From Desulfobulbaceae bacterium (GTDB lineage Bacteria; Desulfobacterota; Desulfobulbia; Desulfobulbales; Desulfobulbaceae), in assembly GCA_019163135.1 (NCBI GenBank), contig JAFLKR010000123.1, positions 1 through 49,830 on the forward strand: a stretch of DNA of 49,830 bases, read 5' to 3'. Made by a program: the position numbers and the translations under genes. This document shows, one piece after another, positions 1 through 49,830 of this stretch (position 1 is the first letter of the stretch; each line of letters starts with the position of its first letter). Below the pieces are notes generated by a model. That model worked only from the letters and a program-made list of their open reading frames with translations, searched no databases and had not been told where the DNA came from.

Positions 1-737
1 CCGGTAGCTGTCAGTGGGTCCTGGTAGGTGTGCTGCTGCAGGGTGTCGGCGATGGCCGCCTGTTCGTGGAACATCTCCCGAATCCTGTCGGTCATCCGGT
101 TCATGGCGATGACCACCCGTCGGAGTTCCCTGGTCCGGGGCAGTTGTTCTTGGATGGAAAACTGGCGATCGCACAATGCCATGGCCTGTTCTTCGACCCT
201 GCGCAGGGGCTTGAGCAGAGTCCGCAGGCCGAGGCCGCCCAGCAAGGCCACGACCGCACCGGTGAGTGAAAACCACAGGGCCGTGGTCTGGGCAGCATGC
301 CAGAGTGTCAGATAGGCGTATCCGGGATGGCTTTCAACCGTGATTTTCCCGGCCTGTTGCCAGCCGTGCATGACCAGAGACGTCGCCTGGGGAGCGGAGA
401 GCGGTACGAGGCGGATGAACCAGGCCGGCACCTGTTCCAGGGTAAGGTCGGCGCGGCGTTCGATCAGCGGTTTTCCGGTAACGTCATGCAACTCGATAAT
501 CCGGTAGTAGCCCCGATCAAAAAGGGCATTGATCATGGTTTCCATGGTCGGGATATCAATCCCTTTGGCAAGGGTAGTAAGGGAGAGGCCAAGCGAGGTG
601 GCTGTACCCTGGGCATGGGTCTCCATCTGGTTGACCAGGAAATCACGGGTGCGTTTGAGTTCGCCCATCCAGAGTCCGGTACAAAGGCAGAGCAGGATGA
701 GTAAGGTGCTGAGCAGCAGTTGTCTATACAAGGTCAT
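1..737 (-). CDS. lapD: LapD-like c-di-GMP receptor, N-terminal part (runs off the window)
   Basis: Reading leftwards from an ATG at 737, about 245 residues are visible before the window ends. The start (MTLYRQLLLSTLLILLCL) is an N-terminal membrane segment, followed by a periplasmic region of about 130 residues. A second membrane segment (around LTGAVVALLGGLGL) and a HAMP-like stretch come next, and the last residues (QDPLTAT) look like the start of a GGDEF domain. This is the LapD/MoxY N-terminal architecture. In that family a degenerate GGDEF-EAL module binds c-di-GMP in the cytoplasm, and the periplasmic output domain then sequesters the protease LapG. The gene starts 14 bases after lapG ends, so the two are probably one operon. 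The GGDEF and EAL domains cannot be checked here. A catalytic cyclase or phosphodiesterase with the same N-terminus is the alternative. Confidence 0.85.
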   Translation of the reverse strand, partial: MTLYRQLLLSTLLILLCLCTGLWMGELKRTRDFLVNQMETHAQGTATSLGLSLTTLAKGIDIPTMETMINALFDRGYYRIIELHDVTGKPLIERRADLTLEQVPAWFIRLVPLSAPQATSLVMHGWQQAGKITVESHPGYAYLTLWHAAQTTALWFSLTGAVVALLGGLGLRTLLKPLRRVEEQAMALCDRQFSIQEQLPRTRELRRVVIAMNRMTDRIREMFHEQAAIADTLQQHTYQDPLTAT

Positions 738-751
738 GGCTTACTCTCATT

Positions 752-1432
752 TTAGTGAAGCTCTTCGGTCATTCTGGTCAACAGATCCTGCCAGCGCGTG
801 AGGCGACTGCCATCGCCGACCCTCTCTCCCTTTCCTCGCTGTTTCGCCACCCAAAGGCCGGAGCCATTGAGGCTGTAAACCGGCAGCAGATCGGTTCTTT
901 CGGAAGAAGATTTGATGGCGTCAACGAGGTTGTCGAGGACCAGCGGTTCCACGCCGGGTGCCGGGTAATAGGTGAGTACCATGTGGGCCAGATTAAGGCG
1001 CAAGGCCGTGACATAGGTCAAAGTCAACTGGTTTTCCTTAATCCCGAGACTGATCAGAGTGAAATATTTGGCGATGGCAAAATCCTCGCAATCGCCCCCG
1101 TCACTGGCGAGAAATTCGGTGGGCGTTGCCCAATAATCTTCAACGTCCCAATGGGTTGAATCGTTTAAAAATCGAGTTTTATTGAAAAAACGGTTCACTT
1201 TTTCGAGCTTGGCCAAATCATTGCCGCCTTGCATCCGCATGAGGTCTTGCCAGGCAAGCAGACGCTTGCGTGCAGACGATCCATATTGCTCCTCGGCCTG
1301 GCGGAGTGACCGTTCGCTGATGACAAACGATTCCCCGGTGAAGACCGGAACCACCGTTACCATCACCAGGAGCAGGGCGATCCAGCGGGCTGGTAGACGG
1401 GGTACGTGAGTAAGGAAATTGCCGAGGGGCAT
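752..1432 (-). CDS. lapG: LapG-like periplasmic cysteine protease (transglutaminase-like, BTLCP family)
   Basis: This is a 226-residue protein counted from the ATG at 1432. A TTG start at 1465 would add 11 residues; neither has a clear ribosome binding site. An N-terminal hydrophobic segment (residues about 18-32) suggests export. The catalytic triad of bacterial transglutaminase-like cysteine proteinases is visible: Cys115 in GGDCEDF, His150 in LAHMVL and Asp167 in LVLDNL, with spacing close to that of Pseudomonas LapG. The family cleaves the N-terminus of giant RTX-type surface adhesins and so releases the cell from a surface, unless LapD holds it. The neighbouring lapD supports this role. 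The substrate adhesin and its type I secretion genes are not in the window. Confidence 0.9.
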   Translation of the reverse strand: MPLGNFLTHVPRLPARWIALLLVMVTVVPVFTGESFVISERSLRQAEEQYGSSARKRLLAWQDLMRMQGGNDLAKLEKVNRFFNKTRFLNDSTHWDVEDYWATPTEFLASDGGDCEDFAIAKYFTLISLGIKENQLTLTYVTALRLNLAHMVLTYYPAPGVEPLVLDNLVDAIKSSSERTDLLPVYSLNGSGLWVAKQRGKGERVGDGSRLTRWQDLLTRMTEELH

Positions 1433-1605
1433 TGGTGTACCGGTGGGCAAATGGTTGTGAATCAATGAGGAAAGGAGGATGAATTCTAAGGATACGACAA
1501 TTATACGAATGCATTATTGCCAGGTATAGGTGTTGTTGTAAAGGGAGATTATTCCGATAAAATGGAATTATATTCCGGTAATGCGGAATATGTTCGGGGG
1601 TCGGA

Positions 1606-3525
1606 TCAAGCCGAAGAACGCTCGGATTTGATTTCCGTTTTGAGGGCTTGGGCGAGTTCGTGGAGGGAGTAAGGCTTTTTGATGAATTGACTGATACCAA
1701 GATCCATGGCTCGGTCGATATCCTCGAGGTTGGAATAGCCGCTGGTAATGATGGCCTTCTGGCCCGGCACATATTTGATGATCTGCTCATAGGTTTCGCA
1801 ACCGTTGATCCCGGGATCCATCAGCATGTCCAGCATAACGAGATCCACCTGTGTCGTTTTAATGAATTCGATAGCCTCTTCGCCCGATTTTACCGTAAGG
1901 GCCTGGTAACCAAGCCGCGAGAGCAGGCGGCGGGCTATTTCCCGTTGGCTTTGCTGATCGTCGACCACCAAAATTTTTTGACCATTGCCCTGATAGCTGC
2001 TGATCGTTGGTGCCGGTTGTGCCGGTTGGCAGGCCTCCGAGCGGTCCACCGGAAAATAAAGCGCGAATAGCGAGCCCTTGTTGGTGCTGATCACATCAAT
2101 ATAGCCGCTGTGGTCATGGACGGTGTTCCATACCACCGCCAATCCGAGGCCGGTGCCGCTGCGGCCCATAACCTTCTTGCTGTAGAATGGACTGAATATC
2201 TGTTTGATGTCCTGGGGCGAAATGCCGGGGCCGTCATCTTCGACCGAAATCACCACATACTCGTTCGGTTCTATGGTTTCATACCCATGATAGGTGCTGT
2301 GGAGCTGGACGTTTTTGGTGGTTAGGACGATCTCTCCTTTAATCTGGATTGCCTCGGCCGCATTGTTGACCAGATTGATGATCGACTTGGAGAGGTGCAT
2401 GGCCGAGCAACTTATAGTCTGCAGTTTGCCTTCCAGGTAGGGAGTGAGCTTCACCTCCGGGTAACGATGGCTGAGCTCTTTGAATTCAACGGATTTAAGA
2501 TAGCTGGAAACCAGTGTGTTGACATTATGCACCTCTTTTTTGCAGGTGGCTCCCCGGGCAACGGTCAACAGGTCATTAACGACGGCGGCCGCTCTTTTAC
2601 CGGCTTCACGGATCATCATGAGCTCTTCGCGGTATTTGAAATCATCGCCTAGATCCATGAGCAGCAGTTCGGGATAAGTGATAATCCCTGCCATGATGTT
2701 ATTAAGGTCATGGGCCACCGAACTGGCCATCAGGCCAAGCGACTCCATGCGCTGGGCGTCGGCCAGTTTTTTGGTCAATGCAATTTTTTGGTGCAGGGCG
2801 GTTTCATTGGCGGTGACGTCGCGAATGGCGGCGACCTGTACTTGGCGTCCCTGGTAATCGATATGTTTGACCCTGATTTCGACCGGGAAGGTGGCACCAT
2901 TTTTTCTAACACCCCGCGCTTCGAACGGTCCGATGGTGTCGGGATCTTCCGGCAAGGTCATGGAGCGGACGGAATTACGGTCCAGCAGGACATCGAAGAT
3001 CTGTTTACCCAGCAGTTCGTTTTCCTGGTAACCAAACATCTGGCACAGTTGGCTGTTGGTCTGCAGGAGTTCACCGCGTTCATAGATAATGATTCCTTCC
3101 CAGGTGGCCTGGGCCAACTGGCGGAATCGTTTCTCGCTGTTGTGCAGATCCTGTTTGAGTTGTTTGTGTTGAATACTTCTGGCGACGGTTCTGATCAGTT
3201 GTTCGGGACTGCAGGGTTTGCGGATATAGTCATAAACGCCTAGGCGAAGGCATTCCACAGCATTGTCGATAGTGGCGTTTCCAGTCAGCATGATGACCGC
3301 AGTTCCGGGATGCTCGTCTCCGATCCGGGCGGCGATGTGGTTGCCGTTGATATCGGGCAGGTTGATGTCCACCAGGGCTACTGAATAGGCCTGTTGCTGC
3401 AGGGAATGAAAGGCCTGGACGCCTGAATTTACAATATCTACATGATATCCCTCGGCTTTGAGTAGAATCTCGAGGCTGGTGCAGAAGCGAATTTCATCGT
3501 CGATGATGAGCACAGAGTGCATCAT
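1606..3525 (-). CDS. Hybrid sensor kinase: REC-PAS-HisKA-HATPase-REC
   Basis: This protein has about 639 residues. The N-terminal receiver carries the acidic pair (LIIDDE) and a phospho-acceptor Asp in ALVDINLP, near residue 53. A PAS domain follows (about 135-255, with FGYQENELLG), then a HisKA helix with the phospho-accepting His in SSVAHDLNN. An ATPase domain has N box NLVNNAAEAI, G1 DDGPGIS and G2 GTGLGLAVV. A second receiver (about 515-630) has Asp in VMLDML. With receivers at both ends it can take a phosphate from another kinase and pass one on, and it lacks any membrane segment, so it is cytoplasmic. ATG codons at 3525 and 3522 both fit; a TTG at 3534 is also possible. It lies downstream of the HDOD kinase on the same strand, a plausible partner, but the input signal is unknown. 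Confidence 0.9.
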   Translation of the reverse strand: MMHSVLIIDDEIRFCTSLEILLKAEGYHVDIVNSGVQAFHSLQQQAYSVALVDINLPDINGNHIAARIGDEHPGTAVIMLTGNATIDNAVECLRLGVYDYIRKPCSPEQLIRTVARSIQHKQLKQDLHNSEKRFRQLAQATWEGIIIYERGELLQTNSQLCQMFGYQENELLGKQIFDVLLDRNSVRSMTLPEDPDTIGPFEARGVRKNGATFPVEIRVKHIDYQGRQVQVAAIRDVTANETALHQKIALTKKLADAQRMESLGLMASSVAHDLNNIMAGIITYPELLLMDLGDDFKYREELMMIREAGKRAAAVVNDLLTVARGATCKKEVHNVNTLVSSYLKSVEFKELSHRYPEVKLTPYLEGKLQTISCSAMHLSKSIINLVNNAAEAIQIKGEIVLTTKNVQLHSTYHGYETIEPNEYVVISVEDDGPGISPQDIKQIFSPFYSKKVMGRSGTGLGLAVVWNTVHDHSGYIDVISTNKGSLFALYFPVDRSEACQPAQPAPTISSYQGNGQKILVVDDQQSQREIARRLLSRLGYQALTVKSGEEAIEFIKTTQVDLVMLDMLMDPGINGCETYEQIIKYVPGQKAIITSGYSNLEDIDRAMDLGISQFIKKPYSLHELAQALKTEIKSERSSA

Positions 3526-3690
3526 AGGTATCAATATATTCTGTCAGAAGATGCGTGTCGTCGCCCGAGGTGGGTCGCCTGCAACGGACAACGGAGTTGG
3601 TAAAGGAATCTTGCCGAACTATACATAAAAATTATTGAAGCGTGTTTACAGCTAATTGTCCAATAAAAAAACAATACTTCAATCAGTGCA

Positions 3691-3734
3691 AGGGGCTCAG
3701 GCAGGGAAAGTAAGGGGCTCAGGCGGGGAAAGTG
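3691..3734. repeat. Tandem duplication of 22 bp across the end of the HDOD-kinase gene
   Basis: Two adjacent 22-base units (3691-3712 and 3713-3734) match at 20 of 22 positions, differing at unit positions 13 and 22. The right-hand copy encodes the final residues (LTFPA) and the stop of the HDOD-kinase gene on the minus strand. The left-hand copy lies just past the stop and is not translated. It looks like a small local duplication that left the reading frame intact. Confidence 0.85.
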
Positions 3735-5845
3735 AGAGAGAACACTGTGGCACCTCGGTTTGATTCGCAGGCAACCGATCCTCCCATCCGATACATCAGT
3801 CGCTGCACAATCGCCAGGCCTAACCCGCTATGTCCTTCTTTTTTGGTCGAAGTGCCTTCCTTAAAGAGCTCAGCCTGAACGATCGGGGCAATACCGGGGC
3901 CATTATCGGTTACCGATATGATCGCGGTGTTTAAATGCGCGGCGGTCCGGACGGTGATGCTGCCTTGCCCGGCCACGGCATCCATGGCATTGCCCAGGAG
4001 ATTCTGCATGATCTGGCGAAGCAACTGGGCATCGGCGCGGAGCACAATAGGCTGTTCCCATGGGATAATGGTCAGGGTGACCTGGTTGTCACCGGGGAGC
4101 GAGGCTCGGAACAGGTCGAGGATCTCTCCCAGATGCTGGTGCAGGTCCACCTGCTCCAGATGGAGGTCCTCTTGTTCCTTGGACAGATCTTTCAGATGCG
4201 CAGTGATGCGGCAAATCCGTTCCAGTTCGTTGTCAATAATCGCGAGCTCTTCGGAAATGACCTCGCCTTTGCTGTTTTTTTTGTCGAGGATATAGAGGTA
4301 ATTGCGGAGAATAGCTAAAGGGTTGTTGATCTCATGGGCAATTTTTCCGGCAACCATATTGGCGGCCTGCAATCGTTCGGCGGCGATTTGTTCCGCCTGC
4401 CGTGCTTTTAGACGTTCCAGGTAAAAGGAGATGGCGGCGTGGTTAGCCAGGAGCCGAAGCGGTGTCCACTGGCTTACCAGGGAGTGGTGCGATTTTTCTT
4501 TGAGGCCGATGATGAGCAGTCCCTGTATTTCGTCCCGGTGGCTCATTGGAATCGCCGCCATGCCATCCGTGCCCAGAAGACGGAGTAATTGGGCATCAAG
4601 CAGGTTCACCGGACCTTTCGCCACCGACTTTTTTTGGAAGGAATGGAGCGGGCGGCGCTGCAGCAGGGCCTTTCCGGGCAAACTCTCGCGATGTCGTTCC
4701 GGAGCAAGGGTGAAGCCGCCGGTTTCCCTGGCCAGTTTGTTGTCGGGCGAAGCGTGGCAGTGAAATTCACCGGTTTGAGGATCGAGCAGCATGATCAGGC
4801 AGGTGTCTTCGTTGAAAAGAATTTTGAGGCCTTGCTCAACCGCACTGATGATCTGTTCGCTGTTCTCGGCCCGTAGCAGATTGTCTAGTGCGCCACTGAG
4901 CTGGGTGATATCCCGGATACGGTTAATCAGGCCCAGGGAGGTTTCCTTGTGGACCTCCTGGCTTTCCGGTTCCTGGTCGTGGGAGGTCCGGGCATTGCGG
5001 GGGATATGAATTCCGAACTGGTCGGCGATCTGTGTGATCTGTTCTTCCACTCCCTCGTAGAGGGCGCTGACCTGCGGGGGAGACAGGTGGAAGAAGCGCT
5101 TGCCCGCATCCAGGCATTCCTGGCTGGGGGGATCGCTGTGGCTGAGCAGATCGGCCAGGCTGGCGATTCTGGTCAGCGGCAGGGCTTGGGCAACCTCGTC
5201 GACGGGATGATGATGATAGCGGATGGCGTCGGCCAACAGGGCGGGCAGACGCCACTGTTCGCAGAGCCAGGCCCCGGCCTCGCAGTGGTTGACATGGAGT
5301 TTTTCTTCTTCGAGAAAGGCCAGGCGCCCGTTATGGCAACGAACCCCTTTGAGCAGCAGGGGAGCGTATTTGCCGGGGAAGGCCATCCATAATAATAACT
5401 TGCCGATGTCGTGGAGGAGCCCGGTCAGGTAGGCTTCCGACGCTTCCGGGTAACCAGTCGCGACCGCAATCTTTTGGGCGAGCAGGGCATTGAGGTAAGA
5501 ATGATGCCAGAATCGATCGATGGACAGCAGGCCGTTGGTCTCCACTCGGCGGAAGACCTGTTGCACCGAGACGCTGATCGCGAGATTTCTGACCGTATCC
5601 GCTCCCAGGTACACCACCGCTTGTTCCATGTCGGTGAAGGCTTTGCGGGCGCTGATAAAAGCCGAGTTGACCAACTGGAGCAATTTGGCGCTGATGGCGG
5701 CATCCTTGTCGACAATCCGGGCAATGGTCTGGAGTTTGATGTCGGCATCATGGCAGCTGTCGATCAGTTGCACCAGTACCTGCGGCATGCTTGGCAGGTT
5801 CCCGGAGACCTTGAGGTTGTTGAGGATGTTGTGGGCGTTGGTCAT
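3719..5845 (-). CDS. HDOD-GAF-histidine kinase
   Basis: This protein has 708 residues. Residues about 15-210 form an HDOD domain (NLPSMPQVLVQL, then DKDAAISAKLLQLVNSA) that keeps an HD motif in LLHDIGKLLL. A GAF-like domain (about 330-480) contains NEDTCLIMLLDPQTGEFHC. The HisKA helix has the acceptor His in KIAHEINNPLAIL, and the ATPase domain has NLLGNAMDAV, DNGPGIAP and GLGLAIV. There is no membrane segment and no receiver domain, so it must pass phosphate to a separate protein. The REC-containing hybrid downstream on the same strand is the nearest candidate, which is an inference. HDOD proteins usually take part in signalling, including cyclic dinucleotide and motility control. The signal sensed here cannot be told from sequence. 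Confidence 0.88.
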   Translation of the reverse strand: MTNAHNILNNLKVSGNLPSMPQVLVQLIDSCHDADIKLQTIARIVDKDAAISAKLLQLVNSAFISARKAFTDMEQAVVYLGADTVRNLAISVSVQQVFRRVETNGLLSIDRFWHHSYLNALLAQKIAVATGYPEASEAYLTGLLHDIGKLLLWMAFPGKYAPLLLKGVRCHNGRLAFLEEEKLHVNHCEAGAWLCEQWRLPALLADAIRYHHHPVDEVAQALPLTRIASLADLLSHSDPPSQECLDAGKRFFHLSPPQVSALYEGVEEQITQIADQFGIHIPRNARTSHDQEPESQEVHKETSLGLINRIRDITQLSGALDNLLRAENSEQIISAVEQGLKILFNEDTCLIMLLDPQTGEFHCHASPDNKLARETGGFTLAPERHRESLPGKALLQRRPLHSFQKKSVAKGPVNLLDAQLLRLLGTDGMAAIPMSHRDEIQGLLIIGLKEKSHHSLVSQWTPLRLLANHAAISFYLERLKARQAEQIAAERLQAANMVAGKIAHEINNPLAILRNYLYILDKKNSKGEVISEELAIIDNELERICRITAHLKDLSKEQEDLHLEQVDLHQHLGEILDLFRASLPGDNQVTLTIIPWEQPIVLRADAQLLRQIMQNLLGNAMDAVAGQGSITVRTAAHLNTAIISVTDNGPGIAPIVQAELFKEGTSTKKEGHSGLGLAIVQRLMYRMGGSVACESNRGATVFSLTFPA

Positions 5846-6115
5846 CGCTGGGCTGAAGGCAAAGAAAAAACAATGATTTCTAAAACAAGACAGACTCTAA
5901 GCTGTATAGCAGAGCAAAAAAGAAAAATCCAGCAACCATAGGGGGAAAGTTGCATTTACACTGCGTTCACCTGATTGCATAATCGGCCAAGTACCCAACG
6001 GGTCGTTCTGGAAAAATTACCTTGACCCTCTCCATCCTGGTTAGGTAGTGTCGCGAACATGGGGTGTGGGGTGCAAGGACCGGCGTAAGATTTTTTCTTT
6101 TCAAGGGGGAGCAAT

Positions 6116-7213
6116 TTGAAGGTTAACGGGCGGGAGTACCGGTCGATCTGGCTGGCAGCGGATGGTCTTGGTGTTGAAATTATTGATCAGACCGAATTGC
6201 CCTTTCGTTTGGTGGTGGCTCGTCTGCAAACCCTGGAGGCGGCGATGCATGCAATCCGTCGGATGTTGGTCCGGGGAGCGCCGCTTATCGGAGCCACGGC
6301 GGCCTACGGTATTTGTCTGGGACTCCGCCGGAGCGCTTCATCCGCCGCCCTGGAGAACATGGCCGCAGCGCTGATTGCCTGCCGGCCTACCGCGATCAAT
6401 CTGCGCTGGGCCGTGGATCGGATGCTGCGGGTGCTGTTGCCGTTGCCGGAAGGGGAGCGTCTGGCCGCTGGCTACCGCGAGGCCGGGCAAATCTGCGAAG
6501 AGGATGTGGCGACCAACGAGGCTATCGGTCGGCACGGTGCGGGCTTGATCGACACGATTTGGCGGAAGAAAGGGGCCCGTAGCCCAGTAAACATCCTCAC
6601 TCACTGCAATGCCGGCTGGCTGGCCACTGTGGATTGGGGTACGGCCCTGGCGCCGATCTTCAAAGCGGTGGCTGCGGGCGTTCCAGTTCATGTCTGGGTG
6701 GACGAGACCCGGCCCCGCAACCAGGGCGCCAGTTTGACCGCCTGGGAACTGGTGGCTGCCGGGGTGGATCATGACCTGATCGTCGATAATGCCGGCGGCC
6801 ACCTCATGCAGCATGGCCGGGTGGATCTCTGCATTGTTGGCACCGACCGCACCACCGCCAGCGGCGATGTCTGCAACAAGATCGGGACCTATCTCAAGGC
6901 CCTGGCCGCTTTTGACAACGGTGTGCCTTTTTATGTGGCCCTGCCTGGATCCACGGTGGACTGGACGGTGAGTGACGGGGTGGCGGAGATTCCTATTGAG
7001 GAGCGGGGGGAGGAAGAGGTGCTGCAGATTCAGGGGCAGGATGCCGAGGGCACGATGCGCAGGGTGTCAATAGCGCCCCCTGCAACCCGGGCGGTCAATC
7101 CGGCCTTTGACGTTACTCCTGCCCGACTGGTGACCGGCCTGATCACCGAGCGAGGCATCTGTGCCGCGAGTCGGCCAGGTTTGCTCGGCCTCTATCCGGA
7201 GCAGGGCCAATGA
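6116..7213 (+). CDS. mtnA: S-methyl-5-thioribose-1-phosphate isomerase
   Basis: This 365-residue protein is of normal family length. It interconverts 5-methylthioribose 1-phosphate and 5-methylthioribulose 1-phosphate; homologues also accept 5-deoxyribose 1-phosphate. The family signatures are clear: [13 protein letters not shown] (from residue 53), the catalytic Cys164 in LTHCNAG, the [16 protein letters not shown] segment (197-212), and the catalytic Asp244 in [18 protein letters not shown]. The start is a TTG at 6116, preceded by a purine-rich ribosome binding site (AAGGGGGA, 6103-6110). The gene overlaps the next by four bases (ATGA), a sign of translational coupling. The aldolase partner, rather than mtnB/C/D, points to the oxygen-independent DHAP shunt form of methionine salvage. 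No kinase (mtnK) or phosphorylase is present in this window. Confidence 0.95.
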
Positions 7214-7842
7214 CCGAGAATGGATTGCGGCAGCATCTATTGGCCACCGCCCGAGCCATGAACAGCCAGGGGCTGAATCAGGGGACTTCCGGCAATGTCA
7301 GCGTTCGGAACGGGGAGGGTTTTGTGATCACTCCCTCAGCCTTGCCCTATGACCGGTGTACCCCGGAGGATATGGTCCGGGTGGACTGGTCCGGCCAGCC
7401 CCAGGGGAGCCGCAAGCCCTCCTCGGAATGGCGGATGCATCGCGACATCTATTGCCAATATCCCCAGGCGGGTGCCGTTCTTCATGCCCACTCGTTGTAC
7501 TGCACCACCCTGGCCTGTCTGGAACGATCGATCCCGGCCTTTCATTACATGGTGGCCATGGCCGGGGGCGATAGCATTCGTTGCGCTCCGTACGCTACCT
7601 TCGGCACCCAGGCACTGTCGGATGCAGTGATTCAGGCCCTGGACAACCGATCTGCCGCACTGCTTGCCCATCACGGCATGATCTGCTTTGCCGCTGATCT
7701 CGATCAGGTACTGGCCCTGGCTGTTGAGGTTGAGACCCTGGCGCGTATCTACCTGCAGGCCCTGCAGATTACCGAACCCTCGGTGTTGCCGGATGCGGAG
7801 ATGGCCGAGGTGCTGCTTCTATTCAAGGGATACAAGGCCTGA
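7210..7842 (+). CDS. Class II aldolase of the fuculose-phosphate aldolase family (probable methylthioribulose/deoxyribulose-1-phosphate aldolase)
   Basis: This is a 210-residue zinc aldolase. Its metal and catalytic residues fall at the numbering of E. coli fuculose-1-phosphate aldolase: Glu73 in SSEWRMH, His92 and His94 in VLHAHSL, and His155 in LLAHHGMI. The N-terminal phosphate-binding TSGNVSVR (from residue 26) is present. Overlap with mtnA by four bases strongly suggests it acts on the isomerase product, cleaving 5-methylthioribulose 1-phosphate or 5-deoxyribulose 1-phosphate to dihydroxyacetone phosphate and an aldehyde, as Ald2 does in the DHAP shunt. That assignment is inferred from context. 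MtnB dehydratase belongs to the same superfamily and is the main alternative; absence of mtnC and mtnD nearby argues against it. Confidence 0.88.
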
Positions 7843-7856
7843 TTGGTTCCGGCTCG

Positions 7857-7879
7857 CCGGGCTCTTGCCTGGTTTTTTT
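7857..7879 (+). terminator. Rho-independent terminator after mtnA-aldolase
   Basis: A six-base-pair stem, CCGGGC (7857-7862) with GCCTGG (7867-7872) and including one G-T pair, encloses a four-base loop. It is followed by seven T (7873-7879). It sits 15 bases after the aldolase stop codon and closes the two-gene unit. Confidence 0.8.
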
Positions 7880-8094
7880 ACTAGCGGAGGTTTGGGTTAT
7901 GAGTCCGTCAGCTTAAAAATTTATAATAAGTAAGGGGTGTTGTCGCTGCCTTTATTAATTTGGTGTTGTTGGAGAGGAAAAATTTCTATCTGATGCTGAG
8001 TTGTCGGATGATGGCGGCAAAGGCACCTAAAATAACAACTAGCCGGACAGCAAGGCGTCCGATTAATAGATCCAGGTGCGAATTCGATAGATTG

Positions 8095-10281
8095 TCAATA
8101 AAGCCAGGTGCCAATCTGGTAAACCGCTACCGCCATGCTATAGGCAAACACCGTGTTGAAAACGATGGAGAAGGCTGCCCATTTCCATGACCCCGCCTCT
8201 TTGGCAATACAGACCACGGTGACAAAGCAGGGGGCATAGAACATGATGAATACCAGCACCGCTAGCGCCACCACCGGATTCCAGCCGGGATCCTTGGCTA
8301 GCCGTTCACTGAGCGAGGTCGCATCTTCGGAGCTGACATCGCCCAACGAGTAAGCCGTGCCCAGAGTCGAGATGATCACCTCTTTAGCCGCAAATCCGCC
8401 GATCAGGGCAATGTTCGTGCGCCAGTCGATCCCGGCGTAGCGACTGACCACTTCGCAGGCAATCCCTATGCGTCCCCCGAAGGAATTTCGTAATCCCTCC
8501 ATGGCTTCAGTCGCCTTGATTTTCTGCAGCGCTTTGTCTAAAGCTTCTTTTTCGGACTGATTTTCGCTCGTTCCCGGTGCGAGGGTCGTATGGGCCAGCT
8601 GACGTTGCTGCTCAAAATGGGCGACTCGCTCGTCCGGCAGGCTGGGGTAGGTCATCAAGGCCCAGAGCAGAATGGAGATGCCCAGGATCACGGTTCCCGC
8701 CTTTTTCATATACTGCCAGGTTCGCTCCCAGGTATGGATTGCCAAGCCCCGGAGGGTGGGGAACCGATAGGGCGGCAGTTCCATGACAAAGGGGGTCGAA
8801 GCCCCGCGGAGCACCGTCATGCGCAGGAATTTGGCGGCACACAGGGCCACCAGCCAGGCCGCCAAGGTGGCAAGGAACATGTATCGGGCCTGGTGATCCG
8901 AAAAGAAGGTGCCGATCAGCAGAGTGAGCACCGGCAGTTTGGCGCCGCAGTTCATGAAGGGCACCGTCAGCAGCGTGGCCAGCCGTTCTTTGGGAGAGCG
9001 CAGGGTGCGGGTGGCCATGACGCCGGGTACGGCGCAACCGCCTGCAATTCCACCTGAGACGATAAACGGCATGACCGAGGAGCCGTGCAGGCCGAAAAAG
9101 TGGAAGATTCGGTCCATCATAAAGGCGACCCGGGCAAGATAGCCGGAGTCCTCAAGCACGGCGATGCCGAAAAACATAAACATGATGATCGGCACAAAAC
9201 CGAGTACTCCACCAACGCCATCAATCACACCGGAGGTGATCATCGACTTCAGCGGGCCGTCGGGCAGCAGGGTGTCGACGCCGTGGTTAAGGAGGGCGAA
9301 AAAGGAGGCCAACCAGTCCACCAGCAAGGTGCTGTAGCTGAAAGTGAAGGTATAAAGGGCGAACAGGATTCCAGCCATGATCAGCGGTCCGAGGAACCGG
9401 TGGGTGACGATCTTGTCGATTTTATCCGAGGCATAGAGACGATCAGCGACAAATTTCCTGGTGACAATCCCTTGGTGGAGGATCGATTTGATGTAGCCGT
9501 ACCGATGATCGGCGATCACCGCCTCCGGATAGACCCCCAGGGTGTTTTGGAGATGATTGACCACAGCTTCGCAGCGCTCGTTGAGTTTTGCGCTCGCGGT
9601 CGGATGGGTAGCTATTGCTTTCTGGCCGATCTGGGTGTCGTTTTCCAGCAGTTTCACTCCAATCCAGCGTTCGGGATAGATGGCCGTCAGTTCGGTGCAT
9701 TGCCGGATAAACGGCATCATGTCGGTGAGAGCCTCGTCGATATCCGAACCGTAGCGGAGAAAGGCGGGTTGCGGGCGTGATTCGCCGGCGGCAACCTTCA
9801 GGACGGCATCAAGAAGTTGGTCTACGCCTCGGCCTGTGCGGGCGACGATCGGGATTACCGGTACGCCGAGCCGTTTGCCTAAGGCGGCTGCATCGATGGT
9901 GATGCCGCGCTTTTCGGCGACATCGATCATGTTCAGAGCGATGACCAGCGGCACGCCGAGTTCGAGAAACTGACAACCGAGATAGAGATTGCGCTCCAGG
10001 TTCGAGGCATCGATCACATCAACCACCACATCGGGTTTTTCATTGACCAGGAAATCGCGAGCCACCAGTTCTTCCACGGAATAGGCAGTCAGGGAATAGG
10101 TGCCCGGCAGATCGACGACGCGCAGGCCTTGGCCGTGATGCAGGCAGCAGCCTTCCTTCTGCTCGACCGTGATTCCGGGATAGTTGCCCACATGCTGACG
10201 GGCCCCGGTGAGGAGATTGAACAAAGTGGTTTTGCCGGCGTTGGGATTGCCGGCTAAGGCGACGGTGATGGCGTTATCCAT
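8095..10281 (-). CDS. feoB: Ferrous iron transporter FeoB
   Basis: This 728-residue inner-membrane ferrous iron transporter starts with a GTPase domain: G1 GNPNAGKTTLFN, the switch region NYPGITVE, G3 DLPGTYSL and G4 NMID. A helical domain follows, and then the membrane core with the two Gate motifs. The conserved GGIAGGCAVPGVMATRT stretch and the late Cys-containing FYAPCFVTVVCI stretch are both present. The gene is last in a minus-strand iron cluster containing two FeoA-type genes and a small Cys-rich gene. No convincing ribosome binding site is visible before the ATG at 10281. A 195-base gap with no gene separates it from the Cys-rich gene upstream. Confidence 0.97.
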   Translation of the reverse strand: MDNAITVALAGNPNAGKTTLFNLLTGARQHVGNYPGITVEQKEGCCLHHGQGLRVVDLPGTYSLTAYSVEELVARDFLVNEKPDVVVDVIDASNLERNLYLGCQFLELGVPLVIALNMIDVAEKRGITIDAAALGKRLGVPVIPIVARTGRGVDQLLDAVLKVAAGESRPQPAFLRYGSDIDEALTDMMPFIRQCTELTAIYPERWIGVKLLENDTQIGQKAIATHPTASAKLNERCEAVVNHLQNTLGVYPEAVIADHRYGYIKSILHQGIVTRKFVADRLYASDKIDKIVTHRFLGPLIMAGILFALYTFTFSYSTLLVDWLASFFALLNHGVDTLLPDGPLKSMITSGVIDGVGGVLGFVPIIMFMFFGIAVLEDSGYLARVAFMMDRIFHFFGLHGSSVMPFIVSGGIAGGCAVPGVMATRTLRSPKERLATLLTVPFMNCGAKLPVLTLLIGTFFSDHQARYMFLATLAAWLVALCAAKFLRMTVLRGASTPFVMELPPYRFPTLRGLAIHTWERTWQYMKKAGTVILGISILLWALMTYPSLPDERVAHFEQQRQLAHTTLAPGTSENQSEKEALDKALQKIKATEAMEGLRNSFGGRIGIACEVVSRYAGIDWRTNIALIGGFAAKEVIISTLGTAYSLGDVSSEDATSLSERLAKDPGWNPVVALAVLVFIMFYAPCFVTVVCIAKEAGSWKWAAFSIVFNTVFAYSMAVAVYQIGTWLY

Positions 10282-10476
10282 GGGATGTAGGGGACTTGTG
10301 TTGATGTTGGTGGAGAACCAGTGCAGGCGGTGGTCGTTTTTCGCAGTTTGTGGCGGACTGACGAAGGCTGCTATCAGGGCTTAAAAGTTATCTTTTCCCT
10401 GTTCTTGGTTGGTGCAACCCCTTGCCATTACAGATGATAAGAGACCTTGAGCAGGCCGGCCCTGGCTGTGCCGCAC

Positions 10477-10653
10477 TCAGGGTTTGTGACGAGGAAGGGT
10501 CTTCTGGGCGGGGGAGCAGGTCGGGTCAGAGGTGCACCCCGAACAACCGCAACCGCAGTTGATATTTTTGGGGTTTCTGTAGGTTTGCCAAAGGCGCCAG
10601 CCCGTAAAAAGAGCAGCCCCGGCAATAGCTATGAAAACGATAAAATTTTGCAT
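10477..10653 (-). CDS. FeoB-associated Cys-rich membrane protein
   Basis: This is a 58-residue protein. Residues about 3-19 form one membrane helix (NFIVFIAIAGAALFTGW). A Cys cluster follows (CGCGCSGC, about 33-40, with a further Cys near 46), and the protein has a basic tail. This is the form of the small FeoB-associated Cys-rich proteins found beside feoB in many anaerobes. They are thought to help the transporter, perhaps by binding metal, though their exact role is unsettled. The ATG at 10653 has a good ribosome binding site (GGAGG) six bases upstream. It is encoded before feoB on the same strand. Confidence 0.88.
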   Translation of the reverse strand: MQNFIVFIAIAGAALFTGWRLWQTYRNPKNINCGCGCSGCTSDPTCSPAQKTLPRHKP

Positions 10654-10733
10654 GGTTGGCCTCCGTTCAAGGGAAAAGCGGGTTCAGGCAGGGGGCAAAT
10701 TTTCGATATCCGCAACAGGGCTCCATCAAGTGT

Positions 10734-11057
10734 TCAAGCCGGGGCTACCAAAATGTGGGCTGCGGTGGGCGCATCAAGGCTGAGGGTGCCGCCATTGATC
10801 TTGATCATGCACTGCTGCCCGCCCCCCTTGCAGAGCAGTTCCAGCTCAGAGCCTGGTCGTACCCCCAGGTTTGCCATCTTCGCACAGGTTTGGCGGTCGC
10901 CGTTGATGGCGCAAACCCGCATCCGTCCATTGCAGCAGGCTTCGGGAAGAGGCGTTCCTGCCACTGCCGGGCCGTGGCTGCATCGTTGACGGCGATGGCA
11001 CTGGGCCGCGATATCGCTGAGCAGGCGGCAGGATTTTATGGGGTGGTCCTTGGGCAT
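10734..11057 (-). CDS. FeoA-like SH3-domain protein with a Cys-rich N-terminal extension
   Basis: This protein has 107 residues from the ATG at 11057 (a TTG at 11069 would add four). The C-terminal 65 residues form a FeoA domain: MANLGVRPGSELELL and INGGTLSLDAPTAAHILV match the usual MGLxPGxxIxV and GxxxxLxxxxAxxIxV pattern. The first 50 residues are unusual for FeoA and hold several Cys and His residues (SCRLL, QCHRRQRCSHG, ACCNG). They could bind a metal or an iron-sulfur centre. FeoA proteins bind or regulate FeoB. With an ordinary feoA also present, this copy may have a different role, such as metal sensing. That role is inference. Confidence 0.85.
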   Translation of the reverse strand: MPKDHPIKSCRLLSDIAAQCHRRQRCSHGPAVAGTPLPEACCNGRMRVCAINGDRQTCAKMANLGVRPGSELELLCKGGGQQCMIKINGGTLSLDAPTAAHILVAPA

Positions 11058-11169
11058 GAACAGTACCAATGCCTGAAAGTTGTTATCTCGCCTGCAAATT
11101 CACCGTGATCATCGCAAGCGTTCAAAAAGGGTTTGTTTGGGAAGATGCAGTCGTTGCATTTTAATTTGT

Positions 11170-11198
11170 TAGGTACACCAAACAATGGGCACTGTCAA
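11170..11198 (-). promoter_or_regulatory. Possible promoter for the FeoA-like/Cys-rich/feoB genes
   Basis: On the minus strand a perfect -35 box TTGACA (11198-11193) is followed after 17 bases by a weak -10 box TACCTA (11175-11170). It lies in the 290-base gap between feoA and the FeoA-like gene and would allow the downstream iron genes to be expressed separately from glnS-feoA. No clear Fur box was recognised. Confidence 0.4.
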
Positions 11199-11303
11199 CA
11201 GCTTTGCCAAGGTGGGGCGGTTGAATTGCGGCAATGTTTTAGGGGGAGAAGGCGATACACTACACCAAATGCCGGTGATGGCAGGCGGATAGGAATGTGA
11301 GTT

Positions 11304-11349
11304 GACGTTCCCGACAGAGGACAGGAGGCTGCCCTCTGCCGGGAACGTC
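11304..11349 (-). terminator. Long hairpin overlapping the feoA stop codon
   Basis: A ten-base arm (GACGTTCCCG, 11304-11313) pairs perfectly with 11340-11349. After one A/C mismatch, six more pairs (CAGAGG 11315-11320 with 11333-11338) enclose a 12-base loop. The stem covers the feoA stop codon. No run of T follows on either strand, so it may be a processing or stability element, or an imperfect terminator, rather than a classic terminator. Confidence 0.5.
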
Positions 11350-11584
11350 AAGGGGCGATTTCTACTTCAATAAAATCCGCTTCGTTGTTGCGCAGGGTCA
11401 GGGTGCCCCCCATGACCCGGAGAGCCACCGGATCGTTTAAAGGGGCCCGTTGTTTTACTGTGATCTCGGTGCCGGGAACCAACCCCATTTCGCGGATACG
11501 GCGACCGAGTTCACCGCTCACCTTGACCGCGACGATGGTGCCGGTCTGGTTGATCGCCATGTTGCGCAGATTAATAAGAGGCAT
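11348..11584 (-). CDS. feoA: FeoA ferrous iron transport protein
   Basis: This 78-residue protein is a single FeoA SH3-like domain. It has the usual GELGRRIREMGLVPGTEITV and the late VMGGTLTLRNNEADFIEVE stretch. It is cytoplasmic and is expected to bind FeoB and support ferrous iron uptake. It begins 11 bases after the glnS stop, so it is probably co-transcribed with the tRNA synthetase genes. It is separated from the other feo genes by a hairpin and a possible internal promoter. Confidence 0.95.
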   Translation of the reverse strand: MPLINLRNMAINQTGTIVAVKVSGELGRRIREMGLVPGTEITVKQRAPLNDPVALRVMGGTLTLRNNEADFIEVEIAP

Positions 11585-11595
11585 GGTCTTTCCTG

Positions 11596-13287
11596 TTAGA
11601 CGGGTTCATTGAGTTTCGCCCAACTGTCGCGCAGGGTGACAATCCGGTTGAACACCGGTCTGCCGGGGGCACTCTCGACGGTATCGAGGCAAAAATACCC
11701 TTGCCGCTCGAATTGGAAACGGTCTTCGTTGGTGGTGTTGAGCAATCCCGGCTCCAGCATACAGTCTTGGAGGATAGTCAACGATGTGGGGTTAAGGAAC
11801 TCTTTGAAACTCCTGTCCTTGTCCATGTCCGGATATTCAGCGGTAAACAGCCGGTCATAGAGACGTACCTCGGTGCGCAGGGCATGGGGAGCGGAGACCC
11901 AGTGAATGGTTCCTTTGACCTTGCGGCCATCGGGAGCGGTCCCGCCCTTGCTTTCGGGATCATAGGTGCAGCGTAGTTCTACCACCTTGCCCTGGTCATC
12001 CTTGATCATTTCCTGGCAGGTGATGAGGTAGGCGTAGCGTAGGCGCACCTCTCGGCCGACACTCAAGCGGAAGAATTTTTTAGGGGCGTCTTCCATGAAA
12101 TCTGACGCCTCGATATAGATTTCCCGGGAAAAAGGCACGGTACGTTCCCCCAGTTCCGGAATTTGGGGATGGTTTTGGGCGACCATCTCTTCGGTCAGAT
12201 TTTCCGGATAATTGGTGAGCACTACCTTGAGGGGATCGAGTACTCCGAAGACCCGCGGGGCGTTTTGATTGAGATCGTCGCGGATGGCGTTTTCCAGGAC
12301 CCCCATGTCGATCCAGGATTCCCGTTTGCCGATGCCGATGGTGGCGCAGAAGCTGCGGATCGAGGCCGGGGTGTAGCCGCGGCGGCGAAGGCCGGAGATG
12401 GTCAGCATTCGCGGGTCGTCCCAGCCGGAAACATGTCCTTCGGTTACGAGTTGGAGCAGTTTGCGTTTGCTGGTGACCGTGTAGTTGATGTTGAGGCGGG
12501 CAAATTCGATCTGCCGGGGGTGGTTAGGGGTGGCGAGCGTATCGAGCACCCAGTCGTAGAGGGCGCGGTTGTTTTCAAACTCCAGGGTACAGAGGCTGTG
12601 GGTGATTTTTTCCAGCATGTCGGAGAGACAGTGGGTGAAATCATACATCGGGTAGATGCACCACTGGTCGCCGGTCCGGTGATGGCTGGTGTTCATGATG
12701 CGGTAAAGCACCGGGTCGCGCAGGATGATATTGGGGGAGGCCATGTCGATCTTGGCCCGGAGCACGCAGGCCCCTTCCTCGATCTCGCCGTTTTTCATCT
12801 GGGCAAAGATGGCAAGGTTTTCCTCGATCGATCGGTTGCGGTAGGGGCTCTCCTTGCCGGGTTCGGTCAGGGTACCGCGGTGTTCCCGGATCTCGCCGCC
12901 GCTGAGGTGGCAGACATAGGCCTTGCCTTTGTTGATCAAATCGACTGCAAAATCGTGCAGTTGGTCGAAATAATCCGAGGCGTAGTACAGGTGGCTGCCC
13001 CAGTCAAAGCCCAGCCAGCGCACATCCCGCTGGATTGACTCGACATACTCGGTGGATTCCTTGCCGGGATTGGTGTCGTCAAAGCGCAGGTGGCAGGTGG
13101 CGTTGTTTTCCACTGCCACGCCGAAGTTGAGGCAGATGGATTTGGCGTGGCCGATATGGAGAAATCCGTTGGGCTCCGGAGGGAAACGGGTGACAATGGT
13201 TTGATGCTTCCCGGAGGCTAAATCCTCGGCGATGATCTGGCGGATGAAATCCAGCGGCTTGGTTGCGGTCTCTTTTTCTGCTGTCAT
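11596..13287 (-). CDS. glnS: Glutaminyl-tRNA synthetase
   Basis: This is a 563-residue class I synthetase that charges tRNA-Gln. The HIGH motif appears in [14 protein letters not shown] and the KMSKS equivalent in [11 protein letters not shown]. The stretch [11 protein letters not shown] and the C-terminal anticodon-binding beta-barrels place it in GlnRS rather than GluRS. It lies 27 bases after gltX on the same strand. Having both enzymes suggests direct glutaminylation in this organism; whether gatCAB is also present cannot be told here. The cognate tRNA-Gln (UUG) gene is 3.2 kb away on the opposite strand. Confidence 0.97.
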
Positions 13288-13314
13288 AGGGGCGATATTC
13301 CGGTTGTAAAAAAG

Positions 13315-14799
13315 TTATGCCGAGGCAAGGAGGTGTTCGATTCGACGGAGTCTGGTGACCACCTTATCCCTGCCCAGGGTGGTGACGATTTCAAACATCG
13401 AGGGGCCAGCCAATTGACCGGTGAGCACGGTCCGCATGCCGTTGATCAGGACGCCGGGTTTGACTGCCAGTTCGTCGGCTAGTTCACGGGAGACCCGCTC
13501 GGTTTCTTCGGTGTTGAACTCGGCAAGGGCTGCAAACCGTTCTGCCAGTTGCGGCAGCCAGATGGCCAACTCCGGGTATTTGGTGACGTTTTTTGCCAGC
13601 GGTTTGGGGTCGATATCGTACTCGTCGGAGAAATAAGCGCGGCCCGCGGCCGTAAAATCCTTCAAGGTATGGAAACGGTCACGGATCAGGTTGAGGGTGG
13701 CCAGATACCAGTTGCGTTTGGAGTCTTCATAGGCCGGATCCCAGAGGTTCGCCTGTTCCAATTCCGTGCGTACCAGATCTCCGAGTTCGCCGAGATCCAT
13801 GGTGCGGAGGTAGTGCTCGTTGATGGCGATCAGTTTCGGATCGGTGAAAAATTTAGGGTCGCCTGGCTTAAAGTTGAACACCGAATTTACCCGGCTGATC
13901 CGGTTCAGGCTGAAGGCTTCGATCAACTCCTCGCGGGTAAAAAATTCCTGTTCGGTGCCGGGATTCCAGCCGAGCAGGCAGAGGAAGTTGCACAGGGCCC
14001 AGGGAATGAACCCCTTCTCCCGGTAAAACTGGACGGCAACAACCTCGCCATGGCTGCGTTTGGAAATTTTCCGTTTTTGCAAATCCATGGTCAGGGGCAT
14101 GTGGGCAAAAACTGGAAGTTTCGCCTGCAGGGCCTCGTAGAGTAAGACCTGGCGGGTGGTGTTACTCATATGATCCTGGCCGCGGAGGACATGGGTGATG
14201 CGGTCCCGGATATCATCGACCACATTGCACAAGAGGTAAAGCGGCTTACCGTTGGAACGGACAATAACAAAATCTTCGATATCGGTGTAGGCGCGCTCGA
14301 TGCACCCGAGCACCTGATCGTCATAGCTCAGCACGCCCGGGCGGACCGGCACCTTAAAACGGATTACCGAGGGGATGCCCTGTTGTTCCTGCTGCAGGAC
14401 GTCTTTGGCGGTCAAGTGACGGCAGGTCCCGTCGTAGCCGAATTCCCGTTTGTCGGCGAGTGCGGCTTCGCGCTTTTGTTCCAGCGTTTCTTTAGTGCAA
14501 AAGCATTTGTAGGCGTGGCCGGAGGCGAGCAAGCGGTTGGCGGCGGCAATATGATCGGCGGCAAATTCGGTCTGAAAATAAGGGCCTTCGTCCCAGTCAA
14601 TTCCGAGCCATTGGAGACCGTCGATGATCCCGTCAATCGAGGCCTGGGTGGATCGCTCCTCGTCGGTGTCTTCAATTCGTAAGATGAGCTTGCCATTATG
14701 TTTTTTAGCAAATAGCCAGTTGAACAACGCCGTCCTGGCACCACCGATATGCAGATAGCCGGTTGGGCTGGGGGGAAAGCGAACGCGTACTTCTTCCAT
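13315..14799 (-). CDS. gltX: Glutamyl-tRNA synthetase
   Basis: This is a 494-residue class I synthetase, discriminating type in length. Motifs are PPSPTGYLHIGGARTALFN for HIGH, LRIEDTDEERS for the amino acid site, and KISKRSHGE for KMSKS. It attaches glutamate to tRNA-Glu. It is the first gene of the minus-strand run gltX-glnS-feoA. A good promoter and ribosome binding site (GGAG, about six bases before the ATG at 14799) are visible upstream. Confidence 0.97.
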   Translation of the reverse strand: MEEVRVRFPPSPTGYLHIGGARTALFNWLFAKKHNGKLILRIEDTDEERSTQASIDGIIDGLQWLGIDWDEGPYFQTEFAADHIAAANRLLASGHAYKCFCTKETLEQKREAALADKREFGYDGTCRHLTAKDVLQQEQQGIPSVIRFKVPVRPGVLSYDDQVLGCIERAYTDIEDFVIVRSNGKPLYLLCNVVDDIRDRITHVLRGQDHMSNTTRQVLLYEALQAKLPVFAHMPLTMDLQKRKISKRSHGEVVAVQFYREKGFIPWALCNFLCLLGWNPGTEQEFFTREELIEAFSLNRISRVNSVFNFKPGDPKFFTDPKLIAINEHYLRTMDLGELGDLVRTELEQANLWDPAYEDSKRNWYLATLNLIRDRFHTLKDFTAAGRAYFSDEYDIDPKPLAKNVTKYPELAIWLPQLAERFAALAEFNTEETERVSRELADELAVKPGVLINGMRTVLTGQLAGPSMFEIVTTLGRDKVVTRLRRIEHLLASA

Positions 14800-15181
14800 A
14801 CATAACTCCTGTTGGTAACAACACTCTTTGTTTCTCGCCGGTTGGGCGCGGAAAGTTCAAATTATATAGCGCCTGCGCGGTTTCTCTTCAAGGGGAAGCT
14901 GAGCCGGTGCACCTGATTATGGCTGGGCTGTCTGTATGTTGGGTTCGGGGAGAGCAGTATATACTTTAATATTGTGGGTATCCAGGAATATCGTTATATT
15001 TCAAATTGGCTGGATGTATTTCAGGAGAAACCACAGGCGCCGGGGTAATCGGGAGGTCTTGATCTTTCCGCGTTGCATCCGACCACCAGGAAACAATGGA
15101 TTATTGCCCTGATCGTTTTGTCAAAGGAACGTTCACCAATGGTAACGGGCGTAAGAGAATAGATAGAGGGTGAGCAATATT
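14800..15181. other. Divergent intergenic region gltX / DUF1844 gene
   Basis: These 382 bases separate gltX from the plus-strand housekeeping block. The gltX promoter is in the left part. The right part should hold the promoter for the DUF1844-ispE genes, but I see no convincing -35/-10 pair. No open frame here looks coding and no known RNA element was recognised. Confidence 0.6.
14861..14891 (-). promoter_or_regulatory. Likely sigma-70 promoter of gltX-glnS-feoA
   Basis: On the minus strand a -35 box TTGAAG (14891-14886) is followed after 17 bases by TATATAAT (14868-14861). This is a close match to the sigma-70 consensus. It lies about 60 bases before the gltX start. Confidence 0.65.
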
Positions 15182-15496
15182 ATGAGCGATAATCTTTCAA
15201 ACTGCGGCGAATGTCCCGACGGTCGAGTGAAGGATGCCTCCGGACGGTGTGTAATGCCGGAAGTAACCTTTGCCTCCTTTGTGCTGTCGCTCAACACCTC
15301 CGCGCTTTATCACATGGGGGAACTGCCACATCCGGAAACCGGTCAACGATTAGTAGATCGCGAACTGGCCAAGCATACTATTGACACGCTGACCCTGCTT
15401 GCCGGAAAAACCAAGGGCAACCTTGATCCCAATGAAAATGAATTGCTGACCCGCGTTCTGTACGAACTCAAGATGCGTTTTATTAAGCTTTCTTAG
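15182..15496 (+). CDS. DUF1844 family protein
   Basis: This protein has 104 residues from the ATG at 15182, which has AGAGG upstream; an in-frame GTG at 15170 is possible. The core (EVTFASFVLSLNTSALYHMG, then LVDRELAKHTIDTLTLLAGKTKGNL and LYELKMRFIKL) matches DUF1844, a small protein of unknown function common in Desulfobacterota and Acidobacteria. The N-terminus has a short Cys-containing stretch (NCGECPDGRVKDASGRC) that could bind a metal. It lies 23 bases before ispE and is probably co-transcribed with it. Confidence 0.85.
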   Translation: MSDNLSNCGECPDGRVKDASGRCVMPEVTFASFVLSLNTSALYHMGELPHPETGQRLVDRELAKHTIDTLTLLAGKTKGNLDPNENELLTRVLYELKMRFIKLS

Positions 15497-15519
15497 CGCA
15501 GTCGATACGGCCTCGCACA

Positions 15520-16428
15520 ATGCAAAAGGATTGGCTCGCGCTGAAAGCGCCGGCTAAAATCAACCTGTTTCTCAGGGTCACCGGTCGTCGGGGAGATGGG
15601 TATCATACCCTTGAAACCCTGATGCAAAAGGTCGACTTGTACGACGAACTTGCGCTACGACTGTGTGAGCAGCCAGGGATTCATCTCAGGTGCGTGGGCA
15701 GCGCGCTCCCTGAGGATAAGGGTAATCTCGTGTACCGAGCGGCAGAGCTTTTTTTGCAGACGGTTAGCCCGCGAGTGGGTTCGGTGCCAGGGGTAATTAT
15801 TTCCCTCACAAAAAATATTCCGGTGGCCGCAGGGTTGGGCGGGGGCAGCAGTGACGCGGCGGCAACGCTTAGGGGGTTGGATGAGCTGCTGGGTTGTGGC
15901 TGTTCTGGCGAGGAACTTGCCTCTTTGGGATTGCGTTTGGGAGCGGATGTTCCGTTTTTTCTTGTTGAAGCCTCAGCCGCATTTGCCACCGGAATCGGTG
16001 AAGTATTGACCCCGGTTGCACCGTTGAGCGGTTATAGCGTTCTGCTGGTTAATCCGGGTTTTTCTGTCTCTACCCAGTGGGTTTATCAGACTTTTGCGTT
16101 GACAGAAAATAAAAAAACAAGTAACATAAAAAATTCTAGGAAAGGATTACGTGGGGTTGGTGTTCCTGATGGTGGCGCCAGCGATGCAGTTCAGTTGGCA
16201 GCAATGCATAACGATCTTGAAGCTGTGACTGCTTCCAGGTACCCGAAGATTGAGCAGTTGAAAGCCGAGTTGGTTGCAAATGGCGCTACTGCCGCTCTGA
16301 TGTCGGGTTCCGGGCCTACGGTCTTCGGCCTTTTTGCTGATCGACAGTTGGCTGAGATTTGTCAGGCCATTTGTATGCATCGGTTTGAACACACTTATTT
16401 GGTTTCTCCGTTACCGGAAAAGCGATAA
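15520..16428 (+). CDS. ispE: 4-diphosphocytidyl-2-C-methyl-D-erythritol kinase
   Basis: This 302-residue GHMP kinase phosphorylates CDP-methylerythritol in the MEP isoprenoid pathway. It shows APAKINLFLRVTGRRGDGYH at the N-terminus (catalytic Lys near residue 12), the ATP loop PVAAGLGGGSSDAAATL, and the late GHMP motif LMSGSGPTVFGLF. A short stretch near 200 (ENKKTSNIKNSRKGLRG) reads like a low-complexity insert. Dxs and IspA, acting before and after it in isoprenoid synthesis, are encoded 17-20 kb away. Confidence 0.97.
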   Translation: MQKDWLALKAPAKINLFLRVTGRRGDGYHTLETLMQKVDLYDELALRLCEQPGIHLRCVGSALPEDKGNLVYRAAELFLQTVSPRVGSVPGVIISLTKNIPVAAGLGGGSSDAAATLRGLDELLGCGCSGEELASLGLRLGADVPFFLVEASAAFATGIGEVLTPVAPLSGYSVLLVNPGFSVSTQWVYQTFALTENKKTSNIKNSRKGLRGVGVPDGGASDAVQLAAMHNDLEAVTASRYPKIEQLKAELVANGATAALMSGSGPTVFGLFADRQLAEICQAICMHRFEHTYLVSPLPEKR

Positions 16429-16462
16429 ATTTATTGTCCATTCAGTGATTCTGGAAATGGGC

Positions 16463-16537
16463 TGGGGCGTCGTCAAGCGGTAAGACACAAGGTTTTGATC
16501 CTTGCATTCGGGGGTTCGAATCCTCCCGCCCCAGCCA
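16463..16537 (+). tRNA. tRNA-Gln (anticodon UUG)
   Basis: The 75-base gene folds as a cloverleaf. The acceptor arm TGGGGCG (16463-16469) pairs with CGCCCCA (16527-16533), followed by discriminator G and an encoded CCA. The anticodon stem CAAGG/CCTTG encloses the loop TTTTGAT with anticodon TTG. The T arm carries GGTTCGAATCC. It lies between ispE and prs, as in related bacteria. Confidence 0.96.
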
Positions 16538-16558
16538 TTCTCAAGAGAAAAGTGCGCC

Positions 16559-17497
16559 ATGTCGAAAAAGATAAAGATTTTTTCCGGTAACGCTAATCCG
16601 GCCATAGCTAAGGAAATATGCGAGTACCTGGGTGTGCCTTTGGGTGCAGCCGAGGTTAAACAGTTTTCCGATGGCGAAATTTCCGTTGAGATTGGCGAGA
16701 ATGTTCGTGGCGCCGATGTGTTCATCATTCAACCGACCTGTACCCCGGTGAATGACCATCTCATGGAGTTGCTGATCATGATTGATGCGGTACGGCGAGC
16801 ATCCGCACGGAGAATTACTGCGGTCATGCCCTATTACGGTTATGCCCGTCAGGATCGCAAGGTGCGGCCTAGGGTTCCGATTACCGCCAAGGCGGTAGCG
16901 GAAATGCTCACTGTGGTCGGGACTCGGCGAGTGCTCTGTATGGATTTGCATGCCGGTCAGATACAGGGATTTTTTAATATCCCTGTCGATCATTTGTATG
17001 CCGCCCCTATCATTTTGAAATACATCCGGGACAGTTTTACCGACGTGGTCATGGTATCCCCAGATGCCGGTGGGGTTGAGCGTACCCGGGCCTTTGCAAA
17101 ACGATTGAATGCGGGCTTGGCGATTATCGATAAGCGACGTGAGCGAGCCAACGAGTGCGAGGCCGTGCATGTGATCGGTGATGTTAAGGGGAAAACCGCT
17201 ATATTGTTGGACGATATGGTCGATACCGCTGGCACGCTTTGCGGCGGCGCGGAAATCCTGAAAGAGGTTGGGGCCAAAGAGGTTCATGCTTGTTGCTCCC
17301 ACGGGGTTCTGTCTGGGCCAGCGATTGAACGTATAAATAAGTCTTGCCTGAAATCTCTCCTGGTGACTAATTCCATTCCGTTAAAGGATGAGGCCAGGCA
17401 CTGCGAAAAAATCACGGTGCTGTCGGTTGGGGAGTTACTGGGTGAGGCTATCAGCAGGATTCACAATGAAGATTCCGTCAGTTATTTGTTTGTCTGA
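16559..17497 (+). CDS. prs: Ribose-phosphate pyrophosphokinase (PRPP synthase)
   Basis: This is a 312-residue class I PRPP synthase. It makes PRPP from ribose 5-phosphate and ATP for nucleotide, His, Trp and NAD synthesis. Visible motifs are [20 protein letters not shown], the catalytic flexible loop [24 protein letters not shown], the metal-binding [18 protein letters not shown], and the PRPP loop [13 protein letters not shown]. The ATG at 16559 follows the tRNA by 21 bases and is preceded by AGAGAAAA. An upstream in-frame start would run through the tRNA and is rejected. Confidence 0.97.
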
Positions 17498-17553
17498 ATT
17501 TAATGAGTTACAACGATTGATATAGATCCCGGAGTAAGGGGGGGAGGGCTTTT

Positions 17554-18111
17554 ATGCTACAAGTGAATATGGAATCTACGGTGCGCACGGTTTTTGGTAA
17601 AGGACCGATGCGGCAGTTACGGATGCGGGAAATAACCCCTGCTATTCTTTACAGCGGTGGTGCTGAACCTGTACCGCTTCAGTTGGATACGGCGAAGCTT
17701 TTTAAAAACCTGCTGTTCATTCAAAGGCGTAACGCCGTGGTAACCTTGCAGATTGAAGGCGATAGCAAGGAGAAAAGGAATGTGCTGGTTCAAGAAATCC
17801 AGAAAGAGCCAGTTTCCGGGGAATTAGTGCATGTTGATTTCCTTGAAATAGATCTTCAGAAAGCCTTGAAATTTTCGGTGCCTATTGAATATGTCGGTAC
17901 GGCCAAGGGTGTTGATCTTGGCGGAGAGTTGCAGGTCTTCAAAGACATTATTCATCTTCGTGGTTGTCCCTTGGATATACCGGATGTGATCAAGGTCGAC
18001 ATAACCCGTTTGGAGCAAGGTGGTACCGGCTTGACCTATGGCGATCTGCCGGTTCCGGAAAACGTCGAAATGCTTGAGAAGTCTGGCGTTCTCTGTGTAA
18101 TCGTTCATTAA
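17554..18111 (+). CDS. rplY: 50S ribosomal protein L25 (Ctc form)
   Basis: This is a 185-residue bL25 protein of the longer, two-domain Ctc type. The N-terminal domain binds 5S rRNA (FGKGPMRQLRMREITPAILYSG) and is followed by the C-terminal TL5 domain (VHVDFLEIDLQKALKFSVPI onwards). Spacing in the order prs-rplY-pth is conserved in many bacteria. A purine-rich stretch (AAGGGGGGGAGGG) before the ATG at 17554 is a strong ribosome binding site. A terminator follows. Confidence 0.95.
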   Translation: MLQVNMESTVRTVFGKGPMRQLRMREITPAILYSGGAEPVPLQLDTAKLFKNLLFIQRRNAVVTLQIEGDSKEKRNVLVQEIQKEPVSGELVHVDFLEIDLQKALKFSVPIEYVGTAKGVDLGGELQVFKDIIHLRGCPLDIPDVIKVDITRLEQGGTGLTYGDLPVPENVEMLEKSGVLCVIVH

Positions 18112-18164
18112 TTGTCCCCTACCGCCGGAAGCAGTCCTGTTGCTTTCTTGAAAGTTATTGGTCC

Positions 18165-18195
18165 CGAGCCGAAAACTATTTTCGGCTCGTTCTGT
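18165..18195 (+). terminator. Rho-independent terminator after rplY
   Basis: An 11-base-pair perfect stem (18165-18175 with 18179-18189) with a three-base loop is followed by the T-rich TTCTGTTT. It ends the ispE-tRNA-prs-rplY unit 54 bases after rplY, and pth starts only 20 bases later. Some read-through into pth is therefore likely. Confidence 0.75.
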
Positions 18196-18215
18196 TTATC
18201 GCATCTGTTTTTTTC

Positions 18216-18806
18216 ATGACAGATTCCAGATTTTTGTTCATAGGTCTTGGTAATCCAGGGCATGACTATCATCTAACCCGTCATAATATCGGTTTTTTCT
18301 TTATTGATTATTTTGTCGGTGTCAATGGATGGCGGGTTGATACGCTGAAAATGCAAGGAATGTTCTGTCAGGGACGTGCCTATGGCGCTCAGGTTTTCTG
18401 CCTTAAGCCGCAGACATTCATGAACCGTTCCGGGGCATGCGTCAGAAGTTTTGTCGACTATTTCAAGGTACCGCTGGAGCACATTTTAGTGCTGCATGAC
18501 GATATCGATCTAAATGCCGGTCGTATTAAGGTCGTGAGTAAGGGTGGCGCTGGCGGCCATAACGGCATTCGTTCGATCGCCCAGCATCTCGGCACCCAAA
18601 ATTTTGCGCGGATGAAAATAGGTATTGGCCGGCCCATTGATAGTGCCATTGGTCTTGGGCAACCGGTCGATCAGTTTGTGTTGTCAAAGATGACCGATGC
18701 CGAATTGTTATTATTTCATCAACGGGAAGCTTTGGTCGGAGAAGCAATGGCCTTGTTTGTGCAGGAAGGAATCGGTGCCTGTATGAATAAAATCAATGGA
18801 CGTTGA
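18216..18806 (+). CDS. pth: Peptidyl-tRNA hydrolase
   Basis: This 196-residue protein is of standard size. It releases peptides from prematurely dropped peptidyl-tRNA. Key motifs are FIGLGNPGHDYHLTRHNIGF (with the catalytic His in RHNIG), KPQTFMNRSG, VLHDDIDL and KGGAGGHNGIRSI, ending with the usual DFVLxxF-like stretch (VDQFVLSKM). The start ATG at 18216 is close behind the rplY terminator. Confidence 0.96.
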   Translation: MTDSRFLFIGLGNPGHDYHLTRHNIGFFFIDYFVGVNGWRVDTLKMQGMFCQGRAYGAQVFCLKPQTFMNRSGACVRSFVDYFKVPLEHILVLHDDIDLNAGRIKVVSKGGAGGHNGIRSIAQHLGTQNFARMKIGIGRPIDSAIGLGQPVDQFVLSKMTDAELLLFHQREALVGEAMALFVQEGIGACMNKINGR

Positions 18807-18933
18807 GGCCTCGTTTAAAAACGAAAGTGAACATTCTTTTTTTCGCCTCGACCTGAGAAGCCGATAGATAATAGATATTAATCATACTTTCCGTAGCGTT
18901 CATTTTCCACCTGTCAGTTCCTTCATCCAGTCT

Positions 18934-18965
18934 TTGCTAATATTCAAAAAATATGCTAGTATAAC
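18934..18965 (+). promoter_or_regulatory. Possible promoter of carD
   Basis: TATAAC (18960-18965), preceded by TATGCTAG, is a good -10 box. TTGCTA (18934-18939) could be the -35 box but is 20 bases away, longer than ideal. The region between pth and carD is AT-rich and has no gene. Confidence 0.4.
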
Positions 18966-19039
18966 GTTTTAGAATATATGCGAGCACCCCTCGCTGTTTC
19001 CGGTCAGCGTAAGTCTACTTTTTGTTTTTGGAGGTCCCT

Positions 19040-19519
19040 GTGTTTTTACAAGGTGATATGGCAGTATACCCGGCCCATGGCGTTGGGCTCATTGAAGCCA
19101 TCGAAAAGCAAACTATCGGCGGTATTGATCAGAGTTTTTACGTTATGAAAATTCTCGACAACGACATGACCATTATGATTCCGACGGCAACCAGCGCCAA
19201 CGTCGGATTGCGAGCGATTATTTCCAGCGATGAAGTCGTTAAAGTTATTGATATCCTGAAGGAAAGAGATATTAAGATCACGGCACAGACCTGGAATCGC
19301 AGGTACCGTGAGTATATGGAAAAAATAAAAACCGGTTCCGTTTTTGAAGTAGCGGTTGTGCTCCGAGATCTTTTTTTGTTGAAAGAAGATAAAGACCTTT
19401 CCTACGGTGAACGTAAAATGCTGGACACCGCCAAGAATCTCCTGGTTAAAGAACTGTCGCTTGCCGAACAGACTGGGGAAGAACAGATCGAAAAACAGAT
19501 CGAAAAGCTCTTTTGTTAA
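19040..19519 (+). CDS. carD: CarD/CdnL-family transcription regulator
   Basis: This protein has 159 residues from a GTG at 19040, chosen because GGAGG ends five bases before it. The N-terminal RNA-polymerase-interacting (Tudor-like) domain starts GDMAVYPAHGVGLIEAIE, and the helical C-terminal domain contains TWNRRYREYMEKIKTG and LKEDKDLSYGERKMLDTA. CarD/CdnL proteins bind the RNA polymerase beta subunit and stabilise open complexes, notably at rRNA promoters. It lies before rluD and coaE on the same strand. Confidence 0.93.
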   Translation: MFLQGDMAVYPAHGVGLIEAIEKQTIGGIDQSFYVMKILDNDMTIMIPTATSANVGLRAIISSDEVVKVIDILKERDIKITAQTWNRRYREYMEKIKTGSVFEVAVVLRDLFLLKEDKDLSYGERKMLDTAKNLLVKELSLAEQTGEEQIEKQIEKLFC

Positions 19520-19544
19520 CCCCTGTTACCTGTTTGTCCCCCCA

Positions 19545-20528
19545 ATGACAGGTTTAGTGGACCACTGTTTCCTGGAGACTGAATTACCTTCGCAAAGCGA
19601 TCGGCAAGCAGCATATATAGTCTTACGTGAGGACGTCGGACAACGGCTTGATCATTTTCTTGCCCTGCGATTTCCTGATCAGTCGCGTTCATCTTTGCAT
19701 AAGCTGATCAGCAAGGCCAATATTCTTGTTGATGGTCAACCCGTGAAAGCCGGTTATCGATTGCGGGGCAATAACAATATCACTGTACTTTTTCCGCAAC
19801 CGCAACCCTCTGCTTTGGTTCCGGAGCACATTGATTTCCCTATTCTTTTCGAAGATGATCATCTGCTGGTCATCAACAAGCCGCCCGGATTAGTAGTTCA
19901 TCCAGCCAACGGACACCACCACGGCACGTTGGTGCATGGGTTGCTCAACCGATGTGAAAATTTGCCCATGGGTGATGAAGGGCGTCCCGGCATTGTTCAT
20001 CGTTTAGATAAGGACACCTCTGGCGTCATGCTGGTGGCCAAGACCGAACTGGCTTTACGTACCTTAATGGCCGATTTCAAAGACCGTAAAGTCCGGAAAA
20101 CCTACCACGCCCTCTTGTTACGGTGCCCGCGGGAGCCTGACGGCCGGATTATCTTGCCGGTTGGCAGGCATCCGGTGGATCGCAAGAAAATGACTATCAG
20201 GCCGACTCACGGAAAATACGCTGTGACCAACTGGCATGTTATGGAATATTTTTCCAATGGTTGGTGTCTGGCGGAAATTGGCATTGAAACCGGCAGGACC
20301 CACCAGATTCGGGTGCACATGGCGTCAGTAAAGAGTCCGGTGGCCGGAGATCTCCTTTATGGCGGTGGTGTCGGACGGGGCAGCGGTGTGCAACCTGCCC
20401 GCCAGATGCTGCATGCCAGCACACTTTGCTTCAGGCACCCTTATTCCGGTCAAGAACAATGTTTTACCGCGCCCATTTGGGATGACTTGCAGAACGTGCT
20501 CGATATCCTGAGAAATAAACATCCTTGA
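19545..20528 (+). CDS. rluD: RluD-type 23S rRNA pseudouridine synthase
   Basis: This protein has 327 residues. An S4 RNA-binding domain (VGQRLDHFLALRFPDQSRSSLHKLISKANILVDG region) is followed by the RluA-family catalytic domain. The catalytic Asp is in GIVHRLDKDTSGVML, and the later motif IETGRTHQIRVHMA is intact. It modifies uridines in 23S rRNA helix 69 if it is a true RluD; RluC is less likely. The ATG at 19545 is 25 bases after carD, without a strong ribosome binding site. Its end overlaps coaE by four bases. Confidence 0.93.
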   Translation: MTGLVDHCFLETELPSQSDRQAAYIVLREDVGQRLDHFLALRFPDQSRSSLHKLISKANILVDGQPVKAGYRLRGNNNITVLFPQPQPSALVPEHIDFPILFEDDHLLVINKPPGLVVHPANGHHHGTLVHGLLNRCENLPMGDEGRPGIVHRLDKDTSGVMLVAKTELALRTLMADFKDRKVRKTYHALLLRCPREPDGRIILPVGRHPVDRKKMTIRPTHGKYAVTNWHVMEYFSNGWCLAEIGIETGRTHQIRVHMASVKSPVAGDLLYGGGVGRGSGVQPARQMLHASTLCFRHPYSGQEQCFTAPIWDDLQNVLDILRNKHP

Positions 20529-21151
20529 AGCCCTTTCTACTCGGCATCACCGGTGGAATTGGATCCGGGAAGAGTAGCGTTGGCCATCTGCTCGGCAGTT
20601 ATTGCCAGGCACCGGTGGTCGACGTTGATCAATGCTGTAGACATCTGTTGGAGCGCCATCAACCAGGCTGGCTGGCTTTGAGGACCGTTTTTGGCGAGAC
20701 CTTTTTTCAGTCAGACGGCGAGGTCGATCGGGTGGGACTGCGCGAACGACTTTTCAGTGATCCCGGTATACGTCGACAGGTGGATGCAATGCTGCATCCC
20801 CTGGCCCGAGAAGCCATGTTGAGCGAGGTCGCCAGTTGCCGAGGGCCTTTGGTTTTAGTCGAAATTCCGTTGCTATACGAGGTCGGATGGCAGACAGAGG
20901 TCGATGCTGTTTTGGTGGTATATGCTCGTCGGGGTGCCCGTTGCTGCCGGATAATGCAACGTGATGGGGTGTCACGGCGAAAGGCGACCTTAGCCATAGC
21001 CGCCCAGATGGATTTAGGAGAAAAGGCGAGGCTGGCCGATTTTGTCATCGAAAACAGCGGAGTTTTGGCTATCACTCGACAACAGGTTGTTGCCTTGGGA
21101 AAGCGGCTTTGCGAAAGGATTCCGGGGTTGTTTTGTCAAGAAAGTGCTTGA
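20525..21151 (+). CDS. coaE: Dephospho-CoA kinase
   Basis: This 208-residue protein performs the last step of coenzyme A synthesis. The P-loop GITGGIGSGKSS is at residues 7-18, with DVDQCCRHLL and VEIPLLYEVGW as further family marks. The start is a TTG that overlaps the rluD stop (TTGA), a translational coupling arrangement. A -35-like TTGACA overlaps its stop codon and may serve rho. Confidence 0.95.
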   Translation: MKPFLLGITGGIGSGKSSVGHLLGSYCQAPVVDVDQCCRHLLERHQPGWLALRTVFGETFFQSDGEVDRVGLRERLFSDPGIRRQVDAMLHPLAREAMLSEVASCRGPLVLVEIPLLYEVGWQTEVDAVLVVYARRGARCCRIMQRDGVSRRKATLAIAAQMDLGEKARLADFVIENSGVLAITRQQVVALGKRLCERIPGLFCQESA

Positions 21152-21221
21152 CAGGCGAACGTTAAACAAATAATTAGCTCAGTACCATCTCAACAGATCG
21201 ATTGGCACTCTCGGTTTCTTG

Positions 21222-21250
21222 TTCTGATATTTCACACAACAATATATAAT
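21222..21250 (+). promoter_or_regulatory. Likely rho promoter
   Basis: A perfect -10 box TATAAT (21245-21250) lies 17 bases after TTCTGA (21222-21227), a partial -35 box. A transcript from here would have an untranslated leader of about 275 bases. Confidence 0.5.
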
Positions 21251-21291
21251 TCAACCGGACCGCTTGCCGCGCACCGCCTGAACCGGTTGAA
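21250..21291 (+). repeat. Inverted repeat in the rho leader
   Basis: Nine bases TTCAACCGG (21250-21258) pair perfectly with CCGGTTGAA (21283-21291) around a 24-base GC-rich loop. It lies at the expected transcription start of the candidate promoter and could form a 5' hairpin in the rho mRNA or an operator. Confidence 0.55.
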
Positions 21292-21532
21292 CCAACTGGA
21301 TACCTGTACATCAATAGGCCTTTCCCGCCTTTTCGTCCAGTCAGCTCATTGCATATAAATACAGAATTTTTTTGAAATTTATTTTTCTTTTATTGCAGCG
21401 TGATGAGCGCAGATATGATGACGTGCACCTTTTATTCGCCATCATCTTTGTTTCATAAAGAAAATCCCTTTTTAAAGCCGATATCCTGTCGGTGGTATTA
21501 TCGTACTGACCTCATGGAGGAATGACCGGTCA

Positions 21533-22780
21533 ATGAATCCAACTGAGTTGAAAAATAAGAAAATTAAAGATCTCGTCAGCCTTGCTGCATCTCTTGATAT
21601 TGAAGGGTACAGCAATATGACTAAGCAGGAGTTGATCTTCGCCATTCTCAAGGAACAGGCGGATGAGGATGGCAAGTTGCGAGGTAGCGGTGTCCTTGAG
21701 GTTCTTCAGGATGGATTCGGCTTTCTCCGTGCCCCCGACTACAACTATCTGCCCGGGCCTGATGATATCTATGTGTCGCCCTCGCAGATACGCCGTTTGA
21801 ACCTGCGCACCGGTGACAGTGTAGAGGGAGAAGTGCGGGCACCCAAGGATAATGAGCGCTATTTCGCGCTGCTCAAAGTCGATACCATTAACTACGAATT
21901 GCCTGAGGCTGCCAAAAACAAGACGGCCTTTATCAACCTGACTCCGTTGCATCCGGATCAGATGATTGATCTTGAGACCGATTCGGGCAATATGTCCATG
22001 CGGGTGCTCAATATTGCCGCACCGCTGGGTAAGGGTCAGCGCGGCTTGATCGTCGCTCCGCCGCGGACTGGTAAGACAGTATTGATGCAGAAGATTGCCA
22101 ACTCCATCGTGGCCAATCATAAGGAAATTATCCTGATTGTCCTGCTCATCGACGAACGCCCCGAAGAAGTCACCGACATGAGGCGCAATGTCGATGCCGA
22201 GGTCGTTTGTTCCACCTTCGATGAACCACCTCAGCGGCACATTCAGGTGGCGGAAATGGTTATTCAGAAGGCGCAACGACTGGTCGAGCACAAAAAAGAT
22301 GTCGTGATCCTGCTCGATTCGATCACCCGTCTGGCTCGTGCGTATAATACGGTCACGCCCGCCTCCGGGAAAATTCTTTCTGGCGGTGTTGAGGCCAATG
22401 CCCTCCACCGGCCGAAGCGGTTTTTTGGGGCAGCTCGAAACGTCGAAGAAGGCGGTAGTCTTACGATTCTGGCCACGGCGTTGATCGATACCGGTAGCCG
22501 GATGGATGAGGTTATCTTTGAGGAGTTCAAGGGTACCGGCAACATGGAAATCGTCCTGGATCGTAAAATGGCCAATCGTCGCATCTATCCCGCCATTGAC
22601 ATTCAAAAATCAGGAACGAGAAAGGAAGATCTGCTGCTTGCACCCGAAGATCTTAATCGGATATGGATCCTTCGCAAGCTGTTGTCTTCCATGAATCCCG
22701 CTGATGCTATGGAATTTCTGCTCGATAAAATGAGTCATACCAAAAATAATCAGGAATTTTTTGCGTCAATGAACCGGTAG
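21533..22780 (+). CDS. rho: Transcription termination factor Rho
   Basis: This 415-residue hexameric RNA helicase ends transcription. It has a Rho_N domain ([21 protein letters not shown] region) and a cold-shock-like RNA-binding domain ([20 protein letters not shown]). The ATPase core shows Walker [14 protein letters not shown], the Walker B segment [16 protein letters not shown], the Q loop, and the R loop region [22 protein letters not shown]. It is a compact Rho without large insertions. GGAGG sits about nine bases before the ATG at 21533. Confidence 0.97.
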
Positions 22781-22880
22781 CCTCTGTTTTTTCTTTCAAC
22801 AAACAACGAAAAAAGATATATTAACTTTCTTTTTTTTAAATAATTTTTTGTGTGGACATCTTTTTATAAGGAGTGAGATC

Positions 22881-23099
22881 ATGAAACCAGATACCCATCC
22901 CAATTATCATCAAATCAAGGCTACGTGCGCTTGCGGCAATGTAATCGAACTAGGCTCGGTGAACACTGAGATGAAGGTCGAAATTTGTTCCGCTTGCCAC
23001 CCATTTTTTACAGGCAAACAAAAATTAATCGACACTGCAGGGCGTATTGAGAAATTCAAGAAAAAATACGCTGGCTTTCAAGGCAACGCCAAGAAATAA
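22881..23099 (+). CDS. rpmE: 50S ribosomal protein L31, zinc-binding form
   Basis: This 72-residue bL31 protein keeps the zinc ligands: Cys in TCACGN and CSACHPFF. This is the C+ form, in contrast to the zinc-free paralogue made under zinc starvation. The ATG at 22881 has AAGGAG upstream; an in-frame start at 22848 is rejected. It lies between rho and prfA, an order common in bacteria. Confidence 0.95.
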
Positions 23100-23251
23100 T
23101 CTGTACGCGCTGATTTTCCTTACAACCCTCCTGTCCCTAGGCGTTGGCGTCTGCCGAAACCTTCGGTTCTCCTTTTTTATTCGGGCGGACAAGGTCTGGT
23201 ATTCGTATCGGTTGGCGGCATGAGGGCTTTTTTTTTTGAAGACTCCCGGGC

Positions 23252-24322
23252 ATGTTTGATAATCTTCGAGATATTGACGAAAAGCTGAGTGCGCTAGAGC
23301 GGCAACTTTCCGACCCTGCGCTGGTAAACGATCAGCACCGTTATCGGGATATTGTCCGTGAGCATTCTCTGGTGGCCAAGATAGCCGAACTGTATGCAGC
23401 GTATACTGCAGTCCGTAAGGATATCATCGAAAACCAGGAGTTTCTTCGTGCTGAACAGGACGATCCCGATTTAGTGGAACTCGCCAAGGCGGAGATCGAT
23501 GAGTTCAGTATGAAACAAGGCGAACTGGAAAAAGCGATCCGCCTATTGCTTCTCCCCAAGGATCCCAAGGATGATAAAAACATCTTTCTCGAGATCAGGG
23601 CGGGAACCGGTGGTGATGAGGCGGCACTTTTTGTCGCCGACCTGTTTCGCATGTACAGTCGCTACGCCGAGACCTTGGGCTGGAAAGTCGAAGTAATGAG
23701 TTCCAGTCCTATCGGGATCGGCGGCTTTAAGGAAATTATCGCTCTGGTGAGCGGCCATCAGGTTTATTCTCGGTTGAAATATGAGTCCGGGGTGCATCGG
23801 GTGCAACGGGTGCCGGATACGGAGACTCAGGGCCGCATCCATACCTCAGCGGTGACTGTGGCGATCATCCCCGAAGTGGAGGAAGTCGATCTCCATATCG
23901 AACCTCATGAACTCAAATTTGATATCTACCGATCCTCAGGCCCCGGCGGGCAATCGGTAAACACTACTGATTCCGCTGTTCGGGTGACTCACTTGCCAAC
24001 CGGCCTGGTAGTAACCTGCCAGGATGAGAGGTCCCAGCATAAAAACAAGGCTAAGGCCTTACAGGTATTGCGTGCCCGATTGCTCGACAAGATGGAGCAG
24101 GATCGTCATGACAAAATCTCTGAGGATAGGAAAAGTCAGGTTGGCAGCGGGGATAGAAGCGAGCGGATTCGCACCTACAACTTTCCGCAGGGAAGAGTGA
24201 CTGATCACCGGATCAATCTCACGATCTATCGCCTCGATCAAGTGATTGCCGGTATGCTCGATGATGTGGTAATGCCGATCATCACGCATTACCAGACCGA
24301 AGCACTGAAATCCGCCCATTAG
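23252..24322 (+). CDS. prfA: Peptide chain release factor 1
   Basis: This 356-residue protein reads UAA and UAG stop codons. The PxT codon-recognition motif is PDT at residues 188-190 (PAT in E. coli), which separates it from RF2. The GGQ tripeptide that triggers hydrolysis is at 232-234 in [18 protein letters not shown]. The PrmC enzyme that methylates this Gln is encoded by the next gene. The 152-base gap before it contains only a weak hairpin. Confidence 0.97.
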
Positions 24323-24346
24323 TCGTATTCCGTTAACCCGCACCCA

Positions 24347-25255
24347 ATGAATGTCGACGAACTGCTGGCGGTTGCCGCCTTGCGACTGAGCGATTCTGGT
24401 GTGACCGAGGCCACACTGGACGCCCGTTTGTTGTATGAACACTTGAGCGGACTGAACCGAAGTCAGTTGGTGTTGCACGGTCAGCAAACCGTGGAAGCCG
24501 GTATAGCGGCGCAGTATTTGCAAATGGTCGAGCAGCGAAGTCAGCGTATTCCGCTGCAGTATCTTACCGGTTCTCGGGAATTCTGGGCCATGGACTTCCT
24601 CGTTTCTCCCGCTGTTTTGATTCCTCGACCCGAAACGGAATTTTTGCTGGAGCAGTCTTTGGCCTTTTTTTCTTCAGGCAGGGGATGCTTGCGGGCCCTT
24701 GATATGTGCACCGGTAGCGCGGTGATTGCTGTAGTCCTTGCCAAGGAACTTGGTTGCCCAGTGGTTGCGGTTGATATCTCCATTCCCGCGTTGGCGGTGG
24801 CATCTGAAAACCTGCGGAGGCATCTGGTTGTCGATCAGGTGACTTTGATCTGCAGCGATCTGTTTGCGGCGCTCGACCAGAATTACAAGTTTGATCTTAT
24901 TGTCAGCAATCCTCCGTATATTGCCGAGGCCCAGATCGAACTATTGGAACCTGAGGTGGCGAGGTCTGAACCTTTGCTGGCCTTATCGGGCGGGCTTAGT
25001 GGTCTAGATGTTATCGAGCGGATAGCCGTCGAGGCTCAAAAATTTCTCCAACCCGGCGGCTGGATCTTACTCGAAATAGGCGCGGATCAGAAGGATGCGG
25101 TGGCTGCTTTGTTCGGAGCCCCTGAGCGCCAGTATGAACAGGTCAGCGTCATCGACGATTGGTCGGGCCGACCGCGGGTTTTGCAAGCACGGTACGCCCC
25201 GAGAGGTGAGCGGGTGCTGTTTACGGTTGGCAATTCTGCCAATTCCCTTTATTAA
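24347..25255 (+). CDS. prmC: Release factor glutamine methyltransferase
   Basis: This is a 302-residue SAM-dependent methyltransferase that modifies the GGQ glutamine of RF1 and RF2. It has the N-terminal helical domain, the SAM-binding LDMCTGSAVIAVVLA and the catalytic NPPY in LIVSNPPYIAEAQ. It directly follows prfA with a 24-base gap, the usual pairing. Confidence 0.95.
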   Translation: MNVDELLAVAALRLSDSGVTEATLDARLLYEHLSGLNRSQLVLHGQQTVEAGIAAQYLQMVEQRSQRIPLQYLTGSREFWAMDFLVSPAVLIPRPETEFLLEQSLAFFSSGRGCLRALDMCTGSAVIAVVLAKELGCPVVAVDISIPALAVASENLRRHLVVDQVTLICSDLFAALDQNYKFDLIVSNPPYIAEAQIELLEPEVARSEPLLALSGGLSGLDVIERIAVEAQKFLQPGGWILLEIGADQKDAVAALFGAPERQYEQVSVIDDWSGRPRVLQARYAPRGERVLFTVGNSANSLY

Positions 25256-25282
25256 TAATCTTTTTTTAACAGCCAGTTCGTT

Positions 25283-26566
25283 ATGGATAAGCTCATCATT
25301 GAAGGCGGCCAACCGCTTCATGGAACGGTCCGCATCAGCGGTGCCAAGAATGCTGCACTGCCCCTGCTGGCCGCTACCCTTTTGGCTCCCGGATGGCATA
25401 CCCTGCATAATGTTCCCGATCTTCGCGACACCAGAACCATGTTGAAGCTGCTCGAGATTCTGGGGGCAAAGTGGGAACGGAGCGGTAAGACGATCCGGAT
25501 CAATACCGATAAGATGACCGGGGTCGAAGCCCCCTATGAGCTGGTCAAAACCATGCGAGCTTCTGTCCTGGTGCTGGGGCCGCTCTTGTCCAGGTCGGGA
25601 TTTGCCAGGGTTTCCCTGCCGGGGGGCTGTGCCATCGGGGCCCGGCCGATCAATTATCATCTCAAAGGTTTTGAGAAATTGGGAGTCACCACCCGGCTCG
25701 AACAGGGGTACGTCGAGGCGAGCGTTACAGGGCGGATGCAGGGCGCCACCATCTTTTTTGACACACCTTCCGTCACTGGTACGGAAAACGTCCTGATGGC
25801 TTCGGTCGTTTCCACGGGCGAGACCATTATTAAAAATGCCGCTAAAGAGCCTGAGGTCGGCAATCTCATCGATATGCTCAATGCCATGGGCGCTGCAATC
25901 GAGGGGAAAGACACCGATCGTTTGACGGTCCATGGGGTGGAGCGGTTGCAGGCGACTGAATCGACCATTATCCCCGATCGGATCGAAACCGGGACCTATT
26001 TAATCGCAGTAGTTGCTACCGGCGGCATGGTAACCATAACCGACTGTAATCCGACCCATCTGCCCGCACTGACAGAGAAATTGCTGCTTTGCGGGGCCGA
26101 CATCACTGTGGCGGATCAGGCCATGACGGTTTCTTGTCCCGAGGTGGGCAGCAAGAGCCGGTGTCGTCTGCGCAGCATCGATATCACCACGTTGCCTTTT
26201 CCCGGCTTTCCCACCGACCTCCAGGCGCAATTCATGGCGCTGATGGTGCAGGGCGATGGGGTTTCCATTATTCATGAGACGATATTTGAAAACCGATTCA
26301 TGCATGTCGCCGAACTCAAACGCATGGGGGCCGATATCACCATCGAAGGGACCCGAGCCGTGGTTCGCGGGATTGGCAGCGATAAGCTTTGCGGCGCCCC
26401 GGTCATGGCCACGGATTTGCGTGCTTCAGCCTCCTTGGTGATCGCCGGCCTTGCCGCTACCGGGACCACCGAAGTTTCGAGAATTTATCATCTTGAGCGG
26501 GGGTATGAGCAGATGGTGGAAAAACTGCAGGGGTTGGGCGCCAGGATTCGAAAGGTCAGTGAGTAA
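25283..26566 (+). CDS. murA: UDP-N-acetylglucosamine 1-carboxyvinyltransferase
   Basis: This 427-residue protein performs the first committed step of peptidoglycan synthesis, joining enolpyruvate to UDP-GlcNAc in the cytoplasm. Lys22-Asn23 are in GAKNAALPL. The catalytic Cys116 in [11 protein letters not shown] is kept, so the enzyme should be of the fosfomycin-sensitive type. The late [15 protein letters not shown] and [13 protein letters not shown] stretches are typical. Its 3' end overlaps the 3' end of the convergent kinase gene by 11 bases. Confidence 0.97.
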
Positions 26567-28262
26567 TCTTGGGTAAGGGCAGGGTGATCCGCATGATGCA
26601 GTTATACTCGGTACTACGGTCGATCTCGATCCGACCCTGATGGTTTTCTATAATCTGGCGAACGATGGCCAATCCCAATCCGGTGCCGTCGGTCCGGGTG
26701 GAGAAAAAAGGCATAAAAACTTTTTCGCGCAGTTCTATCGGTATCCCCGGCCCCTGATCGCAAATCTCCACGCAGATTCCGCCGGGACTGTGGCCGTTAC
26801 TTTCACGACCGGCGATCATTACGGTTCCAGGTTGTCCACCCATCGCCACACATGCATTGTCCAGGAGGTGGGTCAGAATGGTCTGCATCTGCTGCCGATC
26901 GGCCCAACAGGCGAGATGCCCGGCGATCTCCTTACGGATGCTGTTCGCCGCCACCGTATTGCTCGCTGACCGCAATTGGGCAATCACCTCATCGATCAGG
27001 CGGTTCAAGTCAAACCACTCGTGATGGATTGGCGCCGGTCGGGCAAACTGGAGAAAATCAGTGATGGTTTTGGCCATTCGGTTGGACTCCCGCAGGATAA
27101 TATTCAAAAGGGTCCTAAAGGTGGCTGGATCAAGGGCTGCAATGTTCGCCTGCTCCATGGTCAGAATCTGGGCCGAACCGGAAATGGCTGCCAGGGGGTT
27201 TCTGAAATCGTGGGCGATTGAGGCACTCAGTTCACCAATGGCCGCCATCTTTTCCGCCTCCCGCATTTGTCGTTCCATTTGTTCGATCTGGCTGATATCC
27301 TGCAAGGTAATTACTTTCCATTGGGCCTGTCGATCGCCCCCCCTACCCGCCACCGGCATGTTGAGATAGGAAAAGGAATAGCCTATCCTGATCACCGATC
27401 CCTCAAATTTCTGAAAATTACAGACACATCGGCCCTGCCTTTCTTGGAGCGTGATCGCGGAAAAACAGCGGTTAAACGGCTGGCCGAGAATTTCTTCAAG
27501 GGGGTATCCGGTTATCCGTTCCGCGGCCTGATTATAGGAAGTGATGAAATCTCCCTGATCGGTGGTGATGATCCCTGTGGAAATATCGTCGAAGATCTGT
27601 TTGTAGAGGATCGATAGCCGGTCATATTCAAGCGCAGTCTTGCTCAGCTTTTCCTCGGTGAATCGCAGTCGCCGCGCCAGTTGTCCGCTTAATAAAGCTG
27701 CCAGGAAAAAGATGAGTCCATAGATGGCAAAAAGATTGGTTATTGGGAAAAGAGTACCGGGGGCGAGGTAGGAAGCCGTCATGAAATATTCCGGCACCCA
27801 ACCAAAATATTCACACCCCAGCACAGCCCCATAGATCAGGGTGGCTGCGGAAGCGAGGATCAGGCCTCCGGTCTTGTACAGGATGAGTCCCCCGGCGATT
27901 ACCGGCAAGATGAGTAAAGGGGCGAAAACGGATTGGCTGCAGCCGGTGGCATAGACTAAAAGTGCGGTGAACAAGGTATCGGCCAGTAACTGGATCACAC
28001 CGAATCTGCGCCCCGACCAAGGCCTTTTTTGCAGTAGCAGGGCCGAGCCAATAGAAAACGCGTAGAGGAAAGCGAGGAAGGTGGCGGTAACTGGCAGTGG
28101 CGGGAGAATAGCCGAATACCCTTTTTCTTGAAAAAACAAAGTGATGCCGGCAAGCACAGTGAATAGAAAGACCCTGATCAGAATCCACCAGATAATATGC
28201 CGCCTGGTTTCTTGTTCGCTGTCAGTAACTGGGGTGAGGGCCCGGCTGATTAAATTAAACAT
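26556..28262 (-). CDS. PilS-like membrane sensor histidine kinase
   Basis: This protein has 568 residues. The first 200 form about six membrane segments (from [20 protein letters not shown] to [13 protein letters not shown]). A PAS domain follows ([21 protein letters not shown]), then a HisKA helix with His in [20 protein letters not shown], and an ATPase domain ([30 protein letters not shown]). The layout matches PilS, the kinase partner of PilR in type IV pilus control. It lies 60 bases after the NtrC-type regulator gene and is surely its partner. No pil genes are in the window, so the target is not proven. Confidence 0.88.
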
Positions 28263-28322
28263 GGAGTTGTCGGCAACTTTGGTTGGAATGAGCCATGTGC
28301 TGTCTCACCTGAGGTGTTAGTA

Positions 28323-29699
28323 TCAATCGATATGGTGTTTCTTGGTTTTGTAGCGCAGGCTGCGGAAACTGAGTTTGAGGAGATCGGCGGCTCGCATCTT
28401 GGAATTGTCGGCCTTCGCCAGGGCATGCAGAATCATCTCCTTCTCCACCTGTTGCAGGATGTCCTCCAGTCCTAGATCGAAAAGTTCTTGCTCGTCCTGT
28501 GCAGCAACAAAGAGTGGGGGCTTGGTTTTACTTACGTCCGGTTTATTCTTCTCCTGACGGTGAAGAGATAGAATCAGGCTTTCCGGCAGGATGATATTGG
28601 ACGATTCCAAAGCCACGCCGCGCTCGATAATATTTTCGAGTTCGCGGACATTGCCGGGAAAATCATACTGCATCAGCACTTCCATGCCGTAGGAGGAAAT
28701 GGTCTGCACCTCTTTGCCCAATGACGCTGAATATTTCTTAAGAAAATAATCGACCAAAAGCGGGATATCACCGATGCGTTCGCGCAGCGGCGGTACTCTG
28801 ATCGGGACCACCGCCAACCGGTAGTAGAGATCTTCCCGGAATTTTCCTGAAATAATTTCTTGCTCAAGCACTCGGTTGGTGGCGGCGATGATCCGTACGT
28901 CCACCTGTCGGGTCTTGGTGGAGCCCACCGGCGTGAATTCCCGTTCCTGCAGAACCCGCAGGAGTTTGGTCTGAATGATGGGGGTGAGTTCGCCGATTTC
29001 ATCGAGAAAGGCGGTGCCTTGATCGGCCAACTGAAAAAGTCCGGACTTGTCGGCGATCGCCCCGGTGAACGAGCCTTTGACATGACCGAAAAGTTCGCTC
29101 TCCAGCAGACTTTCAGGAATAGCGCTGCAAGTGATGGGGACAAAAGGATGGGTGGCGACCCGGGAGCGGTTATGGATGGCCTTGGCCACCAGTTCCTTGC
29201 CGGTGCCCGATTCGCCGTAGATAAGAACGTTGGCCGGAGTAGGGGCTATTTTATTGATCAACTCGAAGATTCTCATCATCTCCGGGCTTTGGCCGATGAT
29301 CTCCGGGAATCCGTTCACCGGCACCGGCTCGGTTTGCTGCTTTTTTTTGAGTACCGCCCGGACCACCGCTTTGATTTCTTCGACATTGAAGGGCTTGGTG
29401 ATGTAGTCAAAGGCCCCGTGTTTCATCGCTGCCACCGCATCGTCTGGCGAGGCGAAGGCGGTGATCATGATAACGCCAATATCGGCTTGCAGTTGTTTGA
29501 GTAGGGCCAATAATTCCAGGCCGCTCATGCCGGGCATGCGGATATCGGAGATCATCAGGTCAAAGCTCTGCTGTTGTGCGAGATCAAGCGCGGTTTTTCC
29601 TTCGGCCGCAGTGGTGACCCGATACCCCTCTTTTTCAAGAAGAATTTTGAGAAACTCGCGCATGCTCAGTTCATCGTCAACAACGAGAATGGAGGCCAT
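28323..29699 (-). CDS. PilR/NtrC-family sigma-54-dependent response regulator
   Basis: This protein has 458 residues from the ATG at 29699, which is preceded by AAGGA at good spacing; an ATG six bases earlier has its ribosome binding site too close. The receiver domain ([14 protein letters not shown], Asp in [10 protein letters not shown]) is followed by a sigma-54 AAA+ domain. That domain has Walker [16 protein letters not shown], the sigma-54 contact loop GSFTGA (GAFTGA in most members), Walker [11 protein letters not shown] and RIIAATNR. A Fis-type helix-turn-helix ends the protein ([20 protein letters not shown]), close to PilR. Target promoters would be sigma-54 dependent. Confidence 0.9.
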
Positions 29700-29857
29700 G
29701 TTCATCCTTGTAAAAATCCTTGTAAATCAGTCCATTGGATATATGAACCAGTGTATCCCCAAGTGGAAGTCGAAGTCAAACAATATCCATAAGCAGTTTA
29801 CAATAGGGCGAGGATAGGGTAGAAAGATATAAATAAATTCTCTCCTGTATCAAGGCT

Positions 29858-30663
29858 TTGGGTGCAAATCACGTGGACGCGCAGGAACAATTCGATCAAC
29901 AAACGCTGACCGAGCATCTGGCGGAGCTGCGCTCCTGCCTGCTGATCACGCTCGCCGCCGTGGCCGTCGGTTTTATCGCGGCCTACAGTGTTATCCAGTC
30001 GCTGGCCGACTGGTTTCTCCGGCCGCTGATCAAGGTGTTGCCGGAGGGTAAATCCCTCATCTTCACCTCTTACCAGGAAGGGTTTTTTTTTATCTAAAGC
30101 TCGCCCTGGTGTGTGGCGCTGTCCTGGCCAGTCCGGTCATCTTTCTCCAAATTTGGCGATTCATCTCGCCGGGTTTGTACCGGCATGAACGACAGGTGCT
30201 GGTACCTTTCACGATTGTTTCCACGCTTTGTTTCATCGGCGGCGCCGCCTTTGGGTATTTCGTCGTTTTTCCGCCGGCTTTTCGCTTTTTGCTCGGCTAT
30301 TCCAGCGACTTCTTGGAAGCCATGCCCGCGGTCGATGAATATTTTTCTTTGGCTCTGCGGATGTTTCTGGCCTTTGGTGTGATTTTTGAACTTCCTGTTT
30401 TTATGGTATTTCTAGGGAAGGTCGGTGTGGTCAATAAACCGTTTTTGGTGAAGAATAGAAAATACGCACTGCTGATCGCCTTTGTGGTGGCCGCTATTCT
30501 CACACCCACACCGGATGTGGTCAACCAGTTGCTGATGGCCGTGCCGCTCATCCTGCTCTATGAGGTCAGCATTGTGGCGGTGGCGATTTTCGCCAAAAAG
30601 CCCCTGTCTGGTTTTCCGGCCAAGATCGATGTCGATCCCGAGGCGACCGACCATCCCGAATAA
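29858..30663 (+). pseudogene. tatC: TatC twin-arginine translocase subunit, split by a frameshift at a T9 run
   Basis: Two frames together give a full TatC of about 265 residues. The first (29858-30099) has the TatC start TLTEHLAELRSCLLIT and ends in TSYQEGFFFI. The second, open from just after the T run, continues with YLKLALVCGAVLASPVIF, then IWRFISPGLYRHER and the rest of the six-helix protein to 30663. The break is at nine T (30083-30091). One extra T, or a -1 slip, restores a continuous protein (EGFFFYLKLAL). It may be a sequencing error, a real mutation, or a case of slippage. TatC is the receptor for twin-arginine signal peptides. The start is uncertain (TTG 29858 or GTG 29873). No tatA or tatB is adjacent. 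Confidence 0.85.
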
Positions 30664-30861
30664 GGAAAAAAAGGAAAGGTGGGGTTGGGTAGCCTCTACC
30701 CTCAAGACCAAACGAGGGGGGGATGGATACATTTGTGCTTGCCGAATTTGCTGGAATTTTGTTACCTTGGGGTGTTGGTCAGCGGAAGCAATCCGGTCTT
30801 GCGGAAAGGAGGTCGCCAAAGTTGCCAGTCAACCGAATGCATCATCAACAGGAGGAAGTCT

Positions 30862-32142
30862 ATGACCTATATTGCTGATTTTGAGAAAGCCCTGGAAATT
30901 GGTCGGCCACCGAATATCAGAACCCTCTTCCCTAATTCACGGGCGCTGATTGTCAGCGGCAAGGTGATCGATCGAGCCATGCTGGCTAAGGGCGGAGCCA
31001 TGACCATCGCCGCCAACGGCAGAAACCATCTGATCATCCAGGGTGCCCTTCAGGCTGCCCAGCGAGCGCACGCGGCCATCATTATTGAAATCGCCCGATC
31101 CGAGGGGGGGGCTAATGCCTATTGCCCGACCAACTATTGGAATATGGCCCGGCAGGTCGATGCCCTCTGCAACCAACTGGCCATTACCGTGCCGGTCGCG
31201 GTGCATGCCGATCATTATGGTATTAAAAAAACTACCGACATCCCGGTGGCAGCGGTCGAAATTCCGACGATCTTCGAGGCCGGGATTACCTCAATAGCCA
31301 TTGATGCCTCGCACATGCCCGATGCCGACAACCTGCTGGCCAGCATCGAACTGGCTCGACAGGTCCCGGTCTGGGCAGGCCTGGAGACCGAGGTTGGCGA
31401 GATCAAAGGGAAACTCGGGCTTTCCACCACAGCAGAGGCCCTGTTTATTATTCAGGGACTCAATGCCCATGATATTTTTCCCGACTGGATTGCACTCAAT
31501 AACGGCACCACCCATGGCCTGGAGGCCACGGCCCAGGGAATCCAAGTGGAATTGACCGCCGAGATTCATAAGGCCCTGGCCGGATATGCCGTTTCCGGCG
31601 CCCAGCACGGAACCTCCGGCAATAACTCAGATCGACTGCGGGCGATCGCCGCCCAGACCTATTCCACTAAAGCCAATGTCGCTACCGCCTTGCAGATGGT
31701 GTCCTGGGGTTTGTTGGTCAACGATTACGGCAACGCCACCCTGGATGCTAATGGAGACTTCATTAAGATCCCCGGCGAGGGAGTCACCGAAGATCTCTGG
31801 CAGGAAATGCGGGCTTATGCCGCAGGAAAAGGCTGGAAAAAAGGTGATTATAAAAGTCTGAATCTTCCTTTTGAAAACAAGATCATGGGGCAGCCCAAGG
31901 CAGTCCGCGAGCGGATGGCCCGGCGGGTGGAGAATTTTATCTACACTTTGCTGGTCGAGGTCTTCAATGCTGCCGATACGGCCCGTTTCGGGGTTGATGC
32001 GATTTTGGAGGCCGGATCTTATGACATCGGGCCCAAAACCGGCCGGATCGAATCACCCGAGGAATGGACCGAGCTGAAAATCCGTGAGCGGGCTGCAACT
32101 CTGACATCGGACAAAGGACCGCAGGGTAATTTCGACGATTGA
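30862..32142 (+). CDS. fba: Class II fructose-bisphosphate aldolase
   Basis: This is a 426-residue zinc-dependent aldolase of glycolysis and gluconeogenesis. It has a longer form than the 340-residue E. coli type. Metal-binding His residues are visible in VAVHADHYGI, in NNGTTHGLEA and in SGAQHGTSGNN. The segment LETEVGEIKGKLGLS matches the class II active-site region. The ATG at 30862 has AGGAGGAAG upstream; earlier in-frame starts lack this. It follows tatC by 198 bases and ends at a strong terminator. Confidence 0.9.
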   Translation: MTYIADFEKALEIGRPPNIRTLFPNSRALIVSGKVIDRAMLAKGGAMTIAANGRNHLIIQGALQAAQRAHAAIIIEIARSEGGANAYCPTNYWNMARQVDALCNQLAITVPVAVHADHYGIKKTTDIPVAAVEIPTIFEAGITSIAIDASHMPDADNLLASIELARQVPVWAGLETEVGEIKGKLGLSTTAEALFIIQGLNAHDIFPDWIALNNGTTHGLEATAQGIQVELTAEIHKALAGYAVSGAQHGTSGNNSDRLRAIAAQTYSTKANVATALQMVSWGLLVNDYGNATLDANGDFIKIPGEGVTEDLWQEMRAYAAGKGWKKGDYKSLNLPFENKIMGQPKAVRERMARRVENFIYTLLVEVFNAADTARFGVDAILEAGSYDIGPKTGRIESPEEWTELKIRERAATLTSDKGPQGNFDD

Positions 32143-32187
32143 AACGTACCCCCCAAAGGGGCAGATTAATATTTAGGAAAGCAGGTC

Positions 32188-32225
32188 AGGGGGAACTGAG
32201 CCGAAAGGTTTAGTCCCCCTTTTAT
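32188..32225. terminator. Terminator between fba and dxs
   Basis: AGGGGGA (from 32188) pairs with TCCCCCT (ending 32220). The stem continues through CTGAGCC/GGTTTAG with a GAAA tetraloop and one bulged A, and is followed by TTTTATTAT on the plus strand. It ends fba. It also abuts the dxs stop codon and may work for both directions. Confidence 0.85.
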
Positions 32226-34132
32226 TATAGACGCATGAGTTCGAGCACGCTTTTGACAATACCGTCGGCATCGATCCCCGCATTGTTCCAAAGGGTGGCC
32301 TGCGGGCCATGCTCGATGAATGTGTCGCCATAGCCGAGGATTTTCACCGGCAGGTGCAGGCCGCGTTCGTTGAGGAGTTGGAGCACGCCGCTACCGAAGC
32401 CGCCCAAGGCGCTGTTATCCTCAATGGTGACCACTCTGCCGGTTTGGGCGGCCCAGGTAGTGATGAGTTCGCTGTCCAGGGGTTTGAGGAAACGGGGGTT
32501 GATTACGGCAGCTGCAATTCCCTGTTGCTCGAGGTAGGCTGCGGCAACGAGAGCCGGGGCAACCCGGTTGCCAATCGGCAGCAACAGGACATCGTTGCCT
32601 GCACGTAGCAATTCCCCTTTACCGATAACCAAGCATTGGAATGAGGCATCCATGGCCACCCCTTCGCCGCTGCCCCTGGGGTAGCGGAGCACCACCGGTC
32701 CGTGGTGATGGAGGGCGGTATACAGCATCTGCTGCAGTTCATTTTCATCCTTAGGGGCCATCACGGTGAGGTTGGGAATGAAACGGAGAAAGGCGAGGTC
32801 AAAAACTCCATGGTGGGTTGGGCCGTCGGCCCCAACCACACCGCTACGGTCCAGGGCAATGGTCACTGGCAGGTTGGGCAGGCAAACATCGTGGATCAGT
32901 TGATCGAGCGCTCGCTGCATAAAGGAGGAATACACCGCGAAAAAGGGGCGCATGCCTTCAAGCGCCAGTCCGGCGGCAAAGGTGACTGCATGCTGCTCGG
33001 CAATGCCGACATCGAAAAAGCGTTCGGGGAATTCAGCGCTAAAGGGTTGCAACCCGGTCCCTTCCGGCATGGCAGCAGTGATCGCTACCAGGCGGGAGTC
33101 CTGGCGTGCCAGTCGACAGAGAGTGTCGCCGAAGACCTTGGTGTAGGAAACAACCCCATTTCCGCTCTTTTTCGGTGCGCCGGTAGCAATATCAAAAGGG
33201 CCGATTCCGTGGTAATCGCCCGGATGGGTCTCCGCCGGTTTGTATCCTTTGCCCTTGGTGGTGATTACATGGACCAGCACCGGTCCGTGATTGTGATCCC
33301 TGACATTTTCCAGTGTGGCGATTAGGTCTTCCAATTCATGCCCGGGAATCGGGCCGATATATTTAAATTTGAGCGCCTCGAACAGCATGCCCGGGGTAAA
33401 GAATCCCTTGATGCTTTCTTCACTCTTGCGAAGGACCGTGAGGATGTTCTCACCCACCGAGGATAACGCCATCAGTCGTTCCTCGATATGATCCCGCAGG
33501 CGTCGGATGGTCCGGCCGGTCAGCTTTCTGCTGAGGAAACTGGACAGCGCCCCAACATTCTTTGAGATCGACATCTCGTTGTCGTTGAGGATGACCACCA
33601 AATCTCGGCCGAGATCACCGGCATGATTGAGGCCTTCGAAGGCCATGCCCGCGGTCATAGAGCCGTCACCGATAATGGCGATGACCTTGCCGTTATCTGC
33701 TTGAATGGCCTTGGCTGCCGCCATGCCCAGACCGTGGGAGATGGAGGTGGAGCTATGGCCGGCCTCCACCGGATCGTACTCACTTTCCGCCCGTTTGGGA
33801 AAGCCGCTCATGCCTTTGTACTGGCGCAGGGTGGCAAATTGGTCTCGGCGTCCGGTGAGCAGTTTGTGAGCATAGGCCTGATGACCGACATCCCAGACCA
33901 GGCGATCGTGGGGCGTATCAAAGACATAGTGCAGGGCTATGGTCAATTCGACCACGCCAAGGCTGGGGGCGAGGTGCCCACCGGTCTGGGCTACGGTGGC
34001 GATAATGGTTTCCCGGATTTCGCGGGCGAGGATTTCCATCTCCTGCAGGCTGAGCCCGCGCAGGTCCCGAGGGGAATTGATGGTTTCCAGCAGGTCGGCC
34101 CGCTGGTCTGTCTGTGGGTCCACAATGAGCAT
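32225..34132 (-). CDS. dxs: 1-deoxy-D-xylulose-5-phosphate synthase
   Basis: This 635-residue thiamine-diphosphate enzyme starts the MEP isoprenoid pathway, joining pyruvate and glyceraldehyde 3-phosphate. Motifs are GGHLAPSLGVVELTIALHYV, the ThDP-binding GDGSMTAGMAFEGLNHAG with ILNDNEMSIS, the GIAEQHAVTFAAGLA pyrimidine-domain stretch, and the transketolase C-terminal domain. It begins two bases after the ispA stop, so xseB-ispA-dxs form one operon, an order common in proteobacteria. Confidence 0.97.
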   Translation of the reverse strand: MLIVDPQTDQRADLLETINSPRDLRGLSLQEMEILAREIRETIIATVAQTGGHLAPSLGVVELTIALHYVFDTPHDRLVWDVGHQAYAHKLLTGRRDQFATLRQYKGMSGFPKRAESEYDPVEAGHSSTSISHGLGMAAAKAIQADNGKVIAIIGDGSMTAGMAFEGLNHAGDLGRDLVVILNDNEMSISKNVGALSSFLSRKLTGRTIRRLRDHIEERLMALSSVGENILTVLRKSEESIKGFFTPGMLFEALKFKYIGPIPGHELEDLIATLENVRDHNHGPVLVHVITTKGKGYKPAETHPGDYHGIGPFDIATGAPKKSGNGVVSYTKVFGDTLCRLARQDSRLVAITAAMPEGTGLQPFSAEFPERFFDVGIAEQHAVTFAAGLALEGMRPFFAVYSSFMQRALDQLIHDVCLPNLPVTIALDRSGVVGADGPTHHGVFDLAFLRFIPNLTVMAPKDENELQQMLYTALHHHGPVVLRYPRGSGEGVAMDASFQCLVIGKGELLRAGNDVLLLPIGNRVAPALVAAAYLEQQGIAAAVINPRFLKPLDSELITTWAAQTGRVVTIEDNSALGGFGSGVLQLLNERGLHLPVKILGYGDTFIEHGPQATLWNNAGIDADGIVKSVLELMRL

Positions 34133-34134
34133 GA

Positions 34135-35031
34135 TTATTTCTTACGTTCCACAATATAGTTGGCAAGGGCCCTGAGCGGGTCGGCCTTCCGGTCAAAAAG
34201 GACGAGGGCGGCAAGGGCCTCCTGCACGGCTTCTCTGGCCATGGTCCGGGAAGTTTCCATGCCAAACAGCGAGGGGTAGGTGACCTTGTCGGATTTGATG
34301 TCGCTGCCTGCCGGTTTGCCGAGTTGTTCGGTGGTGGCCTCGACATCCAAAAGGTCATCAACGATCTGGAAAGCCAGGCCGATGTGGTCGCCATAGGCTT
34401 GGAGCGCTTCCTCTTGCGCCTCGTCCGCCCTGGCTACCAGGGCGCCGCTAAGTACCGAGGCGGTGATCAGGGCGCCGGTCTTGCTGCGGTGAATGCTGCG
34501 CAGTTCCTCGTAACCGACCTGTTCGCCCGCAAAGAGCATATCAAGGGATTGGCCACCGACCATGCCCAGCGAACCAGCTGCCCTGGCGATGGTCTGGATG
34601 ATCCGGATTCGGACCGAATCGTTGATGCCGGCGGAAACCTGACTGCTGAGGAGGTCAAAGGCAAAGGTAAGCAGACCGTCGCCGGCAAGGATGGCGGCAG
34701 CCTCGCCGAAGACCGTATGGTTGGTTGGTTTGCCCCGGCGGAGATCGTCATCATCCATGGCCGGCAGGTCATCGTGGATGAGCGAATAGGTGTGGATACA
34801 CTCCAGGGAGCAGGCCACCGGCATCGCCCGCTGATAGGTTTTTTCGTCATCGTCCACGGCCGTGGCTGCAGCCAAACAGAGGATAGGACGGATGCGCTTG
34901 CCGCCGACAAAAAGGCTGTAGCGCATGGACTCAATGTGTCGACTGAAAGCGCCGACTGGTTCGAGCATGAGGTCGGCCAGGTGTTTTTCGACCCGTTGCC
35001 GTTGTTCATCCAGATAGGTCTTAATCTCCAC
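34135..35031 (-). CDS. ispA: Polyprenyl (farnesyl) diphosphate synthase
   Basis: This protein has 298 residues from a GTG at 35031, chosen because AGAGGAAG ends four bases before it; it overlaps xseB by 11 bases. The first Asp-rich motif is in [17 protein letters not shown] and the second in [12 protein letters not shown], with the GKRIRP substrate-binding stretch near the N-terminus. It condenses isopentenyl diphosphate with allylic diphosphates, probably to the C15 product, for quinone and cell-wall lipid carriers. Confidence 0.94.
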
Positions 35032-35254
35032 TGTCTTCCTCTGCAAAGGGCACGGTAACCAGTTGGCCATCCTTTTTCAACAGCAGTTCGACCCGGCTTT
35101 TGGCCTCATCGAGACTGCTGTTGCAGAATTGCACCAGTGCTATGCCTTCGTTGAATTTGTCGAGACTTTTTTCCAGGCTTAGCTCCCCGGCTTCGAGTTC
35201 CTCGGTGATCTGTTCCAGCCTGGCTAAGGCATTTTCGAAGGTCTTTTTTGCCAT
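35021..35254 (-). CDS. xseB: Exodeoxyribonuclease VII small subunit
   Basis: This 77-residue helical protein has the family core [20 protein letters not shown] and [19 protein letters not shown]. It joins the large subunit XseA to degrade single-stranded DNA. The ATG at 35254 matches the family N-terminus; upstream in-frame codons would add a basic stretch not usual in the family. xseA is not in the window. Confidence 0.93.
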
Positions 35255-35365
35255 AAACCGATTTCGTTCGCTCTTCCTGTTACGATTTTGTTTGCCGAAA
35301 AAAGGGCGCAAGGGTAATCGTCTATATTAAACATTCTCCCCGTTGGTTTCAACATCTGTTTGGTC

Positions 35366-36277
35366 ATGACTACTTATATTGAACGTTTCGTTGTTTGGCT
35401 TCTGGTCGAAAAGGGGTATTCCCCGCATACCGCTGATGCGTACCAACGAGATATTCTTGAATTTCATCGTTTTTGCGGCGACGCTGTCCTGCCTGGATCG
35501 ATCACCCCCACCATGGTGCGGTCTTTTGTCGGCTCCCTCTATGTCAGCAATGCTGGTGCCTCCGTCGCCAGAAAGCTCTCGGCTTTGCGCACTTTTTTTC
35601 GCTATCTCCAGCGCGAGAAGGTGGTCGAATCCGATCCGCTGATTGGGGTTGCCGGTCCCAAACTCGGCCAGTACATTCCGGCCTTCCTTACCGTTGATGA
35701 GGTTTTCAGCCTCCTGGAAGCGCCGATTGCCAGTGATCGGTATTTCCGTCGGGACCGGGCCATCATGGAGGTGATATATTCCACCGGGATGCGGGTTTCC
35801 GAACTGGTGGCCGGCAATATGGAGGATTTCGACTTTGAGAGCGAAATGGTCCGGGTGCGCGGCAAGGGCAGCAAGGAACGGCTGATCCCGTTTGGGAGTG
35901 CAGCCAAAGAGGCCTTGCTCCAGTACCTGCCCGAACGCGAATCCCTGACCCTGGCCCGCATCAGTCGGGGTCTGGCGGCCGAACGTACGGCGCTGTTTCT
36001 TAATGGCCAGGGAACGCGGTTGACCGCGCGGAGTGTGGAGCGGTTTATCCAAATGTATGGCCTGCGGGCCGGGATCGGGGTGACGGTCACGCCCCATGGA
36101 CTGCGGCACTCTTTTGCCACCCACCTGTTGGAAATGGGGGCGGATTTGCGGATGGTGCAGGAACTGCTGGGGCATGTCAGCCTGTCAACCACCCAGAAAT
36201 ATACCCACATCAATATCGATCATCTCTCCAAGGTCTACGATCTGGCCCATCCTCAGGCCAAGCGGCCCCAAAGTTGA
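35366..36277 (+). CDS. xerC: XerC-type tyrosine recombinase
   Basis: This is a 303-residue tyrosine recombinase that probably acts with XerD at dif to resolve chromosome dimers. All six catalytic residues are visible: Arg143 in TGMRVSEL, Lys167 in VRGKGSKER, His244 and Arg247 in PHGLRHSF, His270 in ELLGHVS, and the nucleophile Tyr279 in TTQKYTH. It is transcribed away from xseB and stands just before hslVU. The same order (xerC-hslV-hslU) occurs in Firmicutes as codV-clpQ-clpY, which supports a housekeeping XerC rather than a mobile-element integrase. Confidence 0.92.
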   Translation: MTTYIERFVVWLLVEKGYSPHTADAYQRDILEFHRFCGDAVLPGSITPTMVRSFVGSLYVSNAGASVARKLSALRTFFRYLQREKVVESDPLIGVAGPKLGQYIPAFLTVDEVFSLLEAPIASDRYFRRDRAIMEVIYSTGMRVSELVAGNMEDFDFESEMVRVRGKGSKERLIPFGSAAKEALLQYLPERESLTLARISRGLAAERTALFLNGQGTRLTARSVERFIQMYGLRAGIGVTVTPHGLRHSFATHLLEMGADLRMVQELLGHVSLSTTQKYTHINIDHLSKVYDLAHPQAKRPQS

Positions 36278-36393
36278 AATACCGGAGGACGGCAGTCGAA
36301 AACCGGGGCGGGGATTGACTCCCCGGAATATATTGTTTACAAATCATTATCATATTTATCTTTCTCTTTTACGGAGCTGCTTGGCAACATACT

Positions 36394-36933
36394 ATGAAGA
36401 CTCAGAAAATCAGGTCCACCACGATCGTCGCCATTCGTCACAAGGGCGAGGTCGTGGTCGCCGGTGACGGGCAGGTGACCCTTGGCGCGACCATCATCAA
36501 ACATCAGGCTAAAAAGGTCCGACGGTTGTATCACGACCAGGTGATCACCGGGTTTGCCGGATCCACCGCCGATGCCTTCACCCTCTATGATCGGCTGGAA
36601 CAGAAACTGGAGCAGTACAACGGCAACCTGATGCGGGCCGCAGTCGAACTTGCCAAGGATTGGCGGATGGACAAGATGCTGCGCCGGCTTGAGGCCATGC
36701 TGATCGCCGTGGACGCCAAGTATTCCCTGCTGCTCTCCGGCACCGGCGATGTCATCGAGGGCGATGACGGTATCCTGGCCATCGGGTCCGGCGGCCCTTA
36801 CGCTCAAGCTGCGGCCCGAGCGCTCATCGCCCATTCCGAGCTCGATGCCGCCGCTATTGCCAGGGCCTCCCTGGAAATTGCCGGCTCCATCTGTGTCTAC
36901 ACCAACACCAACATTGTTGTTGAAAAAATATGA
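36394..36933 (+). CDS. hslV: ATP-dependent protease HslV (ClpQ) peptidase subunit
   Basis: This is a 179-residue proteasome-like peptidase. The N-terminal nucleophile is the Thr in [10 protein letters not shown] at position 9 or 10, so an eight-residue propeptide must be removed. The pattern [10 protein letters not shown] and [16 protein letters not shown] is typical. It forms two stacked hexamers capped by HslU. Its stop overlaps the hslU start by four bases (ATGA). A GC-rich palindrome (CCGGGG 36303-36308 with CCCCGG 36321-36326) lies between xerC and hslV. Confidence 0.97.
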
Positions 36934-38348
36934 AAGGACTGCAAGCGCTCAATTCTCTTACCCCCAGGGAAACCGTTGCCGAACTCGATCGGTACATCAT
37001 CGGCCAGGCGGACGCTAAACGTTCAGTGGCCATTGCCCTGCGCAATCGCTGGCGGCGGCAGCAGGTCGAACCGCCGCTGCGCGAGGAGATCGCCCCGAAA
37101 AACATCATCATGATCGGCCCGACCGGAGTAGGTAAAACCGAGATTGCCCGTCGGCTCGCCCACCTGGCCCAGAGCCCCTTTCTTAAGATCGAGGCCTCCA
37201 AATTCACCGAGGTCGGCTACGTCGGCCGCGATGTCGAATCGATGATCCGCGATCTTACCCAACTGGCGGTGAACATGGTGACCAAGGAGGAGGAGGAAGG
37301 GGTGCGAGGCAAGGCGGAGGCCATGGCGGAAGAACGCCTGCTCGAACTCCTGCTGCCACGCACACCCGGACAGCAGACCGGCATGCCCGCCTCTGCACAG
37401 CCCGATATCATTCCGCTGGGTTACGACAGTGGCGGTGCGAAATCGGAAGAACACCGAAGCCAGAGTACCAGGGAGCGGTTCCGCGAGATGCTGCGCCGGG
37501 GGGAACTTGATGACCGGGTGGTCGAACTGGCGGTGACTTCGAGCGGGGGATCCCCGGTGGTGGAGGTCTTTTCCGCCTCCGGCATGGAGGATATGCAAAG
37601 TTCACTGCAGGAGGCTTTCTCCAAGTTTTTTCCAAAAAAACGGCAACCTAAAAAGATGAAGGTGCCGGAGGCCTTGGAATTTCTCAAGAAGGAGGAGGCC
37701 GAGCGGTTGGTCGATACCGAGAGCGTCACTGAGAAAGCCATCCGCCGCACCGAACAATCCGGGATTATCTTTCTCGATGAGATCGACAAAATTGCCTCGC
37801 GCGGCGGTTCGGGTTCCGGTTCCCCCGAGGTCTCGCGGGAAGGCGTGCAGCGCGACCTGCTGCCGATCGTCGAGGGGACCACGGTCACCACCAAGTACGG
37901 GCCGGTGAAAACCGATCACATTCTTTTCATTGCCAGCGGTGCTTTCCATGTCTGCAAACCCTCGGATCTGGTGCCCGAACTCCAGGGGCGATTTCCTATC
38001 CGGGTCAACCTCCACGCCCTGGGGGAAGAGGAATTCTTCCGCATCCTGACTGAACCAAAAAACGCCTTGATCAAACAGTACACCGCCCTCCTGGCCACCG
38101 AGGACATTCGGATGGTTTTTGAGGAAGAGGCGATTCGGGAGATGGCGCGGATTGCGGTCCATGTCAATCAAAAGACCGAGGATATTGGTGCCCGCCGGCT
38201 GCATACGGTCATCGAACGGGTCCTGGATGAAGTCTCCTTTGACGCCTCGGACCGCGAGGACCTGGAGTTCACGGTTACCGCCGACTATGTACGGCGTCAG
38301 CTGACCGATATCTCGGAAAATGAAGACCTGAGCCGCTATATTTTGTAA
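36930..38348 (+). CDS. hslU: HslU ATPase subunit of the HslVU protease
   Basis: This is a 472-residue AAA+ unfoldase. It shows [21 protein letters not shown] at the start, Walker [18 protein letters not shown], the pore loop and [15 protein letters not shown] stretch, an inserted I domain (about 110-250), Walker [13 protein letters not shown], and the C-terminal tail ending in SRYIL that docks into HslV. It unfolds and feeds proteins into HslV. Its translation is coupled to hslV. Confidence 0.97.
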
Positions 38349-38362
38349 GGCGCGCCCCTGCG

Positions 38363-38929
38363 ATGCGCCAAAAGGATGAACCACCACCTGAGTTGACGAT
38401 GAACCTGAACATTGAACCCGATCTGAAATATTGTCCCCAATGCAATGATGAATACCGTGCCGAAATTGTTACCTGCGCCACCTGCAAGGTAGCACTGCTC
38501 ACCGGCGTGGAGATGCAGGCCCGGTTAGAGGCCCACCAGGAAAAAAAGTCGCCCCGTTCGCTGGAGATTTTCCCCGACGAGCCGATGACCACTATCCGTA
38601 AGGGTCAGGTGCTGCCGATGAAACAGTTGCAAGCCTATCTGCTCCAGCAGGGCATTCCTTCGCTGGCAACCAAAGAGAGCGCTGAGAACTGCACCAAGGG
38701 CTGTCGCGGCGGCGAGCTGCTGCTGCAGGTACGCACCAGCGACCTACGCGAGGTGGCGGCTGCGTTGGAACAGGAATATCGGCAAACCACCGGGCTGTCG
38801 GACCATGACACCAGCCTCGTTGAAGCAGTGTACAATGCGCATGTCCAGGAGGCAATCTGCCCGGCGTGCGGCTTTCGCTTTGCCACCAGTTCGACAACCT
38901 GTCCGGATTGCGGTCTCTGTTTTGCTTGA
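38363..38929 (+). CDS. Double zinc-ribbon protein with a DUF2007-like middle domain
   Basis: This 188-residue protein has an uncertain start: an ATG at 38399 would remove 12 residues and begins closer to the first zinc ribbon. The N-terminal ribbon has CPQC and CATC (about residues 24-41). The C-terminal ribbon has CPAC and CPDC (about 169-185). Between them the stretch LPMKQLQAYLLQQGIPSLAT to LLLQVRTSDLREVAAALEQEY resembles DUF2007, a putative signalling domain. It starts 14 bases after hslU and is probably co-transcribed. I do not recognise a named function; a link with the protease is only suggested by position. Confidence 0.75.
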   Translation: MRQKDEPPPELTMNLNIEPDLKYCPQCNDEYRAEIVTCATCKVALLTGVEMQARLEAHQEKKSPRSLEIFPDEPMTTIRKGQVLPMKQLQAYLLQQGIPSLATKESAENCTKGCRGGELLLQVRTSDLREVAAALEQEYRQTTGLSDHDTSLVEAVYNAHVQEAICPACGFRFATSSTTCPDCGLCFA

Positions 38930-39276
38930 TTTGTAAAGTGCATTAACGGCCAAGGAGGATGGACGTTGCGTCGGGTTTTCGCCTGATCCGGTGCGGCGCT
39001 AAAACCCTTGGGGGTTCGCCGCGTTCTGAAAATGCTTGCGGTTTTGGCGATAGTGGCCCGACATCGTCCTCCTGAGTATATGTGCTATAAATGGTGGGAC
39101 TTGCTTGACGATGCCGGATGGTTTGGTAGACAATGTCAAGCCTGGGGAATGACGGTTCGGCCACTTAACCATTCCTTTTTATTGGAAAAATTGTACATGT
39201 GACGGGTGCGGACAGTTCGCAGGTTCGTACTCTACTTTTTCCACAACGATTGAGGACTCCTTCTAAACTTTTCCTC
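38930..39276. other. Gene-free stretch between the zinc-ribbon gene and the SAM hydrolase gene
   Basis: These 347 bases hold one GC-rich hairpin (38993-39022) and no frame that looks coding. An open frame at 39008-39202 on the plus strand has no ribosome binding site and no recognisable protein pattern. The promoter of the SAM hydrolase gene should lie here but is not obvious. Confidence 0.55.
38993..39022 (+). terminator. GC-rich hairpin after the hslVU operon
   Basis: GCGGCG (38993-38998) pairs with CGCCGC (39017-39022) and AACCC (39003-39007) with GGGTT (39012-39016), with a four-base bulge on the left side. There is no T run after it, so it is at best a weak terminator or a processing element. 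Confidence 0.4.
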
Positions 39277-40089
39277 ATGGATATCATTTCGGATCATCCC
39301 ATCATTACCCTGACCACCGATTTTGGTCTCCAGGACCCCTATGCCGGTCAGTTGAAAGGGGCGCTGCTCAGAGGATGTCCTGCTGCGACTATCATCGATA
39401 TCACCCATGGCATCCCTGCCTGGGACGTGGTCACCGCAGCCATCACCATTCGAACCAGTTATGCTTTTTTCCCCCTGGGCTCTATCCATTTGATTGTGGT
39501 CGATCCGGGGGTCGGCAGTGAGCGGTCGATCCTGGTGGCTGCGGGTGACGGCCATCTTTTTATTGCCCCTGATAACGGTATTCTGTCTTTACTCGTCACT
39601 GATCGCAAAATTGGCACCATTCATCGTCTCGAAAATCCGTTATTTTTTCCAGATTCCGTCAGCCCTAGCTTTCACGGCCGCGATATCATGGCTCCGGTGG
39701 CTTCGGCTTTGGGCAGAGGGCACGCTCTTCAGGATTTTGGTCCGAACGTGCCCCTGCACGCCATCATCCTGGCTATCGTGCCCTTGACGGTTTCGGTAGC
39801 GAACCGCTTCCAGGGCCAAGTGCAACGGATCGATCATTTCGGCAATATTCGAACCACCATTTGTGCGGGTCAGGGCCCTTTGGAGTCGGCTTCTTTCCAT
39901 TTTCTTGAGATCGGCGGTCGACGGATTGCAACCTTGGCCAGCACCTATAACGCGGTGGCTCCTGGAGCGCTGCTCGTCTTGATCGATAGCGCAGGCTACT
40001 TGGAAATCGCTGCAAATCAGGCCAGTGCCGCCGAAATTCTCGGCTGTTCGCCCGGCGATCGGATAATAGTACATCTCCAGGAGAAATAG
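39277..40089 (+). CDS. SAM hydrolase (DUF62, SAM hydroxide adenosyltransferase)
   Basis: This 270-residue protein is related to the fluorinase and chlorinase enzymes. Family marks are ITLTTDFGLQDPYAGQLKG with the Asp-containing start, VVDPGVGSERS, the SFHGRDIMAPVA stretch, and the C-terminal barrel with HFGNIRTT. Members of this group without the halogenase residues split S-adenosylmethionine with water into adenosine and methionine. Their biological purpose is not well settled. The ATG at 39277 fits the family start; a GTG at 39199 would add 26 residues of poor quality. It stands alone. Confidence 0.88.
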   Translation: MDIISDHPIITLTTDFGLQDPYAGQLKGALLRGCPAATIIDITHGIPAWDVVTAAITIRTSYAFFPLGSIHLIVVDPGVGSERSILVAAGDGHLFIAPDNGILSLLVTDRKIGTIHRLENPLFFPDSVSPSFHGRDIMAPVASALGRGHALQDFGPNVPLHAIILAIVPLTVSVANRFQGQVQRIDHFGNIRTTICAGQGPLESASFHFLEIGGRRIATLASTYNAVAPGALLVLIDSAGYLEIAANQASAAEILGCSPGDRIIVHLQEK

Positions 40090-40308
40090 CCAGCAACACC
40101 TAAAGCGGTATAGGGAGGAGGTCTGAATAAATTATTTTTGGGAGAACTCTTGCTTGAGGTGTTTGGCCTTTTTACATTAAAGTAGCTTTATGCTTTGATA
40201 GTATCCGAACCGTGGAAATCTGATGTGGTATATGGTAAATTGTTATTTTAATATAAGGTTGTTTGTCTATTGTCTCGCTTGTCACTTACCAAATGAAAAG
40301 GAGCTGTT

Positions 40309-40953
40309 ATGAACCGATGGGTTAAATTTTCCGTGATTATTGTGTTGGCTGCCATGTTAACCGCTTGCGCCGGCGCAACCAAACAACAACAGGGCACCGG
40401 TATAGGGGCTGGGGTCGGGGCTGGAGTGGGCGCGATTCTAGGGCAGGCTATCGGCCATAATACCACAAGCACTCTGATAGGAGCCGGTATCGGCGCGGCA
40501 TTGGGCGGCATCGCCGGCAACCAGATCGGGGCTTATATGGATAACCAGGAACAGGAGTTGCGGAATGCTGTGGCTCAATCCGACGCCGCCAGTATCCGAC
40601 GCGATCAGGACGTGCTGACGGCCACTTTCAAGAGCGATGTTTTCTTTGATTCCGGTTCTTCACAGCTCAAGCCCGGCGCTTATAACGAACTCAATCGCAT
40701 CACCAACGTCCTCAATCAGTATCCACAAACCACGATTAGGGTCGAGGGCCATACGGATACCCGCGGGAGTGCCGAATCCAACCAACAGTTGTCGGAGCGC
40801 CGGGCCATATCGGTAAAGAATGCCTTGGCCCAACAAGGAGTTGACACCAGACGTGTAGAAGCGATCGGTTACGGCGAATCGCAGCCGATCTCATCCAGTG
40901 ATGCCGTAAATCGTCGCGTAAACATTGTCATCAACCCCATTCGTCAGAACTGA
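40309..40953 (+). CDS. OmpA-family lipoprotein with glycine-zipper domain
   Basis: This 214-residue protein has a signal peptide ending in a lipobox (MLTACAG, Cys near residue 20), so it should be lipid-anchored. Residues about 30-75 are a glycine zipper (GIGAGVGAGVGAILGQAIG, repeated as LIGAGIGAALGGIAGNQIG) that may insert in the membrane. The C-terminal OmpA domain (DVFFDSGSSQLKPGAYNEL, then VEGHTDTRGSAESNQQLSERRA) binds peptidoglycan. The layout is that of YiaD-like proteins. AAAAGGAG stands before the ATG at 40309. Confidence 0.92.
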   Translation: MNRWVKFSVIIVLAAMLTACAGATKQQQGTGIGAGVGAGVGAILGQAIGHNTTSTLIGAGIGAALGGIAGNQIGAYMDNQEQELRNAVAQSDAASIRRDQDVLTATFKSDVFFDSGSSQLKPGAYNELNRITNVLNQYPQTTIRVEGHTDTRGSAESNQQLSERRAISVKNALAQQGVDTRRVEAIGYGESQPISSSDAVNRRVNIVINPIRQN

Positions 40954-41218
40954 GGGCTGTTAACGCTCAATAGGTTTTAATCGGGAACGAACCGTTCTGT
41001 TTTCCTTGTTTCCCCACGAAAGAGGATACGGGCGGCAGTCGTTTCCCGCCTCTTGGTTGCACTGCCCATGCAGTTTTTTTTCATCCGTCAGCACAATTCT
41101 TTGATTCTGTTGTCAAAGTTGCTTATAATAATTCTTAAAGAGGATGTTTGCTGTAGCAGTTCACTGGTTGTTGTTCATGCACGTCAGATCAAAACTACAT
41201 CAACACAAGGAGGAACAC

Positions 41219-41503
41219 ATGGCCGTCAAAGTTATGATTAAAAGGAAGGTTGGGGAAAACGTGGCTCCGGAACTGGAAACTCTTTTGAGAAAAATGAGGG
41301 CGCTGACCATCGGCAGAAAGGGCTACATCTCAGGAGAAACCTTTCACCGGGTTGACAAGGAGGGCGTCAGCCTGGTTATCAGCACCTGGCAATCCATTGA
41401 TGACTGGCGGGAATGGACTCTTAGCAAGGAACGGACTGAGTTGCAGGAACAGATCGACAAGTTGCTCGGGGCACCGACGGAATACGAAGTGTTTGAAAAT
41501 TAA
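41219..41503 (+). CDS. Small antibiotic biosynthesis monooxygenase (ABM) domain protein
   Basis: This 94-residue single-domain protein has the ferredoxin-like ABM fold pattern: MIKRKVGENVAPELETLLRK, then GYISGETFHRVD and VISTWQSIDDWREWTLSKER. Related proteins act as quinol or haem monooxygenases, but many have no known substrate, so the function is open. AAGGAGG precedes the ATG at 41219. The gene ends at a strong terminator and is monocistronic as far as can be seen. Confidence 0.85.
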   Translation: MAVKVMIKRKVGENVAPELETLLRKMRALTIGRKGYISGETFHRVDKEGVSLVISTWQSIDDWREWTLSKERTELQEQIDKLLGAPTEYEVFEN

Positions 41504-41559
41504 CGAAACAAGGTAGGGCGCAGTCGTTATGCACGGCTGTAGCCTTCACTGACACACAA

Positions 41560-41597
41560 AAAAAAGCGGTCCATCTTAAAGGATGGACCGCTTTTTT
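41560..41597. terminator. Strong bidirectional terminator
   Basis: A perfect 16-base-pair stem (AAAAAAGCGGTCCATC 41560-41575 with its complement 41582-41597) closes a six-base loop. It carries T runs in both directions. It ends the ABM gene on the plus strand and dnaE on the minus strand. Confidence 0.95.
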
Positions 41598-41615
41598 ATA
41601 TTTCCCCCCATTGGT

Positions 41616-44600
41616 TCAATGGCCATAGCGACCGTTGCCGTTACCGTTACTGTTGCGTCGCTGCACCTCGGGCCGTTTCATCTGGACCGCAAGGGATTGC
41701 GGGCCGCAGAGTCCGGTAATGGTGTGGAAGAGCTCGGAACTTGGCCGGATGCTCATGTCTTTGAGTACCTGGATATCTACTTCGCCCCGATTGTCGAAAT
41801 GCAGCGTGAGGAGCACGGGTATGGCCCCATGGTGCTGATAGAGCAATTCTTTGAGTTGCAGCATGTGCTGGCGTGAAGTTGCCGAGGCCTTCAGGGTAAT
41901 GGTTGCTTTTTCGGCATAGTGCTCCAGGCTATCGGACAGGGTTTTGATCTCCTGGGCCACCACCTTGCCCCCCCGTTCTCCCTGTTGCACAGTGCCCACC
42001 ACGACCAGCGGCTGGTCACTGCCCAGCAGATGCGAGCATTCCGCAAAGGTAGAAGGAAAGACTATAACTTCAATGCCGTCGCTCATGTCTTCCAGGATGG
42101 TGAAGGCCATCCGCTCACCTTTTTTCGATTTGTGCTCTTTGTACTGGTTGATCAGGCCGCCGATCCGAACCACCTGACCATCCCGCAGTTTCCCCGCCCC
42201 GGCTATGTCGGTATCGACCAACCGGCGGAGATCGCTCATAACCCCTTCCAGCGGGTGCCCGGTGAGGAAAAAGCCTACGGTCTCCTTTTCACTGGCTAGC
42301 CTTTGCAGTTTGGGCCATTCTTTGACGTCCGGGAGTCCGATCTCGACATTCTCGGCCTGCTTGGCGGCTGACTGACCGATGGTGAACAGGTTCATCTGGC
42401 CGCTCATACGATCGCGCTGTACGGCCTTGGCTCTTTCGATGCACTGATCGAGAATCTCCATGAACTGCGCCCGGTGGCCGCTCATCGAATCAAAGGCGCC
42501 GGCTTTGATCAGGCTTTCGATCACCTTGCGGTTGACCTTCGAGCTGTCTATCCGCCCGCAGAAATCGCTCAGCGAGCGATAAGGACCACCCTCTTTGCGT
42601 TCGGCCAGGATCGAGTCGAGGGCCGCTCCGCCCACATTTTTCACCGCAGCCAGGCCAAAACGAATGCGGTCATTGATAACCGTGAAATCGCTGAACGATT
42701 CGTTGATGTCCGGCGGCAGAACCTCGATCTTCTCCTGGCGGCATTCGTTGATGTATTTGACGACCTTGTCGGTGTTTTCGACGTCGCAGGAGAGCAAGGC
42801 AGCGAGAAACTGGGCCGGGTAATGCGCCTTGAGATAGGCAGTCTGATAGGCAATCAGGGCATAGGCGGCGCTGTGGGATTTGTTAAACCCGTAACCGGCA
42901 AATTTGGCCATGAGGTCGAAGATGTATTTGGCCTTATCCTCCGGGATATTGTTGGCTTTGGCCCCGGCCATGAATTTGCCGCGTTCTTTTTCCATGACCT
43001 CCGGGATCTTTTTACCCATGGCCCGGCGGAGAATGTCGGCATCTCCAAGACTGTAACCTGCCAGGATGTTGGAGATTTTCATCACCTGTTCCTGGTAGAC
43101 GATTACCCCGTACGTCTCCTGAAGCACGGACTTGATCTGCGGCAGCGGATAATCGGCGGGCTGGCGGCCATGCTTGGTCTCGACAAAGGTATCGACCATG
43201 CCGGAATCGAGCGGGCCGGGTCGGTAGAGAGCGACCAGGGCGATCAGGTCGGAAAACTGCTCCGGCTGCATCTTGATCAGCAATTCGCGCATACCGTCGC
43301 TTTCCAACTGAAAGACCCCCAGGCTGTCGCCGCGGCAGAGCAGGGCGTAAGTCTTGGGGTCGTTCATCGGGATCTTGCGGAGGTCAACGGCGGTACCGAG
43401 ATCGAATTCAATCAGCTTCAAGGCGCGGTCGATCACCGTCAGGGTTTTCAGGCCGAGAAAGTCGAATTTGATCAGTCCGGTCTTCTCGGTGTACTTCATG
43501 TCGTACTGGGTCAGGATCTCCTTGTTCGGGCCGACGCAGACCGGCAGGAATTCCACCATGGGACGGGGTGAGATCACCACCCCGGCGGCATGGGTCGATT
43601 TATGGCGGGCGAGACCTTCCAGGGTTTGCGAGATGGTGAGCAACTCGCGGACCCCTTCTTCCTTCATGGCCTCGCGCAGTCGTGGTTCTTTCTCTATTGC
43701 TTTTTTCAGCGTGATTTTTAACTCTTCCGGCACCAATTTGGCGATTCGGTCGACCACAGGCAGAGGAATCTCCAGCACCCGGCCGACATCGCGCAGCACT
43801 GCCCGCGCCTTCATTGACCCGTAGGCGACGATCTGGGCGACATAATCATCGCCGCCATAGCGTTTGCGGACATAATCCAGCACTTCGTCGCGTCGTTCTT
43901 TGCAGAAATCGATGTCAAAGTCCGGCATGGAGACGCGCTCGATGTTGAGAAAGCGTTCGAAGAGCAGGCCGTACGGGATGGGATCGATATCGGTGATCGA
44001 CAGGGCGTAGGCGGCGAGACTGCCCGCACCGGAGCCGCGCCCCGGACCAACCGGGATTTTTTGCTGCTTAGCCCAGTTGATGAAGTCCGCGACAATCAGA
44101 AAGTAGCCGGAAAATCCCATCTTCTGGATTACTTTGATCTCCAGAGTCAACCGGTCCCGATAGGTGGTCTCCTGTTCCGGGGTCACCTGTTCCAACTCGT
44201 GGAGTTGATCAAGCCGCAATTTCAGCCCTTCCCAGCAAGCTTTGGCAAAGACGGTGTCAAGGGTTTCGTCCGCTGCTATCGGGAAAATCGGGAAATGATT
44301 CTCCCCAAACTTGAGTTCAAGATTGCAGCGCTCGGCTACCTCAAGGGTGTTGGCAACGGCCTGGGGACAGTAGTGGAACTGGGCGGCCATCTCGGCGGCT
44401 GACTTAAAGAATAATTGGTCGGTGTTGAACCGGAAGCGATTGGGGTCGGTGATGGTCTTGCCGGTCTGAATGGAAAGCAGCACCTCGTGGGCGTAGGACT
44501 CTTCTTTGGTCAGGTAGTGGCAGTCGTTGGTGGCCACCAGCTTTATTCCCAGTTCGTCGGACAAGGCCATGATTCCCTGGTTGGCGATGGTCTGCTCGGG

Positions 44601-45137
44601 GAGGCCGTTTTCCTGGATTTCAAGATAGAGGCGGTCGCCGAAAACCTCCTGCATCTCCAGGGCTTTGGCTTTGGCACTGACGGGATCGTTGTGGGTCAGG
44701 CGCCAGGCGATTTCACCCTTGAGGCAGGCGGTGAGCACGATCAGCCCTTGGTGATGCTGGTAGAGGGTGGGCCAATCGATGCGCGGCCGATAGTAAAAAC
44801 CCTTGGTCTGGGCGAGGGACGCGAGTTTCATCAGGTTGGCGTAACCGGTGACGTCCATGGCCAGGGCGACCAGATGAAAATTGTGCCCCGCAGTCCGGTC
44901 GTGGAGGAGCATTCCGTTTTCAGCTACATAGAACTCACAGCCGACCAGCGGTTTTATTCCGGCCTTTTTGGCTTTTTCGTAAAATTCAAGCGCCCCGTAC
45001 ATGGCGCCGTGGTCCGTGATCGCCACTGCCTCCATCTCAAACTCCTTGGTGCGCTGGATGAGATCGGAGACGCGGATTGCCCCGTCAAGCATGGAATACT
45101 GGGTGTGGACATGAAGATGAACAAAGGGTGCGGCCAT
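41616..45137 (-). CDS. dnaE: DNA polymerase III alpha subunit
   Basis: This is the 1173-residue replicative polymerase. The N-terminal PHP domain shows HLHVHTQYSMLDG. The catalytic palm has VGPGRGSGAGSLAAYAL and the Asp-bearing MPDFDIDFCKERRDEV. A helix-hairpin-helix and a late OB domain (VVRIGGLINQYKEHKSKKGE) follow. It is DnaE1-like in length and lacks the exonuclease domain of PolC. The final residues (RRNSNGNGNGRYGH) form an unusual Asn-Gly repeat coded by a short TTGCCG/TTACCG-type repeat. It is last in a minus-strand run and stops at the bidirectional terminator. Confidence 0.97.
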   Translation of the reverse strand: MAAPFVHLHVHTQYSMLDGAIRVSDLIQRTKEFEMEAVAITDHGAMYGALEFYEKAKKAGIKPLVGCEFYVAENGMLLHDRTAGHNFHLVALAMDVTGYANLMKLASLAQTKGFYYRPRIDWPTLYQHHQGLIVLTACLKGEIAWRLTHNDPVSAKAKALEMQEVFGDRLYLEIQENGLPEQTIANQGIMALSDELGIKLVATNDCHYLTKEESYAHEVLLSIQTGKTITDPNRFRFNTDQLFFKSAAEMAAQFHYCPQAVANTLEVAERCNLELKFGENHFPIFPIAADETLDTVFAKACWEGLKLRLDQLHELEQVTPEQETTYRDRLTLEIKVIQKMGFSGYFLIVADFINWAKQQKIPVGPGRGSGAGSLAAYALSITDIDPIPYGLLFERFLNIERVSMPDFDIDFCKERRDEVLDYVRKRYGGDDYVAQIVAYGSMKARAVLRDVGRVLEIPLPVVDRIAKLVPEELKITLKKAIEKEPRLREAMKEEGVRELLTISQTLEGLARHKSTHAAGVVISPRPMVEFLPVCVGPNKEILTQYDMKYTEKTGLIKFDFLGLKTLTVIDRALKLIEFDLGTAVDLRKIPMNDPKTYALLCRGDSLGVFQLESDGMRELLIKMQPEQFSDLIALVALYRPGPLDSGMVDTFVETKHGRQPADYPLPQIKSVLQETYGVIVYQEQVMKISNILAGYSLGDADILRRAMGKKIPEVMEKERGKFMAGAKANNIPEDKAKYIFDLMAKFAGYGFNKSHSAAYALIAYQTAYLKAHYPAQFLAALLSCDVENTDKVVKYINECRQEKIEVLPPDINESFSDFTVINDRIRFGLAAVKNVGGAALDSILAERKEGGPYRSLSDFCGRIDSSKVNRKVIESLIKAGAFDSMSGHRAQFMEILDQCIERAKAVQRDRMSGQMNLFTIGQSAAKQAENVEIGLPDVKEWPKLQRLASEKETVGFFLTGHPLEGVMSDLRRLVDTDIAGAGKLRDGQVVRIGGLINQYKEHKSKKGERMAFTILEDMSDGIEVIVFPSTFAECSHLLGSDQPLVVVGTVQQGERGGKVVAQEIKTLSDSLEHYAEKATITLKASATSRQHMLQLKELLYQHHGAIPVLLTLHFDNRGEVDIQVLKDMSIRPSSELFHTITGLCGPQSLAVQMKRPEVQRRNSNGNGNGRYGH

Positions 45138-45299
45138 AGTGAGCGATATGTTGAAAAAGTATATGTTTGTGGGTGGTTAGGGATGTAAATGCTAAGGCTG
45201 TAGCCGTCCGGGCCGTTGAGCTTTCAGTGGTGATGCAAGGCAGTTGCTGGTCGCCGGTTTACAACTCAACCGCCTGCGCACCTTTCACTGCACCCCCGG

Positions 45300-46220
45300 T
45301 TATTTGAGACCTTTGGTGCCTTCGCGGAGAACCTCGGTCAGATCGGCACCTTCCAGTTTGGCGCCACTGAGATCGGCGCGGATCAGGTTGGCTCCTTTGA
45401 GGACAGCTCCTCGTAGGTCAGCGCCCCGTAAATCGGCGCCGGGTAGATTGGCATAGGTGAGGATCGCCTCCCGCAGGTTAGCACCTTGCAGGTCGGCCCG
45501 GCGGAGGTTGGCCATGCTCAGGTTGGCCCCGTGCAGATCGGCCTTGGCCAGACGGGCGCCGATGAGTTCTGCCTTGCCCAAGTCGGCGCCGGCCAGATTG
45601 CAGCCCGGACAGTCCTTGGCCATCCACTCGATGGTGACGTTGGTGTCCTTCTTGCCCTCAACACTATGTCGTGGTTCTTCGATGACGGACGGTGGACGTG
45701 TGGTGGTGTCCGATCCCGTTGTCGATAGCGCTGCGCCCGGCTCATCCTCGCCCGTGGTGCGGATCGAACGGCGCAGGCTTTTTTTCTGCTGATTACCGAT
45801 GGCATAGAGTTGCTTGCTGTCACCGGCCTGCTGTTCCGCTGCATACTGCAGGACTCCGTTGCTGCCGGCAAGATGCAGTTTGTTCTTGTTGGTGTCGCGA
45901 TACACCTGGAAACAGCGGAGATCACCGTACCACCATTTGTCCATATGGAAACAGAGCTCCCCCCCCTCGCTGACATCCCACTTGCCTTTATCCTTGTCGG
46001 CGGATAGAGCTTTGCCAAAAAGTTGCCCCGATGGGTCGAAATAGAGAGTGGTGTCTTCATTAAAAGTCTGCAGAAAGAGGGTGTTGCCGTTGACCAAGGC
46101 CAGTACTTCTTTTGCCGACAGTTTTTGGGCGCCTCGATCCTGCACAAGAGTATTGACAGTGGTCGGGCCACAACCGCAGAGGAGGCAACAGGTCAGAATG
46201 AGGAGGATGCAATATTTCAT
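45300..46220 (-). CDS. Lipoprotein with DUF995-like and pentapeptide-repeat domains
   Basis: This 306-residue protein has a signal peptide with lipobox (LLCGCG, Cys near 17). Residues about 35-140 resemble DUF995 ([16 protein letters not shown], then [12 protein letters not shown] and LRCFQVYRD). A charged, Thr-rich linker follows. The C-terminal 90 residues are about 18 pentapeptide repeats of the A(D/N)LxG type ([19 protein letters not shown] and onwards), which fold as a right-handed beta-helix. It is probably attached to the outer membrane and may present the helix to a partner. It lies downstream of the MotB-MotA-like pair on the same strand, 152 bases after it. Confidence 0.85.
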
Positions 46221-46355
46221 GAAGGCCTCGTTTTCATATTAAAAATAATTAAAACAGAGTGTTGATTGAAAAAGAAAAGGCTGGGCAAGTGGCTGTAAGC
46301 AGTGGCGTATATTACACGGCCGGTGACTTTTTGCACCCTTGATTTTCAGTTTCCA

Positions 46356-46395
46356 GCCCTGGACCGGAACCTTTAAAAGGCGGCCGGTCCTGGGC
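46356..46395 (-). terminator. Nested hairpin over the MotA-like stop codon
   Basis: GCCCTGGACCGG (46356-46367) pairs with CCGGTCCTGGGC (46384-46395) with one mismatch. The loop holds a second palindrome, CCTTTAAAAGG. The stem spans the stop codon of the MotA-like gene. No T run follows, so termination is uncertain. Confidence 0.5.
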
Positions 46396-47203
46396 GATCG
46401 TCTTCTTTGATATGGAAACGTTCCTGGATCTTGGCCAGGGGCACCAGGTCTGCCTTGCGAGCTGAAGGGGTGAGGAAGGAGAGGAGTTTGGTTCGGAGCA
46501 CGGTCGGGTTTAATTCGCTTTCAATGGCAATAATTCCTTCCATGATGATCTTTTGCAGCAGCAGCTCATGATTGGTCCGCTCCCGGAGATTGGCGGCAAA
46601 AGGGGTGAAAAAGAAATTAGCGAAAATCAACCCGTAGAGGATGGAGGTGAGGGCAAGCGGTACGGTCTTGAGGATAATGTTGGTGTCGCTGATGCCAGCC
46701 AGCATCGGGATCAAACCGGCGACGGAACCGACGATACCGAAGGCAGGGCAGAAATCGGCGATGGTGCGCAGGACGCGCTCACTGTCTTCTCGTCGTAATT
46801 TAAAAAAATACATCTCGGTGTTGAGGATGTCGCGAATCTGATGCGGTTCGTAGTTGTCGACCAGACAGCCCAGCGCCCGGCGCAGGAAGAGAATGGAGGT
46901 CTCGTTTTCATCCTTCTGCAGTGAAAGGATGCCTTCCATTCTCGACTTAATTGAAAGATCAATGAGGATGTCGACGATTTCCGCCTCCGATTTCAGTTGA
47001 TGAGTGTAGGACGCTCGGACTACTCGAACGACGATTTTGAGTCGTTCGAGTTGGAAGCTGAGGATGGCAGAGGTGGCGCAGCCGCCGGCGACGATCATGA
47101 GACTGGCGATGTTGAAATAGTAGCTGAGATGGCCTTTGAAGAGGAAGCCGCCGAGAAAAATGAGGGCGCAGAGAGATAGTCCAATACGATTTTGTCGTTT
47201 CAT
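46373..47203 (-). CDS. MotA/TolQ/ExbB-type proton channel protein
   Basis: This is a 276-residue inner-membrane protein with the MotA layout. Two N-terminal membrane helices (LSLCALIFLGGFLF and FNIASLMIVAGGCATSAI) are followed by a cytoplasmic loop with charged residues. Two more helices come after it: CPAFGIVGSVAGLIPMLAGI, with the conserved Pro before GIVG, and LALTSILYGLIFANFFFTPF. It should form an ion-driven rotor or stator with the MotB-like protein whose gene ends 13 bases upstream. The gene order B-A is the reverse of flagellar motAB, and no flagellar genes are nearby. Confidence 0.87.
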   Translation of the reverse strand: MKRQNRIGLSLCALIFLGGFLFKGHLSYYFNIASLMIVAGGCATSAILSFQLERLKIVVRVVRASYTHQLKSEAEIVDILIDLSIKSRMEGILSLQKDENETSILFLRRALGCLVDNYEPHQIRDILNTEMYFFKLRREDSERVLRTIADFCPAFGIVGSVAGLIPMLAGISDTNIILKTVPLALTSILYGLIFANFFFTPFAANLRERTNHELLLQKIIMEGIIAIESELNPTVLRTKLLSFLTPSARKADLVPLAKIQERFHIKEDDRPGPAAF

Positions 47204-47216
47204 TAATGATGCCTGG

Positions 47217-48377
47217 TTATTGAAGATTTGCAGGTGTGGCTGCCTCTGCTTGTGGCAACTCCTTGGAAAGAATGATTTCAACCCGCCGGTTGGTCTTGCG
47301 GTTTTCCTGGCTGGTATTGGGTTGTACCGGCCGGAACGAACTGTAACCGGAGACGCTGAATTGGGTGGCCGGTAATTTGGTTTCGTCGATGAGGAAACGG
47401 GCCACCCGCCCAGCCCGCGCCAGCGATAGTTCCCAGTTGGACGGATACCGGGAACTGCGTACCGGCTGGGAGTCGGTATGGCCGATGACGTTGATCATGT
47501 AGGGAGTCTTTTTGATGATGCTCGAGAGTTTCTTCAGCGATTCTTTAGCATTGGCTGTCAAATCTGCTTGTCCGGAAGGGAAGAGCAGGTCGCCGGTGAG
47601 GATTATCCGCATGGTCTTGTCGGGAACCAATTCAACCGAGGCGAACCGTTCCAGTTTCTCGTTGGCTAAAGTGACCTTGGACAGATCAAAAATACCGGTG
47701 ATCAGTTCTTCGCGCTTGTTCTGCTCTTGGGTCTGCTCCTGGGCCTGAGTCTGTGCCTGGGGCGAGGCCACTTGTGGCGTTTTCACCGTTTCGGGCTGTG
47801 GCTGGACCTGTGGTTGGGGCGGAGGAGGAGCCGGCTCGGCAAGGAGTTGTTCCTTGAAAGCTTCCGGTGCCGGCGCAGAAGGGTGCGGTTCGGGTTGGGG
47901 TTGATCCGACACCGCCTTGTTGCGAATCCGGATGTCCGGCCCTAGCTGTTCTTGCAACGGCAGGGGGGCTTCTTGCAAGTGGTCAGCCGTTTTGTGGGTT
48001 ACCTCCTGGGAAATTGGATGAAAAACCAAAGAGGATTTGGCCTCACTGGTCTGCACCGGAATGGTTTCATCGGCGATCTTGTTGGGATTACCGTGGGCGA
48101 GGATATCCTGGTGGGTGCGCTGGTGGACAAAAAGGGTGAGGAAGAGGACAAACATCGTCATCATCAGGTCGGACCAGGCGATGGACCAATGGGCAGGGCG
48201 GGTCGGCATCCGGGAGCGATAAAAGCTGTCTTCCACCACGAAAACCGGCTGGTTGGTCAAGCGCCTTTCGGTAGACAGCGCTGTCTGTTCCCCCTCTTTT
48301 TGTGGGGAGACAGGTGCGGTGGTACCAGAGCTCTCTATTTTGGGCGGATCATTTGGGGGGGTGATATCTTTTTCCAT
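47217..48377 (-). CDS. MotB-like OmpA-domain protein with long Pro/Gln-rich linker
   Basis: This protein has 386 residues. A 60-residue cytoplasmic N-terminus, longer than in MotB, is followed by one membrane helix (IAWSDLMMTMFVLFLTLFV) whose Asp70 sits where MotB has its proton-carrying Asp. Residues about 155-225 are a Pro/Gln/Glu-rich linker (QPQPEPHPSAPAP, PPPPQPQVQPQPE, QAQTQAQEQTQEQ). The C-terminal OmpA domain (GDLLFPSGQADLTANAKESL, NVIGHTDSQPV) binds peptidoglycan. It looks like a stator anchor, but the linker and N-terminus set it apart from ordinary MotB. Confidence 0.88.
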   Translation of the reverse strand: MEKDITPPNDPPKIESSGTTAPVSPQKEGEQTALSTERRLTNQPVFVVEDSFYRSRMPTRPAHWSIAWSDLMMTMFVLFLTLFVHQRTHQDILAHGNPNKIADETIPVQTSEAKSSLVFHPISQEVTHKTADHLQEAPLPLQEQLGPDIRIRNKAVSDQPQPEPHPSAPAPEAFKEQLLAEPAPPPPQPQVQPQPETVKTPQVASPQAQTQAQEQTQEQNKREELITGIFDLSKVTLANEKLERFASVELVPDKTMRIILTGDLLFPSGQADLTANAKESLKKLSSIIKKTPYMINVIGHTDSQPVRSSRYPSNWELSLARAGRVARFLIDETKLPATQFSVSGYSSFRPVQPNTSQENRKTNRRVEIILSKELPQAEAATPANLQ

Positions 48378-49681
48378 GACCTTCTTTCGACGTTTTCCGG
48401 CTGGAACAAAAGCGGATTGTGCAGATTGTTCGAAATTGTAGGTGTTTTGCCACTTTTGGGGTGGATAGTCTGGGTTTAGGCGCTTAGCGTGCCAACTCCG
48501 CCGGTAACAGGGGGTTGGCCATAAAGGTGCTGACCGCCGATTTTTACTGCCTGATAGTCTATAGCGTAACCAGACCGAAACGTTAGCATAATTTTAGCAG
48601 AATTTTTTTAAAAAGTCATTTTATGCAACAGTTGCGTGCTTGCCCGGCTATCGGCATTGGCCATGCACGCCAACCTTTGGCCATTTTGGTGGTGTTGACC
48701 GCTTGGAAGGCAGGCCTTTGTAGGGACTGACCTGCTCAGTACAACAATATCCCCCATTGCGGAAATCTCGGGTAATCAAAGTCTTCAGTTCATCCCGCAA
48801 TCCTTGGTCATCACAACCTGCGTAGGTGCGATGGAGTTCCAGGTGAGATCACAAAGGAATCAAGAAGTGTCGGGTAAAAATGAGAGCGCCGTCCTAGCTG
48901 GAGGACAGGCAAGCAGAATTGCAAGACCTATGTTGCGCTGCAGTTTATTCTGTCTCCCGATTGGAACCGTATTCGGATGACGCAAAATGGTTTTCCCAGG
49001 CACTATTTCCTGGCAGGACGGATAGGTGATCGGCATGATGTTCTTGAACATGGGCCTTCCCACCAAGCATGATGATCTCTGCCCACTCGCCTGTTTCCGG
49101 ATCAGGAAAAGGAGAGGAGTGAATGAATTGCAGTAGTTGTATTTCGGTGCCGGTATCTTCACGACGAGACTGCGGAGATTATGCCGTTCGACTAAATAGA
49201 CCATCAGAATTAGGAGTTGCCTGGCACCTGATAGCAGGGAACTCTGGAGCATCTCAAGAGTACAACACTTCCTCCGTTGGTATAAAGGATCGGAAAGGAG
49301 CCTGGAGTCGCAACCGCTGACCCTCATGCAATGGCAGGGTGGAGTCTTCATGCAGGAAACAGGGCGATCCAGGCTGCTGCGGCGGGGGATGGCGCGATCG
49401 AGCGGTCCCGTGACTGCGCATCCAACCTTGGAACCAATGATTGTTTCGCAGGTTCGTTTCGTGGAACCGGTGGGCGCGCTCTTTGAGAAAAAGTTGAGGT
49501 AACTTATTGATGTAGAATGTTTTGTTGTTATTGACCGTAGGGTTTTTTTGGCCGAGACTACCTCATGATCGTTACTTTCCAGCCGGGCGTGCGACTCCCT
49601 GTTGCTATGATATTGATTAGATGATATAAAAAATTCATATCACTTATTTGGGCGCGCTGTCCAGTTACAGGGAGGGAAGGT
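48378..49681. other. 1.3 kb stretch without an intact gene
   Basis: Nothing here reads as a whole gene. An AT-rich part near 48590-48625 may hold the promoter of the MotB-like gene. On the minus strand, short frames at about 49060-48960 (EWAEIIMLGGKAHVQEHHAD) and 48845-48730 (GLRDELKTLITRDFRNGG) look protein-like but are broken by stops and frame changes. On the plus strand, about 49206-49500 is open (ending FVEPVGALFEKKLR) without a recognisable start. These could be remains of decayed genes. I could not identify their origin and saw no inverted repeats typical of an insertion sequence. Confidence 0.45.
49622..49642. promoter_or_regulatory. AT-rich palindrome upstream of the efflux adaptor gene
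   Basis: TGATAT (49622-49627) and ATATCA (49637-49642) form an inverted repeat 40 bases before the ATG. Its size and place suit an operator for a repressor of the TetR or MarR kind, which often control efflux genes. No such regulator gene is in view. Confidence 0.4.
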
Positions 49682-49830
49682 ATGGGTGTGCTGAAAAATA
49701 GGCTTCAATGGTCAGGCTTTTTCCGGCGGTCTACCAGCCTGATGACGGTGCTGGGAATGGTGTCTATCTCGTTGATTGTCAGTGGGTGCAACAAGGGCGA
49801 AAAGGCCAAAGCGCCGCCTGTGCCGACCGT
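49682..49830 (+). CDS. Efflux RND periplasmic adaptor lipoprotein, N-terminal part
   Basis: Only the first 49 residues are inside the window. The start MGVLKNRLQWSGFFRR is followed by a hydrophobic signal segment (LMTVLGMVSISLIV), a lipobox (VSGC, Cys near 37), and then NKGEKAKAPPVPTV. A lipidated Cys followed by a Lys/Ala/Pro stretch is typical of AcrA/MexA adaptors of tripartite efflux pumps. GGGAGGGAAGG before the ATG at 49682 is a strong ribosome binding site. With only the N-terminus seen, another lipoprotein cannot be excluded. Confidence 0.65.
   Translation, partial: MGVLKNRLQWSGFFRRSTSLMTVLGMVSISLIVSGCNKGEKAKAPPVPT

Follow-up and report, generated by a model that had tools for sequence, protein, structure and literature searches.

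How a complete TatC protein is obtained from a gene whose reading frame is broken is the question raised by the tatC locus of the window, by which is meant the whole analysed stretch of 49,830 nucleotides from a Desulfobulbaceae bacterium. The initial annotation had placed the break at a run of nine T (30083-30091) where two conserved TatC halves meet, and both statements are borne out: the run occupies exactly these positions, preceded by GGG and followed by ATCTAAAG, and each half matches the Pfam TatC family (PF00902) and is kept in relatives. The zero frame reads YQE followed by GGG TTT TTT TTT ATC TAA, and the −1 frame begins TAT CTA AAG CTC GCC (YLKLA). Full-length tatC, spanning 29873-30663, requires a −1 shift at the run. 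The features of the site, all on the forward strand, are as follows.

29873-30097, + strand: zero-frame open reading frame encoding N-terminal TatC, 74 amino acids, ending FFFI-stop; Pfam TatC profile positions 1-58
30080-30082, + strand: GGG directly 5′ of the run; GGG in 66 of the 71 orthologs having Gly there
30083-30091, + strand: putative slippage run, T9; of 78 frameshifted loci, 77 have T9 and one has T10
30091-30096, + strand: TAT CTA, the codons with which the −1 frame begins, the Leu codon carrying the zero-frame stop; Leu is CTA in 50 loci and CTG in 28
30095-30097, + strand: zero-frame stop TAA; TAA in 50 and TGA in 28 of the 78 loci
30091-30663, + strand: −1 frame encoding C-terminal TatC, 190 amino acids, open from the TAT at 30091 to the stop at 30661-30663; Pfam TatC profile positions 56-208, E 6.7e-57

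Judging from the orthologs, translation is more likely to start at GTG 29873 than at TTG 29858, the start used earlier. In 41 of 78 orthologs a start codon lies 14 codons 5′ of the HLxELR motif (25 GTG, 14 ATG and 2 TTG, a few loci cut before the motif being scored as without a start), and TTG is found at the position of the window's TTG, 19 codons 5′ of the motif, in 3 of 78. A start at GTG 29873 would thus give an unslipped product of 74 amino acids and a slipped product of about 263, the N-terminal product from TTG 29858 being 79 amino acids long. The opposite-strand neighbours of tatC are a PilS-like kinase and a sigma-54 response regulator, and an aldolase-family gene and dxs lie downstream. 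A second long T run, T10, is present in the window at 23228-23237.

Conservation of the frame break across the order

Within the genus sample, some TatC match was found in 21 of 23 genomes and an ortholog-grade match to the downstream half in 19, the window's included (E about 1e-84 or better). Besides the window, 17 of the 18 genus orthologs have T9 with the identical break, and the remaining one (L008/L039) has GGT followed by T9 and is still frameshifted. In a scan of titled genomes, for which the best 80 of 270 relatives were kept, 76 are frameshifted and four are in frame, the latter belonging to Desulfocapsa (L073, L095) and Electronema (L093, L102). The downstream half is 65-90% identical in these best 80 of 270. 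Two loci (L039, L057) have ten T as GGT plus T9 and keep the same −1 shift; the sequence of another (L097) ends about 40 bases before the run.

The order, which we take to be Desulfobulbales, was sampled with 193 genomes. An ortholog, defined as a match with E ≤ 1e-40, was found in 171 of these, and 163 of the 171 orthologs are frameshifted at the same site and in the same direction. A break that recurs so often is not due to chance. The comparison with close relatives that the initial annotation had proposed returned the same break in nearly all orthologs of the genus and order. A pattern fitting the frameshifted form alone matched in 158 of the 193 genomes and in 55 of 62 genera, and a reversed control pattern gave no match among those listed for the same 193 genomes. 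A run of about nine or more A or T at the frame transition, the criterion of programmed transcriptional realignment, is present in the window; among the 171 orthologs the pattern detects it in 158, and inspection adds five more. All 13 ortholog-bearing genomes without the pattern were inspected: five are frameshifted with other flanking codons (G023, G027, G029, G049, G058) and eight are in frame (G031, G045, G107, G122, G127, G147, G149, G152). None of the eight in-frame genes has a run of at least nine T, the longest being the T8 of G045, and an in-frame T10, or any in-frame run of at least nine T, occurs in 0 of 171 orthologs.

The pattern is absent as well from all 22 genomes in which no ortholog was found; at a looser threshold six of these gave paralog-like matches, G189 also yielding a short fragment of 68% identity. 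Pattern matches and ortholog coordinates, compared by eye for part of the listed matches, agree. A second pattern match occurs in two genomes, in G162 on another contig and in G022 near base 1040 of L208, where the match looks by eye like an intrinsic terminator, with an inverted repeat followed by T9.

Carriers of the break include named members of Desulfobulbus, Desulfogranum, Desulfocapsa, Desulforhopalus and Electrothrix. Among cultured strains, it is present in Desulfobulbus elongatus DSM 2908 and D. rhabdoformis DSM 8777, both with T9, and in D. alkaliphilus DSM 24258, as well as in Desulfogranum marinum DSM 2058 and D. mediterraneum DSM 13871, and 11 single-contig genomes are frameshifted (G003, G004, G021, G022, G026, G067, G103, G143, G160, G163, G188). 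At one locus (L023, G004:C1 near 2459732-2460271) the −1 frame of tatC continues for 578 codons beyond the slip site, as if its C-terminal half were joined to the next gene.

Outside the order the break was not encountered in the genomes and genes covered. A looser pattern, which presumes Gly or Ala before the run, so that other contexts would escape it, matched 16 of 395 genomes in a phylum sample; these are all 16 order members, with 0 of 379 others. The 22 TatC genes from outside the order, the best of a longer list, are all in frame at the site and have T, L or I where the third F stands; three of these 22 alignments contain one stop elsewhere.

Synonymous codon choice around the T9 run

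Codon use was analysed in 78 distinct frameshifted loci fitting the run motif, with L039 and L145 excluded and L190 and L192 fetched afterwards. As the loci were picked by their run, the presence of TTT there in 78 of 78 holds by construction, and 163 of 171 is the unbiased figure. All 78 loci encode the Leu that follows the run by CTA or CTG and by no other Leu codon, and consequently a zero-frame TAA or TGA stands one codon past the run. Elsewhere in the downstream halves CTA makes up 41 of 2031 Leu codons (2%). Across the 26 Leu columns, the next highest share of CTA is about 5% and the next highest joint share of CTA and CTG is 50 of 75, and none of the other 25 columns is limited to these two codons. 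When L145, L190 and L192 are added the counts become CTA 50 and CTG 31; L039 has Phe there. The same codon is CTG in four, CTC in three and CTT in one of the eight in-frame genes, and CTC in five, CTG in two, TTG in two and Ile in three of 12 outgroup genes. At least 14 changes between CTA and CTG were counted on the tree, with none to another Leu codon; such changes are transitions and hence favoured, yet the other Leu columns are mixed. A pair test of the Leu codon against frame state never gave the opposite direction, its four independent pairs being too few for significance. Taken together, these codon data argue that the zero-frame stop right after the run is under selection.

The constraint extends to the neighbouring codons. 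GGG is the codon before the run in 66 of the 71 loci with Gly there; no other Gly column exceeds 24 of 78. The six adjacent codons from −4 to +1 (GGG-T9-TAT-CTR) are all within the 15 columns of top synonymous constraint, and weaker constraint goes on at +3 to +6. High single columns also occur elsewhere, at His +31 (0.69), Val +142 (0.50), Glu +32 (0.47) and Ala +12 (0.42); judged over all columns, DNA-level constraint is concentrated at the site, though other isolated columns are also high. Those of the 78 loci that have Ala before the run use GCC, and those with Gly strongly use GGG.

Probable mode of the frame change

Since the same T9 break stands in nearly every sampled carrier species, slippage at the run can be inferred, and given the order-wide break the protein is almost certainly made by slipping on T9. 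The suggestion of slippage in the initial annotation is thereby strongly supported by comparative evidence, namely the conserved site and the selection on codons. We consider it probable that this is a working tatC whose full-length product depends obligately on a programmed frame change at T9 in which RNA polymerase slips. With the RNA-DNA hybrid consisting almost entirely of rU-dA, the enzyme would slide back along the A9 template and add one U, converting U9 into U10. The U10 mRNAs would be read straight through into the TatC of about 263 amino acids, and the U9 mRNAs would yield the N-terminal fragment of 74 amino acids, halted at once by TAA. In-frame relatives lack T9 and out-of-frame ones keep it, as would be expected if T9 slips here, and a short signal without a conserved RNA fold fits slippage by the polymerase. 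By way of a guess that draws on work on polymerase pausing, GG at the upstream edge of the nine-base rU-dA hybrid might promote a pause, and so slippage.

In the relevant passages of PMC6260861, E. coli RNA polymerase prefers T runs and slips on those of at least seven, with insertion at 5% on T7 and 10% on T8; longer T runs rescue more, and deletion on T8 is as frequent as insertion (10%). GG upstream of a T5 run left slippage unchanged in the same passages (PMC6260861), so the preference for GGG at tatC is left unexplained by them. According to PMC1088944, it is at a length of nine that selection against runs of A or T becomes apparent in a large share of genomes.

A stop in the third frame, which would be reached only by U8 or U11 transcripts, was considered as a mark of transcriptional slippage and rejected: it lies at codon 30-32 in 74 of 78 loci and is not specific to the frameshifted genes. 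In most of these loci it is created, as TGA, by His +31 (window about 30184), which is CAT in 68 of 73 loci. CAT also predominates outside the order (11 of the 13 genes having His there) and is found in four of the eight in-frame genes, so this stop gives no support to transcriptional slippage. The window's genome has 189 T9/A9 matches, overlapping ones included; the first 30 were inspected by eye and gave no clear case of a second slippage gene.

The run is also a U_UUU_UUU heptamer, so the sequence by itself cannot part polymerase from ribosome. Programmed −1 ribosomal frameshifting on this heptamer within the run, the mRNA staying U9, is a less likely alternative. The slippery heptamer T_TTT_TTT lies in the zero frame in the window, the zero-frame stop follows two codons past it, elements resembling a Shine-Dalgarno sequence (AGGA/GGAGG) were seen by eye upstream in many loci, and there is a weak folding signal: in the 70-nt windows that cover the run and the bases directly past it, mean z-scores were −0.90 and −0.61, and none of the other windows among the 21 scored lower (40 of the 78 loci, 15 shuffles each). 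RNAalifold, however, predicted no conserved structure among pseudoknot-free folds over 75 bases in the 78 loci, the Shine-Dalgarno-like element is missing in some loci, for example CAAGAAGGG and CAGGCAGGG, and codon constraint in this region peaks at the run and the codons next to it. From these comparisons the slip is most likely that of RNA polymerase rather than a −1 slip of the ribosome. A candidate stem around the run (ACCAGG/CCTGGT) was rejected: each of its six pairs is kept in 52 to 77 of the 78 loci, the exceptions are for the most part mismatches and not compensatory changes, and no structure is predicted by RNAalifold.

The remaining explanations dispense with a slip during expression or with a functional gene. 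A T9 run within a membrane-system gene would suit a phase-variable (contingency) tatC toggling between T9 and T10 by replication slippage; the ON state, in frame with at least nine T, is nevertheless missing from all 171 orthologs and the eight in-frame genes have broken runs, which makes this reading very improbable. We find it just as hard to credit that the second half is started separately by reinitiation and that the pieces assemble. The window has a GTG at 30109, 12 bases past the stop, and ATG, GTG or TTG occurs within 15 codons in 44 of 78 loci, but no start is conserved, 34 of 78 loci have none within 15 codons, the first ATG lies at median codon 77, and the conservation of T9 would be left unexplained. 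A homopolymer sequencing or assembly error hiding a true T10, which had earlier been judged equally possible and for which the error-proneness of homopolymers and the draft state of the window genome (217 contigs) could speak, is excluded as a general account by order-wide conservation, extending to the single-contig genomes and DSM strains, and by codon-level selection, the zero-frame stop being upheld by the rare codon CTA, the GGT plus T9 variants keeping the shift despite ten T, and in-frame T10 being absent. The chance that tatC is a decaying pseudogene whose role has passed to the other tatC copies is negligible, for although further tatC and TatA/B genes exist in the genome and three T9-type orthologs among those listed (G057, G150, G192) have one stop each inside the matched downstream half, nearly all listed orthologs are free of inner stops, and the break is conserved order-wide together with the downstream half.

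Parallels, possible role and history

Whereas tatC is here an export gene across an order, mxiE of Shigella encodes a virulence regulator confined to one narrow group. The two are alike in that two overlapping open reading frames are joined by one extra nucleotide at a U run, and slippage is described in passages of PMC1088944 as needed for the functional MxiE protein. They differ in that slippage has been shown for mxiE, while the tatC case is known from sequence comparison. The dnaX gene of Thermus thermophilus likewise has a nine-base A/T run (A9) at which slippage leads to two products, as described in parts of PMC1088944 and PMC5009743. For dnaX the unslipped product is the long one, whereas for tatC it would be the slipped one.

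Blochmannia and Buchnera are AT-rich, reduced endosymbionts whose homopolymer frameshifts are reportedly rescued by slippage, according to Wernegreen et al. These homopolymer frameshifts, long kept and corrected by polymerase slippage, resemble the tatC case and are named in PMC5009743. In contrast to these, the zero-frame stop by the run of tatC is clearly under selection. Few genomes of the order existed at the time of the GeneTack survey. That survey (Antonov et al., 2013) sought recoding in clusters of at least five genes and describes clusters which, like tatC, show a conserved frame transition at a poly-A/T motif; words beginning with "tat" or "desulfo" are absent from its main text (PMC3711429). 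No report of tatC slippage was found in the literature searched, which included parts of the surveys PMC3711429, PMC5009743, PMC1088944 and PMC4066793.

Programmed slippage on A/T runs is already known, and what is new is a core gene and an unusual breadth. To our knowledge, few non-mobile housekeeping genes of bacteria show conserved recoding, the textbook cases being prfB and dnaX. Portions of PMC3711429 agree with this rarity. An export gene of a whole sulfur-cycling order, cable bacteria included, appears here to be slippage-dependent, and the frameshifted and reverted genes form a natural series for testing the mechanism and why the site persists. Annotation pipelines are expected to call such a tatC a pseudogene or two fragments.

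The loss of Tat export feared in the initial annotation is unsupported. The search for a second tatC that it had suggested returned two more in the window's genome (C33 and C38), both in frame at the site, and three TatA/B genes are present, one of them adjoining the C33 tatC; with these genes the Tat system need not be lost, and both halves of the T9 copy are conserved. Among the tatC genes, the T9 copy is the one similar to TatC from the phylum's other orders, with a best E of about 1e-60 where the paralogs reach about 1e-30, and it is thus probably the ancestral TatC.

A single added T at such a run is among the commonest mutations. One T would suffice to restore the frame and in-frame T10 is nonetheless absent from the 171 orthologs, which suggests that selection acts on the out-of-frame state itself, whether to lower or tune TatC or to yield the short fragment. 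The nine T were probably kept because the site sets the amount of TatC. More doubtfully, slippage could act as a regulator that fixes the ratio of full-length TatC to the 74-amino-acid fragment, which comprises the first membrane helix and loop of TatC and might have a role of its own or tune Tat assembly. In that case a core export gene would carry a recoding switch that operates throughout the order and is maintained at nine T.

For TatC, a rapidly built maximum-likelihood tree (82 frameshifted, eight in-frame and 12 outgroup sequences; support as SH-aLRT), in which 32 of 99 inner branches are open, places five changes of frame state within the order and six when the outgroup is counted. An in-frame gene (L191) and a frameshifted one (L192) stand at the base of the order, both long-branched. 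On the simplest reading of this tree, which leaves the root state tentative, the frameshift was gained once at the base of the order and reverted about five times; the T9 site would then have become fixed in the order's ancestor and been kept since. Thirteen TatC paralog loci, including the two of the window's genome, are in frame at the site and have no long T run there. One in-frame stop was observed in some TatC paralogs of the genus (L029, G019:C546:2946-3491 and G015:C229:984-1532).
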